Source: Alistipes sp. (GTDB lineage Bacteria; Bacteroidota; Bacteroidia; Bacteroidales; Rikenellaceae). Taken from it: a DNA stretch of 53,071 bases. The stretch covers positions 1 through 53,071 of the forward strand of contig JAFTVX010000022.1 of assembly GCA_017465575.1 (NCBI GenBank), read 5' to 3'. Positions 1 to 53,071 of this stretch are shown one piece after another. The notes beneath the pieces were generated by a model, which worked only from the letters and a program-made list of their open reading frames with translations, was not told the DNA's origin and made no database searches. A program made the translations under genes and the position numbers. The stretch's first letter is position 1. Each line of letters begins with the position of its first letter.

Positions 1-8
1 CTATCGCT

Positions 9-202
9 GTGGGTAGTGCCGCTGTCGCTCTGGGTATTTCCGCCTTCGGCTCTGGGTATCTCCGCTCGTTACACTCGCTCTGGGTAGTTATGAGTTTTTT
101 AGTTCTACCCAGAGTGGGCGTTAGCCCACGGCTCTACCCAGTGCTACCCAGAGTGCGCCTTGGCGCACGGCTCTACCCAGCCCAAGCAGGCGAAACGCCT
201 GC
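9..202. repeat. CTGGGTA / CTACCCAG palindromic cassette cluster
   Basis: Positions 9-86 hold four CTGGGTA words spaced 22-28 bp apart. They are followed, after a short AT-rich spacer, by the inverted form CTACCCAG. Positions 105-141 and 144-180 are two 37-bp cassettes with identical flanks and different palindromic cores: GTGGGCGTTAGCCCAC in the first and GTGCGCCTTGGCGCAC in the second. A third palindrome, GCAGGCGAAACGCCTGC, lies at 186-202. No convincing reading frame runs through this stretch, so positions 1-516 hold repeats only. Confidence 0.8.
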
Positions 203-240
203 ACTCTCTCTGTTGTCCCTGTGGTCTCTGTGGTCTTTAT
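203..240. repeat. short-period array with TGTGGTC words
   Basis: A short array of roughly 8-bp words containing CTGTGGTC stands just before repeat element A. The comparable position before element B (24490-24570) carries a longer 8-bp array, so the array and the palindrome appear to travel together. Confidence 0.45.
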
Positions 241-242
241 CC

Positions 243-517
243 ACCTCCCAGTCAGCACTCTTTGTCGTCAAAAGTCGTGAGATGTGGTGCCAAATGAAAA
301 CTCCTCGGATGGGACATACTTGGCGTATTTCCCATTCGGGGAGTTAAGTTTGGTGCCGCAGATTGCGGCTTTTCACGGCAAAGACCCAATTTCTTGTCAG
401 AAGGGGTCAGGCTTGGCTCATCGCAAAAGTGAGTGCCTCGGGATAGTACACCTAAGTACAGCCCGAGGCACTCAACTTTGGGGATGGGTCGAGAATGACC
501 CCTTATCACAAGAAATT
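243..517 (-). repeat. nested palindromic repeat, copy A (two modules)
   Basis: Two tandem modules of one architecture. Module A1 has outer arms at 258-274 and 369-383 and an inner stem at 299-314 with 330-345. Module A2 has 22-bp outer arms at 388-409 and 496-517 (20 of 22 complementary) and a perfect 12-bp inner stem at 431-442 with 462-473, containing GTAC-N6-GTAC in its loop. About 275 bp are shared with copy B near 24.6-24.9 kb. The right end overlaps the first base of the reverse-strand stop triplet of the next gene. Confidence 0.85.
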
Positions 518-987
518 TAGCGGCGGTTATTCTTCGGCGCCTCCTTAACTGCACCCTGTGCCTCTGCCTTAACGCGCGCAATCTCCGACTTTGCCTGTGC
601 TACACGGCTCTTGTGGTCCTCGACGATAGACTTGGTCTTAGCCTTGGCAGCAGCAACCTCCTGCTTGGTGCGGGCAGCCTCCTGCTTGTAGCGCTCGGTA
701 GCCGACTTAAGCTCTGCCTTAGCCTTGGCTACGCGCGCCTTCTGCTCCTCGACAACCTGACGATAATGCTCCTTAACCTCCTGAAGGTCAGACTTAACAA
801 GATTGAGACGGCTCTCGGCAGCATCGACCGTAAGACGCTCTTCGGACTTAGCCTCCTCAACAGCACGGCGCTGGTCGATAACGGTATTGTCGTATAGTGC
901 CTGGGCCTCAGCGATGGTGCGTGGCGACTGTGCGAAAACGGCGCTCACAGCGAGGAGCGCAACGATGGTAAACAAAAATTTCTTCAT
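517..987 (-). CDS. secreted alanine/lysine/glutamate-rich coiled-coil protein
   Basis: A 156-residue protein of unknown function. Residues 1-19 form a signal peptide ending Val-Phe-Ala before Gln20, so it should reach the periplasm. The mature chain is almost entirely heptad-like helix rich in Ala, Lys, Glu, Gln and Arg (about 25-145), as in periplasmic coiled-coil spacer or OmpH-like proteins. No catalytic motif is visible. The C-terminus ends in basic Asn-Asn-Arg-Arg. A good promoter lies directly upstream (1019-1049), so it is probably a single-gene unit, independent of the amylase operon that ends before it. The name is descriptive only. Confidence 0.75.
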   Translation of the reverse strand: MKKFLFTIVALLAVSAVFAQSPRTIAEAQALYDNTVIDQRRAVEEAKSEERLTVDAAESRLNLVKSDLQEVKEHYRQVVEEQKARVAKAKAELKSATERYKQEAARTKQEVAAAKAKTKSIVEDHKSRVAQAKSEIARVKAEAQGAVKEAPKNNRR

Positions 988-1018
988 ATCTTTAAAGATT
1001 TAGATTTTTTCCTAAGAA

Positions 1019-1049
1019 CAAAGATAATATTTTTATGCTGAATAACAAA
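1019..1049 (-). promoter_or_regulatory. Bacteroidetes-type promoter of the coiled-coil gene
   Basis: On the minus strand TTTG (1049-1046) is followed by 19 nt and TATCTTTG (1026-1019), matching the TTTG-N19-21-TAnnTTTG consensus. The -33 element sits inside the T-run of the upstream operon's terminator. Confidence 0.7.
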
Positions 1050-1079
1050 AAAAGTCCACCACTTTTTCGGTGGCGGACT
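1046..1079 (-). terminator. intrinsic terminator of the starch-utilisation operon
   Basis: Read on the minus strand, a stem of AGTCCGCCACCG and GTGGTGGACT around an A-rich loop (1079-1053) is followed by seven T residues. It lies about 25 bp after the stop codon of the last amylase gene and closes the locus that starts near 17.9 kb. Confidence 0.85.
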
Positions 1080-1104
1080 AATAAATTGATTGCAAGATGT
1101 TACA

Positions 1105-2970
1105 CTATCGCTCAAACTCTACGATAAGAGCCGTGGCGGGAGCAACCTTGGCGTGCGACATATCGACGCTCTTGCCCGTTACAACATCCTTACCCACCTT
1201 AAGGTCAGCGCTAATCTCCGAGTAGCGCTGCCAAGGCACTGTACGCTCGTCGTCGGAGTTGTTGATATAGACAAAGACCACCTCATCGTCGTTGTAGCGG
1301 AAGTAGGCGTAGGTATTATCGCGGTCGATAAAGTGGAGTGTTCGACCTGTGTGGATTACCTCCTTCGACTTACGCCAGTTCATCAGCGTGCGTGTGTAGT
1401 CGAAGACATCCTTCTCATCGCCCTTATGCTCGGCAGGGTCGAAGAGGTTGCGCTTGTCGCCCTCCCAGCCACCAGGGAAGTCGACACGCAATGTGGGGTG
1501 ACCCTTCGAACGGTCGGTAGAGCGGAACATAAGCTCATCGCCATAGAGCATCTGGGGCATACCACGCATAGTGCAGAGCATAGCTGCCACAAGCTTCATA
1601 CGGCGTGCATCACCCTCGACAACATCGCCCACGCGGTCGGTGTCGTGGTTACCTGCCATAATCATCATATTGCTAAGGTCGTGGTATACAAAGTCGTGCG
1701 AGAGGACATCGTAGATGCGGGTCATACCCTTGCCCCAGCCGCCCTTGTCGCCACCCTCGGTCATAGCGGCACGGATAGCATCGTGCAACGGGAAGTCCAT
1801 AATCGACTTAAGGTGCGAGTTGAAGCCGTCCTTGTTGTAGTTGTCGCCCTGCCAGTATGCCAACTGGGGGATAGAGGCTGTCCACACCTCGCCAACGATA
1901 TTGAAGTTGGGGTACTCGTCCATAACGGCCTTGCACCACTCGCTCATAGGCATCTTCTCGTTATATGGGTAGGTATCGACACGGAAGCCATCCAACCCCG
2001 AGAACTCAATCCACCATATAGCCCACTGCTGGAAGTAGCGCAAGAGGTAGGGGTTGTCGAGGTTCATATCGGCCATCGTGCGGTCAAACCAGCCACTCTC
2101 CATCTGGTAGAGGTCCGATGCCGAGGCGTTGAAGTCCATATTTGTTGAGAATGTCCAGTTCGACTGGGTATACTTGCCCCACTGGTGTGTCCAATCCTCG
2201 AAGGGCTGGTCGTTGTACCACCAATGCGATGTCGAGCTATGGTTAGGCACGATATCCATAATCACCTTAAGGTCGCGCTTATGGCACTCCTCGACATACT
2301 CTTTGAAGAGGTCGTTCGAGCCATAGCGAGGGTCGATAAGGTAGTAGTCGCTGCACGAATAGCCGTGGTACGATGCGCCATTCTCGTCATCGAGCAACAG
2401 CGGTGTCGACCAGATAGCCGTAGCACCGAGGTCGGCGATATAGTCCAAGTGGTCGATGATACCCTGAATATCACCACCGTGACGACGACCAGGATTTGAG
2501 CGATTTACCTTCTCTACGGTATTCCAAGTAGAGTCGTTCGACGCATCGCCATTAGCAAAGCGGTCGGGCATAATGAGGTAGACAAAGTCGGCGGTAGTAA
2601 AGCTCTTACGCTCACGCGAGCCCTCCTCACGCGAGGCGATGGTGTAGCTACGGTCGTAGGTACGCTTGCCGTCCGAGAAGCGGAGCGTGTAGTCGCCAGC
2701 AACGGCATCGGGGGCGATATCTACATCGATAAAGAGGTAGTTGGGGCTGTCGGCACGATGCACGGCACGCACCTTAACACCCTGATTGGCAGGCAAGATA
2801 TCGACATCGAATGCCGAGATACCCTCGCCATTTGCCATAAGCTGCAAGGGCATATTCATACCCACCCACCACGACAGTGGCTCGAGGTGGCGTAGCTCAA
2901 ACTTTGGCTTGGCAGCCGTTGCCGAGAGGGCAACCGCCAAAAACATCACAATAGAGATTACTTTTTTCAT
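1105..2970 (-). CDS. periplasmic GH13 alpha-amylase / neopullulanase (SusA-like)
   Basis: A 621-residue glycoside hydrolase family 13 enzyme predicted to cut malto-oligosaccharides or pullulan after import into the periplasm. Residues 1-20 are a cleavable signal peptide (ending Ala-Thr-Ala-Ala) with no lipobox cysteine. An N-terminal beta-sandwich (about 25-115), as in cyclomaltodextrinase-type enzymes, precedes the barrel. The four GH13 regions are visible: DIVPNH at 239-244, GFRVD with nucleophile Asp332, GEVW with acid/base Glu361, and GNHD with Asp443. A C-terminal beta-domain ends the chain. It is the last gene of the locus, 10 nt after the cytoplasmic amylase gene, with the operon terminator just beyond. 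Domain order and export match SusA; exact product specificity cannot be read from sequence. Confidence 0.93.
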   Translation of the reverse strand: MKKVISIVMFLAVALSATAAKPKFELRHLEPLSWWVGMNMPLQLMANGEGISAFDVDILPANQGVKVRAVHRADSPNYLFIDVDIAPDAVAGDYTLRFSDGKRTYDRSYTIASREEGSRERKSFTTADFVYLIMPDRFANGDASNDSTWNTVEKVNRSNPGRRHGGDIQGIIDHLDYIADLGATAIWSTPLLLDDENGASYHGYSCSDYYLIDPRYGSNDLFKEYVEECHKRDLKVIMDIVPNHSSTSHWWYNDQPFEDWTHQWGKYTQSNWTFSTNMDFNASASDLYQMESGWFDRTMADMNLDNPYLLRYFQQWAIWWIEFSGLDGFRVDTYPYNEKMPMSEWCKAVMDEYPNFNIVGEVWTASIPQLAYWQGDNYNKDGFNSHLKSIMDFPLHDAIRAAMTEGGDKGGWGKGMTRIYDVLSHDFVYHDLSNMMIMAGNHDTDRVGDVVEGDARRMKLVAAMLCTMRGMPQMLYGDELMFRSTDRSKGHPTLRVDFPGGWEGDKRNLFDPAEHKGDEKDVFDYTRTLMNWRKSKEVIHTGRTLHFIDRDNTYAYFRYNDDEVVFVYINNSDDERTVPWQRYSEISADLKVGKDVVTGKSVDMSHAKVAPATALIVEFER

Positions 2971-2980
2971 AATATCTAAT

Positions 2981-4267
2981 CTATTTCTTCACAAGTATTC
3001 GGTAGTTCCAGGGCGCTAAAATCTCATCAAAGTGCTCCTTTAACTCAAATCGTTCGCCAGTCAGGGCATCGCAGTAGTCGCCTGCATAGATGCCTGTATG
3101 GAAGTCGGCGTGGATGGTATAGGGCGAGAGGTTTACGATGGCAACAACACGGCTACCCTCGACCTCGCGCACAAGGCTAAACATACAATCCTTGGCATTG
3201 TTCTCAATCTCAATCATCTCGCCACCCTCGGCACCTGCCGCCAACGCTCGCTCGCTATGCTTCAAAGCAGCCAAACGACGATAAAGCTCCGTAGTGCGGC
3301 ACTCACGGTAGGCATCCACAGGAATGGGGTCGCGGTCGAAGAACTTAAACGAGTGGTTGTAGCCCACCTCCTGACCCGTATAGATAAGGGGCATTGTCGA
3401 GGGCATAAGGAATGTCATCACGGTCATCGCCTCCAACGAAGCACCAAACCTATCCTGCTCCGAGCCATTCCACGAGTTCTCGTCGTGGTTCGAGGTAAAG
3501 CTCATACGGATAGCCTCACGGGGGTACTTTGCGCGCTCCGAGTGGATAGCGTTGCGCATATCCCACACACGGCGAGCGCCCTTGGCGATATCGACCATAA
3601 TATGGTGGATGTTCCACTGGTAGCTGGCGTTGAAGGCATCGTTGAAGAGGTTATCCTCCTCGGCTTCGGCCAACATAAAAATATCGGGCTTAACGCGGTG
3701 CAACTCCCGAGATACCTCCTGCCAAAACTCGATAGGAACCAGCATCGCCATATCGCAACGGAAGCCATCGACATCGAACTCCTCGACCCAGTAGCGCATA
3801 GCATCTATCTCGCCGAGCCATACATCGTGGTTTGCGTAGTTGAGCTTTGCTGTGTCGGTCCAATCCCAAGGCACCTTCGCCACACCCTGCTCATCACGCT
3901 CATACCAATCTGCAGGGCGCTCCGTGAGCCAACGGGCATCGCGTGCCGTGTGGTTGGCCACCCAGTCGAGCAACACCTTCATACCGAGGGCGTGAGCCGC
4001 CTTGACGAAGGCACGGAAATCCTCCTCAGAGCCAAACTCGGGGTTAACGGCCTTGTAGTCCTTGATTGAGTAGTAAGAGCCAAGGCTACCCTTGCGCCCC
4101 TCCTCGCCAATGGGATAGATGGGCATCAGCCATATAGCATCGATGCCGATAGAGCGTAGGAATGGGAGTCGCTCGATGGCGGCACGAAATGAGCCTTCGG
4201 CGCTGAGTTGTCGTATGTTCATCTCGTAGAGCACCGCACTACGGCTCCACTCGGGGTTTGTGTACAT
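2981..4267 (-). CDS. cytoplasmic GH13 alpha-amylase family enzyme
   Basis: A 428-residue GH13 hydrolase without signal peptide or lipobox; the barrel begins within the first 15 residues, so it should be cytoplasmic. Conserved regions are DWVANH (101-106), GFRCD with nucleophile Asp172, LAEAE with acid/base Glu201, and SNHDEN with Asp262. A short C-terminal beta-domain follows (about 345-428). It is clearly paralogous to the next upstream gene, sharing near-identical stretches such as GSYYSI, DYKAVNPEFG and DWVANHT. That gene encodes a lipoprotein, so one family appears to serve two compartments. A hairpin with a T-rich tail separates the two genes, and no separate promoter is obvious, so it is probably expressed by readthrough. 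Likely role: degradation of imported malto-oligosaccharides. Confidence 0.9.
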   Translation of the reverse strand: MYTNPEWSRSAVLYEMNIRQLSAEGSFRAAIERLPFLRSIGIDAIWLMPIYPIGEEGRKGSLGSYYSIKDYKAVNPEFGSEEDFRAFVKAAHALGMKVLLDWVANHTARDARWLTERPADWYERDEQGVAKVPWDWTDTAKLNYANHDVWLGEIDAMRYWVEEFDVDGFRCDMAMLVPIEFWQEVSRELHRVKPDIFMLAEAEEDNLFNDAFNASYQWNIHHIMVDIAKGARRVWDMRNAIHSERAKYPREAIRMSFTSNHDENSWNGSEQDRFGASLEAMTVMTFLMPSTMPLIYTGQEVGYNHSFKFFDRDPIPVDAYRECRTTELYRRLAALKHSERALAAGAEGGEMIEIENNAKDCMFSLVREVEGSRVVAIVNLSPYTIHADFHTGIYAGDYCDALTGERFELKEHFDEILAPWNYRILVKK

Positions 4268-4281
4268 TGCCTGTCGTTTGT

Positions 4282-4333
4282 AAAAAGAGAAAAAGAGCGA
4301 CTAAAAGAGCATAATTTGCCCTCTTAGTCGCTC
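4282..4333 (-). terminator. intercistronic hairpin with T-rich tail (attenuator or terminator)
   Basis: On the minus strand a stem of GAGCGACTAAGAG (4333-4321) pairs with CTCTTTTAGTCGCTC (4309-4295), with a 2-nt bulge, and is followed by TTTTTCTCTTTTT. It lies between two GH13 genes of one operon and is likely to reduce expression of the two distal genes. Confidence 0.65.
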
Positions 4334-4343
4334 GGTAAGTTTA

Positions 4344-5744
4344 TTACTTCGCAAGAAGCATATACTGCCAAGGAGCAAGCTCAAGCTGCTCGCCAGTAAC
4401 GATGCTCTTTGTCTCGCCACAGATGCAGTTGTAGTCACCAGCAACAGCCTCGGTGAAGGTTACAACCTGAGGCTCAGCCGAGAAGTTGAACAAGCAGAAT
4501 ACCTTGTTCTCGTCGTTCTCGCGAGTGAAAGCCAAGACAGCCTCGGGAGCACCCTCAAGATATACCACGGGGGCTACATTAGCACCAGCAGCCAAAGCAG
4601 AGTTCTCGTGACGGAACGCACACAACGCCTTGTAGAAGTCGCGGTACTCCTTGCCGTACTCGGTGTCAACGAGCTCTACAACAGAGTCCTTCTCGAAGAA
4701 CTGCAAACGGCGACCAAGACCAATCTCCTGACCAGTGTAGATAAGGGGCTGACCCTTAGGCAACACGAAGGTAAGAGCAGCGAAGGTCTTGTGAGCATCA
4801 CCCATACGCTCCATCTCGGTACCTGCCCAAGAGTTCTCGTCGTGGTTCGAGGTGAACATAAGACGCATAGCGGGTGCAGGGTACTTCTCGTCATCGCGTG
4901 CGAGGTAGTCCTTCAAGTCCTGAACGGTCTTTGCATCGGTCTTGATAGTGCCATCGCCAGCAACATTCTTGGTCTCGCTACCGCCCTTAGCCATAGCGTT
5001 GAAGATGTGGTGGAGCTCCCAAGCGTAGGTGGCGTCGAAGTCGCTCTCGTGCAACCAAGTCTCCTCGCCCTCAGCCAAGAGGTATACATCGGGGTTGATA
5101 GCGCGAACCTCCTCCCACGCCTTCTTCCAGAAGTCGCCAGGAACATTCATCGCTACATCGCAACGGTAGCCATCTACACCCTTCTCAATCCAGAACTTGA
5201 GGGCATCGAGCATAGCGGCACGCATATCCTCGTTCTTGTAGTCGAGCTTTGCGATATCGGTCCAGTCGTACTCTACGATAGGAAGACCAGTAGCCTCGTC
5301 CAAAACATACCAATCCTTCTTGCCCTCTTTCCACCAGTTAGCATCGCGTGAGGTGTGGTTAGCAACCCAGTCGATGATAACCTTCAAGCCGAGGTCGTGA
5401 GCCGTAGCAAGGAACTTATCGAAGTCCTCCATAGTACCGAACTCGGGGTTTACGGCCTTGTAGTCGATAATCGAGTAGTATGAGCCAAGAGTACCCTTAC
5501 GGCCATCTACGCCGATGGGGCTGATGGGCATAAGCCATACGATATCAACGCCCATATCCTTCAACACGGGGAGGTAAGCCTCTGCAGCAGCAAAGGTACC
5601 CTCCTCGGTAGCCTGACGAATGTTGAGCTCGTAAACTACTGAATTGTACTTGTCAAATGCGGGGCTCTCAGCCACCTTCTCGGTGTTGCCTGCGCAACCT
5701 ACCAATGTTGCAACGAGTGCAACCAAAGCAAATAGTCTCTTCAT
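4344..5744 (-). CDS. GH13 alpha-amylase family lipoprotein
   Basis: A 466-residue GH13 enzyme with a lipoprotein signal (residues 1-17, lipobox Leu-Val-Gly-Cys17), so anchored in a membrane, probably the outer one. GH13 regions: DWVANH (125-130), GYRCD with nucleophile Asp196, LLAEGE with Glu225, and SNHDEN with Asp302. The barrel carries a modest insertion around 255-285 relative to its cytoplasmic paralogue. A C-terminal beta-domain spans about 380-466. The residues after Cys17 (Ala-Gly-Asn-Thr-Glu) are not strongly acidic, so surface display is uncertain. It stands 17 nt after the larger GH13 lipoprotein gene, in the same operon. Probable role: starch or maltodextrin hydrolysis at the cell envelope. 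Confidence 0.92.
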   Translation of the reverse strand: MKRLFALVALVATLVGCAGNTEKVAESPAFDKYNSVVYELNIRQATEEGTFAAAEAYLPVLKDMGVDIVWLMPISPIGVDGRKGTLGSYYSIIDYKAVNPEFGTMEDFDKFLATAHDLGLKVIIDWVANHTSRDANWWKEGKKDWYVLDEATGLPIVEYDWTDIAKLDYKNEDMRAAMLDALKFWIEKGVDGYRCDVAMNVPGDFWKKAWEEVRAINPDVYLLAEGEETWLHESDFDATYAWELHHIFNAMAKGGSETKNVAGDGTIKTDAKTVQDLKDYLARDDEKYPAPAMRLMFTSNHDENSWAGTEMERMGDAHKTFAALTFVLPKGQPLIYTGQEIGLGRRLQFFEKDSVVELVDTEYGKEYRDFYKALCAFRHENSALAAGANVAPVVYLEGAPEAVLAFTRENDENKVFCLFNFSAEPQVVTFTEAVAGDYNCICGETKSIVTGEQLELAPWQYMLLAK

Positions 5745-5761
5745 AACTTTATTTTGTTAAA

Positions 5762-7903
5762 TTACTTGTTTACAACGATATAGCCATAAGCGGGAAGGTC
5801 GAACTTAACCTTGCCACCGCCACAGCACTCAACATTTGCACCCTCAGTAGCAACTGCTGTCTCGAAGCCACGGCACTCGCCACACTCGGCTGCCGAACAA
5901 ACGACAAACGAGGGCAACTCGGCGATAACCTCAGCCTCCGTATCACGAACATTCATCGCAACAACAGCCCAGTCGCCCATATAGTGGCGGATAAATACCC
6001 AAACGGCATCATCGGCATAGAGTGTGCGGTAATCGCCATACATCAAAGGCATCGACTGACGGCGCTCCTTGAAGAGGGTCTTGGTCTGCTCCAACTCCTT
6101 AGTCTGGTAGTCGTTAGCGCACTCGAAGGTCATCATATCGCGGTTGTCGGGGTCGTTAGCACCGGGAACGCCATACTCATCGCCCTGATAGATACAGGGG
6201 ACACCGGGCACGGTCGAGATGATAGCCTTCAAGAGCTGCAAGCCTGCGTGACCCTTATCCATATCGCCAACAACGACCTCACGGTGCCAACCCTCTGCCT
6301 TGTCATCGGGACACCAGAGCGACATATCACCACCTGCCAACGAGATAAAGCGGGGCTTATCGTGGTTACCAGTGATGTTACCCATAGTGTGGTGCGAGCC
6401 GTAGGCCGCCTCCGACTCCTCGACAGTACGCACGATATCCTTCATCGAACGGTTGGTGTCGACAATAACATCGCGTGAGGTGTGGTAGAGGTTGAAGTCG
6501 AACTGCGAGTCAATCATACCTGTCTTGACATATGAGCCGATAAGCTCAACATCGCCATAGGTCTCGCCAATCTGCCACAAGGCACGGTCGGGCATCTCCG
6601 ACTTCATCTTGTGCGTAAGCATACGCCAGTAGTTCAAAGGAATATGCTTGCACGCATCGTGGCGGTAGCCATCGAAGTCGAAGTTACGCACCCAGTAGAG
6701 CGCGGTGTCGGTCATAGGGTCGCACACCTCCTCACGACGAGTGTCGAGCGTAGGGATATGCTCGTCGAACCAAGTGGTGAGGCGGGTCTCGCCATCCCAC
6801 TGACCGATATTCTTGCGACCATCGGGCAAGTAGAGGTCGGTGGTCCAATCGGGGTGCTCCTTGAGTACGGGAGAGTCGATATGGAGGTGGTTAGCCACAT
6901 AGTCGAGGATAACATTCATCTCGCCCTCGTGAGCCGTAGCAAGCATAGTGCGAAGCTCCTCATCGGTACCGAAGCGATCATCGACCTTTGTGTTGTAGAT
7001 AGGCCAGTAGCCGTGGTAGCCCGAGAACTTGGTGTCGGGGTTAACATTCTGACCCCAAGCATCGTAGGGATTCTGCGTGATAGGCGAAATCCAGATAGTG
7101 GTGATGCCCAAGTCGGTGAAGAAGCCATCGTTAATCTTGGCGGTGATACCTGCGATATCGCCACCCTGATAGTCTACCTTGTCCAACACCTCGGGAGAGT
7201 TGAGCTTCCAGTCGTTAGCCGTATTGCCGTTGTTGAAGCGGTCAATCATCAACGAGTAGAGAATCTGCGACTGGTTGTCCTGACGGCGGATAAGTGCGGG
7301 GTCGGTAACAACCTCGCCATACTCCAACGGTAGAAGGATATCGTTGAAACGACCACCCTCCGATGCTGCAAAGACACGAAGTACCGAGCGCTGGAAATCC
7401 TTGGCACGGGCAGGGATAGTAACCTCGATAGCGTTATCTAAAACCTTAACGCCCTCGACACGCACATTCTGCCACATTGCCAATGCCTCCTTTACGGGAG
7501 CGGTGGTAGCAACCGATACTACGCCATTCTCAGCCTTAGTGGTAGACATATAGCTACCCTCGGTGTCACGAACACCACCCAAGACAACGATAGACAAGGT
7601 CTCCTCGCCGTGGCGAACATCGATAGTCGATACCAATGCCTCATTGGCAGCCGTAACCTCGAACTCCGACCAATCTTCGGCAAGGGCATTGAGCGACAAT
7701 CGCTCATCGGCGGTTGATACGCCATCGGCACCCACCCACTGGGGATAGTAATCGGTAAGATAGTGAGCCGTAGTGCCCGCCTTGATGGTCATAGGCACAA
7801 CAGCGGCAGCATTGCCTCGCTCAAACTTCGCCTCGGGCTGTGCACAGCCAACGACACAAAGCGCAACAAGCGCAACTGCAAAAATAGAAAAAATCTTTCT
7901 CAT
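5762..7903 (-). CDS. large GH13 alpha-amylase lipoprotein (SusG-like role)
   Basis: A 713-residue GH13 enzyme with lipobox Val-Val-Gly-Cys20. Residues 30-200 form an N-terminal beta-rich region without clear motifs. The barrel starts near 212 (LYSLMIDRFNNGN) and shows DYVANH (334-339), GYRHD with nucleophile Asp416, GETYG with Glu447, and GNHDKPR with Asp515. A C-terminal beta-domain follows from about 630. No inserted CBM58-like module as in SusG was recognised. It lies 25 nt after the GH53 gene. As the largest envelope-bound amylase here, it is the best candidate for the first endo-cut of starch. That is inferred from context, and its side of the membrane is unknown. Confidence 0.91.
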   Translation of the reverse strand: MRKIFSIFAVALVALCVVGCAQPEAKFERGNAAAVVPMTIKAGTTAHYLTDYYPQWVGADGVSTADERLSLNALAEDWSEFEVTAANEALVSTIDVRHGEETLSIVVLGGVRDTEGSYMSTTKAENGVVSVATTAPVKEALAMWQNVRVEGVKVLDNAIEVTIPARAKDFQRSVLRVFAASEGGRFNDILLPLEYGEVVTDPALIRRQDNQSQILYSLMIDRFNNGNTANDWKLNSPEVLDKVDYQGGDIAGITAKINDGFFTDLGITTIWISPITQNPYDAWGQNVNPDTKFSGYHGYWPIYNTKVDDRFGTDEELRTMLATAHEGEMNVILDYVANHLHIDSPVLKEHPDWTTDLYLPDGRKNIGQWDGETRLTTWFDEHIPTLDTRREEVCDPMTDTALYWVRNFDFDGYRHDACKHIPLNYWRMLTHKMKSEMPDRALWQIGETYGDVELIGSYVKTGMIDSQFDFNLYHTSRDVIVDTNRSMKDIVRTVEESEAAYGSHHTMGNITGNHDKPRFISLAGGDMSLWCPDDKAEGWHREVVVGDMDKGHAGLQLLKAIISTVPGVPCIYQGDEYGVPGANDPDNRDMMTFECANDYQTKELEQTKTLFKERRQSMPLMYGDYRTLYADDAVWVFIRHYMGDWAVVAMNVRDTEAEVIAELPSFVVCSAAECGECRGFETAVATEGANVECCGGGKVKFDLPAYGYIVVNK

Positions 7904-7928
7904 ATTGTTTGTGCTTTAGTAATTTTCG

Positions 7929-9212
7929 TTACTCGATATCCATCATCCAGTCAATACCCTCGTGGAGGTTGTTCTCGTTGGTGAAGTCCCAGTAGGAGTT
8001 ATTCTCCCAAGTAGAGCCGTAGCCCCACGCAGCGGGATAGGTATATAAGCCTGTGCCGTGACCCTGTGCCTTGCCAGTCAAAAGGTCGGGCAAAGACTCC
8101 GTACCCCAAGTGATTACGCCGATACCACCACCTCGCTTTACATCCTCTGCCAACGCCTTGAGCCACTCTCGCTGCTTGGCGGGGGTATAGTTCGTAGCAT
8201 TCGTCGCATCGTTCCAGTCGGGATAGTTATACGAGTTATCGCACCAGTCGCCCATCCACTGACCATCAACCGTACCCGTAGTAAACGAGTGGGCGGTCTC
8301 CAAAATCATAATGCGCTTGCCATACTTCGACTGCATAGCCTTGCCCAGCGCCTCAAAGTTGGCGTATGAGCCCATCGAGTGACCGATATTCGTGCCTGGA
8401 TACCACGACAGAGCGATGATATCGAAGTTGGTACAGCCATTCTGGGTGTAGGTATCCATATAGCCGAGCTTCGAGGGGTTGGCAATATGCAATGCCGACA
8501 ATATCTCAAGGTCGTACTTACGGGCAAAGTCACGAACAGCCGTATGTCCATAGTTCAAGAGGCGTGCTGTGCGTGCGCCATCGTGTGCGCCATTGAGCAA
8601 AAAACCTATATTCACCTCGTTGCCCACCGCCACAATCTTGGGGTTGATGCCCTCGGCATGGAGCGCCTCCAACGACTCAAGCACCCAATTATAGATTTCG
8701 CCACCGAGCGACACCTCGTCTAACGACTTCCAATCCTCGGGGATATTGTTGTGTGTAGCGCCAGTCGACGAGTACTTGTCGTAGTCGGGCTTCAGCGTAA
8801 GCATAATATCGAGGCCCTCAGCCTGCGCACACTTGGCATCCTCAACCACACGGGGCATCTGCTGCCAGTCGATGGTTACGCCGTTAATCTCCGAGAACGC
8901 CTGACGGTCGAGCTGCAAGCGCACCATATTTGCGCCGTGATTCTTGATTGAGGTATAGGGGTTTGTTACCTCGCCATTCTCGCGATACTCCAAACCGAAG
9001 TCAATCATATAGTTGGCAAACGACATTGTCGTACCCTTATAGAAAGTCTCCACCTCGGGCGTAGGGTCGGGTTCAGGCTCTGGGTCTGGCTCGGGCTTAG
9101 GCGTTGGCTGCTCCTGACCTGGGTCATCGGGGAAGATAGGCTCATCATCGCCACCACACGCCACCGCAAAGAGCATAGCAAAGGGCAACATTGCCCAAAG
9201 TAACTTTTTCAT
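7929..9212 (-). CDS. GH53 endo-beta-1,4-galactanase-like lipoprotein
   Basis: A 427-residue lipoprotein (lipobox Ala-Val-Ala-Cys19). The cysteine is followed by GGDDEP, an acidic stretch resembling the Bacteroidetes surface-export signal. A Pro/Glu/Asp-rich linker runs to about residue 55. The rest matches glycoside hydrolase family 53: NHGANMVRLQL near 91-101, acid/base Glu199 in VGNEVN, and probable nucleophile Glu305 in ILETA, with SWYPG between them. The usual HYSD-type motif after strand 3 is replaced by KPDYDKYSS, so the enzyme is divergent. Family members cut pectic beta-1,4-galactan. Its place between SusE-like and GH13 genes is unexpected for a starch locus; specificity may be altered. 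Confidence 0.82.
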   Translation of the reverse strand: MKKLLWAMLPFAMLFAVACGGDDEPIFPDDPGQEQPTPKPEPDPEPEPDPTPEVETFYKGTTMSFANYMIDFGLEYRENGEVTNPYTSIKNHGANMVRLQLDRQAFSEINGVTIDWQQMPRVVEDAKCAQAEGLDIMLTLKPDYDKYSSTGATHNNIPEDWKSLDEVSLGGEIYNWVLESLEALHAEGINPKIVAVGNEVNIGFLLNGAHDGARTARLLNYGHTAVRDFARKYDLEILSALHIANPSKLGYMDTYTQNGCTNFDIIALSWYPGTNIGHSMGSYANFEALGKAMQSKYGKRIMILETAHSFTTGTVDGQWMGDWCDNSYNYPDWNDATNATNYTPAKQREWLKALAEDVKRGGGIGVITWGTESLPDLLTGKAQGHGTGLYTYPAAWGYGSTWENNSYWDFTNENNLHEGIDWMMDIE

Positions 9213-9233
9213 AGTTGTCGTCTGTTAGATTAG

Positions 9234-9304
9234 GGGTTGGGAGACCGATCAAAGTCGCCCAACCAAAAGGTATAGTATCGCGCGCCTACGCACGCGATAC
9301 TATA
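9234..9304 (-). promoter_or_regulatory. tandem intercistronic hairpins between SusE-like and GH53 genes
   Basis: First hairpin: a perfect 12-bp stem of TATAGTATCGCG and CGCGATACTATA (9304-9293 with 9282-9271) around a 10-nt loop. Second: GGTTGGG with CCCAACC (9264-9258 with 9240-9234). Only a four-T run separates them, so RNA stabilisation or partial termination after the binding-protein genes seems likelier than full termination. Confidence 0.55.
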
Positions 9305-9314
9305 TAAAGTGTAA

Positions 9315-11786
9315 TTAGATTGCGGGAGTTGCACCGTCAGCCATTACCCAGATGGTCATATCCGAAACACGGAAATAAACATCGTAAGCAACGCCAACCT
9401 CGCCATTAACAAAGATGTTAGAACCACCGTCAAGAACGATAGCCGCACCAAGCTCACGAGCAGTTGTGTCGGTCACACCGTAGCTTGTATCCCAAGAGTA
9501 GTTCTTACGAACCTTGAATGCAAGACCCTCATTGTTGGCATTTGCGAATACAACATCCTGAGCAACCAAAAGGTCACCAGCCTCAACGAAAGCTACATCA
9601 GAGTTCCAGTTGCCTGACTGGAAGTCACCAATAACACTCCAAGTGTCAGCAACACCACCAGCAGTGGGATCCTCAGAGCCTGCAACAGCCAAGATAAGTT
9701 TAGAAGTAGATGGGTTGAAGTAGAAGTCGTAAGAGCCAGCATCGATCCACATATCAGCGCCACCATAGGTCAAAGCGTTCTCACCGATAACAAGCTTCGA
9801 GCCATCGTTACCATACTTCTCGTCCCAAGCATCGTTCAAACGGATAAGCAACTTACCCTCTGCATCGATAGTGAGGGCCTCGGTAACATACCAGCCATCA
9901 CCACGCTCTACGAGGTCAACATCAGAAGCCCAACCGTTGAAGTCGCCAATAAGACCATAGGTAGTTACTGCGGGAGGCTCGGGAACAACAGGAGCCTCAC
10001 CATTTGTGCCAACAAGCCACTTGCCATTAGCATCCTTCTCGGTAAGAGTGAAGATGTAGTCCTTGTCGAGAACAACATTGGTAACATCTACGGTCTGCTC
10101 CGAACCATTGTTGAAGATAACATTAATAGTCTTGCCAAAAGCAGTAGCATCAAAGGTGTAGGTGTAGTAATCCTTGCCATCAACGCTCTCGATAGAGAGT
10201 GCTGCACCGGGCCAACCACCACCATATTCGCCGAGGTCGCCCCAACCATAGATGTTACAGTTAGTCCAACCAGTAGCAGCTACATCAGCATAGAACTTAA
10301 CAGCCTTTGCATCTGAAGGAACGGTAGGATCCTGACCACCAGCAGCAACAACAATAAACTCAAGAGTTGAGATATTGAAGTATACATCATAAGAGCCAGC
10401 AGCAACAGACATATTCTTACCACCAGAAACCAAAGTGTAGGTCTCGCCTGCAGTCAAAGCGAAAGGCTCAACATCACCTTCGCCACCATAGTTCTCTGCC
10501 CAGTCGCTATTAACGCGAACCTTGAACTGGTCTGCATCAGTAACGGTGTACTCCTTTGCAGCTACCCAGTCACCATTGTGAGCAGCAAGAACGGTATCAG
10601 CAGTCTCACCCCAGTTGTTGGGAGTACCTACCAAACCGAATACCTTCTCAACGGGAACATCGGGAGTGCTAGCACCTGCGCCAGTATCCTCCTCGGTGCC
10701 GTAGTTCTTAGCGTTGAACTCGATAAGACCAGTTGCGGGGTTGAAGTATACACGATACTGACCAGCGGCAACAGGAATATTGTCGCCACCCTGTGCGCAG
10801 TCCTTACCCCAGTTGAGATCCCAAGCAGCATCTGCACGGAACTTCATCTCGGTATCAGCCGAAGCCTCGATATCAGCATAGAAGCGAGTCCACTTGGGGT
10901 TGTACTCCATAACGATATCGGTCTCCCAGTCGCCGTTCAAGCCGATGATGCCAATCTGGTCAGCACCCCAAGCCTTCTTCAATACCAAAGTGGTGTTGTC
11001 GAACTCGAACTGGTAGAAACGCTTGCCGTAACGCATAATATCCTGCGAACCACCACCAGTGATAAGCTGAACAGATGCAGGTTCGTCAACCTCGGTAGCC
11101 TTGGTCTCCTCACCCCAGTTGCAAGCATTGTCCCAACCTGCGATACCAGTGAGCTTGAAGCCAGTGTTAGCCAAAGATACGCCCTCGGCATCAGCGAAGT
11201 CTACGATACCAGCGAAGGTAGTGCCAGTAGCGTTGTAATCGAACAAGAACTGAGTCTTTGCGTGATCCCAACCGCAGTAGTTACCGATAACCCAAACCTT
11301 CTCGAACTTCTCGGTGGGCAATACATCAGCTACATACGACTTGAAGGTAGCCTTAACAACATTTGACATAAGGTCAGAACCTGCAACAGCAGCACCCTTG
11401 TCGGTGTTAAGGTTAGCAACAACAGCGAAGTAAAGGTCTACCTCCGAGCCAGCCTCAGCGAAGTCCAAAGCAACAACATTAAGGTCTGCCTGGGTAAGAG
11501 TGATGTTAGCATCAGCGAAGGTCGCCTTTGCCTTCTTCATATCTGCCATATCCTCCGACTTTGCGATGTAGAGGTTATGTGCGTTAGCAGTAGCTACACC
11601 AAAATCAGCCTTGGTGTACTCAACAACGATGTCAGCACCGCCTTCCGAAAGCTCGCAACCCTCGATAGCACCCAAGGTAGGAGCTACAGCGTTCTCGGGA
11701 TTATACTGCACATCGATATGCTCCTGGGTACAAGATGCAAAAGCAAGACCCGTAAGAGCGATAATGCTATATAATAACTTTTTCAT
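9315..11786 (-). CDS. SusE-like outer-membrane starch-binding lipoprotein with six modules
   Basis: An 823-residue lipoprotein (lipobox Phe-Ala-Ser-Cys19). The N-terminal Ig-like SusE domain spans about 30-150. Six carbohydrate-binding-type modules follow, at about 163-272, 277-358, 381-480, 495-592, 608-702 and 714-816. Most open with a motif like VIGNYCGW, GLVGTPNNW or GLIGDFNGW. The fourth differs and begins VKFYADVAATGW with a GGGWPGA segment, as in CBM26-type starch-binding modules. The protein is much longer than classical SusE or SusF, and no separate SusF gene is present. It sits 35 nt after susD. It should be surface-exposed and bind alpha-glucan; module affinities are unknown. Confidence 0.88.
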   Translation of the reverse strand: MKKLLYSIIALTGLAFASCTQEHIDVQYNPENAVAPTLGAIEGCELSEGGADIVVEYTKADFGVATANAHNLYIAKSEDMADMKKAKATFADANITLTQADLNVVALDFAEAGSEVDLYFAVVANLNTDKGAAVAGSDLMSNVVKATFKSYVADVLPTEKFEKVWVIGNYCGWDHAKTQFLFDYNATGTTFAGIVDFADAEGVSLANTGFKLTGIAGWDNACNWGEETKATEVDEPASVQLITGGGSQDIMRYGKRFYQFEFDNTTLVLKKAWGADQIGIIGLNGDWETDIVMEYNPKWTRFYADIEASADTEMKFRADAAWDLNWGKDCAQGGDNIPVAAGQYRVYFNPATGLIEFNAKNYGTEEDTGAGASTPDVPVEKVFGLVGTPNNWGETADTVLAAHNGDWVAAKEYTVTDADQFKVRVNSDWAENYGGEGDVEPFALTAGETYTLVSGGKNMSVAAGSYDVYFNISTLEFIVVAAGGQDPTVPSDAKAVKFYADVAATGWTNCNIYGWGDLGEYGGGWPGAALSIESVDGKDYYTYTFDATAFGKTINVIFNNGSEQTVDVTNVVLDKDYIFTLTEKDANGKWLVGTNGEAPVVPEPPAVTTYGLIGDFNGWASDVDLVERGDGWYVTEALTIDAEGKLLIRLNDAWDEKYGNDGSKLVIGENALTYGGADMWIDAGSYDFYFNPSTSKLILAVAGSEDPTAGGVADTWSVIGDFQSGNWNSDVAFVEAGDLLVAQDVVFANANNEGLAFKVRKNYSWDTSYGVTDTTARELGAAIVLDGGSNIFVNGEVGVAYDVYFRVSDMTIWVMADGATPAI

Positions 11787-11821
11787 TTCGTTTAGTTTTA
11801 CTTATTTTGATTGACTCGCTA

Positions 11822-13393
11822 TTAGTAACCAGCATTCTGCTTAAGGTTGCTATTTGCGTTAACATCTGCGGGGGGCAAGGGGAAGAGGTTGCGAGTGTCA
11901 GCAACAGCTGCACCCTCCTTAACAGAGCCCTTATACTCCCAAACATAGTCGGCGGTGGTGAACTGACCGAAACGAACGAGGTCAGAACGACGGCAACCCT
12001 CCCACATAAGCTCGCGTGAACGCTCGTCAAGAACATCCTGAGCAGTGATAGAGGTAGCAGTAGAAACACCAGCACGCTCACGAACAGCGTTGTAAGCAGC
12101 AAGACCCTTAGCCGAGTCAGCCTTACCACGAGCAGAGCACTCTGCCAACATAAGGTAAGCATCAGCAGCACGGAACAAGGGGAAGTCGGTATCAACGAAA
12201 CCAGTGGTCTGAGCAGCAGAGCCATCGTGGTTTACATTGCGGAACTTCATAGACTTGTAACCACCAGAAGTGAAGGTGAAGATATCAACGATCTCGGTAC
12301 CATAATCCTTGAAGAACATAGCACGAACATCGCCATCGGTGTAGCGCTCCGAAACCTGCTTGCAGACAGACAAACCGCCCCAACCAGAAGAGATACCTGC
12401 CTCAGCAGCATTCATATCGCCACCAGTACCAGCGAAGATAAGGAAGTTGGTACCACCGTAAGAGGTAGTGTTGATACCATCGTGGGGAACAGCGAAGATA
12501 ATCTCGTTCGAAGCACCATAGGTAGAGTTTGCAGTAAAGAGGTGGTTGTCGGCAGCGAACAAGTCAGCGAAGTTATCAGCAAGAGGATAGGTAGCAACCA
12601 AATCCTCGCAGAGAGCAGCGCAGTCAGCGTAGCGATCCTCGCCAACATAAACCTCGGCGTTGAGATACAACTTCGCAAGAATCATCTTAACGAAGCCCTT
12701 GTCGCAACGACCATAGACATTAGTACCCTCGGCTGCAAGGTCGTTACCCTCGAGAAGCTCCTTACACTCCTTCTCAATCCAAGCGAACAAATCAGCACGG
12801 TTGATCTGACGAGGACCCTGTGCGCCTACAGCGTCGTTCTCGGTAGCGAAAGGCACATTACCGAACATATCGACAGCGTGGTAGTAAGACAAAGCACGCA
12901 ATGCGCGAGCCTCAGCTACCAAAGCACCCTTGTTCTGGAACTCTACACCTGCGGGGTTAGCAGCAACCTGGCGGATAAGCTCGTTGCAGAGGCTAACCTG
13001 GTAGAAAATACGATAGTACATAGCAACGATAAACTGGTTAGATGCCTGCCAGTTCATATTGTGCATATCGGGCAGACCAGTATCGTTCCAGCAGCAAGTA
13101 GCCTCGTCGGTAGTCAAGCACTGGAGGTTGAAGTAAGCACGGAGGTACTGACCGAAACCACCGTCAACACCATTGATATCGGGACCGCCATTAGCACCAT
13201 CCGAAGATGAGCAAGCAAGACCCTGGTAGCACTTTGCAAGCAAAGCCTCGAAAGCTGCCTCGTCCTTCAAGACATCCTGAGGAAGCTGCACATTAGGATC
13301 GATGGGAGTGGTCTCCAAATCCTTAACGCACGAGCTTAGGCCGAGAGCGAAAACTCCGGCAACAGCCAACATTAAAACTTTAATATTTTTCAT
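11822..13393 (-). CDS. susD: SusD/RagB-family starch-binding outer-membrane lipoprotein
   Basis: A 523-residue SusD-family protein that captures oligosaccharides at the lid of the SusC pore. The lipobox is Leu-Ser-Ser-Cys22, followed by VKDLE, an acidic/lysine stretch that fits surface export. Helical TPR-like segments include the family-typical EARALRALSYYHAVDMFGNVP near 160-180. The C-terminus has the SusD signature ERSRELMWEG...RRSDLVRFG and LFPLPPADVNAN. The gene is 23 nt after susC and 35 nt before the SusE-like gene. Family assignment is secure; starch as ligand is inferred from the GH13 neighbours. Confidence 0.95.
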   Translation of the reverse strand: MKNIKVLMLAVAGVFALGLSSCVKDLETTPIDPNVQLPQDVLKDEAAFEALLAKCYQGLACSSSDGANGGPDINGVDGGFGQYLRAYFNLQCLTTDEATCCWNDTGLPDMHNMNWQASNQFIVAMYYRIFYQVSLCNELIRQVAANPAGVEFQNKGALVAEARALRALSYYHAVDMFGNVPFATENDAVGAQGPRQINRADLFAWIEKECKELLEGNDLAAEGTNVYGRCDKGFVKMILAKLYLNAEVYVGEDRYADCAALCEDLVATYPLADNFADLFAADNHLFTANSTYGASNEIIFAVPHDGINTTSYGGTNFLIFAGTGGDMNAAEAGISSGWGGLSVCKQVSERYTDGDVRAMFFKDYGTEIVDIFTFTSGGYKSMKFRNVNHDGSAAQTTGFVDTDFPLFRAADAYLMLAECSARGKADSAKGLAAYNAVRERAGVSTATSITAQDVLDERSRELMWEGCRRSDLVRFGQFTTADYVWEYKGSVKEGAAVADTRNLFPLPPADVNANSNLKQNAGY

Positions 13394-13416
13394 AATACAT
13401 TTACGATTTTAGACCA

Positions 13417-16400
13417 TTAGAAATTGAACTTCACACCGAGGATGTAGGTGCGAGGACGGGGATACATATTGTTGTCGATACCGTTGAAGATCTCGGGGTC
13501 GATACCCTTGTAACCAGTCAAAGTAGCAACATTCGATACAGTACCGAACAAGTCGAGAGTGAGGTCACGGTCGCAAGCCTTACCGAGGTTGAAGCGATAG
13601 CTCAAAGTGATGTTATCGAGCTTCAAGAACGATGCGTTGCGAACATAGTAGTCTGACAAATACTGACCCGAAGAACGGAAGTTGGTCTGGGGAGCAGTAA
13701 CAACACGGTTGTTGGTGAAGTTATTTGTCCAAAGGTCGGTCAAGAGCTCACCGTTAGACTCGATGTTGTTGTAAACATAGTTACCAATGTTGGCGTGAGC
13801 CGAGATAGCAAGGGTAAGAGCCTTCCACGAAAGCTGAGTGTTGAAACCTACGGTTACATCGGGAGCAGCCTTCTTGTATACATACTTATCCTTCTCGTTA
13901 ACAACGCCATCCTCGTTACGGTCTACATACAAGCCCTCGATAGGTCTACCCTCAGCATCGTAAATCTGCTGGTATACATAGAACGAGTTAGTAGGCTGAC
14001 CAGTCTGGTGTACCTGGCAAGTACCACCAACACCACCAGAGTAACCACCAGTGTCAACACCATAGTAACCCTCAGCCTCGTCGTCGTTGGTCAAACGAGT
14101 AATCTCGTTACGGTTCCAAGCAACATTAGCACCGATGTTCCAGTACCAATCCTGAGTCTGGATAGCAACAGCGTTCAACTCAAACTCAACACCGATATTC
14201 TTCAAGTCACCGATGTTTGCATTGAGGTAGTTGGTGAGGTTAGCACCAGCAGGAACGGGGGTAAAGTTGAGCAAGTCCTTAGTCTCACGATAGTAGAAGT
14301 CGGCGCTTGCAGTGATACGGTTATCAACGAAACCGAAGTCGATACCTGCGTTATAGGTAGTAGTAGTCTCCCACTTAAGGTCGGCGTTGTAGCCTACGGG
14401 CTTAATGGGGTATACCAAGCCTGAACCATCGGTATAACCGCCGAAGGGGTAGTAAGAACCGAGGGTATTGTTATAATAGGTAGGAAGAGCATCGTACAAA
14501 CCGCCAACATCCTGCTGACCAGTCTGACCGTAGCTCAAACGAACCTTCAAAGCCGATACAGCATCCTTATCCTCCAAGAACGACTCGTTCTTAGCGTTCC
14601 AAGCCAACGCTACAGAGGGGAAGATACCCCACTTATTGTTAGCAAAACGAGATGTACCATCGGCACGAACGGTAGCAGTTACAGAGTAACGGTTAGCGTA
14701 AGAGTAGTTAGCACGACCGAAGAACGATACGAGGAAGTACTCACCCTTAGTGGTCTTAGGCTCCGAAAGGTAGTAGTTAGCAGCGGTGTTCTCCAAAGCT
14801 ACATAGGGCTCCTTTGAGTCTACATCCCACTTAGCAACATCAGCAACACGCCACTGCTCGTTGAAGTTAGAGTAGTAGTAGTGCTGCCAAGAGTAACCAG
14901 CCATAACATCGAATGAGTGGTCACCCAAAGTCTTCGCATAAGCAGCGTAGAACTCCAAAGTCTGGTCGCGCTTAAGCTGTGAATAGTTAGTGTGGTAACC
15001 CGAACCAGCCTCAGCAGTAGCGTGGCGAGACTGCTCAGCGCCAGGAGCTACATCTACAGTACCGTTAGACTTCGAAATATCAACACCAAGGTTCAAGTTC
15101 AAACGGAGATCCTCCAAACCGTGAATCTTATAGTCAATCTGGGCGTTACCTACGAAACGCTTAGCGTTCGAAAGGTCTACCTTATCCTCGAGCAAAGCTA
15201 CGGGGTTCTGGTTAGCCATTGTGTTGTGCTTACCATCAACACCACGCCAAGTGTAGTAGCCATTGATGCCACCCTCCTCGTCAGAGAGGTATACGGGCTT
15301 GGTGGGGTCGAACTGAACAGCCTGAGATACCGCGCCAGTGTTAGCGAAGCGGTTATCCATAATCATACCCTTACCGTTAAGGTTGATAGTAAGGTGGTTG
15401 TCCAACAAAACGGGGTTAAGGTTAACCGAGAGAGTGTGACGAGACATGTTAGATGTCTTCAAAGTACCATCCTGGTTCAAGTAACCGTAAGAAACACGGT
15501 ATGGAAGGTGGTTCTTCTCACCCATCTTGATGTTACCAGTGAGCGATACATTACCCTCGTAAGACTGTGCGAGCTGATAGATCTCACGCTGCCAATCGGT
15601 GTTGATGTAGTTGCCGTTAGCGTCGGTATACTTGGTAGCCGAACGATAAGCATCGTTGTCCTGACCGCCATAGTACCACTCCAAAGTCTGACGCATCTGG
15701 TCACCAGTCATAACGGGGACATACTTTGCGTTCTGGCTCAACGAAGCGGTGAAATCTACCGATACATGGGGAGCGCTGTTGTCGTACTTCGAACCCTTCT
15801 TGGTGGTGATGATGATGACACCGTTAGATGCACGCGAACCGTAGATAGCGGTAGCCGAAGCATCCTTCAACACGGTGAACGACTCGATATCCGAGGGGTT
15901 GATAGATGCCAAAGCGTTACCTACACCCGAGATACCAGAGTTAGAGATGGGAAGACCATCGACAACTACCAAGGGATCGTTCGAAGCGTTGAGTGACGAA
16001 CCACCACGGATACGGATAGTAGAAGCTGAACCGGGAGCACCATCACCAGAGGTGATAACAACACCTGCAGACTTACCACGGAGCAAGTCGGTGGGCGAAG
16101 TTGCAAGACCCTTGTTGGTCTGGTCAGCCTTTACGGTAGAGATCGAACCAGTAAGGTCGTTCTTCTTTACAACACCGTAACCGATGACAACGACATCGTC
16201 AATCATCTCTGAATCCTCCTCGAGGACTACATTCTGAAGCATATCAGAAGAAGCCACCAAAGAGACTGACTTGTAACCAATAAAGCTGATTACAACCACA
16301 GAGTCAGCGCTGTTAACACGCAGCACATACTGACCATTAAGATCGGTGGTGACACCGTTTGTCGTGCCCTGCTCAACAACAGAGGCACCGATAACCGGTG

Positions 16401-16518
16401 ATCCGGTAGTATCAACTACCACACCTTTGACCTCGTATTTGCTCTGGGCAAACACTTGGGCGGGAACTGCCATCGCGAGGAGGGCAAGACCCAAACACAT
16501 AGTTAAGAATTTTCTCAT
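13417..16518 (-). CDS. susC: SusC/RagA-family TonB-linked outer-membrane transporter
   Basis: A 1033-residue TonB-dependent receptor that imports oligosaccharides across the outer membrane. Residues 1-25 form the signal peptide. A carboxypeptidase-regulatory-like domain covers about 28-105 (KGVVVDTTGSPVIGASV). The SusC-type TonB-box region VVVIGYGVVKKNDLTGS lies near 110-126. The plug follows with LRGKSAGVVI and GSSLNASNDPLVVVDG, then a long beta-barrel ending in the C-terminal phenylalanine expected for outer-membrane barrels (GVKFNF). It lies 49 nt after the MFS gene and 23 nt before susD. Substrate (malto-oligosaccharides) is inferred from the operon. Confidence 0.96.
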   Translation of the reverse strand: MRKFLTMCLGLALLAMAVPAQVFAQSKYEVKGVVVDTTGSPVIGASVVEQGTTNGVTTDLNGQYVLRVNSADSVVVISFIGYKSVSLVASSDMLQNVVLEEDSEMIDDVVVIGYGVVKKNDLTGSISTVKADQTNKGLATSPTDLLRGKSAGVVITSGDGAPGSASTIRIRGGSSLNASNDPLVVVDGLPISNSGISGVGNALASINPSDIESFTVLKDASATAIYGSRASNGVIIITTKKGSKYDNSAPHVSVDFTASLSQNAKYVPVMTGDQMRQTLEWYYGGQDNDAYRSATKYTDANGNYINTDWQREIYQLAQSYEGNVSLTGNIKMGEKNHLPYRVSYGYLNQDGTLKTSNMSRHTLSVNLNPVLLDNHLTINLNGKGMIMDNRFANTGAVSQAVQFDPTKPVYLSDEEGGINGYYTWRGVDGKHNTMANQNPVALLEDKVDLSNAKRFVGNAQIDYKIHGLEDLRLNLNLGVDISKSNGTVDVAPGAEQSRHATAEAGSGYHTNYSQLKRDQTLEFYAAYAKTLGDHSFDVMAGYSWQHYYYSNFNEQWRVADVAKWDVDSKEPYVALENTAANYYLSEPKTTKGEYFLVSFFGRANYSYANRYSVTATVRADGTSRFANNKWGIFPSVALAWNAKNESFLEDKDAVSALKVRLSYGQTGQQDVGGLYDALPTYYNNTLGSYYPFGGYTDGSGLVYPIKPVGYNADLKWETTTTYNAGIDFGFVDNRITASADFYYRETKDLLNFTPVPAGANLTNYLNANIGDLKNIGVEFELNAVAIQTQDWYWNIGANVAWNRNEITRLTNDDEAEGYYGVDTGGYSGGVGGTCQVHQTGQPTNSFYVYQQIYDAEGRPIEGLYVDRNEDGVVNEKDKYVYKKAAPDVTVGFNTQLSWKALTLAISAHANIGNYVYNNIESNGELLTDLWTNNFTNNRVVTAPQTNFRSSGQYLSDYYVRNASFLKLDNITLSYRFNLGKACDRDLTLDLFGTVSNVATLTGYKGIDPEIFNGIDNNMYPRPRTYILGVKFNF

Positions 16519-16567
16519 AGTGTTTAGTGTTAGTTAATAATAAAGTTAGTAAATATGTTTGGTTTTG

Positions 16568-17920
16568 TTATTTCGCCTTACGAGTCGAGATGCCAAATAC
16601 CGCAACAGCCGCCAACAGAAGCGATACACCTGCGATAACGAGCATCATAATCTGACCACTCTGCACCTCGGTCGCGACACCATTCGAGATAAGCTCCACC
16701 TTCTCGCCACCAAAGGTCTTGAAGAGGAAGCCACCAACCAACGCAGCAACAATCTGTGGGAGGCAGATAGTGCAGTTGAACAATCCGAGGTACGAGCCCA
16801 TAGACTTACCCGAAAGCGAGTTGGTGAGCAACGCAAAGGGCATTGCAAGCATAGCAGCCCAAGCGCAACCGATAAGGATAAACGACACGAAGAGCATATA
16901 CTGGTCGTGGATAAAGTAGGTCGAGATAAAGCCCGCAGCACCGAGCACAAGGCTTAGCGAGTAGCCCACCTTTACATTCTTGAACATAGGCAATACCATA
17001 GCCCAGAGGATAGAGCCGATAGCCTGCACGGCGAACAAGACGCCAGTCCAGTTACCTGCCTCCTGGAAGCCCTCCGACTTGGGGTCGAGAGCGCCCCATA
17101 CAGTCTCGGCGATACCGCCCGTGGTGTTGTTCCACATATAGAGGAATGCAAACCAGCAGAAGAACTGCACAAGACCAATCTGCCAGAACGCCTTGGGAGC
17201 GTGGAGCAAGAGGTGGACAAGGTTGGTCTTCTCCTCCTTCTCCTCCTCCTTGATGCCGTGGAAGCGAGCATACTCCTCGGGGTTCATCTCCTTAACGGTG
17301 AAACCTGTGTAGAGCACGCAGAGGATAAGGATAAGAGCGCCGATGTAGAACGACCAAGTTACCGAGGGAGGAATCTGACCCTCGGGAGCGATGTTCGCAA
17401 CACCGAAGAATGTAAAGATGTAGGGGAAGAGGTAGCCTACCAACGAGCCAGCGTTGCACAAGAGGCTCTGGATAGAGTAGGCCTTGGTCTTCTGCTCCTC
17501 GTTGACCATATCGCCCACCATCATCTTAAAGGGCTGCATAGCCATATTAATCGAGGTGTCGAGCAACATCAGCATAATAGTGCCAAATGCCAACGCTGCC
17601 TTGACCGTCATATCGAAGCTACCCGAGTTGGGCAACAACGCCATAACGATGATAGCCACGATAGCGCCAATGTAGAGGTAGGGCTTACGACGACCCCACT
17701 TGCACCAAGTCTTGTCGCTCATCGAGCCTACGATGGGCTGAACAATCATACCCATCAATGGGGGCAAGATCCAGAAGAAACTCAAGGTGTGAGGATCAGC
17801 ACCGAGAGTAGCAAAGATGCGGCTAATGTTTGCACTCTGCAAAGCATAGGCAATCTGAACACCGAAGAAACCGAAGCTCAAATTCCACATCTGCCAAAAT
17901 GAAAGATTAGGTTTTTGCAT
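16568..17920 (-). CDS. MFS sugar transporter (SLC45 / maltose-type family)
   Basis: A 450-residue inner-membrane protein with about 12 transmembrane helices. Its N-terminus (FWQMWNLSFGFFGVQIAYAL) and the loop GSMSDKTWCKWGRRKPYLY after helix 2 are typical of the SLC45-like sugar:proton symporter branch of the major facilitator superfamily. A basic/acidic cytoplasmic loop (EEEKEEKTN) lies near 220-230. It is the first gene of the minus-strand locus. It probably moves maltose, glucose or short malto-oligosaccharides from periplasm to cytoplasm, where the cytoplasmic GH13 enzyme could act. Family placement is good; substrate is inferred. Confidence 0.88.
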   Translation of the reverse strand: MQKPNLSFWQMWNLSFGFFGVQIAYALQSANISRIFATLGADPHTLSFFWILPPLMGMIVQPIVGSMSDKTWCKWGRRKPYLYIGAIVAIIVMALLPNSGSFDMTVKAALAFGTIMLMLLDTSINMAMQPFKMMVGDMVNEEQKTKAYSIQSLLCNAGSLVGYLFPYIFTFFGVANIAPEGQIPPSVTWSFYIGALILILCVLYTGFTVKEMNPEEYARFHGIKEEEKEEKTNLVHLLLHAPKAFWQIGLVQFFCWFAFLYMWNNTTGGIAETVWGALDPKSEGFQEAGNWTGVLFAVQAIGSILWAMVLPMFKNVKVGYSLSLVLGAAGFISTYFIHDQYMLFVSFILIGCAWAAMLAMPFALLTNSLSGKSMGSYLGLFNCTICLPQIVAALVGGFLFKTFGGEKVELISNGVATEVQSGQIMMLVIAGVSLLLAAVAVFGISTRKAK

Positions 17921-18334
17921 AGTTATTGTTTGTGTTTTTTGTAAATATTTTCATTTTTTTGTTGGTGAAATCAGCCTGTCTCCGAAGGTCAAAATTCACC
18001 ACCTTGAGAGGTGCGTTTATAAAAATTTTTAATAACTTTATAAAAAATATTAAAAACTACATACTCTCATCAATACAAATTTGTAAAAAATTTTGCAAAC
18101 TACCAAATTTATAATACCCAAAGGGCATAAATTTTGCGACGAATAGCCAAAATAGCCAACCGAATGGAGTATTTGAATTATAGAACAATCACAGAGGGTG
18201 CTATGTCCAAACACACCAAAGAGCGCAAAAAGACCATAAAACAATCAATACCCGAGGAAAGCAATGGTTATATAGCCATATTTTGATTTTTGCGATAATT
18301 TGCTTAACTTTGCAAAAATGAGCACAAAACAAAG
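17921..18334. other. AT-rich divergent control region between the starch locus and the LytS/LytTR pair
   Basis: A 414-bp spacer without a plausible gene. On the minus strand a possible -7 box TAAATTTG (18111-18104) gives a leader of about 180 nt before the MFS gene, but no matching -33 box is clear. The leader contains a small hairpin, CACCTCTCAAGGTG, near 18.0 kb. The plus-strand promoter of the kinase occupies its right end. Confidence 0.5.
18282..18312 (+). promoter_or_regulatory. promoter of the LytS-type kinase operon
   Basis: TTTG (18282-18285), 19 nt, TAACTTTG (18305-18312) match the Bacteroidetes consensus. The expected transcript start is about 18318, only some 17 nt before the kinase start codon, where a six-codon ATG reading frame begins. 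Confidence 0.75.
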
Positions 18335-19675
18335 ATGAAGGAACAACGAATCTCGAACATCGCCATAATAATCATATTCGCCCTATTGCACTTCGCTGTG
18401 GCAATTATAGGTCGAATGTTGGATTACCACGACGACATCCCGCTTACGATTCTGACTATCACAATGGTCATCGTCGTCTCGATGCGCAACAGCACCCGTA
18501 TCGAGTTAATGGGCATACTAACGCTCGTCTGCACCATCCTCGGTTTTCTTATCGGTTCATGGGCTTGGCAACCACTGAGCGAGATTATAGGTAACGACAC
18601 CTTAGCCCCCGCCATTTCGACATTCCTTATCACAACGCTACTTGGTCTCTTGACACACTATATCACGCTGAGCAACAAAAAGTTCCGCAATACAGGTACT
18701 ACTTGGCAACCATCTGTTAGGAACATCATCGTCGTAGCCCTCTCAATCCTTGTTATTCGACTTGTATATGTTGCTCTTTTCCGTGTTGAGATATTCTCCG
18801 AGGGTATGCTCTTCGTAACGCTAATGGAGATTATGAGCAACTCGTGGGCTGTGATTCTGCTTATCACGGGTAACATCGTGATTATGATGCGTTTTCAGCA
18901 GTGGCGTAACCAGGGCAAGGCGATAATAATTTCGACTACTGCAATCGTTATCTGCACCACGCTAATATGCTACTACGACCTTCCGAATATGGAGTATCCA
19001 TCAGCATCGCCTAACGAGCTAATCATCCTTGCTCCATCTACCCTACTACTTGAAATTCTGGTGTTTACAATCTGCTACTTGGTACAGTCAACGCGCGTTT
19101 CTCGCCTTCAGTTGAGCCGTTCGGAGTATCAGTACGAACGCCTAAAACAGCAGATTAACCCCCACTTCCTCTTCAACTCGCTCAACATCCTCGACTACCT
19201 TGTGCAGGAGCAACAGACCGAGCGAGCAAGCTCGTTTATCCGCAAACTTGCAAATATCTATCGCTATATGTTGCGCAACGACGAGAAGCCGTTGGTGAAG
19301 ATTGGCGAGGAGCTTGACTTCACGAAGATGTATATCGACCTTCTGCGCGAGCGTTTTATCGAGGGAATGGTATTTGTTATCGACATCGACGAGAGCCTGT
19401 ACGATAGAAATATCGTGCCCTGCTCGCTCCAACTATTGGTCGAAAATGCCACCAAGCATAACATCGTATCGGCAGAGTCGCCTTTGACCATAAAGATAAA
19501 GTGCGATGCGGAGTATATAATGGTGAGCAACAACCTTCAGGAACGCACCCACGGCCAGCCCTCGACGCACCTTGGACTGGCGAATATACGCCGACAATAT
19601 ATGGATATCACACGCCGTGAAATATTTGTAGAAAAGACTGAAACAGAGTTTATTGTAAAACTTCCGATAATATGA
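18335..19675 (+). CDS. LytS/YehU-type sensor histidine kinase
   Basis: A 446-residue membrane sensor. The first 250 residues contain six or more hydrophobic helices and no large periplasmic domain, so the signal is probably sensed in or at the membrane. The His_kinase domain of the LytS type follows, with the phospho-acceptor His277 in QINPHFLFNSLN. An ATP-binding N-box, VENATKHN, lies at 369-376 and a G-box, HLGLANIRRQY, near 412-422. Its stop overlaps the response-regulator start by 4 nt (ATGA), so the two are translationally coupled. It is divergent from the starch locus; control of that locus is a guess from position. Confidence 0.92.
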   Translation: MKEQRISNIAIIIIFALLHFAVAIIGRMLDYHDDIPLTILTITMVIVVSMRNSTRIELMGILTLVCTILGFLIGSWAWQPLSEIIGNDTLAPAISTFLITTLLGLLTHYITLSNKKFRNTGTTWQPSVRNIIVVALSILVIRLVYVALFRVEIFSEGMLFVTLMEIMSNSWAVILLITGNIVIMMRFQQWRNQGKAIIISTTAIVICTTLICYYDLPNMEYPSASPNELIILAPSTLLLEILVFTICYLVQSTRVSRLQLSRSEYQYERLKQQINPHFLFNSLNILDYLVQEQQTERASSFIRKLANIYRYMLRNDEKPLVKIGEELDFTKMYIDLLRERFIEGMVFVIDIDESLYDRNIVPCSLQLLVENATKHNIVSAESPLTIKIKCDAEYIMVSNNLQERTHGQPSTHLGLANIRRQYMDITRREIFVEKTETEFIVKLPII

Positions 19676-20445
19676 TAAAGGTACTTATCGTCGAAGACGA
19701 GATTCCTGCGCAACTTACCCTGCGCCGACTTATCGAGCGCTGCTGTGCAGAGAGCGAAATTGTGAATATGCTCACCTCGGTGAAATCGACCATAAAATGG
19801 TTGGAGGATAACCCCGAGGGTGCCGATGTAATTTTTATGGATGTTGAGCTTTCTGACGGTGTCTGCTTCGACATCTTCGACAAGGTCGATATCGCAGCCA
19901 ATGTCATAATCACCACCGCCTACGAGAACTACGCCATCAACGCCTTTAAGCGCGATACGCGCGACTATCTGTTGAAGCCTATCGACGAGGCGGAGTTGTG
20001 TCGTGCTTGGGAGCGTTGCCGCGAGCGCATCGAGGCGAAGAACGCCCCAAATATCGAGGCTCTGCTCGATATGGTACGCCAAAAATCTGCCAACGACAAG
20101 AGCTTCAAGAAGCGCTTTATCGTCAAGGCGGGCGACAAGATTGTGATAATCCCCGTCGAGGAGATTGCCTACTGCTACTCGGAGGACAAGAGCACCTATG
20201 CCGTAAACTGCAACGGCACACACCGCCTCTTGGACTACTCGCTGGATACGGTACAGGAGTTGCTCGACCCCTCGCTATTCTTCCGTATATCACGCAGTTG
20301 CATCGTCTCGATAAGCTCCATCGACAGCATATCGAAACACCTCGGCACACGCCTAAAACTGCAGCTCAACCCACGCTCCGAGGATGATGTTATCGTCAGC
20401 CGCAGCCGCACTTCGGACTTTTTGGAGTGGCTCGACAAGAACTAA
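19672..20445 (+). CDS. LytTR-family response regulator
   Basis: A 257-residue regulator and partner of the overlapping upstream kinase. The receiver domain (1-120) has the acidic pair Glu9-Asp10-Glu11 and the phospho-acceptor Asp57 in IFMDVEL, with Thr-Ala near 86 and Lys in LLKPID. A linker leads to a LytTR DNA-binding domain (about 155-250) with FFRISRSCIVSISSIDSI. LytTR proteins bind paired direct repeats; no such pair was identified in the spacer by eye. It is the last gene of a two-gene operon, ending before a terminator hairpin at about 20.5 kb. Confidence 0.94.
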   Translation: MIKVLIVEDEIPAQLTLRRLIERCCAESEIVNMLTSVKSTIKWLEDNPEGADVIFMDVELSDGVCFDIFDKVDIAANVIITTAYENYAINAFKRDTRDYLLKPIDEAELCRAWERCRERIEAKNAPNIEALLDMVRQKSANDKSFKKRFIVKAGDKIVIIPVEEIAYCYSEDKSTYAVNCNGTHRLLDYSLDTVQELLDPSLFFRISRSCIVSISSIDSISKHLGTRLKLQLNPRSEDDVIVSRSRTSDFLEWLDKN

Positions 20446-20452
20446 GATAACC

Positions 20453-20491
20453 CAATGAGAAATGAGCAATTAGAAATTAGAAATGAGCAAT
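20453..20491. repeat. 7-bp tandem array, AATGAG / AATTAG type
   Basis: Consecutive heptamers of the form (A/C)AAT(G/T)AG fill the space between the regulator's stop codon and its terminator. The same heptamers recur near 24.45, 29.72 and 35.65 kb. Confidence 0.7.
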
Positions 20492-20520
20492 AAAGGCAAG
20501 CATAGCTTGCCTTTTCTTTC
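20492..20520 (+). terminator. intrinsic terminator after the LytTR regulator
   Basis: The stem AAAGGCAAGC with GCTTGCCTTT around a 3-nt loop is followed by TTTCTTTC. A very similar stem ends the manC transcript near 29.75 kb, also directly after AATGAG heptamers. Confidence 0.8.
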
Positions 20521-20522
20521 AT

Positions 20523-20590
20523 CTAACCCCCTATACCCCTCGTACCCCTTATACCCCTCACTAAAAACTAATAACTAAAAACTAAAAACT
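20523..20590. repeat. 9-bp (TATACCCC-like) and 7-bp (CTAAAAA) tandem arrays
   Basis: Three to four nonamers of the type TATACCCCT or CGTACCCCT are followed by heptamers CTAAAAA, CTAATAA, CTAAAAA, CTAAAAA (20561-20590). The CTAAAAA type recurs after radA near 42.5 kb. Confidence 0.7.
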
Positions 20591-20628
20591 CTCTAATAGT
20601 CCATTTTTCGTGAGCTATCCCGTTTTTG

Positions 20629-20659
20629 TTTGCTCGTTAAGATTTTTTTTGTATCTTTG
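20629..20659 (+). promoter_or_regulatory. promoter of the polysaccharide export operon
   Basis: TTTG (20629-20632), 19 nt, TATCTTTG (20652-20659). Transcription should start near 20665, which excludes upstream in-frame start codons for the Wza-like gene and supports the ATG at 20736 with a leader of about 70 nt. Confidence 0.75.
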
Positions 20660-20664
20660 CAAAA

Positions 20665-20699
20665 ATATGTGTGCGCGTATGCGCGTATACGCTGCGCGC
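20665..20699. other. alternating purine-pyrimidine tract in the export-operon leader
   Basis: Positions 20665-20692 alternate purine and pyrimidine without a break for 28 bp, mainly GC and GT steps, and six more alternate at 20694-20699. Such tracts can adopt left-handed Z-DNA under negative supercoiling; the RNA could also fold, since GCGCGTATACGC is self-complementary in part. Confidence 0.65.
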
Positions 20700-20735
20700 C
20701 CGACAAAGAGAGCAAACAAAATAAAACGCAATAAT

Positions 20736-21539
20736 ATGAAGTATTTCAAACTTTTAGCCTTGGCAGTAGCCGTAATCCTCGCCTCGTGTAACGCACAGGA
20801 GCGAGTACTCTACTTGCAGGATGTGGAGAATGGCTCGGAGATTAACCTTCCCGAGAACTACCTTATCCGCCTTAAGCCCCTCGACCAGATTACCATCGTG
20901 GTAAACTCAAAGAACCCCGAGCTGGCCGTTCCGTTCAACACCTCGACAAGCTATTCGAGCCTTTCGGGTGTTTCGAGCTATTCATCGACAGCCACAGCGA
21001 GCAGCTTGCAGATTCTCACTGTCGACGACCGTGGCTATATCGATATGCCTGTCATCGGCGAGATTAAGTGTGCAGGCAAGACCCGTGAGGAGGTAGCTAC
21101 CGATATTGAGCAGAAGATTAAGGCGGGTGGCTATATCGCCGACCCCAAGGTTAATGTTCGCTTTGCCGACCTCACTATCTCAATTATCGGTGAGGTTGCT
21201 CGCCCTGGTCGCTACGACATCAAGAAGGATCAGCTCACCATCTTCGAGGCGTTGGCATTGGCTGGCGATATGACCATCTATGGTAGCCGTGAGGATGTTG
21301 CCGTTATCCGCGAGCAGGATGGCAAGAATGTGATTACGAAGCTCGACCTTCGCTCGCAGGAGATCTTCTCGTCGCCCTGCTTCTACCTCGAGCAGAACGA
21401 TGTAATCATCGTAAGCCCCAACAAGTACAAGGCCGCAACAGCCGAGATCAACCAGAACCGCACGTTCTGGGTCTCGCTGGCATCTACCGGCATCTCGTTG
21501 GCATCGCTCGTGATGACCATTATCCTTGCAACTAAGTAA
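20736..21539 (+). CDS. polysaccharide export lipoprotein (Wza/OPX family)
   Basis: A 267-residue outer-membrane polysaccharide export protein. The lipobox is Leu-Ala-Ser-Cys18. The Poly_export domain follows (about 35-130: IRLKPLDQITIVV, then DDRGYIDMPVIGEI), with a Ser/Thr-rich insert near 65-85. An SLBB-type domain (about 140-225) contains GEVARPGRYDI and ALALAGDMTIYGSREDVAVIR. A C-terminal hydrophobic helix (about 243-265) could cross the outer membrane as in Wza. The start at 20736 is chosen from the lipoprotein signal and the promoter position. It works with the tyrosine kinase encoded 25 nt downstream. Confidence 0.93.
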   Translation: MKYFKLLALAVAVILASCNAQERVLYLQDVENGSEINLPENYLIRLKPLDQITIVVNSKNPELAVPFNTSTSYSSLSGVSSYSSTATASSLQILTVDDRGYIDMPVIGEIKCAGKTREEVATDIEQKIKAGGYIADPKVNVRFADLTISIIGEVARPGRYDIKKDQLTIFEALALAGDMTIYGSREDVAVIREQDGKNVITKLDLRSQEIFSSPCFYLEQNDVIIVSPNKYKAATAEINQNRTFWVSLASTGISLASLVMTIILATK

Positions 21540-21564
21540 CAAATATTCAGCATCATACACAACT

Positions 21565-24000
21565 ATGACCGAATACAACGAAAACATTGAGCGTGAGAGC
21601 GCATCATCGCTACCCCGCTTTACTCTCTACGACTTTGTGCAACTGATACTCTCAAACTGGTATTGGTTTGCGCTATCAATCATCGTATGTTGCCTCTGTG
21701 CCGCATTCTATCTGCGTCGCACAGCGCCTGTCTATCAGCGTAGCGCCTCGGTGCTCGTCAAGGACTCGCGTAAGGGCTCTGCTGCCGAGGTTGTTGCATT
21801 TAGCGACATTATGGGTGGCATGGGTCGTCGCTCGGTAGACAACGAGGTCTACATCCTCCAGTCGCGCCGTCTAATGGAGGAGGTTGTCAAGCGCTACGAC
21901 TTGGGTACCAACTACTCTGTATCGGGTCGTATCCGCACCACCGACATCTATGGTTCTACCCCGCTGCTTGTGAAGTTTATCACCGCAGCTCCCAGCGATG
22001 CAGGTTCGTTTAAGTACACTATCAAGAAGGATGGCTCGGTGGCCTTAGGCGACTTCCGCGACCGTCTTGGCGAGGAGCAGTCGTTCAAGACCAATGCCAA
22101 GGTGGGCGACACCATCACCACGCCTCTTGGCAAGATTGTCTTCGTGCCCACACCCTATGTCGACCAGTACACCGACAAGAAGGTAAATGTTACGAAGTAC
22201 CCCCTCAACGAGATTACCGAGTCTTACCGCAAGCGTTTGCAGTGCAATATCACCGATAAGATGGCCTCGGTAATCAATATCTCGATGTCGGATGTTGTGC
22301 CTAAGCGTGCCGAGGATGTTATCAACGGCATTATCGATGCCTACAACGCCGATGCTATCAACGACAAGCGCGAGATTTCGAACCTTACCGAGAAGTTTAT
22401 CAACGAGCGTCTGCTCACCCTCGGCCAGGAGCTTAATGTTGCCGATGACGAGATTGCATCGTTCAAGAAGGAGAACCGCATCTATAGCCCCCACGAGGAG
22501 GCATCGTTGAGCGCCGAGGAGATTGCACGCCTTAAGAAGGAGTCGATGTCGTTGGAGGGCAGCTTAGAGATTGCACAGTATATCCTCGACTATGTGCGCA
22601 ACGATGCTTCGGGCAGCAGCCTTATCCCTGCCGCTACCGTCTCGATGAGCGGTGCTTCGTCGGCTCTCGCTTCGCAGATCGATATGTACAACACCAATGT
22701 GTTGAACTATCAGCGTCTATTGGCCGAATCGTCGGAGAATAGCCCCGTTATTATGGACCTCAAGGCGCAGATTTCGTCGGTGCGTGGTGCCATCATCACC
22801 TCGTTGGAGTCGCATATCGAGGGTCTTAAATTGCAGATTGCAAATGTAAGCAACGAGCAGCGCAAGGCCGACTTCCGTATGACAAGCTCGCCTACGAAGG
22901 AGAAGGAGTTGCTCTCGATTACCCGTCAGCAGAAGGTTAAGGAGGAGCTTTACATCTACCTTCTTACCAAGCTCGAGGAGAACGCCTTGACAGGTGCTAC
23001 TGCCGAGAGCAATGCCCGTGTTATCGACCTTGCATACGGTAGCAACCGCCCCATCAGCCCCCGTTCGATGATGATTTACCTTATGGCGTTGGTGATTGGT
23101 GCTATCATCCCCTTCGTCATTCTCTACATCATGGAGCTTCTGAACACCACCGTACGCTCACGCCGTGAGGTGGAGGAGGCGTTGTCTGCCCCCTTCCTTG
23201 GCGATATTCCCCGCTTCGAGGGCAAGGCCGACTACAATGTTGTGGTTAAGGAGAATAGCCGTGATGTAATCTCGGAGGCATTCCGCATCTTGCGTACCAA
23301 CATCAACTTTATGTCGGTAGACCGCAATATGCAGGTTATCACCCTCACCTCGTCAATTCCCCATAGCGGTAAGACCTTTATCTCGACCAACCTCGCTATG
23401 ACCTTGGCGATTTCGGGCAAGAAGGTGTTGCTTATGGACCTCGACCTTCGTCGTCGCACCCTCTCAAAGCAGATGGGTCACCGCAACGACCGCCGTGGCT
23501 TGACAAGCTATCTCTCGGGTACTATCTCGTCGTTGAACGATGCTATCTCTAAGACATCATTGCACGACAACCTCGATATGATGTATGCAGGTCCTCAGCC
23601 ACCCAACCCCTCGGAGATGCTTATGTCGCAGAGGGTTGATGCTATGATGGCGGAGTTGCGCAAGATGTACGATTATATCATCATCGACAATGTTCCCGCT
23701 ATGGCTGTTGCCGATGCGATGATTATTGACCGCTTTGTAGACCTTACCATCTATGTTGTGCGCCAGGGTAACCTCGACCGTCGCCAGTTGCCCGATATCG
23801 AGCAGCTCTACCGCGAGAAGAAGTTTAATAATATGGCCATTGTGCTTAATGGCGTCAGCCACAATCGCAGCTCATACGGCTACGGCTATGGTTACGGCTA
23901 CGGTTATAGCTACAACTACTACTATAACGAGGATAAGGAGTACTCGGTATGGCAGCGCCGTTGGCATAAGTTGAAGGGCTTATTTAAGAAGCGCCACTAA
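21565..24000 (+). CDS. polysaccharide co-polymerase and BY-type tyrosine kinase (Wzc/GumC family)
   Basis: An 811-residue inner-membrane protein controlling exopolysaccharide chain assembly. A Wzz domain starts near residue 15, with a first transmembrane helix around 33-52. A long periplasmic helical region follows, then a second membrane helix around 515-535. The cytoplasmic BY-kinase has Walker A in SSIPHSGKTFIS, Walker A' in VLLMDLDLRR and Walker B in YDYIIIDNVPA. The tail is a tyrosine-rich cluster with alternating Tyr-Gly (about 770-790), the usual autophosphorylation region. The start follows the Wza-like stop by 25 nt. The stop overlaps the next gene's ATG (TAATG). No glycosyltransferases are adjacent. 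Confidence 0.93.
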   Translation: MTEYNENIERESASSLPRFTLYDFVQLILSNWYWFALSIIVCCLCAAFYLRRTAPVYQRSASVLVKDSRKGSAAEVVAFSDIMGGMGRRSVDNEVYILQSRRLMEEVVKRYDLGTNYSVSGRIRTTDIYGSTPLLVKFITAAPSDAGSFKYTIKKDGSVALGDFRDRLGEEQSFKTNAKVGDTITTPLGKIVFVPTPYVDQYTDKKVNVTKYPLNEITESYRKRLQCNITDKMASVINISMSDVVPKRAEDVINGIIDAYNADAINDKREISNLTEKFINERLLTLGQELNVADDEIASFKKENRIYSPHEEASLSAEEIARLKKESMSLEGSLEIAQYILDYVRNDASGSSLIPAATVSMSGASSALASQIDMYNTNVLNYQRLLAESSENSPVIMDLKAQISSVRGAIITSLESHIEGLKLQIANVSNEQRKADFRMTSSPTKEKELLSITRQQKVKEELYIYLLTKLEENALTGATAESNARVIDLAYGSNRPISPRSMMIYLMALVIGAIIPFVILYIMELLNTTVRSRREVEEALSAPFLGDIPRFEGKADYNVVVKENSRDVISEAFRILRTNINFMSVDRNMQVITLTSSIPHSGKTFISTNLAMTLAISGKKVLLMDLDLRRRTLSKQMGHRNDRRGLTSYLSGTISSLNDAISKTSLHDNLDMMYAGPQPPNPSEMLMSQRVDAMMAELRKMYDYIIIDNVPAMAVADAMIIDRFVDLTIYVVRQGNLDRRQLPDIEQLYREKKFNNMAIVLNGVSHNRSSYGYGYGYGYGYSYNYYYNEDKEYSVWQRRWHKLKGLFKKRH

Positions 24001-24383
24001 TGGAGAAGATGATTATCGCCGTGGACTTTGACGGTACCTGTGTCGAGCACGACTACCCCGATGTCGGCCTCGATGTCGAGGGTGCAGTAGATACGCTCAA
24101 AGCCTTGGTGGCTAAGGGTCATCGTCTGATACTCTTTACCATGCGCTCGGGCAAGAAGCTTGAAGATGCCGAGCGCTGGTTCAAGGAGCGCAGGATTGAG
24201 CTGTGGGCCTCGAACCGCAACCCCGAGCAGAAGGAGTGGACAGAGTCTACGAAGGTATATGCCCACCTCTATATCGACGACTCGGCATTGGGCTGCCCGA
24301 TAATGTTTATCGATGGCGTTCGTCGTCCTGTCGTTAATTGGACAAAGGTACGCCAACAGTTGGAATACGACGGCGTGCTATAA
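24000..24383 (+). CDS. small HAD-superfamily-like hydrolase (BT0820-type)
   Basis: A 127-residue protein starting on the last base of the kinase stop codon (TAATG), so tightly coupled to the export operon. HAD motif I is AVDFDGT (residues 7-13) with nucleophile Asp9 and Asp11. Motif II is probably FTMRSG near 42-47, and IDDSALG near 91-97 supplies the acidic pair. There is no cap domain. It resembles conserved Bacteroidetes proteins such as the structurally solved BT0820; no substrate is known to me. An 18-bp perfect hairpin follows it. Confidence 0.85.
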   Translation: MEKMIIAVDFDGTCVEHDYPDVGLDVEGAVDTLKALVAKGHRLILFTMRSGKKLEDAERWFKERRIELWASNRNPEQKEWTESTKVYAHLYIDDSALGCPIMFIDGVRRPVVNWTKVRQQLEYDGVL

Positions 24384-24398
24384 GCAGATACCTATATA

Positions 24399-24440
24399 TA
24401 ATAGTTAGGGCTGACCTTTGCGGGTCAGCCCTAACTATTA
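24399..24440 (+). terminator. 18-bp perfect hairpin after the export operon
   Basis: The arms at 24399-24416 and 24423-24440 are exact reverse complements around a 6-nt loop. The stem ends in AT pairs rather than a long T-run, so termination could work in both directions. Confidence 0.75.
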
Positions 24441-24570
24441 TAATGAGCAATGAGCAATGAGCAGAGTGCAGAGAGATTTTCTAAGATGATAGGACAAGTA
24501 AGACGATAAGACGATAAGACGACAAGAAAGAATCTTACGGTCTTATAGTCCTAAGGTCTTAATGGTCTTT
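24441..24570. repeat. composite 7-bp and 8-bp tandem arrays
   Basis: Heptamers CAATGAG (24441-24473) are followed by octamers TAAGACGA (about 24500-24525). A short AAGAAAGAATC spacer comes next, then octamers related to GGTCTTAN (about 24533-24570). In reverse complement this two-part order matches the arrays near 35.7 and 46.4 kb. The stretch 24384-24851 contains no gene. Confidence 0.75.
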
Positions 24571-24578
24571 GGCTACTT

Positions 24579-24853
24579 ACCTCCCAATCAGCACTCTTTG
24601 TCGTCAAAAGTCGTGAGATGTGGTGCCAAATGCGAACTCCTCGGATGGAACATACTTAAGCGTATTTCCCATTCGGGGAGTTAAGTTTGGTGCCACAGAT
24701 TGCGGCTTTTCACGGCAAAGAACCCAATTTGTTGTCAAAAGGGGTTAGGCTTGGTCTATCGCAAAAATCCCGACGATGGGCTGTACTTGGCGTACTGCTC
24801 ATTGTCGGGACTTTTTGGGATGGGCCGAGAATGACCCCTTTTCACAACAAATT
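24579..24853 (-). repeat. nested palindromic repeat, copy B (two modules)
   Basis: Module B1: outer arms 24594-24610 and 24706-24720, inner stem 24635-24649 with 24667-24682. Module B2: 22-bp outer arms 24726-24747 and 24832-24853 (20 of 22 complementary), inner stem 24768-24781 with 24797-24810 (12 of 14, both exceptions G-U compatible). The inner stem of B2 is unrelated in sequence to that of A2, while arms and loop core are conserved. Its right end merges with the stop codon of the transglycosylase gene. Confidence 0.85.
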
Positions 24854-25559
24854 ACGATGCTATGCGGCAGTATTGGTTATATTTACGCATAACCTGCGAC
24901 ACATAACCCAAGGTCTGCTTGCTGCCGGTAAACTTACCACTCTTGACGATGTCAAGCTCGTAGTAGGCGGGATCGGCCTTAAGCTGTAGGTAGCGGCTAA
25001 CATCGCCCCATGAGTTGGGGTTGGCACCTTCGGCTCGCGCAAGGCGACGAGCATCGAGCACATGGCCGATACCAGCATTATAGCTTGCGAGGATAATGCT
25101 TAGGCGGTCCTCCGTAGGCGTTGCTGCGGGGATGCGAAGCATGTCGGCAAGCTCGGTAAGGAGCATACCGGCGAGACGAATATTTGTCTCGGTATCGTCG
25201 ATATCATCGACAGGAACATTGAAGTGGCGAGCCACAACGGGGCGTATCTGCATAATGCCCGAAGCACCCTGACTCGACACGAGGTCCTCAATAAAGCGCG
25301 ACTCGCTATAAGCGATGGCACTCATCAAACGCCAATCCTGACCCTCCTCCTCGCCGACACGCTGCATAATGGGGTCGAAACGCGAGATTACCCACTCCTC
25401 GACCGTCTCGGCGGGGGTGGCAACGGGTGTGGGTGCTACCTCCTCTACAATAGGCTCCGCCTCGGGGAGCGCAACGGGGGTAGTGGCGTTACCCACTGAT
25501 GATTCATAAATCGCAAGAGCTGCGACAGAAAGAATCACAAACGATACTCTTCTTAACAT
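24852..25559 (-). CDS. membrane-anchored lytic transglycosylase (SLT domain)
   Basis: A 235-residue enzyme cleaving peptidoglycan between MurNAc and GlcNAc in the periplasm. The N-terminal hydrophobic stretch (5-18) acts as signal or anchor, followed by a Pro/Glu/Val-rich linker (28-52). The SLT domain has catalytic Glu86 in AYSESRF, GASGIMQIRP at 98-107, and ILASYNAGIGHVLDARRLA near 155-173. It is about the size of a stand-alone SLT domain, like the C-terminal half of MltF. It is the last gene of the pssA-porin-transglycosylase run; repeat element B supplies the sequence after its stop. Confidence 0.92.
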   Translation of the reverse strand: MLRRVSFVILSVAALAIYESSVGNATTPVALPEAEPIVEEVAPTPVATPAETVEEWVISRFDPIMQRVGEEEGQDWRLMSAIAYSESRFIEDLVSSQGASGIMQIRPVVARHFNVPVDDIDDTETNIRLAGMLLTELADMLRIPAATPTEDRLSIILASYNAGIGHVLDARRLARAEGANPNSWGDVSRYLQLKADPAYYELDIVKSGKFTGSKQTLGYVSQVMRKYNQYCRIAS

Positions 25560-25601
25560 TGTTTAGTAGTTTGTGGGCTGCTAAACGGGCTGTACTCACC
25601 A

Positions 25602-27782
25602 TTAGTCGTAGAACGACCACGAGATACCAAACTTGAACATTCGGGGGTTAAGCGGGTAGCGTGCTACCTGGAAATATTCGCCATTGCCGAAGAGATTTTG
25701 GTTCAAGTGCTGGAATTTCAATAATATACGCATACGCTTCCACTTGGCCGACACAAAGGCGTCGATGTAGGGGTAGTTGCCTACCTTTACCTCGCGCTGA
25801 TTGAAGAAGACCGAGAGTGCAGGGTTGTAGCTCGGAGCGTAGTATGCCGTGTTGAAACGACCGTCCAAGCCTATCTGCACACGCAACACATCGCGCACAA
25901 CCCAGAACTCGTAGTAGTACGAGAGGAAGGCGCTAAATAGCGGTACGGGAAGCACACTCTCATTGGATGAGAACTGCACCAATGCCCTATGGTCCAGATG
26001 GAGTCCCTTGATACGGAAATCCTTGCGAGCGTACAAACTCGTGAGGCTCACCACACCCGCGTTTTGTGCTACGCGGCTGTCGTTGCCGTAATAGATCATA
26101 TTGTCCATTACGCCCTGCCAGAAGCCCAACTCAAGGGCGATGTCTGGCACCGAAAAGTTGACCTCGAAACGAGTTTCAGACTCCTTAGAGAAGGAGTTAA
26201 ACCAAGTATAGTGGTTTGAGAATAGATTCTCCTGCCAGTAGCCTGGCGAGCGCAAGTCTTGACGGAACTTACCCGAGAGAATCAGGGGATGTTCGCGGAT
26301 GAAGGCACGGAGGGTAATATCGGCACCCACCGAGAGATCACCGCCACGATAGCCCGAAGGGTGGTATTTGGCATTAACACCCCAATCGGCATATCGTTTA
26401 ATCTTGCCACCCGTAGAGCCGTAGATATACCACGAATGGCGTTTGTCCTTGGTCATCTTACCCGTGATATAGTCTTTCAATCGTAGGTAAGAGTAGGTAT
26501 GTATGTCGTAGCCGATGCCCGCATCGATAGTCGAGACTATGCCGTTGCGGTCCCACGGCTGGATTTGTACAAAGAGTTTATTTGAGAGCAGTCGCTCCGA
26601 GATAGAGTCGCGCGTTGTCTCGGGCGTAATAAACCAATCTTCGTAGTACTCGAGGTCATCGACTCTCTCCCACTTGCCCGTCTCCTCGTTGTAGTAACCT
26701 CGCTCGTTGGAGTAGGTTGCCTTCTTGTCGGTATAGACCTTCGACCAGGTGTTGTACTCCAATTGGTGACCCACATAGATTGCCGAGAGGTCGGCAATCG
26801 AGAAGTCGTAGTCCGTTACACGCTCCAAGGGTATTGCCAACGCCTGCTTAACGACAAGGGCGTGGTTGCGGTAGTGGTTGTGCGCCTCCGCCTTTGCCAA
26901 GCGCATAGGCACACCCGAGGGCATCTCAAAGGTGGTATCTGCAATAGCCCACTCGCCAACTACACCACCATTCTCGCGAGCGGTAATCGTGTTGTTCATA
27001 TAGGCAGCATGCACCGAATATCTTTTGCCCGTATGTGCCACAGCCACCGACAAGGCGTGGTTCTTGGTACGCTGCCAGTCGTAGCGACCCATCGTGCTTC
27101 GTGCCTTGTAGACAACATTTGCCGAGGTCGAGGGTGTGATATTCTGCGAATGCACCAACTCGAAGTGCTCCTCACGGTAGCGCTTCTGTCCCGACTCCAG
27201 ATACATCATATTCGTGAGTGGCTTCTTACCGTTGTAGAAGGGCACATTCTCCAATCGTGCGGTGTAGGCATCGTAGCCACGCGAGAACGAGAAGTCGCGG
27301 TCTTGGCTACGGTCAAACCAGTTAACAGCCTGCGACGACTGACCAAGGCCACCAAGCGCCATATCGCCAACACCCTTGCGGTAGAAGACATAGTCGATAC
27401 GCCAATCGGCAAGCGTAGTATCCAGCGGCTCGATGTTCACTCGGTTGTAGTAGCGGTCGATATGCCACTTCCAGTTAGGCAGGGCACGCACCGTGTCGCT
27501 AAAGTAGTATGACTCCAAGGCACGACGGTAGCGCTTCTCCTTCTCGGTGGAGTCAGCCTGTTCGCCCTCCATACCTTCCATGCCCTCCATGCCTTTATCG
27601 CCCATCATATCCTGACCCATACCGGGCAGGCCATTCATGCCATTTGTCGAGCCGAGGCCCTGGCGTTGCTGGTCGCGCTGAGCTCGAGCCAAAGATGCGG
27701 CATCCAACTGGGCATACGACGAGGCGGGTAGCAACACTGCCACCACCAAACATACGACCATTATCAACCGCGTAAATCTCAT
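25602..27782 (-). CDS. putative outer-membrane porin (Bacteroidetes Porin_10-like)
   Basis: A 726-residue secreted protein with signal peptide 1-24 (ending Ser-Tyr-Ala). The N-terminal linker contains a Gly/Met-rich segment (about 49-73) with repeated Met-Glu-Gly. From about 90 onward, alternating aromatic and polar strands suggest a beta-barrel (for example ALPNWKWHIDRYYNRV), ending SWSFYD. This matches the Bacteroidetes putative-porin family in length and pattern. Its ATG abuts the pssA stop codon, so the genes are co-transcribed. Cargo is unknown. Confidence 0.83.
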   Translation of the reverse strand: MRFTRLIMVVCLVVAVLLPASSYAQLDAASLARAQRDQQRQGLGSTNGMNGLPGMGQDMMGDKGMEGMEGMEGEQADSTEKEKRYRRALESYYFSDTVRALPNWKWHIDRYYNRVNIEPLDTTLADWRIDYVFYRKGVGDMALGGLGQSSQAVNWFDRSQDRDFSFSRGYDAYTARLENVPFYNGKKPLTNMMYLESGQKRYREEHFELVHSQNITPSTSANVVYKARSTMGRYDWQRTKNHALSVAVAHTGKRYSVHAAYMNNTITARENGGVVGEWAIADTTFEMPSGVPMRLAKAEAHNHYRNHALVVKQALAIPLERVTDYDFSIADLSAIYVGHQLEYNTWSKVYTDKKATYSNERGYYNEETGKWERVDDLEYYEDWFITPETTRDSISERLLSNKLFVQIQPWDRNGIVSTIDAGIGYDIHTYSYLRLKDYITGKMTKDKRHSWYIYGSTGGKIKRYADWGVNAKYHPSGYRGGDLSVGADITLRAFIREHPLILSGKFRQDLRSPGYWQENLFSNHYTWFNSFSKESETRFEVNFSVPDIALELGFWQGVMDNMIYYGNDSRVAQNAGVVSLTSLYARKDFRIKGLHLDHRALVQFSSNESVLPVPLFSAFLSYYYEFWVVRDVLRVQIGLDGRFNTAYYAPSYNPALSVFFNQREVKVGNYPYIDAFVSAKWKRMRILLKFQHLNQNLFGNGEYFQVARYPLNPRMFKFGISWSFYD

Positions 27783-28505
27783 TTATTCAGCCTTCTGAGT
27801 TCTTGCAAACAACCAACTAAGAGTCGATATTGCGATATATAGAACGATTATTGCAAGGATTGAGTATGTGGGAACGATGAAAATTAGCGCCAAAGAGAGC
27901 AAAATAAATGCGTAGCGCAACTCGTTACCCTTAATGCCGAAGCCCTTGAACTTGAGCGAGAACATACGAATGGGGCTTACTAAGAGCAGTGATGCGACAA
28001 CGGCAATAACGAGCAACCACTCTGCACACAACGCTATATGCCCCGACTCCTGAAGCACAGCCAACGAGAGGAGCATCAGCGCATTGGCAGGCGTAGGCAG
28101 ACCCTCAAACTCCGAGGTCTGCGTGGTGTCGATATTGAACTTACCGAGTCGCAACGCAGAGAAGGCAGCGACAACAAGAGCGATATACGACAGAGGCTCG
28201 ATAACCTCGGCGCCAAGACCAAAGGCGCTCTCGGTCGAGCGAACGAGGTCGAACATCACGACTGCAGGCACCAGACCAAACGAAATATCGTCGGCCAACG
28301 AGTCGAGCTGAACACCGAGGGGCGATATCTGGTTGAGCAGGCGTGCCACCATACCATCGAAGAAGTCGAAGATTGCCGAGGCTATGATAAGCCACAAAGC
28401 AAGCTGGTAATCGTGGTATTGGAGGGTTGCCACAACAGCGCCGGCACCAGCGAGTAAGTTCGCCATTGTCAGCATATTAGGCAGTGTAAAGAGTCTAATT
28501 TTCAT
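27783..28505 (-). CDS. pssA: CDP-diacylglycerol--serine O-phosphatidyltransferase
   Basis: A 240-residue inner-membrane enzyme making phosphatidylserine from CDP-diacylglycerol and serine, the precursor of phosphatidylethanolamine. The full CDP-alcohol phosphotransferase motif is present: Asp47, Asp50-Gly51, Ala54-Arg55, Gly64, Asp68, Asp72. Six to seven hydrophobic helices cover the rest. An ATG 12 codons upstream (28541) is in frame, but MKIRLFTLPNMLT is the usual start and the -7 box at 28581-28574 fits it. The gene is divergent from manC and first in an operon with the porin. Confidence 0.93.
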   Translation of the reverse strand: MKIRLFTLPNMLTMANLLAGAGAVVATLQYHDYQLALWLIIASAIFDFFDGMVARLLNQISPLGVQLDSLADDISFGLVPAVVMFDLVRSTESAFGLGAEVIEPLSYIALVVAAFSALRLGKFNIDTTQTSEFEGLPTPANALMLLSLAVLQESGHIALCAEWLLVIAVVASLLLVSPIRMFSLKFKGFGIKGNELRYAFILLSLALIFIVPTYSILAIIVLYIAISTLSWLFARTQKAE

Positions 28506-28570
28506 ACTTTCTTGGTCTTTGTAAAAACTCTTATCGCTCAACTATTTTCTAGAAAATAGAGCCAAAGAGA

Positions 28571-28601
28571 TTGCAAAGATACGAAAAATTTTTTATCTTT
28601 G
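28571..28601 (+). promoter_or_regulatory. manC promoter overlapping a divergent pssA -7 box
   Basis: Plus strand: TTG (28571-28573), 20 nt, TATCTTTG (28594-28601). Minus strand: a TATCTTTG -7 box at 28581-28574 lies inside the plus-strand spacer, pointing at pssA, though its -33 box is not clear. The two promoters cannot both be fully occupied. Confidence 0.65.
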
Positions 28602-28637
28602 TATAAATTTGTAAAATTTAACACTCAACATAACTCT

Positions 28638-29711
28638 ATGAATAGCAATCGTTACTGTGTGATAATGGCGGGTGGCATAGGCTCTCGCTTCTGGCCAATG
28701 AGCCGACAGAGCCGTCCCAAGCAGTTCTTGGACATGCTCGACACGGGTCGTTCGTTCATTCGTCATACCTACGAGAGATTTGCCAAAATTGTCCCAAACG
28801 AGAACTTTATAATTGTTACAAATCGTCGCTACAAGGAGCTTGTAAAAGAGCATATTCCCGAGATAAGTGACGAGCAGATTTTGTGCGAGCCTATCGGTCG
28901 AAATACCGCACCGTGCATCGCCTATGCTGCCTACACTCTGCGCAAGACAAATCCCAATGCCGAGATGATTGTTACGCCCTCGGACCACCTGATACTCAAC
29001 GAGGAGGAGTTTTATGCTACGATAGAGTCGTGCCTCGATTTTATCGCCACAAAGCCCGCGTTGATGACCATCGGCATCAACCCCACTCGCCCCGAAACGG
29101 CATACGGATATATCCAGCGTTCGAACAAAAAACAGATTAGCCGCGTTAAGTGTTTCACCGAGAAACCCAACCGCGAAATGGCAGAGGCATTTTTGGAGTG
29201 TGGCGAATTTTTGTGGAACTCAGGAATCTTCATCTGGCGTGTCGAGGATATCATCGCCGCCTTTGAGCAATACCTCCCCGACCACGCCTCGCTATTCTCG
29301 TCTATTGCCGACGACCTCGGCACCGAGCGTGAGGAGAAGGCGGTGGAGAAGGTCTTCTCGGAGTGCAAGGCGATATCTATCGACTATGGCGTAATGGAGC
29401 GTGCCGAGAATGTATATGTCCGCACAGGTAGCTTCGGCTGGAGCGATGTCGGCACATGGGGCGCTGTATACCACCAGTCACGCAAGGATAGCTATGCCAA
29501 CGCCTCGAATGGTGGCGTAGTCAAGACCTACGATACGCGCAACACGCTGATTAACATACCAAAAGACAAGGTTGCCGTGGTCAGCGGCTTGAAAGATTAT
29601 ATCGTTATTGACACCGAAGATGTGTTGATGATTTGCCCTCGCCACGAGGAGCAGAGCATCAAGAGTTTTATCGAGGATGTGAAGTACGACACGGGAGATA
29701 AGCACATCTAA
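28638..29711 (+). CDS. manC: mannose-1-phosphate guanylyltransferase
   Basis: A 357-residue cytoplasmic enzyme making GDP-mannose from mannose-1-phosphate and GTP, a donor for fucose- and mannose-containing glycans. The nucleotidyltransferase signature GGIGSRFWPMSR with a conserved PK pair is at residues 11-28. TPSDHL and FTEKPN are also typical, as is GTWGAVY near the C-terminal part. It has the short form without the phosphomannose isomerase domain. An upstream in-frame ATG at 28599 falls inside the -7 box, so the start at 28638 is preferred. Confidence 0.94.
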   Translation: MNSNRYCVIMAGGIGSRFWPMSRQSRPKQFLDMLDTGRSFIRHTYERFAKIVPNENFIIVTNRRYKELVKEHIPEISDEQILCEPIGRNTAPCIAYAAYTLRKTNPNAEMIVTPSDHLILNEEEFYATIESCLDFIATKPALMTIGINPTRPETAYGYIQRSNKKQISRVKCFTEKPNREMAEAFLECGEFLWNSGIFIWRVEDIIAAFEQYLPDHASLFSSIADDLGTEREEKAVEKVFSECKAISIDYGVMERAENVYVRTGSFGWSDVGTWGAVYHQSRKDSYANASNGGVVKTYDTRNTLINIPKDKVAVVSGLKDYIVIDTEDVLMICPRHEEQSIKSFIEDVKYDTGDKHI

Positions 29712-29715
29712 TTCC

Positions 29716-29740
29716 AATGAGAAATGAGCAATGAGCAATA
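29716..29740. repeat. 7-bp tandem array, AATGAG type
   Basis: Heptamers CAATGAG, AAATGAG, CAATGAG, CAAT lie between the manC stop and its terminator, in the same arrangement as after the LytTR gene near 20.45 kb. Confidence 0.65.
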
Positions 29741-29768
29741 GGGCAAGCACGGCTTGCTCTATTTTTTT
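29738..29768 (+). terminator. intrinsic terminator of manC
   Basis: ATAGGGCAAGC pairs with GCTTGCTCTAT around a 3-nt loop (one G-U pair), followed by seven T residues. Confidence 0.85.
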
Positions 29769-29844
29769 GCTTGATTAGCAACAAAAGCGACCACTTTGGC
29801 GTTGATATTGTCAATAAAATGTTATAAACAACCAACGGCAACGC

Positions 29845-29874
29845 TTTATTTCAAAGAAATAATAAGTACCTTTG
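29845..29874 (+). promoter_or_regulatory. probable lon promoter
   Basis: A good -7 box TACCTTTG (29867-29874) is preceded by TTTA at 18-nt spacing, a weak -33 match. The predicted transcript start is within about 10 nt of the ATG at 29889, so the leader is very short. Confidence 0.5.
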
Positions 29875-29888
29875 CCGCGTAAAATTGT

Positions 29889-32315
29889 ATGGATATGAAT
29901 AACAGAGATAAAGATTTTGATGAAATGCACTTGGTGCCCGAGCTCTTCGATGGCAAGCATCAGGTGATACCTATTGTTTCGGGTGGCGACGACACCATCG
30001 AGGAGGTTAAGCTCCCCGAGGTATTGCCCATCCTCACGCTTCGTAGTTCGGTAATCTTCCCCGGCTCGGTTACGCCTATCACCGTAGGTCGTGCCAAGTC
30101 TATTGCGTTGGTGCGCGCCGTGGAGGCTGCCGACGGTTTGTTGGGTGCTGTATTGCAGATAGATAGCGAGGTAGAGGACCCCCAGCCCGACGATATGCAC
30201 AAGATTGGCACATCGGCACGCATCCTCAAGATTTTGGAGATGCCCAACGGCAACCTCACCGTAATACTTGCCGGCTTGGAGAAGATCGAGGTGGGCGAAT
30301 ATATCACCACACAGCCCTACTTCAAGGCGACAATCACCCCTATTCAGGACTCTACGCCCGACCCCAAGAGCGTGGAGTTTACAGCCCTTGTGGACTCTAT
30401 CAAGGAGGTGGCATTGAGCATTATCAACATATCGCCCTCGATGCCTAAGGAGGCGGCATTTGCCATTAAGAACCTCGATTCGAGCCGTGCTATCGTCAAC
30501 TTCATCTGCTCGAATATGGACCTTACCGACGACGACCGTCAGCACCTTTTGGAGGCACCTGGTCTCTTGGCACGCTCACGCCGTCTGTTGGAGATTTTGG
30601 TGCGCGAGCAGCAGTTGGCAGAGCTCAAGAACGATATTCAGAACAAGGTTAAGCAGGATATCGACAAGCAGCAGCGCGACTACTACCTTCAGCAGCAGAT
30701 GCGCGTAATTCAGGATGAGTTGGGCGATGGCGTAGATGCCGACATCAACAACCTCCGTGAGGCAGGCAAAAAGAAGAAGTGGTCGAAGGCGACAGCCGAG
30801 CTCTTCGACAAGGAGGTATCGAAGTTGGAGCGCCTCAACCCCGCCGTTGCCGAGTACTCGGTGCAGATGAACTATCTACAACTTATGCTCGACCTTCCGT
30901 GGGAGGAGATGACCGAGGATAGACTCGACCTAAATGCCGTGAAGGAGCAGTTGGACAAGGACCACTTCGGCTTGGAGGAGGTCAAGGAGCGCCTATTGGA
31001 GCACCTCGCTGTAATCAAGCTCAAGGGCGACCTTAAGTCCCCCATCCTCTGCCTCTATGGTCCTCCGGGAGTTGGTAAGACATCGTTGGGTAAGTCGGTA
31101 GCCGAGGCTATGGGTCGTAAGTTTGGTCGTATCTCGCTCGGTGGCTTGCACGACGAGTCGGAGATTCGTGGTCACCGCCGCACATATATTGGCGCAATGC
31201 CCGGTCGTATCATCGAGACCATCAAGCGTTGCGGTGCTTCAAACCCTGTGATTATCCTCGACGAGATTGACAAGGTATCTCGCTCTAACCACGGCGACCC
31301 GTCGAGTGCCCTTTTGGAGGTTCTCGACCCCGAGCAGAATACCACATTCCACGATAACTACCTCGATACGGAGTACGACCTCTCGAAGGTGCTGTTTATC
31401 GCTACAGCGAACAATGTAAACAACATCTCGGCAGCGTTGCGTGACCGTATGGAGATGATTAATATTCCTGGTTATATCCTTGAGGATAAGGTCTTTATCG
31501 CACAAAACCACCTTATCAAGAAGCAGCGCGATGCCCACGGCGTAGCCGACGATAAGCTTTCGCTTACCGACGATGCTATCGTCTCGATTATCGAGGACTA
31601 CACTCGTGAGTCGGGTGTTCGTGGTCTCGACAAGCAGATTGCGAAGATTGCACGCAACCGTGCCAAGACCATCGCCTTTGAGGAGGAGTTCAAGACAACG
31701 CTCGACAAGGGCGACTTGGAGCCTATCTTGGGCAAACCCAAGTTCCGCAACGACCGCTACGACATCGCTGGTATGCGTGGCGTGGTTACGGGTCTTGCGT
31801 GGACCGAGGTGGGTGGCGACATCCTCTACATCGAGTCGATACTCACACCGGGCAAGGGCAAGTTGAGCCTTACGGGTAACCTCGGCGATGTGATGAAGGA
31901 GTCGGCAACCATCGCCTATGAGTGGGTTATGGCTCACCACGAGGAGTTGGGCATCGATAAAAAGATGTTCGAGGAGAACGACATCAACATCCATGTTCCC
32001 GAGGGCGCAATACCCAAGGATGGTCCTTCGGCAGGTATCACAATGGTAACATCTATCGTCTCGACATTCACTGGCCGTGAGGTCAAGGAGCGTGTTGCGA
32101 TGACTGGCGAGACGACCTTGCGTGGTCGTGTAACGGCTGTTGGTGGCATCAAGGAGAAGATTTTGGCAGCCAAGCGTGCAGGCATCACCGAGCTTATCCT
32201 CTCGGACGAGAACCGCAAGGATATCGAGGAGATTAAGGAGGAGTACCTCTGTGGCCTTAAGTTCCACTATGTACGCACCAACAACGAGGTCTTAGACTTA
32301 GCACTCAACAAATAA
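29889..32315 (+). CDS. lon: ATP-dependent Lon protease
   Basis: An 808-residue cytoplasmic AAA+ protease degrading damaged and regulatory proteins. Domains in order: N-terminal substrate-binding LAN domain (about 45-240), coiled helical region with [17 protein letters not shown], and the AAA+ module with Walker A GPPGVGKT at 391-398 and an IILDEIDK Walker B. The C-terminal serine peptidase domain has the catalytic Ser714 in DGPSAG and Lys757 in GGIKEK, spaced 43 residues apart as in E. coli Lon. Length is typical. A second ATG two codons downstream (29895) is an alternative start. Confidence 0.98.
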
Positions 32316-32326
32316 AAAAGTAGGCT

Positions 32327-34171
32327 ATGCGCTTGAGGGAGTTTATCGAAAAGTTAGAGGAGCGAGGCGAGTTACTGCGCATCACAGCGCCCGTAAGCAC
32401 CCGCTTCGAGATTACGGAGATCACCGACCGCATCTCGAAAACAGAGAGTGGTGGCAAAGCTATTCTCTTTGAGAATACCGGCACCGACTACCCCGTATTG
32501 ATGAACTCTATGGGCTCGGATAGGCGTATGGCTATGGCTCTCGGAGTTGATGATTTGGAGGATATCTCGCGCCGTATCGACAACCTCCTAAAGGGCGTTA
32601 TGTCGCCCAAGGATAGCTTTGTCGACAAACTCCGTATGTTGCCCCTTTTGGCAGATGTTGCCAAGTGGTTTCCCCGTAAGTCGAACGGCCGTGGCGAGTG
32701 CCAAGAGGTCGTTTGGCGTGGCGAGGATGCCGACCTAAGCAAGCTCCCGATACTCACATCGTGGGCTGCCGATGGTGGAGCGTTTATCACCCTGCCTATG
32801 GTCTGCACCAAGGACCCCGAGACGGGTATTCCCAATATGGGAATGTACCGTATGCAGGTCTTCGACAACCACACTACGGGTATGCACTGGCATCGCCATA
32901 AGACAGGTGCACGCCACTACGACGGCTACAAGCGCCTCGGCAAGCGTATGCCCGTGAGCGTGGCACTCGGTGGCGACCCTGCGTATATCTACTCGGCAAC
33001 AGCGCCTATGCCCGACAATATGGACGAGATGCTGTTGGCGGGTATGTTGCGCCAGCGACCCGTAAAGATGGTGAAGTGCCTGACAAACGATATTTGGGTG
33101 CCCGCCGATTGCGACTTTGTCTTGGAGGGCTGGGTAGACCCCTCGGAGGAGCTTGCCGTGGAGGGTGCTTTTGGCGACCACACAGGCTTCTACTCGCTCA
33201 CCGACCTATATCCCCGATTCCATATCGAGGCTATCACCTCGCGCCGCGATGCCATCTACCCCGCTACCATCGTCGGTGTTCCGCCTATGGAGGATGCCTA
33301 CATTGCCAAGGCCACCGAGCGCATCTTCCTTGCCCCTATCCGTCTCGCCATTCAGCCCGAGGTGCGCGACCTCTATATGCCTATGGAGGGCACGGCGCAC
33401 AACCTCGCCTTGGTATCTATCGCCAAGCGCTACAAGGGTCAGGCAGCAAAGGTAGCCCAAGGCTTGTGGGGCGCAGGACAGATGATGTTTAATAAGTACC
33501 TGATTATCACGCCCGAAGATATAAATATTCGCAACCGCGAGGAGGTTTTCCGCCTGCTGCGTGGTCTCGACCCCAAGCGCCACTTGATACACTCCGAGGG
33601 TATCCTCGATGTCCTCGACCACTCGTCGCCCACAACGGGCTATGGCGCAAAACTCGCTATCGACCTTACGGATATCGACCTGAGCGAAGTTCCCGCATCG
33701 CTCCCAGCTCCTCGCACTGCACGCCCCACGGGTGGTGTCGAGCTATTCAACACCGAGCTTACGCGCGAGACTGGACTCCTTATCCTCTATGCCGAGTGGG
33801 AGTGGCACGAAACTATCGATGTCGAGCGCTACCTTACGGAGAACAATATCGAGGGCATCAAATATGTTGCTCTCTTTGACCGTGGTGCTGCTGGACATAT
33901 GCGAGCTTCGGACTTGCTCTGGCTTGCAGCGGCAAATACCGACCCCAAGCGCGATATTCGTCTCTTTGGCGATGTCGTAATCATCGATGCTCGCTCTAAG
34001 CGCCCGGGTTATGGCACCAACCCAAAGCGCTTCCCCAATGTTGTAACCTCATCTACCGAGACTATCCACTATGTCGATGAGCGCTGGGCGGAGTATGGCA
34101 TTGGCGAGTTGGTGGAGTCGCCATCAAGGCGCTATCGTAAATTGTGGCTCTCGGAGGGGGCAGAGTGGTAG
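32327..34171 (+). CDS. UbiD-family decarboxylase (probable menaquinone pathway)
   Basis: A 614-residue member of the prenylated-FMN-dependent UbiD decarboxylase family. Recognisable segments are ILFENTGTDYPVLMN near 46-60, HRHKTGARHY near 190-199, an EGAFGDHTGFYS motif near 280-291, and VGVPPMEDAYIAKATERIF near 315-333. UbiD proteins decarboxylate aromatic acids; in menaquinone-using Bacteroidetes they are usually assigned to quinone biosynthesis, but the exact substrate cannot be told here. It follows lon by 11 nt and precedes the helix-hairpin-helix gene by 4 nt, so all three are probably co-transcribed. No UbiX partner is in the window. Confidence 0.9.
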   Translation: MRLREFIEKLEERGELLRITAPVSTRFEITEITDRISKTESGGKAILFENTGTDYPVLMNSMGSDRRMAMALGVDDLEDISRRIDNLLKGVMSPKDSFVDKLRMLPLLADVAKWFPRKSNGRGECQEVVWRGEDADLSKLPILTSWAADGGAFITLPMVCTKDPETGIPNMGMYRMQVFDNHTTGMHWHRHKTGARHYDGYKRLGKRMPVSVALGGDPAYIYSATAPMPDNMDEMLLAGMLRQRPVKMVKCLTNDIWVPADCDFVLEGWVDPSEELAVEGAFGDHTGFYSLTDLYPRFHIEAITSRRDAIYPATIVGVPPMEDAYIAKATERIFLAPIRLAIQPEVRDLYMPMEGTAHNLALVSIAKRYKGQAAKVAQGLWGAGQMMFNKYLIITPEDINIRNREEVFRLLRGLDPKRHLIHSEGILDVLDHSSPTTGYGAKLAIDLTDIDLSEVPASLPAPRTARPTGGVELFNTELTRETGLLILYAEWEWHETIDVERYLTENNIEGIKYVALFDRGAAGHMRASDLLWLAAANTDPKRDIRLFGDVVIIDARSKRPGYGTNPKRFPNVVTSSTETIHYVDERWAEYGIGELVESPSRRYRKLWLSEGAEW

Positions 34172-34175
34172 TGCG

Positions 34176-35261
34176 ATGCGCGAGACGACAAAGCAAAATA
34201 TCCGAGGTGCAGTAGTCCTTATCCCGCTGGTTATCATCGCTATGGCGTTGATGCTCCTTGCGCGCCCCAATGGACGGAAGATTGCAACTCCCGAGATTGC
34301 GAAAGAGGCAGAAGCCGACACCATCGCCCACTTCTCCTCGTTCGACCCCAATACCGCCGACTACCGCACGATGACCGAGGCGGGACTGCCACGAAACATC
34401 GCTGTCAGCATCCTCAAGTGGCGTGAGGCGGGCAAGGTCTTCCGCATTAGGGAGGATGTGGCGTTGTGCTACGGTATGACCGACTCGCTCTACTTCCTTA
34501 TCGAGCCATATATCACCATCGGCGAGGAGTATCGCATTAAGCCTTCAACAGACTACAAATCAGACTATTATCATAGCGAACCAAGGCAGACCCTCGACTC
34601 TATCTCCTACACCCCTTTTCGTATCGACACCGCCACGGCAGACTATCTGCGCTCGCTCGGTTTCTCACGCCGACAAGCCGAACTTGTCGTGCGCTATGGC
34701 GAGATGATTGGCGGCTACCGCTCGATGGAGGAGTTTGCGGAGTGCTACGCTGTGGATAGCGCAATGGCAGAACGCCTGCGCCCCTATATCATCTTTGCGG
34801 AGCGCGACACCACAGCTACCATAGCCTATGAGCGTGAGGCGATTAGCTTCCCTGTGAACATCAACACCGCCGACTCGGCAACCCTTCGCCGTGTGCGTGG
34901 CATCGGCGCAAAGAGCGTGGGAGATATCCTGCGCTACCGTGAATTGCTCGGTGGATACTACTCCGTAGAGCAAATTTCGGAGCTTGATGTGGTTACTGAG
35001 GAGAATTTTCGCATAATTTCCCAACAAATTTATGCTGATAGTGTTGATATTAAAAAAATAAGTATTAACTTTGCCAGCCCAAAAGTATTGGAGGTTCACC
35101 CCTATTTGTCGAACCGCATGCTTAGGCGAATTATTAACAAACGCGAATTGAAAGGAGGTTGGAGTACCATTCAAGAGATGATTGATGATGACATATTCAC
35201 CGAGGAGGAGGCAGCGCGAGTTGCACCCTATCTTGATTTTGGTACAGACCTATATAAATAG
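34176..35261 (+). CDS. membrane-anchored helix-hairpin-helix protein (ComEA-like repeats)
   Basis: A 361-residue protein with one N-terminal membrane helix (about 10-29). It has four ComEA-like helix-hairpin-helix repeats, opening near 50 (FDPNTADYRTM), 150 (IDTATADYLRS), 230 (VNINTADSATL) and 293 (INFASPKVLEV). The third has the best hairpin, RGIGAKSVGDIL. Such domains bind DNA non-specifically; ComEA takes part in DNA uptake in other phyla. No other competence gene is nearby, so function is open. The start is the ATG 4 nt after the UbiD stop; an earlier in-frame ATG lies inside the UbiD gene. Confidence 0.82.
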   Translation: MRETTKQNIRGAVVLIPLVIIAMALMLLARPNGRKIATPEIAKEAEADTIAHFSSFDPNTADYRTMTEAGLPRNIAVSILKWREAGKVFRIREDVALCYGMTDSLYFLIEPYITIGEEYRIKPSTDYKSDYYHSEPRQTLDSISYTPFRIDTATADYLRSLGFSRRQAELVVRYGEMIGGYRSMEEFAECYAVDSAMAERLRPYIIFAERDTTATIAYEREAISFPVNINTADSATLRRVRGIGAKSVGDILRYRELLGGYYSVEQISELDVVTEENFRIISQQIYADSVDIKKISINFASPKVLEVHPYLSNRMLRRIINKRELKGGWSTIQEMIDDDIFTEEEAARVAPYLDFGTDLYK

Positions 35262-35315
35262 AGGAGCGTAGCCACCCAAGATAGCGAGGTTATCGAGGGT
35301 AAGATAAAAGGGAGC

Positions 35316-35329
35316 GAGCCGAGAGGCTC
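35316..35329 (+). promoter_or_regulatory. small GNRA-capped hairpin upstream of rpsU
   Basis: GAGCC and GGCTC flank a GAGA loop, a GNRA-type tetraloop, about 70 nt before the rpsU start. It could be a leader element; no promoter box was recognised in 35262-35398, so this is tentative. Confidence 0.3.
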
Positions 35330-35398
35330 AAGCGGAGACAGCCCAAAAGAGTTTCTGCAAAACAAAACTGATTTATAACTTAAAAAAAGAATAGAATT

Positions 35399-35590
35399 AT
35401 GATTATTATGCCTGTTAAGGAGGGTGAGAACATCGAGCGCGCCCTCAAGAAGTTTAAGCGTAAGTATGAGCGTACTGGTGTTTTGAAGGAGTTGCGTCGT
35501 CGTCAGTACTTCACAAAGCCCTCAATCGCAAAGCGCGAGGCTATGCAGCGTGCTATCTATGTAGAGCACACTTACCGTCAGGAGGAGTAA
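35399..35590 (+). CDS. rpsU: 30S ribosomal protein S21
   Basis: A 63-residue bS21. The sequence MIIMPVKEGENIERALKKF followed by KRKYERTGVLKELRRRQ is diagnostic, with the short C-terminal tail seen in Bacteroidales. The start at 35399 is preferred over Met4 because orthologues begin Met-Ile-Ile-x-Pro-Val-Lys. No Shine-Dalgarno sequence is seen before the start; an AAGGAGGG run within codons 6-8 is explained by Lys-Glu-Gly. An intrinsic terminator follows. Confidence 0.97.
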   Translation: MIIMPVKEGENIERALKKFKRKYERTGVLKELRRRQYFTKPSIAKREAMQRAIYVEHTYRQEE

Positions 35591-35611
35591 TCCAATAGCT
35601 GATAAGAGAAT

Positions 35612-35645
35612 AGGGACTGTCCGTAAGGGATGGTCCCTTTCTTTG
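35612..35645 (+). terminator. intrinsic terminator of rpsU
   Basis: AGGGACTGTCC pairs imperfectly with GGATGGTCCCT (35628-35638) and is followed by TTTCTTT. Confidence 0.75.
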
Positions 35646-35647
35646 TA

Positions 35648-35794
35648 TAATGAGAAATGAGAAATGAGAAATTAGCAATAATAGTTTTTCGTTGTTAGAG
35701 TTTTAAGATCATAAGACCTTAGGACTTTAAGACCTTAGGATTTTTCTCCTATCGTCATATCGTCATAATCGTCTTATCGTCTTATCGTCTTAAT
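35648..35794. repeat. composite array: three heptamer/octamer families in series
   Basis: In order: heptamers AAATGAG; heptamers TTTTTCG, TTGTTAG; octamers GACCTTAG/GACTTTAA (about 35716-35740); a TTTTTCTCC spacer; and octamers TTATCGTC (about 35750-35790). The last two blocks match those near 46.37-46.44 kb in the same order and orientation. Confidence 0.75.
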
Positions 35795-35815
35795 AACTAT
35801 CTCCAATGATTAAGG

Positions 35816-36499
35816 TTATTTTAGCTCAAACTTTGCTTGTATGGTGTGGCTGATTTTTGAGCCAGCAAACTCCATAGGCTCGGGAGCGGCCTCCTCGACA
35901 ACAGCATCGTAGCCAATGCTTGCAACGCCACGAATCTTCATTGCCGTGTTAAAGACCACCTCGCCATTAGAGTTATAGTCGTGGATATAGGTGCATCGAC
36001 CGATAGACTGGTCGATAGCCTCCGCCAAGACCTCGGCATTGCGCTTGGCATCACGGATAGCCTCACGGCGAAGCTCCTCTCGGATAGTGTCGATATCGGT
36101 ACAAGTAGCACTCTTAAGCGACACGCTATGGAGGTTAAGGCTCTCGAGGGTCTCGAAGGCACGCGCCAAATCCTCAGCACCAAAGACTACCAACTCATAG
36201 GAGCGAGTGGCGTATGCGCCACGGCGGTGGTAGGCGCTATAATTATCCTTGAAGCGTAGTGCCTCGTCGGTATCGAAGCCCGCCGATTTAAGCGCCTTAG
36301 TCATCGTGCGCTCCTGCTCATCAAGCGACATACGGCCCTTCGAGTCGCTCTCGTTGATGGTGATAGCGAGCGTAAACTTATTGGGTGTAACAACACGCTC
36401 GGCATAGCCATTAACGACAACCTCATTGGTCTGGGGCTCATTCGCCGACACAGCAAAGGCAACAACAAGTGCCACGGCACATAACAGTAATCTTTTCAT
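35816..36499 (-). CDS. periplasmic SIMPL-domain (DUF541) protein
   Basis: A 227-residue secreted protein with signal peptide 1-19 (ending Val-Ser-Ala). The SIMPL domain spans most of the rest: VVVNGYAERVVTPNKFTLAITI at the start, a central helical segment with RDAKRNAEVLAEAI, and strands at the end. The family includes BP26/OMP28-type proteins that form ring-like oligomers; the biochemical role is not settled. It appears to be a single-gene unit, with repeat-rich spacers on both sides. Confidence 0.88.
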   Translation of the reverse strand: MKRLLLCAVALVVAFAVSANEPQTNEVVVNGYAERVVTPNKFTLAITINESDSKGRMSLDEQERTMTKALKSAGFDTDEALRFKDNYSAYHRRGAYATRSYELVVFGAEDLARAFETLESLNLHSVSLKSATCTDIDTIREELRREAIRDAKRNAEVLAEAIDQSIGRCTYIHDYNSNGEVVFNTAMKIRGVASIGYDAVVEEAAPEPMEFAGSKISHTIQAKFELK

Positions 36500-36573
36500 A
36501 GAGTAAAATTTTTAGGATTTCTTACTTAGCAAACGCCAAACAGGGCTGGATATTGTGTGGAAGGTGGGTAATA

Positions 36574-36603
36574 GCAGGCGTTTCGCCTGCGGGCTAACGC
36601 CCC
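36574..36603. repeat. GCAGGCG...CGCCTGC and GGGCTAACGCCC palindromes
   Basis: GCAGGCGTTTCGCCTGC (36574-36590) is followed by GGGCTAACGCCCC (36591-36603). Both cores occur in the cluster at 116-202, in inverted arrangement, which makes this a second locus of the same constant-flank palindrome family. It abuts repeat copy C. Confidence 0.6.
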
Positions 36604-36712
36604 AATTTGGATTATCGCAAAAGAATCCCCCCAAGGGATAGCACTAAATAGTACAGTCCTTGGGGGATTGCTTTTGGGATAGTTCGAAGGATACCCCTTT
36701 TCACAACAAATT
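36601..36712 (-). repeat. nested palindromic repeat, copy C (left arm truncated)
   Basis: The inner stem AATCCCCCCAAGG (36624-36636) pairs with CCTTGGGGGATT (36658-36669) with one bulged C. The loop keeps the AGTAC-type core. The right outer arm (36692-36712) is intact and runs into the stop codon of the next gene. Of the left outer arm only CCCAATTT remains. Confidence 0.8.
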
Positions 36713-37619
36713 ACTCCCAGAGGTTGCGAGGATACTCACCCGCCTCGATCAACTCTTCGAGCTTTGCCATAAGCTGTGGCTTGTCCTCCTTGTAGGTTAC
36801 GCCAAACCACTTGGCGGTAGTCGACAACACACGCATTGTGGCGGTGCCCTCGGTGATAACCTTATTTACCATAAGGGGGATAAAGAACTCCGACTTAAGG
36901 TTGTCGATATTGGCTGCGAGGAACTCCTTGAAGAATGCCTCAGAGTGGCGGAAGTAGTCGGGAGTGAAGCCAAAGAGGTTCATCGACACGGGGGTATTCT
37001 CCTCCAAGGGCTGGGGGTCGCCAAGGTCGTGGAAGACGATAGTGCCATCAACACGCTCAATCTTGGTGCGCTCAACCATACCCTCGAGGTTGCCCTCCGA
37101 GTTCACGGTGCAGACACCACGCGACACTGTGCCATTCTCCGACAAGGTCTTCGATACCTCGTAGCCTACCATACAGTACTTGCCCTCCGAGCCAGCAAGC
37201 TCCGAGAGGTACTTGCCGATAACGGCATAGCCATCACGGCCGTAGAAGTCGTCGGCATTGATAACGGCAAAGGGCTCGTTGATAACATCGGCAGCCATCA
37301 TCACTGCGTGGTTCGTTCCCCAAGGCTTAACACGGTCGGCGGGGAGAGTGAAGCCCTCGGGGAGCTTGTCGAGCTCCTGGAAAACATACTCCACCTCGAT
37401 ACGACCACCGAAGCGCTCCTTGTTGAATACCTCGCAGAAATCCTCTGCAAACGAGTGGCGAATAACGAATACCACCTTGCCAAAGCCGGCACGGATAGCG
37501 TCGTAAACCGAGTAGTCGATGATAGCCTCGCCGTTAGGGCCTACGCCATCCATCTGCTTGAGCGAGCCATAGCGTGAGCCCATACCCGCTGCCAAAACCA
37601 AAAGTGTAGGTTTTACCAT
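36711..37619 (-). CDS. sugar-phosphate nucleotidyltransferase family protein
   Basis: A 302-residue cytoplasmic NTP-transferase with the N-terminal signature LVLAAGMGSRYGSLKQM (residues 6-22), where Arg and Lys bind the nucleotide phosphates. ADDFYG near 121-126 is the metal-binding region. It resembles bacterial glucose-1-phosphate or related uridylyl/cytidylyltransferases but lacks features that fix the substrate. A good promoter lies upstream (37693-37662). Its stop codon is shared with the end of repeat copy C. Confidence 0.85.
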   Translation of the reverse strand: MVKPTLLVLAAGMGSRYGSLKQMDGVGPNGEAIIDYSVYDAIRAGFGKVVFVIRHSFAEDFCEVFNKERFGGRIEVEYVFQELDKLPEGFTLPADRVKPWGTNHAVMMAADVINEPFAVINADDFYGRDGYAVIGKYLSELAGSEGKYCMVGYEVSKTLSENGTVSRGVCTVNSEGNLEGMVERTKIERVDGTIVFHDLGDPQPLEENTPVSMNLFGFTPDYFRHSEAFFKEFLAANIDNLKSEFFIPLMVNKVITEGTATMRVLSTTAKWFGVTYKEDKPQLMAKLEELIEAGEYPRNLWE

Positions 37620-37661
37620 AATTGTCTATGTTTTATGTAACTATATTTCCAAAAACTGATA

Positions 37662-37693
37662 CAAAGGTAAAAAAGTTATGCGGAATATACAAA
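37662..37693 (-). promoter_or_regulatory. promoter of the nucleotidyltransferase gene
   Basis: Minus strand: TTTG (37693-37690), 20 nt, TACCTTTG (37669-37662), about 43 nt before the ATG. Confidence 0.7.
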
Positions 37694-37712
37694 GCATACC
37701 ACTTTTTTTCGT

Positions 37713-37720
37713 TATATTTG
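37713..37720 (+). promoter_or_regulatory. -7 box of the M23-dxr-rseP-radA operon
   Basis: TATATTTG fits TAnnTTTG and lies 24 nt before the first ATG; no clear TTTG is found at the expected -33 distance. Confidence 0.5.
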
Positions 37721-37744
37721 CACGATATATAATATAGGAATATT

Positions 37745-38590
37745 ATGTTAAAGGAGTTTTGGGACAATCTAACGGAGCGATGCCAGCTCTCGATGCGTGA
37801 GAGGGAGAGTGGCGAGATGCATTGGCGAGTAAACCTCTCGCCCCTCGGACTATGGGGTGGCGTGTTGGGCTTTGTCGTCTTGGTCTTTCTGCTACTTCTG
37901 CTGTTGATGGCCTACACGCCCATTCTTGATATCTTGCCTGGCTACCGCACACGCTCGGCACGCATGACTGACCGCCTAACCGAGAGCATCCTGCATATCG
38001 ACTCGTTGGAGCGCGAGATGACGATGATGTTGGAGTACAACGAGGCGGTGGCGATGATTATGTCGGGCAGCACGCCCACTTTGCACTCTACCATAATGAC
38101 CGACACCATACGCTACGACAAGTCACGCATCCTGCCCACACGCGCCGACTCGCTGCTACGCAACGCCTTGGAGAGCTTCACGGGCGAATACTCGTTGGCA
38201 TCAACCAAGCCCCTTGCTTCGGAGGCAGCGATGTTCTCGGCACCCATTCGTGGCACCGTAACGCGAGCATTTGATGCCCCCGAGTCGAGCTTCGATATGG
38301 CGATTATGCCTATCGATGGCGAAAGGGAGGTGATGGCCGTAGAGAGTGGCACGGTGGTAGGCGTAGAGCCAAGCAACAACTCACTTACTACGGTTGTTAT
38401 TCAGCACGCAGGTGGCTATATCTCGGTATACCGCGAGCTTGGCGAGAGCCTTGTGCGCAAGGGTCAGTCGGTGCATAGTGGCACGGTAATCGGCAACCTA
38501 ACAGCCGACGAGGAGGTAGGTCACGAGCTCGTCTTTGAGCTTTGGCGCAATGGTGCTGCCGTAGACCCCCAACGATATATTCTTTTCTAA
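37745..38590 (+). CDS. membrane protein with degenerate M23 (LytM-like) domain
   Basis: A 281-residue protein with one membrane helix (about 33-57) and a periplasmic part containing a short helical segment (about 70-110) and an M23/LytM fold (about 170-281). The zinc-binding motifs are broken: the HxxxD motif reads SSFDM with its His replaced by Ser, and the HxH before Phe-Glu-Leu reads ELV. It should therefore be catalytically dead, like LytM factors that activate amidases or act as scaffolds. Length and topology resemble cell-division LytM proteins. It starts an operon with dxr, rseP and radA. Confidence 0.85.
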   Translation: MLKEFWDNLTERCQLSMRERESGEMHWRVNLSPLGLWGGVLGFVVLVFLLLLLLMAYTPILDILPGYRTRSARMTDRLTESILHIDSLEREMTMMLEYNEAVAMIMSGSTPTLHSTIMTDTIRYDKSRILPTRADSLLRNALESFTGEYSLASTKPLASEAAMFSAPIRGTVTRAFDAPESSFDMAIMPIDGEREVMAVESGTVVGVEPSNNSLTTVVIQHAGGYISVYRELGESLVRKGQSVHSGTVIGNLTADEEVGHELVFELWRNGAAVDPQRYILF

Positions 38591-38592
38591 CG

Positions 38593-39756
38593 ATGAAACA
38601 GCACGAAAGAGTAACACTTCTCGGCTCGACAGGCTCTATCGGTGTGCAGACGCTTGATATTGTGCGTCACCACCCCGACCGCTTCTCGGTATATGCCCTT
38701 GTGGCGCATAGCCGTTGGGAGGAGCTTGCACGCCAGGCCGTGGAGTTTAACGCCCGCCGTGTGGTGATTGGCGATGAGCGATACTACGATAATCTGAAAA
38801 CACGCCTTGCAGGCAGTGGCATCGAGGTCTTGGCAGGTAGCGAGGCTATCTGCGAGGTAGCATCTGACGAGGCGTGCGACTTGGTGGTTAATGCCTTGGT
38901 GGGCTATGCAGGTCTGCACCCCACATTGGCGGCTATCCACAGCCGTAAGCGCATCGCCCTTGCCAACAAGGAGACCTTGGTCGTTGGTGGCGATATTGTG
39001 ATGTCGGAGGCTCGCCGTATGGGTGTCGACATCTTGCCTATCGACTCGGAGCACTCGGCGATTATGCAGTGCTTAGAGGGTGAGAAACGCCAGAGTATCA
39101 AAAACTTGATAGTCACTTGTAGCGGTGGTGCATTGCGTGATATGACAAAGGAGGAGTTGCAGTCGGTAACCCCCGAAATGGCACTCCGCCACCCACAGTG
39201 GTCGATGGGTGCGAAGATTACCATCGACTCGGCAACACTCGTTAACAAGGGCTTCGAGGTTATCGAGGCGCGTTGGTTATTCGACATCGAGCCCGAGCGC
39301 ATCAAGGTTATCATTCACCCTCAGTCGATTGTTCACTCGATGGTGGAGTTCACCGATGGCTCGGTAAAGGCACAGCTCGGCAATGCCGATATGCGTACGC
39401 CGATTAGTTATGCTATGCTCTACCCCGAGCGCTCGGCGATAGCAATGGAGGAGTTTTCGATATTGGACTACCCTACGCTTACCTTCAAGGCGGTAGACCA
39501 CGACAAATACCCCGCCTTGGGCATTGCCTACGACTGCCTACACCGTGGCGGTACAGCACCCTGCACGATGAATGGCTCGAACGAGGTGGCGGTGGCTGCG
39601 TTCCTTGGTCATAAGTGCGCCTTTACGGATATTGTGGGCGCTATCGAGTATGCTTTGAAGCGTGCCGAGTTCACAGCCGTACCCTCGATGGAGGACTACG
39701 ACAGAGCAAATATCGAGGCAAGAGCCTTGGCAAAGGAGTATCTAAAACTGAAATAA
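38593..39756 (+). CDS. dxr: 1-deoxy-D-xylulose 5-phosphate reductoisomerase
   Basis: A 387-residue cytoplasmic enzyme of the MEP isoprenoid pathway, converting DXP to MEP with NADPH. The N-terminal LLGSTGSIGVQTLDIV binds NADPH. LANKETLVVGG, DSEHSAIMQCL and TCSGGAL are the metal and substrate-binding motifs. Length is typical. The start is the ATG 2 nt after the M23 stop; a longer in-frame start lies inside the M23 gene. ispD of the same pathway is in this window at 49.6 kb. Confidence 0.98.
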   Translation: MKQHERVTLLGSTGSIGVQTLDIVRHHPDRFSVYALVAHSRWEELARQAVEFNARRVVIGDERYYDNLKTRLAGSGIEVLAGSEAICEVASDEACDLVVNALVGYAGLHPTLAAIHSRKRIALANKETLVVGGDIVMSEARRMGVDILPIDSEHSAIMQCLEGEKRQSIKNLIVTCSGGALRDMTKEELQSVTPEMALRHPQWSMGAKITIDSATLVNKGFEVIEARWLFDIEPERIKVIIHPQSIVHSMVEFTDGSVKAQLGNADMRTPISYAMLYPERSAIAMEEFSILDYPTLTFKAVDHDKYPALGIAYDCLHRGGTAPCTMNGSNEVAVAAFLGHKCAFTDIVGAIEYALKRAEFTAVPSMEDYDRANIEARALAKEYLKLK

Positions 39757-39770
39757 ATTTAACACGATAG

Positions 39771-41096
39771 ATGGAAGTAATTTTGATTAAGGTAGTGCAG
39801 TTCTTTGCAGCGCTGTCGCTACTTGTCCTTATTCACGAGTTCGGACACTTTATCGCTGCACGCATCTTCGGCATCCGTGTCGAGAAGTTTTACATATTCT
39901 TCAACCCTTGGTTCTCGCTCTGGAAGCGCAAGATTGGCGATACGGAGTATGGCATCGGCTGGTTGCCGTTGGGTGGCTATGTCTCGATTGCAGGTATGAT
40001 TGATGAGTCAATCGACCAGGAGCAGTTGGAGCGTATGAAGCAGGACCCTCAGCCTTGGGAGTTCCGTACCAAGCCCGCTTGGCAGCGCCTTATCGTGATG
40101 CTTGCGGGTGTCACGATGAATGTGCTATTGGCGATGACAATCTACTCGGCAATGCTCTATGCGTGGGGTGATAGCTACTACCACAACGACGATATGGTCT
40201 ATGGCTACGCCTTCAACGAGGCTGGACACAACCTCGGATTTGAGGATGGCGACCGCATCGTAGCCATTGATGGCGAGACGATTGGCGATGTAACGACCAT
40301 AGGTCAGATGCTCTTGCTTGCCGATGGCGAGCGCAAGGTGGATATCGTCCGTGGTGGCGAGCCCCAGACCCTTACGCTCTCGCTCGAAAGCCTTGTTGCG
40401 ATGCGCGAGAGTGGTGGCTACAAGGGTCTATATCGCGAGTTTATCCCCTATGTCGTAAACAGCGTGGAGTCGGAGAGCGCCAAGGCCTCGGGCATCGTCG
40501 AGGGCGACCGCATCGTGGCTATCAACGGCACAGCAACACCCTACTTCCGTGCTGATAGCGAGCTTCTTAGCGAGGCTCGTGGCACAACCGCAACGGTAGA
40601 TGTTGTGCGTGGCGTGGATACCCTCGCCTTGGCTGTACCCATCAGCGACGAGGGCCTTATGGGCATCACCGTACGCCAGACCTTGCCCCGACACAATGAC
40701 TACGGCTTCTGGGCATCAATCCCTGCGGGCGCTAAGCGTGGCGTAGAGGAGATTAAGTCGTACTGGGAGCAGGTGAAGCTAATCTTCAACCCCGAAACAA
40801 AGCTCTACAAGGAGGTCGGCGGCTTTATCGCCATTGGCAATATCTTCCCTGGCGAGTGGAACTGGATGGCCTTCTGGAATCTCACAGCACTGCTCTCGAT
40901 TATGCTTGCTGTGATGAACCTCTTGCCTATCCCTGGTCTCGATGGCGGTCATGCACTCTTCACACTTTGGGAGATTATCACACGCCGTAAGCCGAGCGAC
41001 AAGTTCTTGGAGGTGATGCAGTATATCGGTCTCTTCCTCCTTCTCGCCCTGCTTATCTACGCCAACGGTAGCGACATTGTGAGATTGTTCAAATAG
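39771..41096 (+). CDS. rseP: RIP metalloprotease RseP (site-2 protease)
   Basis: A 441-residue inner-membrane zinc protease cleaving transmembrane anti-sigma factors and signal peptides. The HExxH motif is His22-Glu23-Phe-Gly-His26 in the first helix, and the third metal ligand is Asp391 in NLLPIPGLDGGH. Two PDZ-like domains lie in the periplasmic part (about 205-300), with GIVEGDRIVAINGT in the second. Length and topology are typical for RseP. Confidence 0.96.
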   Translation: MEVILIKVVQFFAALSLLVLIHEFGHFIAARIFGIRVEKFYIFFNPWFSLWKRKIGDTEYGIGWLPLGGYVSIAGMIDESIDQEQLERMKQDPQPWEFRTKPAWQRLIVMLAGVTMNVLLAMTIYSAMLYAWGDSYYHNDDMVYGYAFNEAGHNLGFEDGDRIVAIDGETIGDVTTIGQMLLLADGERKVDIVRGGEPQTLTLSLESLVAMRESGGYKGLYREFIPYVVNSVESESAKASGIVEGDRIVAINGTATPYFRADSELLSEARGTTATVDVVRGVDTLALAVPISDEGLMGITVRQTLPRHNDYGFWASIPAGAKRGVEEIKSYWEQVKLIFNPETKLYKEVGGFIAIGNIFPGEWNWMAFWNLTALLSIMLAVMNLLPIPGLDGGHALFTLWEIITRRKPSDKFLEVMQYIGLFLLLALLIYANGSDIVRLFK

Positions 41097-41105
41097 CGAT
41101 AGACG

Positions 41106-42461
41106 ATGGCAAAACTCAAGAAGGTATATTTCTGCACCGACTGTGGCTACGAGACACCCAAGTGGTTGGGCAAGTGCCCTGCGTGTGGTGCGTGGAACAC
41201 CATCACGGAGCATACGGTGGCGAAGGAGAGCTCGTCGCCCGCCCGTGTGGTCTCGGTGCCGCGTGCCGAGGTGTGCAAGGTGCAGGATATTGCCGAGAAC
41301 CAGACACGCCGCATCGACACGGGAAACAAGGAGGCTAACCGTGTGTTGGGCGGTGGCATAGTGCCTGGCTCGCTGATTTTGTTGGGTGGTGAGCCGGGCA
41401 TCGGCAAGTCTACCCTATCGCTACAACTCGCCCTAACGGCAAACAATCTCTCGACCCTCTATGTCTCGGGCGAGGAGTCGGCCGAGCAGATTAAGATGCG
41501 TGCTAAGCGCCTCGGCATCAACAATATGGAGTGCACGGTATATACCGAAACTCTGCTCGAAAATATTATCTCGGAGATTGAGGCGTTGCACCCCGATATG
41601 GTCATCATCGACTCTATACAGACTATGTCTACCGACTTGGTGGAGTCATCGGCAGGTAGCGTAACGCAGATTAGGGAGTGTACGGCAGCGCTGTTGAAGG
41701 TGGCGAAGATGCTCGGCATCTCGATATTTATCATCGGCCATATCACCAAGGAGGGCACGATTGCGGGCCCCAAGATTTTGGAGCATATCGTGGATGTCGT
41801 TCTTCAATTCGAGGGCGACAGCAACAACAACTACCGCATCTTGCGTGGCATCAAAAACCGCTTTGGCGCCACCTACGAGATTGGCGTTTTCGAGATGCGC
41901 GACACAGGCCTCAAGGAGGTAGACAACCCCTCGGAGATACTCCTCTCGCACTACGACGAGCCATTGGCCGGCATCTCGGTAGGCGCTGTGGTCGATGGCT
42001 TACGCCCCTATCTTATTGAGGTTCAGGCTCTGGTTAGCGGTGCTGCATACGGCACACCTCAGCGCTCGTCGATGGGCTTTGACCAGCGAAGATTGAATAT
42101 GTTGCTTGCCGTGTTGGAGAAGCGCATCGGTATGAAGATGTTCCAGAAGGATGTATTCCTCAACTTCGCTGGTGGCTTCAAGATTTCGGATACTGGCATC
42201 GACCTTGCCGTGGTGAGCGCAATCATATCGTCGTACTACGATAGGCCCCTTTTGGAGGGTGTATGCTGCGCCGGCGAGATAGGCCTCTCGGGCGAGGTGC
42301 GCCCAGCACCACGCACCGAACAGCGCATAGCCGAGGCTGCACGCTTGGGCTTTAAGCGCATCGTGGTATCGAGCTTTATCCAGAAGAAGGTCAAGGCACC
42401 CAAGGGCATCGAGGTGGTCTATATATCATCTATCGACCAACTGCCCAAGGCGGTGCTGTAA
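41106..42461 (+). CDS. radA: DNA repair protein RadA
   Basis: A 451-residue RecA-related helicase promoting branch migration in recombination. An N-terminal C4 zinc finger uses Cys10, Cys13, Cys24 and Cys27. Walker A is GGEPGIGKST at 94-103. The RadA-specific KNRFG motif is present near 252, and the C-terminal part is the Lon-like domain (GVCCAGEIGLSGEVRP). It is the last gene of the operon; heptamer arrays follow the stop. Confidence 0.97.
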   Translation: MAKLKKVYFCTDCGYETPKWLGKCPACGAWNTITEHTVAKESSSPARVVSVPRAEVCKVQDIAENQTRRIDTGNKEANRVLGGGIVPGSLILLGGEPGIGKSTLSLQLALTANNLSTLYVSGEESAEQIKMRAKRLGINNMECTVYTETLLENIISEIEALHPDMVIIDSIQTMSTDLVESSAGSVTQIRECTAALLKVAKMLGISIFIIGHITKEGTIAGPKILEHIVDVVLQFEGDSNNNYRILRGIKNRFGATYEIGVFEMRDTGLKEVDNPSEILLSHYDEPLAGISVGAVVDGLRPYLIEVQALVSGAAYGTPQRSSMGFDQRRLNMLLAVLEKRIGMKMFQKDVFLNFAGGFKISDTGIDLAVVSAIISSYYDRPLLEGVCCAGEIGLSGEVRPAPRTEQRIAEAARLGFKRIVVSSFIQKKVKAPKGIEVVYISSIDQLPKAVL

Positions 42462-42466
42462 GAGAG

Positions 42467-42595
42467 TTATTAGTTTTTAGTTGTTAGTTGTTAGAGTTGA
42501 TAACTAATATTAAATAATGAGTTAAAATGGGTTAAAATGGGTTAAAATGTTTTTTATAGAATCTTATTCTAATAACTAAAAACTAAAAACTAATA
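42467..42595. repeat. inverted heptamer arrays flanking a 10-bp triplicate
   Basis: The left arm (42467-42494) is built of heptamers TTATTAG, TTTTTAG, TTGTTAG, TTGTTAG. The right arm (42569-42595) is the inverted form CTAATAA, CTAAAAA, CTAAAAA, CTAATA. They can pair over about 27 bp with few mismatches. Between them, 42521-42550 is GTTAAAATGG repeated three times. It lies between radA and the thioredoxin gene. Confidence 0.75.
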
Positions 42596-42655
42596 TCTAT
42601 CCCCCATCCTCTCCCCGTGGCGTGGATTTTGCGGTCGTAGCGCAAAAAGAGCGCT

Positions 42656-42979
42656 ATGAAGATTACTGATTTCGAGAATATCATCGCCACCGACCGACTT
42701 ACGCTTGTCGACTTCTTTCAGCCGTGGTGCGGACCCTGTCGTGCCATAGACCCCGCATTGGAGCGCTTGTCGCTCACGATGAGCCATATTTGCACCATCA
42801 TCAAACTCAACACCATCGAAAGCGAGCACCATGAACTTATCCGTCGCTACAACATTGTGGCGATACCCTCGTTACTGCTCTTCTCACGAAGCGAACTAAT
42901 CTATCGCCTTACGGGCATAGTATCCTACGACCGTCTAATGGAGGCCATAAGGCAGGCGCAAGTGGTAATGGAGTATTAG
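42656..42979 (+). CDS. thioredoxin-family protein
   Basis: A 107-residue cytoplasmic thioredoxin fold with no signal peptide. The active site is Trp24-Cys25-Gly-Pro-Cys28, and the cis-proline segment is IPSLLLFSRSE near 72-82. Length is that of a classical thioredoxin. AGCGC and GCGCT form a small hairpin (42639-42655) directly against the start codon, which could hinder initiation. It is convergent with the sulfatase gene, with only 5 nt between the stops. Confidence 0.93.
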   Translation: MKITDFENIIATDRLTLVDFFQPWCGPCRAIDPALERLSLTMSHICTIIKLNTIESEHHELIRRYNIVAIPSLLLFSRSELIYRLTGIVSYDRLMEAIRQAQVVMEY

Positions 42980-42984
42980 AGCTG

Positions 42985-44514
42985 TTAATCAATGCGAGGC
43001 ATCGTAACCTTAAAATGGGGACTCTCGATATGTTCAGCGTAGGCGATATCGACCATTCGGCGCACAATATCGGGGTATTGGGCGGCCACATCGTTATCTT
43101 CGTGAAGGTCCTTAGCAAGGTTGTAGAGATGTGGCACACCGCCCTTCGACACTAACTTCCAGTCACCCATACGCACCGCCACCTGGTCGCTCTCCTCAAA
43201 CTCCCAGTAAAGGTATTCGTGCTTCGGTTGCTCACCCTCGCCGAGAAGCGTAGGCGCAAACGACACACCATCGAAATAGTCGACCTCTGCCATCGGGTTG
43301 CGATAGCGCTCCGCATAGTCATCGACACCTGCCAACGCAGAGAGCGTAGGCATCATATCGTAAAAGGCCAAGATATGGTCATTCACTGCACCCGCCGCAA
43401 CACTCTGGGGCCACCACGCAATAAAGGGCACTCGCACACCACCCTCGTGTGTTTCTCGCTTGATGCCACGAAGCTCGGCATTGAAGCCGAAGAACTCTGG
43501 GTCGCCACCACCCTCGGCGTGCGGGCCATTGTCGCTTGTGAAGATTACAAGCGTATTCTCGGCAAGACCCTCCGAGCGCAACGCATCCAAAATCTCGCCT
43601 ACATACCTATCAAGGCGCGACACCATAGCGGCAAACTGAGCATGCGCATCGTGTGCGGTATTGTAGCGCGACCACGGATTAGTCTTCCAGTCGCTATCGT
43701 CATCGAATTTCTCTCTATAATAGTCGACAAGCGCATCGTCGGGTTGCACCAACTCGGCGTGTGGCAAGGTGTAGGTGAAGATACCGAAGAAGGGCTTATC
43801 GCTCGTCTGCCTTTCGAGCCACGCCATAGCCCTACGATGAATCATATCGGCAGAGTACTGTGTACGCTTGGTGTAGTCGTCGCCATGTTGAGGGTAAAGG
43901 ATATTCTCATCTAAGACCACACGCATAAGAGTTGTATCGCCCTCAATCCTACTGTAACAGTTCAGGAAATTAGGATAGTAGAGGTGGGCTTGATACTGGC
44001 AGATATAGCCGTAGAACTCATCTATGCCTCGCTTATCGGGCGTAGAGTGTGAGCCCTCGTAGCCACCAGCCCACTTGCCGAACATAGCCGTCGTATAGCC
44101 ATTGTCGCGCATTATCTCAGGTAGAATTATATGGTCAGCAGCGTAGGGGTGTTGCCCCACACGCGAGTAATCTTCATTCTCGCCATAACGCACCATCGGC
44201 ACATCGCGCCAATACTCCTTGTTGCCCCTCACCTCGGTATGTCCTGTGTGCTGTCCCGTCATAAACGATGCACGCGATGGTGCACTCACAGGACTTCCGG
44301 CATAGGCCTGCGTAAAGCGCATACCCTCACGCGCCATACGGTCGATATTCGGCGTTTCGATAAGGTGCTGGCCATAACAACCTACATCGTTATAGCCCAA
44401 GTCGTCGCACATAATAACGATGATATTTGGCTGATTGCCAAAAGCATAGAGCGACGGAAGAAACATTCCACCACACAACAGAGAGGTATATAATCGCCTT
44501 ATCTTCATACGCAT
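42985..44514 (-). CDS. secreted sulfatase, serine-type
   Basis: A 509-residue type I sulfatase with signal peptide (about 1-24). Metal ligands Asp37-Asp38 lie in MCDDLGYND. The formylglycine site is Ser77 in Ser-Ala-Pro-Ser-Arg, so the serine rather than cysteine is oxidised, which needs an anaerobic maturase. HAELVQP and FTSDNGPHAEGG are typical downstream motifs. The ATG abuts the stop codon of the maturase gene, implying co-expression. Family members remove sulfate from host or plant glycans; the subfamily and substrate were not resolved. Confidence 0.93.
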   Translation of the reverse strand: MRMKIRRLYTSLLCGGMFLPSLYAFGNQPNIIVIMCDDLGYNDVGCYGQHLIETPNIDRMAREGMRFTQAYAGSPVSAPSRASFMTGQHTGHTEVRGNKEYWRDVPMVRYGENEDYSRVGQHPYAADHIILPEIMRDNGYTTAMFGKWAGGYEGSHSTPDKRGIDEFYGYICQYQAHLYYPNFLNCYSRIEGDTTLMRVVLDENILYPQHGDDYTKRTQYSADMIHRRAMAWLERQTSDKPFFGIFTYTLPHAELVQPDDALVDYYREKFDDDSDWKTNPWSRYNTAHDAHAQFAAMVSRLDRYVGEILDALRSEGLAENTLVIFTSDNGPHAEGGGDPEFFGFNAELRGIKRETHEGGVRVPFIAWWPQSVAAGAVNDHILAFYDMMPTLSALAGVDDYAERYRNPMAEVDYFDGVSFAPTLLGEGEQPKHEYLYWEFEESDQVAVRMGDWKLVSKGGVPHLYNLAKDLHEDNDVAAQYPDIVRRMVDIAYAEHIESPHFKVTMPRID

Positions 44515-45738
44515 CTATTTTAGCCACTTCATAACATTCGCCGGTGGCAGACCCTCAGCCAACTGCCTACGCATATACTCCATCGCCTCGCTTGCGTGGT
44601 CGAAGAAGGCGTAGTAGCCCTCGCAGAGATAGTTTAGTCCCGACTCGCCATCCTCGGTCGCAAGGAATCTGTTGCGTGGACACTCGCCGTGGCACGCAAA
44701 CTCATAGCGACACCTTCGACACTTGCTCGGAAGCGAGGTATGCTTCTTTGCACCAAACTCTCGTTGCTTGGCGCCATACATCATATCTATGAGCGAACTC
44801 TCCTTAATGTTGCCGAGCCTATACTCCGAAAATACAAAGTGGTCGCACGAATAGACATCGCCATTATGCTCCACAACCGCCGAGTGTCCGCAATATTTCG
44901 ACATTGTGCACACTCCCGAAGGCGCACCCACCCAGTTGGCAAGTGTTGTGTCGAAGAGCTGAACAAAGGTTGTTCCAACATCGTTACGCACCCACTCGTC
45001 GAAGATAGCGCACAAGAAACGCCCCCACTGCTCCGCTGTTATGGAGTATGGCGTAACCTCGCCACCCAACTCCTCGGCGTGCATAAGCCTCTCAACACCG
45101 CCCTCCTTAGATATGCGCTCCACCACGGGCGTAAACTGCAAATAGCGACACTCCAACTCATCGCGGAAGAAGCGGTAAAACTCCAGCGGATGCTCGACAT
45201 TTATAGCATTCACCGTCGCCATTGCATTCCACTCGATGCCATACTTTTCGAGTAGGCGAATGCCACGAACAACATCCCGAAAACTACTCTCGCCGTTGCT
45301 TGTTTTGCGCCAAGCATCGTGCATCTCGCGTGTGCCATCTATCGAGACGCCCACCAAGAAACGATGCTTGCCGAGGAATTTGCACCACTCATCATCAAGC
45401 AGCGTTGCATTTGTCTGTATGCAGTTGTCGACCCTACGCCCATCGGCATAGCGTTTTTGTAGCTCTATCGCCCGCTCGTAGAACGACCGTGAGCGCAACA
45501 GAGGCTCGCCACCATGCCAAATAAATAGCACCTCGGGGGTTGTCTGCGCACGAATATACTCTCTAACAAAGAGTTCAAGAGTATCATCACTCATCAGCCG
45601 TGATGTCTCGTTATAGAGCCCACTCTTTTCGAGATAGTAGCAATAGCCACAACGCAAGTTACACGCCGCACCAACTGGCTTGGCCATAACATAGATTGGA
45701 GCGCCATATCTTAGCTCTATATCCTCGCTTCTACTCAT
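44515..45738 (-). CDS. anaerobic sulfatase-maturating radical SAM enzyme (anSME)
   Basis: A 407-residue radical SAM/SPASM enzyme that converts the active-site Ser or Cys of sulfatases to formylglycine in the cytoplasm. The radical SAM cluster uses Cys26, Cys30 and Cys33 (CNLRCGYCYY). The C-terminal SPASM region has CTMSKYC...CDHF and CRRCRYEFACHGECPRNR, binding two further iron-sulfur clusters. Stop and sulfatase start are contiguous, so the adjacent serine-type sulfatase is the obvious substrate, though one maturase usually serves many sulfatases. Confidence 0.95.
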   Translation of the reverse strand: MSRSEDIELRYGAPIYVMAKPVGAACNLRCGYCYYLEKSGLYNETSRLMSDDTLELFVREYIRAQTTPEVLFIWHGGEPLLRSRSFYERAIELQKRYADGRRVDNCIQTNATLLDDEWCKFLGKHRFLVGVSIDGTREMHDAWRKTSNGESSFRDVVRGIRLLEKYGIEWNAMATVNAINVEHPLEFYRFFRDELECRYLQFTPVVERISKEGGVERLMHAEELGGEVTPYSITAEQWGRFLCAIFDEWVRNDVGTTFVQLFDTTLANWVGAPSGVCTMSKYCGHSAVVEHNGDVYSCDHFVFSEYRLGNIKESSLIDMMYGAKQREFGAKKHTSLPSKCRRCRYEFACHGECPRNRFLATEDGESGLNYLCEGYYAFFDHASEAMEYMRRQLAEGLPPANVMKWLK

Positions 45739-45783
45739 AGTGCAAATTTACGAAATTTTCAGTAAATTAGCAATTACGCCACA

Positions 45784-45822
45784 TACAACAAAAAAGAGGC
45801 TAACCAAGATAACTTAGCTAAC
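45784..45822 (-). terminator. intrinsic terminator of ssb
   Basis: On the minus strand GAGGTTAGC pairs with GGTTAGCCTC (two G-U pairs), followed by six T residues. It lies just after the ssb stop. Confidence 0.75.
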
Positions 45823-45848
45823 CTCAATGTTTCGTGGAACTTTCCACC

Positions 45849-46346
45849 TTAGAACGGCAAGTCGTCGGGGTCGTCGTTCATAGGTGCTACGGGCTGTGGC
45901 GTAGGTGCAGGCTGAGCTACGGGCTGTGGCGTAGGCTGTGCCTGACGGTAGGGCTGAGGTGCGGGCTGGGCGTATGCCTGAGGTGCAGACTGCTGATAAC
46001 CACCCTCTGTGCCGTAGTCGCTACGCTTGCCAAGGAGCTTCATATCGTCGGCAACAACCTCCGTAGCGTAGTGCTTCTGGCCATCGCGCTCCCACTCACG
46101 GCTACGCAAGCGACCCTCGATATATAGCTGTGAGCCCTTGCGCACAAACTTATCCACCACCTCGGCCAAGCCTCGCCATAGTGTGATAGTGTGCCACTCG
46201 GTATGCTCTGTTGTCTCGTTTGTCTGGCGGTTGAAGATACGCTCGGTGGTCGCCAAGCGCACACGCGCAACCTTAACGCCTGTCTCCAAGGTACGCACCT
46301 CGGGGTCAAGACCTACATTTCCTACTAAAATTACCTTGTTTATCAT
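45849..46346 (-). CDS. ssb: single-stranded DNA-binding protein
   Basis: A 165-residue SSB. The OB-fold covers about 1-110 (MINKVILVGNVGLDPEVRTL at the start; YIEGRLRSREW near 75-85). A Gln/Pro/Ala-rich linker follows, ending in the acidic tip DDPDDLPF that recruits repair and replication proteins. All family features are present. The spacer upstream is filled with 7- and 8-bp arrays, so its promoter was not identified. Confidence 0.97.
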   Translation of the reverse strand: MINKVILVGNVGLDPEVRTLETGVKVARVRLATTERIFNRQTNETTEHTEWHTITLWRGLAEVVDKFVRKGSQLYIEGRLRSREWERDGQKHYATEVVADDMKLLGKRSDYGTEGGYQQSAPQAYAQPAPQPYRQAQPTPQPVAQPAPTPQPVAPMNDDPDDLPF

Positions 46347-46367
46347 AGTTTTTCAATTTATTTTTTT

Positions 46368-46477
46368 GACCTTATGACCGTAGGACCTTAAGACCTTAGG
46401 ATTTTCTCTTATCGTCTTATCGTCTTACTTGTCTTATCGTTTAAAAAAATCTCTTTGCTCTTTGCTCTTTGCTCTTG
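46368..46477. repeat. composite 8-bp arrays plus CTTTGCT heptamers
   Basis: Octamers GACCTTAT, GACCGTAG, GACCTTAA, GACCTTAG are followed by a TTTTCTC spacer and octamers TTATCGTC (to 46440). Heptamers CTTTGCT follow at 46451-46477. The first two blocks duplicate those near 35.72-35.79 kb. Confidence 0.75.
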
Positions 46478-46478
46478 C

Positions 46479-47552
46479 CTACTCTCCCTTCTTCTTAAAC
46501 TTCGGCTCGGGCTCCTCGATATGCTCAATCTCGGCTACAAGATGGCCTATAAAGTTCTGGTCGGGGCCAGGGATAAGGGTCATCTCTATCGGCTGATAGT
46601 ACATCTGACGGCGTAGTCGCTCAGGCAGTCGTTTGGTGCGGCGTAGCTTCACAGCATCCTTCTCGGTCATCAGGATAATGGCCCTCGGGTGCTTCTTGTG
46701 GTGCTCGTTGATGAGTTTTAGGTCATCTACCGTGTAGCGGTGGTGGTCGCCAAAGATTAGCTTGTCGACCACATTAAACCTCTCGCCCGCAGCACGCACA
46801 AAGGGTCGAGCGTTGCCGATACTTGAGAGCAATATCGCCTGCTGGCCATAGTCAACGGCCTCCCTATCCTCGTAGTCGAAGAGTGGCACGATGGGCAGGT
46901 CAGTTATTGTCGAGAAGTATACCTTCTGATAGGCTATCGAGCGTAACTTGTTGTGCCATAGGCGCCTATCAAGGGGTGTCATATCCTCGGAGCACTTGCT
47001 TACGATGAAGAAGTGTGCCGCCTTGAGCCTCGATTTCAGGTCGCGGAGCTTGCCTAACGGTAGCAACGCATCGTTGTAGTAGGGGCGTGTGGCATCGAGG
47101 ATTACGATGTTTATCTTCGCCTTGACCTTGCGGTGCTGGAAGCCGTCGTCCATAATGATGAGGTTTACCTCGGGGTGCTCCTTGCGGATACGCTCGATGC
47201 CCGCAACACGCTCCTCGGAGACGACAACTACCGAGTCGGGGAACTTGGTCTTCATCTGCAACGGCTCATCGCCCACATCAAGGTAGGAGTCCGTGGCCAA
47301 CACCTCGCGGTAGCCCTTGGTGCGACGACCATAACCGCGCGAGAGAATGGCGATATTATACGACGACGATAGCGACGATAGCAAGAACTCTGCCGTGGGT
47401 GTCTTGCCTGTGCCACCTACGGTTATATTGCCGATGCAGACCACAGGGATATCGAAGGAGTAACTCTTCTTTACTCCCCAGTCGTAGAGGCGATGGCGTA
47501 GGGCAATCACCGCTCCGTATATCCACGATATAAATCTTTTTAGCGCTTTCAT
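46479..47552 (-). CDS. lpxK: tetraacyldisaccharide 4'-kinase
   Basis: A 357-residue inner-membrane-associated kinase that phosphorylates the 4' position of the lipid A disaccharide. The P-loop is VGGTGKT in IGNITVGGTGKTPTAEFLL near 43-60. DDGFQHRKV near 140-148 is the catalytic Asp/His region typical of LpxK. The start at 47552 (MKALKRF) fits family alignments better than the in-frame ATG at 47576. A strong promoter lies upstream (47624-47593). It indicates an outer membrane with lipid A. Confidence 0.95.
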   Translation of the reverse strand: MKALKRFISWIYGAVIALRHRLYDWGVKKSYSFDIPVVCIGNITVGGTGKTPTAEFLLSSLSSSYNIAILSRGYGRRTKGYREVLATDSYLDVGDEPLQMKTKFPDSVVVVSEERVAGIERIRKEHPEVNLIIMDDGFQHRKVKAKINIVILDATRPYYNDALLPLGKLRDLKSRLKAAHFFIVSKCSEDMTPLDRRLWHNKLRSIAYQKVYFSTITDLPIVPLFDYEDREAVDYGQQAILLSSIGNARPFVRAAGERFNVVDKLIFGDHHRYTVDDLKLINEHHKKHPRAIILMTEKDAVKLRRTKRLPERLRRQMYYQPIEMTLIPGPDQNFIGHLVAEIEHIEEPEPKFKKKGE

Positions 47553-47592
47553 TTGTTCGGCAATCTTCGGGCACAATATCCCGCTATTCGGT

Positions 47593-47624
47593 CAAAGATA
47601 GCAATAATTTTTCAAACAACCAAA
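47593..47624 (-). promoter_or_regulatory. lpxK promoter
   Basis: Minus strand: TTTG (47624-47621), 20 nt, TATCTTTG (47600-47593), about 40 nt before the chosen ATG. Confidence 0.7.
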
Positions 47625-47696
47625 TCCCTACGGCGAAACACGATAATTTATAGATAAATAGCGGTTTTAGGTGTAGGATATTTCGCAAATTTTTCA

Positions 47697-47704
47697 TATC
47701 TTTG
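47697..47704 (+). promoter_or_regulatory. -7 box of the M23 lipoprotein gene, implying a leaderless mRNA
   Basis: TATCTTTG ends 6 nt before the ATG at 47711. With normal spacing the transcript would start at or next to the start codon. No clear -33 TTTG is present. Confidence 0.5.
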
Positions 47705-47710
47705 CGCATT

Positions 47711-49042
47711 ATGAAAAGACTACATTTATATGTTGCGTTTGTGGTCGCTATGTTGGCTACGGCGTGTTGGGGAGGTAGCGACGAGGCTACCGCTGTAGAG
47801 GAGGTTGTTAAGGAGCCCGTATTGCTCTATGGCATCGACATCGAGGGCTACACCATCGAGGAGGATACCGTGCGCCTTGGCGAGACCTTGGGCGGCATTC
47901 TTGGCCGTCGAGGCATCTCTGCCGTTATGGTCGACCGCTTGGACAAGGCGGCAAAGGAGGTATTCCCCTTGCGCCAAATCCGTGCTGACAATGCCTACAC
48001 CACCTTTACACGCAACTACACCGACTCGTTGGGCGACCACTCGTCGCTCGACTATATGGTCTACCACCGCAACGCCATCGACTATGTCGTCTTTGAATTC
48101 AAGGGCGACTCTGTTGCTGTCCGCACCGACTCTCGCCCCGTGCGTATCGAGCGCCGTAGAGAGAGTGCCACTATCGAGTCATCGTTGTGGGGCGCTATTA
48201 TGGCTGAGGATTTGCCCTACTCGCTCGCTGCCGAGTTCGAGGATATCTACCAGTGGACCGTTGATTTCTTCGGCATACAGCAGGGCGACTCGTTCAAGGT
48301 TATCTACGACGAGAAGTTTGTGGACTCTACCTCGGTAGGCATTGGCCGTATCTGGGGTGCTGAGTTCTCGCACGGTGGCAAGACCTACTACGCTATACCA
48401 TACGCTCAGGAGGAGGGCAAGTTGCGCTACTGGGAGGCTAATGGCGAGTCGTTGCGTAAGCAGTTGCTTAAAGCGCCGTTGAAGTATTCGCGCATCAGCT
48501 CTAAGTTCTCATATCGCCGTCTACACCCCGTACACCGCGTCTATCGCCCACATACTGGTGTTGACTATGCCGCCCCTGCGGGCACTCCCGTACACTCTGT
48601 TGCCGATGGCACGGTCATCTTCCGTGGATGGGGTGGCGGTGGTGGCAACACCATCAAGATTAAGCACGCTGGCGGTCTGCAGACGGGCTACCTCCACCTT
48701 AAGAGCTTTGCTAAGGGCATCGCCGTGGGCTCTCGCGTATCGCAGGGTCAGCTTATCGGCTATGTCGGCTCTACGGGTACATCTACGGGCCCCCACCTCG
48801 ACTACCGCGTATGGAAAAATGGCACGCCTATCGACCCTCTGAAGATACCGCAAGAACCCGCCGAGCCTATCGTCGAGGAGCATCGTGAGCGCTTCGAGGC
48901 TATCCGCGACCGTGTGCTTGCCGAATTGGAGGGCACATCACCCGAGGAGGAGTGGATTTCGGAGGAGGATTTGTTCCCCACGAAGGCTGAGGCTGACACC
49001 ACAGCCGTAGCGGATGTTACACACACAACCCCCGAGAAGTAA
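47711..49042 (+). CDS. M23-family peptidase lipoprotein
   Basis: A 443-residue lipoprotein (lipobox Ala-Thr-Ala-Cys) of the LytM/M23 peptidoglycan endopeptidase family. An OapA/LysM-like N-terminal part (about 40-220) precedes the peptidase (about 275-390). The HxxxD motif is intact in HTGVDYAAPAGTPV. The usual HxH reads HLD in GPHLDYRVW, so the second histidine, a zinc ligand in LytM, is aspartate. Activity is therefore uncertain. A Glu/Thr-rich tail follows. The stop overlaps the next ATG (TAATG), so the two genes are coupled. Confidence 0.9.
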   Translation: MKRLHLYVAFVVAMLATACWGGSDEATAVEEVVKEPVLLYGIDIEGYTIEEDTVRLGETLGGILGRRGISAVMVDRLDKAAKEVFPLRQIRADNAYTTFTRNYTDSLGDHSSLDYMVYHRNAIDYVVFEFKGDSVAVRTDSRPVRIERRRESATIESSLWGAIMAEDLPYSLAAEFEDIYQWTVDFFGIQQGDSFKVIYDEKFVDSTSVGIGRIWGAEFSHGGKTYYAIPYAQEEGKLRYWEANGESLRKQLLKAPLKYSRISSKFSYRRLHPVHRVYRPHTGVDYAAPAGTPVHSVADGTVIFRGWGGGGGNTIKIKHAGGLQTGYLHLKSFAKGIAVGSRVSQGQLIGYVGSTGTSTGPHLDYRVWKNGTPIDPLKIPQEPAEPIVEEHRERFEAIRDRVLAELEGTSPEEEWISEEDLFPTKAEADTTAVADVTHTTPEK

Positions 49043-49455
49043 TGGTCGACGAGCGCATAACGCGATTTATCGCTAAGCACCATGTGCTCACCCTTGCTAC
49101 CGTAGGCGAGAGTGGTGAGGCGTGGGTTGCCAACTGCTTCTATGCCTACGACCGTAAGCGCAACCTCTTTATCTTCACCTCGGACAGCGCTACACGCCAC
49201 GGCTCAGAGATGTCTTTCAACTCGAGGGTAGCCCTCTCTGTTGTTCGTGAGACACGCATCGTGGGGTGTGTTCAGGGTGCGCAGATAGTGGGCAATGCCC
49301 GCCCTGCCGATGACGAGGCACATAAGGCATATATCAAGCGTTTCCCCTATGCCGTAGTCGCTCCCCTCACCCTTTGGATGGTCGAGCCAACGCATATAAA
49401 ATTTACTGATAACACTCTTGGATTTGGTAAGAAATTAATATGGAAGGTTCTATAA
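49042..49455 (+). CDS. pyridoxamine 5'-phosphate oxidase-like flavin-binding protein (YhbP-type)
   Basis: A 137-residue protein with the split-barrel FMN-binding fold. It opens RITRFIAKHHVLTLATVGESGEAWVANCFYAYD, as in the YhbP/UPF0306 group of the PPOX-like superfamily, and ends DNTLGFGKKLIW, the usual family end. No biochemical role is established for the group that I can name. Its ATG is on the last base of the M23 stop codon. An AT-rich stretch with an orphan reading frame follows. Confidence 0.85.
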   Translation: MVDERITRFIAKHHVLTLATVGESGEAWVANCFYAYDRKRNLFIFTSDSATRHGSEMSFNSRVALSVVRETRIVGCVQGAQIVGNARPADDEAHKAYIKRFPYAVVAPLTLWMVEPTHIKFTDNTLGFGKKLIWKVL

Positions 49456-49657
49456 ATTAGGTCGAGTTGATTTTGAAGATTATTGTGAGGAGATTTCTAA
49501 TTTCTTCCGAAAGCGCAATACGAGTATTGTAACTGAGGAAAAATTAGAAATATACCACAATAAATTCAAAAGCGACCGAAATAGAATCTTGGGACAACGA
49601 ATAACTCATTTACTAATTTATAGAACATTCCATTTATGGCAAAGAGAGGAGTTATAA
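49439..49657 (+). pseudogene. AT-rich orphan reading frame, possible gene remnant
   Basis: A 72-codon frame without an ATG runs between two stop codons, overlapping the end of the flavin-protein gene and the first 22 nt of ispD. Its translation is protein-like and charged, for example VDFEDYCEEISNFFRKRN and RITHLLIYRTFHLW. The DNA here is far richer in A and T than the genes on either side. It may be the tail of a lost or transferred gene; I recognise no family. Chance openness is possible. Confidence 0.35.
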
Positions 49658-50304
49658 TAGTCGCGGGAGGTTCAGGTAAGCGTATGCAGTCGGCATTGCC
49701 CAAGCAGTTTATGATGCTTGGGTCGTTGCCTGTTGTGGCGCATACCATCAACACATTCTCGGAGGCTCTGCCCGGTGCCGAGATTGTCGTGGTCTTGCCC
49801 GAGGAGCATATACCGCTATGGCGCAACCTCGCAGCAAGGTTCGATGTCGCTGTGCACCGCTGCATTGCGGGTGGCAAGGAGCGCTTTTACTCTGTTAAGA
49901 ATGGCCTTGATGCGCTATCTTCGGAGGTTGAGTTTGTCGCTGTCCACGATGGCGTGCGTGCCTTGGCTACCAAGAAGATGATTTTGCGTGTTCAGCTTGC
50001 TGCCGAGGAGACGGGTGCTGCAATCCCCGTTACAGAGGTTGTAGACTCCTACCGCCGTGTCGATGGCACAGAGTCCTATATCGTGCCTCGCTCCGAGTTG
50101 CGCATCGTGCAGACACCGCAGACATTCTCTGCCTCGTTGCTCCGCCGAGCCTACGAACAGCCTTTTAGTGAGAGTTTTACAGATGATGCTTCGGTCGTTG
50201 AGGCCTTAGGCGCGAAGATTACGCTTGTCGAGGGCGAGCGCCGAAACATTAAGCTCACAACGCCAGAAGATATGCTAATAGCCGAAAGACTATTAGAGGA
50301 GTAA
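49636..50304 (+). CDS. ispD: 2-C-methyl-D-erythritol 4-phosphate cytidylyltransferase
   Basis: A 222-residue cytoplasmic MEP-pathway enzyme making CDP-methylerythritol from MEP and CTP. The N-terminal GGSGKRM (11-17) with LPKQF (21-25) is the nucleotide-binding signature. HDGVRAL near 96-102 and TPQTF near 157-161 are further family motifs. Length is typical. Together with dxr it shows that the organism uses the MEP route. Repeat copy D follows the stop. Confidence 0.97.
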   Translation: MAKRGVIIVAGGSGKRMQSALPKQFMMLGSLPVVAHTINTFSEALPGAEIVVVLPEEHIPLWRNLAARFDVAVHRCIAGGKERFYSVKNGLDALSSEVEFVAVHDGVRALATKKMILRVQLAAEETGAAIPVTEVVDSYRRVDGTESYIVPRSELRIVQTPQTFSASLLRRAYEQPFSESFTDDASVVEALGAKITLVEGERRNIKLTTPEDMLIAERLLEE

Positions 50305-50310
50305 AGAGAG

Positions 50311-50413
50311 GATTATCGCAAAAGAATCCCCCAAGGGCGGTACAAAGTAGTACAACCCTTGGGGGATCTTTTTTGGGGATATGCGGAACGGCGCCCCCTT
50401 ATCACAAGAAATT
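50311..50413 (-). repeat. nested palindromic repeat, copy D (left arm lost)
   Basis: A perfect 12-bp inner stem ATCCCCCAAGGG (50326-50337) pairs with CCCTTGGGGGAT (50356-50367) around GGTAC-N6-GTAC. An A-rich run precedes and a six-T run follows, so it can terminate transcription from both the convergent ispD and thiL genes. The right outer arm runs into the thiL stop codon; the left outer arm is missing. Confidence 0.8.
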
Positions 50414-51434
50414 ACCTGTCAAAGGCTTGTGCTTTTAGGGCTATACCTTCGCCATCGGGGGTAACGAGTATTACGCCACTCTCCTCCTTCGTGATATGTC
50501 CTATGACATCCACAAGTCCGAGGCGCATCACCGCCTCCTGCTTGTCGAGGGGCACGGTGAAGAGTAGTTCGTGGTCCTCGCCACCGTTGAGTGCTGCAAT
50601 CACAGGGTCGATATGCATCTCTTCGGCCAACTCCGATGTCTGGCGTGCAATAGGTATGCGCTCAAGGTAGATGCGCGCACCACACTGCGACGAACGACAC
50701 AACTGCCTAAGGTCGCTTGCCAAGCCGTCCGAGAGGTCTATCATCGCCGTGGGGCGTATACCCTCCTCACGCAACGCATCCAGCACATTGACCCTTGCTC
50801 GGGGCTTAAGGTAGCGCTCCAAGAGATATTCGTAGCCCTCGAACTTGGGCTCGGGGTTGTCGATATCCTTCAGCACACGCTTCTCGCGCTCCAAGAGGTG
50901 CAAGCCCATATACGCTGCACCGAGGTTCGAGGTTATACATATTAAATCGTGCTCGTGCGCGCCCGCGCGATAGACAACATCCTCCTTGCGGGCAAAGCCC
51001 ACCGCCGAGATATTTATCACAAGACCATTCATCGAGGCTGTGGTGTCGCCACCCACGATATCTACGCCCAACTCCTTGGCAGCCGTCTCCATACCCTCAT
51101 AAAGGGTGTCGAGTGCCTCTACCGAAATCTTCGCCGACACGCCGAGCGACACTACCAACTGCTCGGGCTTACCGTTCATCGCAAGGATATCGTTTACACC
51201 ACGCACAACGGACTTATAGCCCAAGTGCTTAAGCGGGAAGTAGCTCAGGTCGAAGTCGATGCCCTCGGTGAGCATATCTGTTGTTAGGAGCATCACCCTG
51301 TCGCCAAGGTCTATTACTGCGGCATCATCGCCCGCACCGTGGAGTGTCGAGGCATTGCGACGACCAAGACCCTTTGTAAGGCGGTCGATAAGACCAAACT
51401 CGCCCAATGAGGCAATCTCTGTACTCTTTGACAT
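50412..51434 (-). CDS. thiL: thiamine-monophosphate kinase
   Basis: A 340-residue cytoplasmic kinase making thiamine diphosphate from thiamine phosphate and ATP. Family motifs: GDDAAVID near 35-42, TDMLTEGIDFDL near 52-63, VGGDTTASMNGLVINI near 126-141, and ATAMIDLSDGLASDLRQLC near 226-245. Length is normal. Its promoter overlaps that of adk in a divergent arrangement. The stop codon is shared with repeat copy D. Confidence 0.96.
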   Translation of the reverse strand: MSKSTEIASLGEFGLIDRLTKGLGRRNASTLHGAGDDAAVIDLGDRVMLLTTDMLTEGIDFDLSYFPLKHLGYKSVVRGVNDILAMNGKPEQLVVSLGVSAKISVEALDTLYEGMETAAKELGVDIVGGDTTASMNGLVINISAVGFARKEDVVYRAGAHEHDLICITSNLGAAYMGLHLLEREKRVLKDIDNPEPKFEGYEYLLERYLKPRARVNVLDALREEGIRPTAMIDLSDGLASDLRQLCRSSQCGARIYLERIPIARQTSELAEEMHIDPVIAALNGGEDHELLFTVPLDKQEAVMRLGLVDVIGHITKEESGVILVTPDGEGIALKAQAFDR

Positions 51435-51453
51435 ATCGTTAATAAATTTTTTA

Positions 51454-51501
51454 CAAAAGTACTATTTTCGTTGTGAAGTTACAAAAAAAAGTATAACTTT
51501 G
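51454..51501. promoter_or_regulatory. interlocked divergent promoters for thiL and adk
   Basis: Minus strand (thiL): TTTG 51485-51482, 20 nt, TACTTTTG 51461-51454. Plus strand (adk): TTG 51471-51473, 20 nt, TAACTTTG 51494-51501. Each -33 box sits within the other promoter's spacer, so the two should compete for polymerase. Confidence 0.7.
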
Positions 51502-51556
51502 CCTCAAATTTTTTTGAAAGTCGTACCCTAACGACACTAAATGAAGTTATACTAAA

Positions 51557-52132
51557 ATGGTAAACATTATACTTTTTGGTGCCCCTGGTTGTGGCAAGGG
51601 CACACAGGCAGCCCGCTTAGCAGAGCACTACGACCTCTACCACATCTCTACGGGCGAGGTTATCCGCTCGGAGATTAAGCGTGGCACCGAGCTTGGCAAG
51701 AGTATGGAGGGCTATATCTCGCGTGGCGAGCTCGCCCCCGACAGCATCGTTGTAGAGATGGTACGCGACTATATGCGCACCCACTCGGACAAGGGTTGCA
51801 TCTTCGACGGCTTCCCCCGCACCACAGCACAGGCAGAGATTTTCGACACTATGCTTGAGGAGATGGGTTCAAAGGTCGATGTTATGGTATATATGGATGT
51901 TCCCGAGGAGGAGCTTGTTAAGCGCATCTTGCTCCGTGGCAAGGACTCTGGCCGTGCCGATGATGCCTCGGAGGATGTTATCCGCAACCGCATCGACATC
52001 TACCGTGAGCAGACTGCCATCGTAGCGCACCACTACGCAGCGCAGGACAAGTACGCAAAAATTGATGGCCTCGGCACCTTCGACGAGGTGTTCCACCGCC
52101 TTACAGAGGTTATCGACGAGCACCACAAATAG
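51557..52132 (+). CDS. adk: adenylate kinase
   Basis: A 191-residue cytoplasmic kinase interconverting ATP, AMP and ADP. The P-loop is GAPGCGKGT (8-16). The AMP-binding segment starts at STGEVIRSEI, and CIFDGFPRTTAQAE follows. The LID region is the short form without zinc cysteines (RGKDSGRADDASED), which accounts for the length. The leader is about 50 nt, and an intrinsic terminator follows. Confidence 0.97.
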   Translation: MVNIILFGAPGCGKGTQAARLAEHYDLYHISTGEVIRSEIKRGTELGKSMEGYISRGELAPDSIVVEMVRDYMRTHSDKGCIFDGFPRTTAQAEIFDTMLEEMGSKVDVMVYMDVPEEELVKRILLRGKDSGRADDASEDVIRNRIDIYREQTAIVAHHYAAQDKYAKIDGLGTFDEVFHRLTEVIDEHHK

Positions 52133-52161
52133 AGTGGTCAATACCGACAAAAAGTTATCTC

Positions 52162-52205
52162 AAATGGGTAGAAGGTGCAATATCTTCTGCCCATTTATTG
52201 TTTAT
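52162..52205 (+). terminator. terminator of adk
   Basis: AAATGGGTAGAAG pairs with CTTCTGCCCATTT (52184-52196, one G-U pair) around a 9-nt loop and is followed by a weakly T-rich stretch. It ends just before the next gene. Confidence 0.7.
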
Positions 52206-52210
52206 ACGAT

Positions 52211-53071
52211 ATGAAGCATATAATCGCAACATTCGCTTTGGCGCTCCTCTGCCTTACGCAGAGCATTGCCGCCTACCGACCCTCCGACATCGAGAATGTG
52301 CAGCGACTCAATACCGAGCGCTACACCACCAACCCCGATGGCATACTCTCCGCGGAGGCAGTATCGAAGCTCGATGCTATCGCCCGCTCGCTCAAGGAGC
52401 GTGGCATCGCCGAGGTAGCTATTGTGGCTGTCAACGACATCGACTCGGGCTCGGTCTTCGACTTCGGTATCGAGCTCTTCGAGAGCTGGGGCGTGGGCGA
52501 TGATGAGCTGGACAATGGTCTCGGCATCCTGCTTGTCGAGGATGAGCACGAGATACGCTTCTTCACGGGCTACGGCATCGAGGGCGTACTCACCGATGCC
52601 CTCTCGGTACGCATCCAGCAGGAGTATATGTTGCCCCACTTCCGCATTGGCGACTACTCAAGCGGTATGGTTGCAGGCTTGGAGGCTGTCGACACCCTGC
52701 TTACGAATGGCGACCTACCCATAGCCCAAGACGACGACCTCTCGGGCGAAGATAAGGCGCTGATTATCGTTGCGTTACTATTTATTCTTCTACCCTTGGC
52801 GGCACTCCTCTATGCCGAGTATCAGCAGACCAAGTGCCCCAACTGCGGTAAGCACGGCTTGCGCATTGCCGAGAAACGCACCTTGAAGCGCACAGCCTTT
52901 TCGACGACCACCGAGCAGATTTTGGTCTGCGACAAGTGTGGCTCGCGCCATCGTCGCACCATCAAGCGCGACAACCCCAATAGTGGCTCAGGCCCCATCA
53001 TCTTTGGTGGTGGCGGTGGCTTCGGCAGTGGCGGCGGCTTCGGAGGTGGCTTCGGAGGTGGCGTTGGTGGC
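52211..53071 (+). CDS. TPM-domain membrane protein (YgcG-like), cut by the window end
   Basis: An open frame of 287 codons from the ATG at 52211 to the last base of the window with no stop. Residues 1-21 are a signal peptide. A TPM domain follows (about 38-165) with LSAEAVSKLDAIARSLKERG and LGILLVEDEHEIRFFTGYGIEG. A membrane helix spans about 182-200. Two CxxC pairs (CPNCG, CDKCG) then form a likely zinc ribbon. The end is a Gly/Phe-rich tail (GGGGGFGSGGGFGGGFGGG), the usual C-terminus of YgcG-type proteins, so few residues are probably missing. Biochemical role is unknown. Confidence 0.9.
   Translation, partial: MKHIIATFALALLCLTQSIAAYRPSDIENVQRLNTERYTTNPDGILSAEAVSKLDAIARSLKERGIAEVAIVAVNDIDSGSVFDFGIELFESWGVGDDELDNGLGILLVEDEHEIRFFTGYGIEGVLTDALSVRIQQEYMLPHFRIGDYSSGMVAGLEAVDTLLTNGDLPIAQDDDLSGEDKALIIVALLFILLPLAALLYAEYQQTKCPNCGKHGLRIAEKRTLKRTAFSTTTEQILVCDKCGSRHRRTIKRDNPNSGSGPIIFGGGGGFGSGGGFGGGFGGGVGG

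Follow-up and report, generated by a model that had tools for sequence, protein, structure and literature searches.

The window, that is, the whole 53,071-nt stretch of Alistipes sp. DNA analysed here, contains six palindromic modules at four loci, each locus adjoining the TAA stop codon of a minus-strand ORF. At the first locus, a complete module of layer type B with the inner stem GAGTGCCTCGGG (388..517) adjoins the stop of ORF 517-987. It is followed in tandem by a complete module of layer type A (258..383) and, after this last module, by a minus-strand tail (243..257) that is GTGCTGACTGGGAGGT-like in gene sense. The second locus is built in the same way, with a complete type B module carrying the inner stem TCCCGACGATGGGC (24726..24853) at the stop of ORF 24852-25559, a complete type A tandem follower (24594..24720) and a tail on the minus strand (24579..24593). 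The tail at 243..257 thus recurs at 24579-24593, as it does behind other copies, and tails that appear related by eye are found in other species. The remaining modules, 36601..36712 at the stop of ORF 36711-37619 and 50311..50413 at the stop of ORF 50412-51434, are both truncated on the gene-distal side. All six are assigned to the minus strand as the strand of the adjoining gene; they fold more stably on the plus strand, the one opposite to the four adjoining genes.

The coordinates given for all six modules in the initial annotation proved correct, and the inner stems named there are present, each pairing with its own complement. The statement that the six share their outer arms holds for the four complete modules, which form two tandem pairs, and fails for 36601-36712 and 50311-50413, which lack the gene-distal arm. 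Nor is the outer frame constant, as had been proposed, since the outer triplet covaries too. In gene sense (minus strand), the folding z-scores were -10.4 and -10.2 for the complete B modules, -5.3 and -5.8 for the complete A modules and -3.2 and -5.6 for the truncated modules. For each of the six, none of 200 shuffles folded as well as the real module. The annotation knew of no named family that fits, and in agreement with this an Rfam search of the window gave no match at the gathering threshold; positions 240-525 gave sub-threshold miRNA models only. A separate pair of 216-nt stretches, 75% alike, lies at 3936-4151 and 5341-5556 inside neighbouring large minus-strand ORFs.

BLAST with 243-517 returned 65 matches in the 1.95-Mb genome, with both strands and partial matches counted. 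We parsed 42 distinct modules and used 37 of them for the alignment and covariance model, leaving out five near-duplicates. On the same genome the model gave 150 rows, which is the number of candidates scored; 6 of these were second strands, corresponding to ~144 module places. A covariance model, as suggested in the annotation, therefore finds many more copies than six, and their stems pair. Presence in the genus is patchy: the model matched 41 of 61 genomes drawn from it and gave no match in the other 20. In the sample of the order (n=198) it found this genome and one weak match. When named genome contigs were scanned with the core pattern GGGCTGTAC-N(3-7)-GTACTATCCC, at least 114 stretches were obtained; among the matches listed, 72 of 80 core stretches were from Alistipes sp. 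or Rikenellaceae, many of them from ruminant guts. Among 395 genomes of the phylum, many core matches (41) occurred in the present genome only, with one each in 3 others. These three Bacteroidota genomes were considered as carriers of the family and rejected as background, because a reversed control pattern gives single matches in 8 genomes. One module used as query had no match among plasmids and phages, and the core pattern had none in viral_contigs, upon which carriage by a phage or plasmid was dropped.

Each module is a nested hairpin of ~130 nt. In gene sense it begins with TAATTT-NNN-GTGA-W-AAG, followed by the middle layer, the inner stem and a loop closed by GTAC or ATAC, and returns to CTT-Y-TGAC-N'N'N'-AAATT. 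RNAalifold predicted 34 pairs in gene sense, 21 with two-sided changes (-24.4 kcal/mol), and 49 pairs on the opposite strand, 32 with two-sided changes (-75.0 kcal/mol). Many of the 49 predicted base pairs have thus been kept through changes on both sides. Scored on the gene-sense structure, the 37 modules have 95.4% of cells paired (shuffles, 73.4%) and a covariation score of 0.525 (shuffles, 0.146). None of 500 shuffles reached 0.525; counts of this kind are inflated by the relatedness of the copies. Slid structures scored at most 0.099.

The outer triplets, in the tally as read, pair fully in 35 of 37 modules when G-U is allowed. Stronger evidence than these counts comes from 11 of 666 module pairs, in which the inner ~112 columns are at least 93% identical and the outer triplets differ on both arms. 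Neither a simple core swap nor one conversion tract spanning the core can produce this pattern; pairing-dependent selection and arm-templated correction both can. The earlier description of a swap-prone core is too narrow, since the outer, middle and inner layers all vary. Copying of the outer arms from the local landing site was considered and rejected, the same arm, TTTTCGATTAT, being present at another gene (position 81714 of C27, a 231.8-kb contig of the same genome).

The strand opposite to the gene gave the better fold in 42 of 42 modules of this genome, in 79 of 79 modules of other loci (3 of the 79 being from this genome) and in 62 of 69 cores analyzed with fixed flanks in contigs named Alistipes or Rikenellaceae, with the gene-sense fold better in 7 of the 69; because the copies share descent, these counts are not independent trials. 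The sign of the bias was the same with RNA and single-stranded DNA energy sets. The opposite strand is favoured because A-C positions of the gene sense become G-U (or G-T) pairs there.

On C27, each of the 21 model matches lies behind its nearest called ORF and is oriented like it, a count resting on crude longest-ORF gene calls. The next ORF after the module is convergent in 12 cases and on the same strand in 9; none of the modules lies between divergent ORFs. C27 and the window together contain 27 modules, of which 6 were classed as cluster followers and 21 as cluster-first. Eighteen of the cluster-first modules have, at a distance of 0-11 nt, the stop of an ORF with 124 codons or more, compared with 150 of 4000 random positions (ORFs of at least 60 codons). 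All 18 abutted stops are TAA, stops overall being TAA in 138, TAG in 50 and TGA in 15 cases. The cluster-first modules at positions 686, 93333 and 188468 of C27 have no abutting stop. A second test covered 72 stretches named Alistipes or Rikenellaceae, which contain 69 core matches. In 52 of the 69, an ORF with 80 codons or more stops on the same strand 30-80 nt ahead of the core, as against 153 of 3000 random positions. The distance from stop to core was exactly 55 nt in 22 of these 52, and the stops were TAA in 44, TAG in 4 and TGA in 4. An ORF stop was on the other side in 7 of the 69, and 16 were near an ORF end on neither side. The 34 core stretches outside the title listing contain 28 cores, with a same-strand stop in 21 and a better fold on the opposite strand in 27. 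Thus, the family sits at operon 3' ends in a fixed orientation, mostly starting at a TAA stop.

This position raises the matter of transcription termination, for which rplI allows a comparison (29 of 30 loci parsed). Behind rplI, a GTAC/ATAC-type core lies 54-59 nt from the stop in 11 of the 29 loci; of the remaining 18, 17 show an ordinary hairpin and T-tract and one is cut by a contig end. A hairpin-plus-T rule was passed by 6 of the 11 rplI cores and not by 5. Where the inner stem ends, T occupies on average 5.6 of 11 positions in gene sense and 4.8 on the opposite strand. In two stretches of the window, simple terminator scans gave partial sites at 36625-36639 and 329-343 (2 of the 4 modules there), with totals no higher than in shuffles, and several of the distant cores described below have, by eye, no clear T-tract. 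Modules thus stand in the place of the terminator at rplI, which supports, and does not prove, the suggestion that they take over its role. Note that transcription ending at the inner hairpin would yield no RNA with both outer arms, so that termination and an RNA role of the arms fit poorly together.

We compared the genome with that of a sister species, G075, whose genes are mostly 88-95% identical and whose gene order is largely collinear. In G075 stretches not chosen for modules, a module was present in both genomes at 7 of 8 comparable stops, and none of these 7 pairs was identical over the 46 nt shown. A nearly identical module exists in both genomes at locus L014, which a frame filter left out of the count of eight. 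At loci chosen with the model, the stop is kept, the modules are usually different and so is the spacer behind them. The G075 ortholog of position 142708 on C27 also carries a module. The one comparable G075 stop lacking a module (the ortholog of L018) has a different palindromic element. Right-end module remnants exist, for example at L014, and among the compared sites we found no filled/empty module pair that would show target duplication. Thus, in the one sister species compared, the occupied stops are mostly the same but the modules differ.

Other repeats were seen in these comparisons. The element that takes the module's place at the L018 ortholog, on contig C18 of G075, belongs to a second palindromic family, GGCTGAATAAAAAG ... 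CTTTTTATTCAGCC, seen also at ~85.9-86.3 kb of C18 and in the flank of L027; away from that stop, a hairpin resembling a module is nested within it. Degenerate low-complexity repeats with units of 8-10 bp (for example GACCATTA/GGACCTTA and TTTAGGGAG), often forming long palindromes, lie at 24442-24562, 35649-35792 and 46362-46427 of the window; such repeats stand behind many modules and differ between the sister species. At L016 (1631-1834), a tail, a low-complexity palindrome and a right-end module remnant are repeated in tandem, so the exchanged unit may exceed the module. A MITE-like element with the arms ATGGAAGGTTCTATAAATTAG / CTAATTTATAGAACATTCCAT is located at 49440-49633 of the window. 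Similar copies near 156600 and 161000 of C27 are absent at the matching places of G075, forming clean filled/empty pairs.

Among the matches listed, 8 core stretches outside Rikenellaceae traced to five genomes, with record names of Desulfovibrionales, Deltaproteobacteria, Proteobacteria, Spirochaetaceae and Chitinophagaceae. The pattern CTGTAC-N(3-8)-GTACTATCC gave 17 matches in these genomes and its reversed control none; 8 of the 17 had served to select the genomes and nine are new. In the four genomes other than that of Chitinophagaceae, an ORF stop lies 47-76 nt before the core in 11 of 12 loci, the twelfth being at a contig edge. These 11 stops (10 TAG, 1 TAA) are at or a few nt from the hairpin foot, and the polarity is the same as in Alistipes. 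In the Chitinophagaceae genome (5 loci), the gene is on the other side in 2 and there is no abutting ORF in 3. The strand opposite to the core folds better at 17 of 17 distant loci. The Alistipes model R1 matched 14 of the 17, with a best E-value of 5.4e-4 and the rest from 0.014 to 0.83. Matches this weak leave common descent with the Alistipes modules unproven, and the distant cores may be true relatives, look-alikes or the result of MAG misbinning.

Several known systems resemble the modules in part. REPs of the GTAG type are 20-40 bp palindromes with an unpaired GTAG foot and, as far as the account in PMC3733652 goes, they and their BIMEs are likewise intergenic palindromes, grouped in arrays, between co-directional or convergent genes; their ends can supply a TAG stop, comparable to the modules at stops (PMC3733652). 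The modules differ in being ~130 nt long, in lacking a GTAG end and in the absence of the Y1_Tnp (PF01797) profile from all 61 genus genomes (matches in 5 of 14 control rings). Mobilisation of the RAYT/IS200 type in Alistipes was rejected on this ground; in the five distant genomes, Y1_Tnp is absent from G258-G261 and present in G262. REPs of the CGTC type are described as short, with an unpaired CGTC at one end, a 4-5 nt loop and mostly a CCA-like tail (PMC3733652). They resemble the modules in that this account knows of no dedicated transposase and in their spread, which includes Bacteroidetes, Spirochaetes and other phyla (PMC3733652), and differ from them in their ends, which are TTT-NNN-GTGA / TGAC-NNN-AAA in the modules.

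ERIC/IRU elements are 127 bp long with TA ends, a long stem-loop and an orientation-dependent effect; unlike the modules they are enterobacterial, and their description in the relevant part of PMC2229807 contains neither concentric exchange nor stop anchoring. Rickettsia palindromic elements (RPE) are also long stem-loops, of 105-146 bp (PMC2229807). RPE are known for in-frame insertion inside genes, whereas the modules sit after stops. Like the modules, the attC site of integrons is a hairpin at the 3' end of a gene with its bottom strand folded. Its R boxes are GTTRRRY / RYYYAAC, which by eye the Alistipes ends do not fit, and as a further difference the genes of the sister genomes remain largely collinear. 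One Spirochaetaceae locus, L338, does fit the R boxes, which we take as chance. The family was absent from the libraries and literature searched and looks undescribed.

Beyond the observed family, its structure, favoured strand, place and difference between sister species, we infer termination, single-strand recognition and mobility. We tentatively favour the reading, which we regard as quite possible rather than probable, that the modules belong to a structured, non-autonomous DNA element present in many copies, which colonises the ends of operons, is renewed over existing copies and doubles as a terminator. The opposite strand would be recognised as a folded single strand, either DNA or RNA, and the recognising factor would copy modules into or over existing ones. 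In gene sense, the inner GTAC-loop hairpin and a T-rich tract may end transcription of the upstream gene, and hosts may tolerate or keep the element at stops because it has replaced the native terminator; both of these steps have partial support. Selection on structure and mobile palindromes with exchangeable parts, the two readings offered initially, both gain support from the copies and their paired stems.

The modules may instead be host-owned 3'-UTR or terminator structures that are passed on vertically and made alike by gene conversion or hairpin-templated correction in the absence of transposition, a doubtful explanation that nevertheless deserves serious weight. The sites shared with G075 (7 of 8) are also compatible with plain vertical inheritance, and the terminator position at rplI and the occurrence of one module type at several G075 sites point the same way. 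Against this stand the patchy presence (no match in 20 of the 61 genus genomes), the two-armed differences in the outer triplets around an unchanged middle and the similar cores in other phyla. Moreover, conversion by RecA would call for longer matching ends.

It appears unlikely that the family belongs to a cross-phylum mobile class with a folded-strand GTAC-N-GTAC apex, which would be gene-polar, land at stops, renew its arms on both sides and use an unrecognised enzyme type. Such a class would be defined by an internal folded strand, with no reliance on terminal repeats.

Improbable, too, is a classical MITE with terminal repeats, a DDE transposase and a TA target supplying the stop codon. 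The left end reads TA|ATTT, in line with 18 of 18 module stops being TAA, and long stem-loops are described for bacterial MITEs that measure 100-200 bp and end in TA (PMC2229807). The left TA of the modules is regular; however, AAATTA on the right is present in part of the copies only, the right flank often being without TA. The module ends are paired but of several sequences. Conservation lies in the interior and variation between types at the ends, which looks opposite to the pattern of a MITE. In addition, 553 kb (C27 and the window, and C18, C29 and C22 of G075) contained no convincing longer element with module ends, only a few loose end pairings within 3 kb that by eye are not module-like.

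We consider it very improbable that the modules encode an antisense regulatory RNA, as might be proposed from the favoured opposite strand with its many G-U pairs. In two window stretches, an E. coli-type promoter consensus revealed no signal above chance, with 16 matches versus 15.8 in shuffles and 6 versus 2.3; one 9-of-12 match lies ~90 nt before 36601 on the plus strand. The strand bias is alike with same-strand neighbours (mean -12.7 kcal/mol, n=9) and convergent neighbours (mean -13.8 kcal/mol, n=11; the C27 fragment at 686 left out), and the neighbour's transcript therefore does not explain the favoured strand. Retroposed copies primed at TAA are hardly credible: both truncations in the window are on the gene-distal side, as such copying would have it, but right-end remnants occur too (L014), RVT_1, present in 20 of the 61 genus genomes, matched neither this genome nor any of G075, G072, G017 and G067, and retrotransposition at TAA was rejected for its absence from this genome.

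In conclusion, a structured and exchangeable repeat stands at the ends of many genes in a common gut genus; it differs from one sister species to the other, while the genes stay put. The family documents naturally occurring changes on both sides of a folded strand and makes its function testable. With no RAYT and no RVT_1 reverse transcriptase found, one must ask what moves the modules or renews them. If the modules terminate transcription, they would represent the takeover of a host control signal by a repeat element, at many genes.
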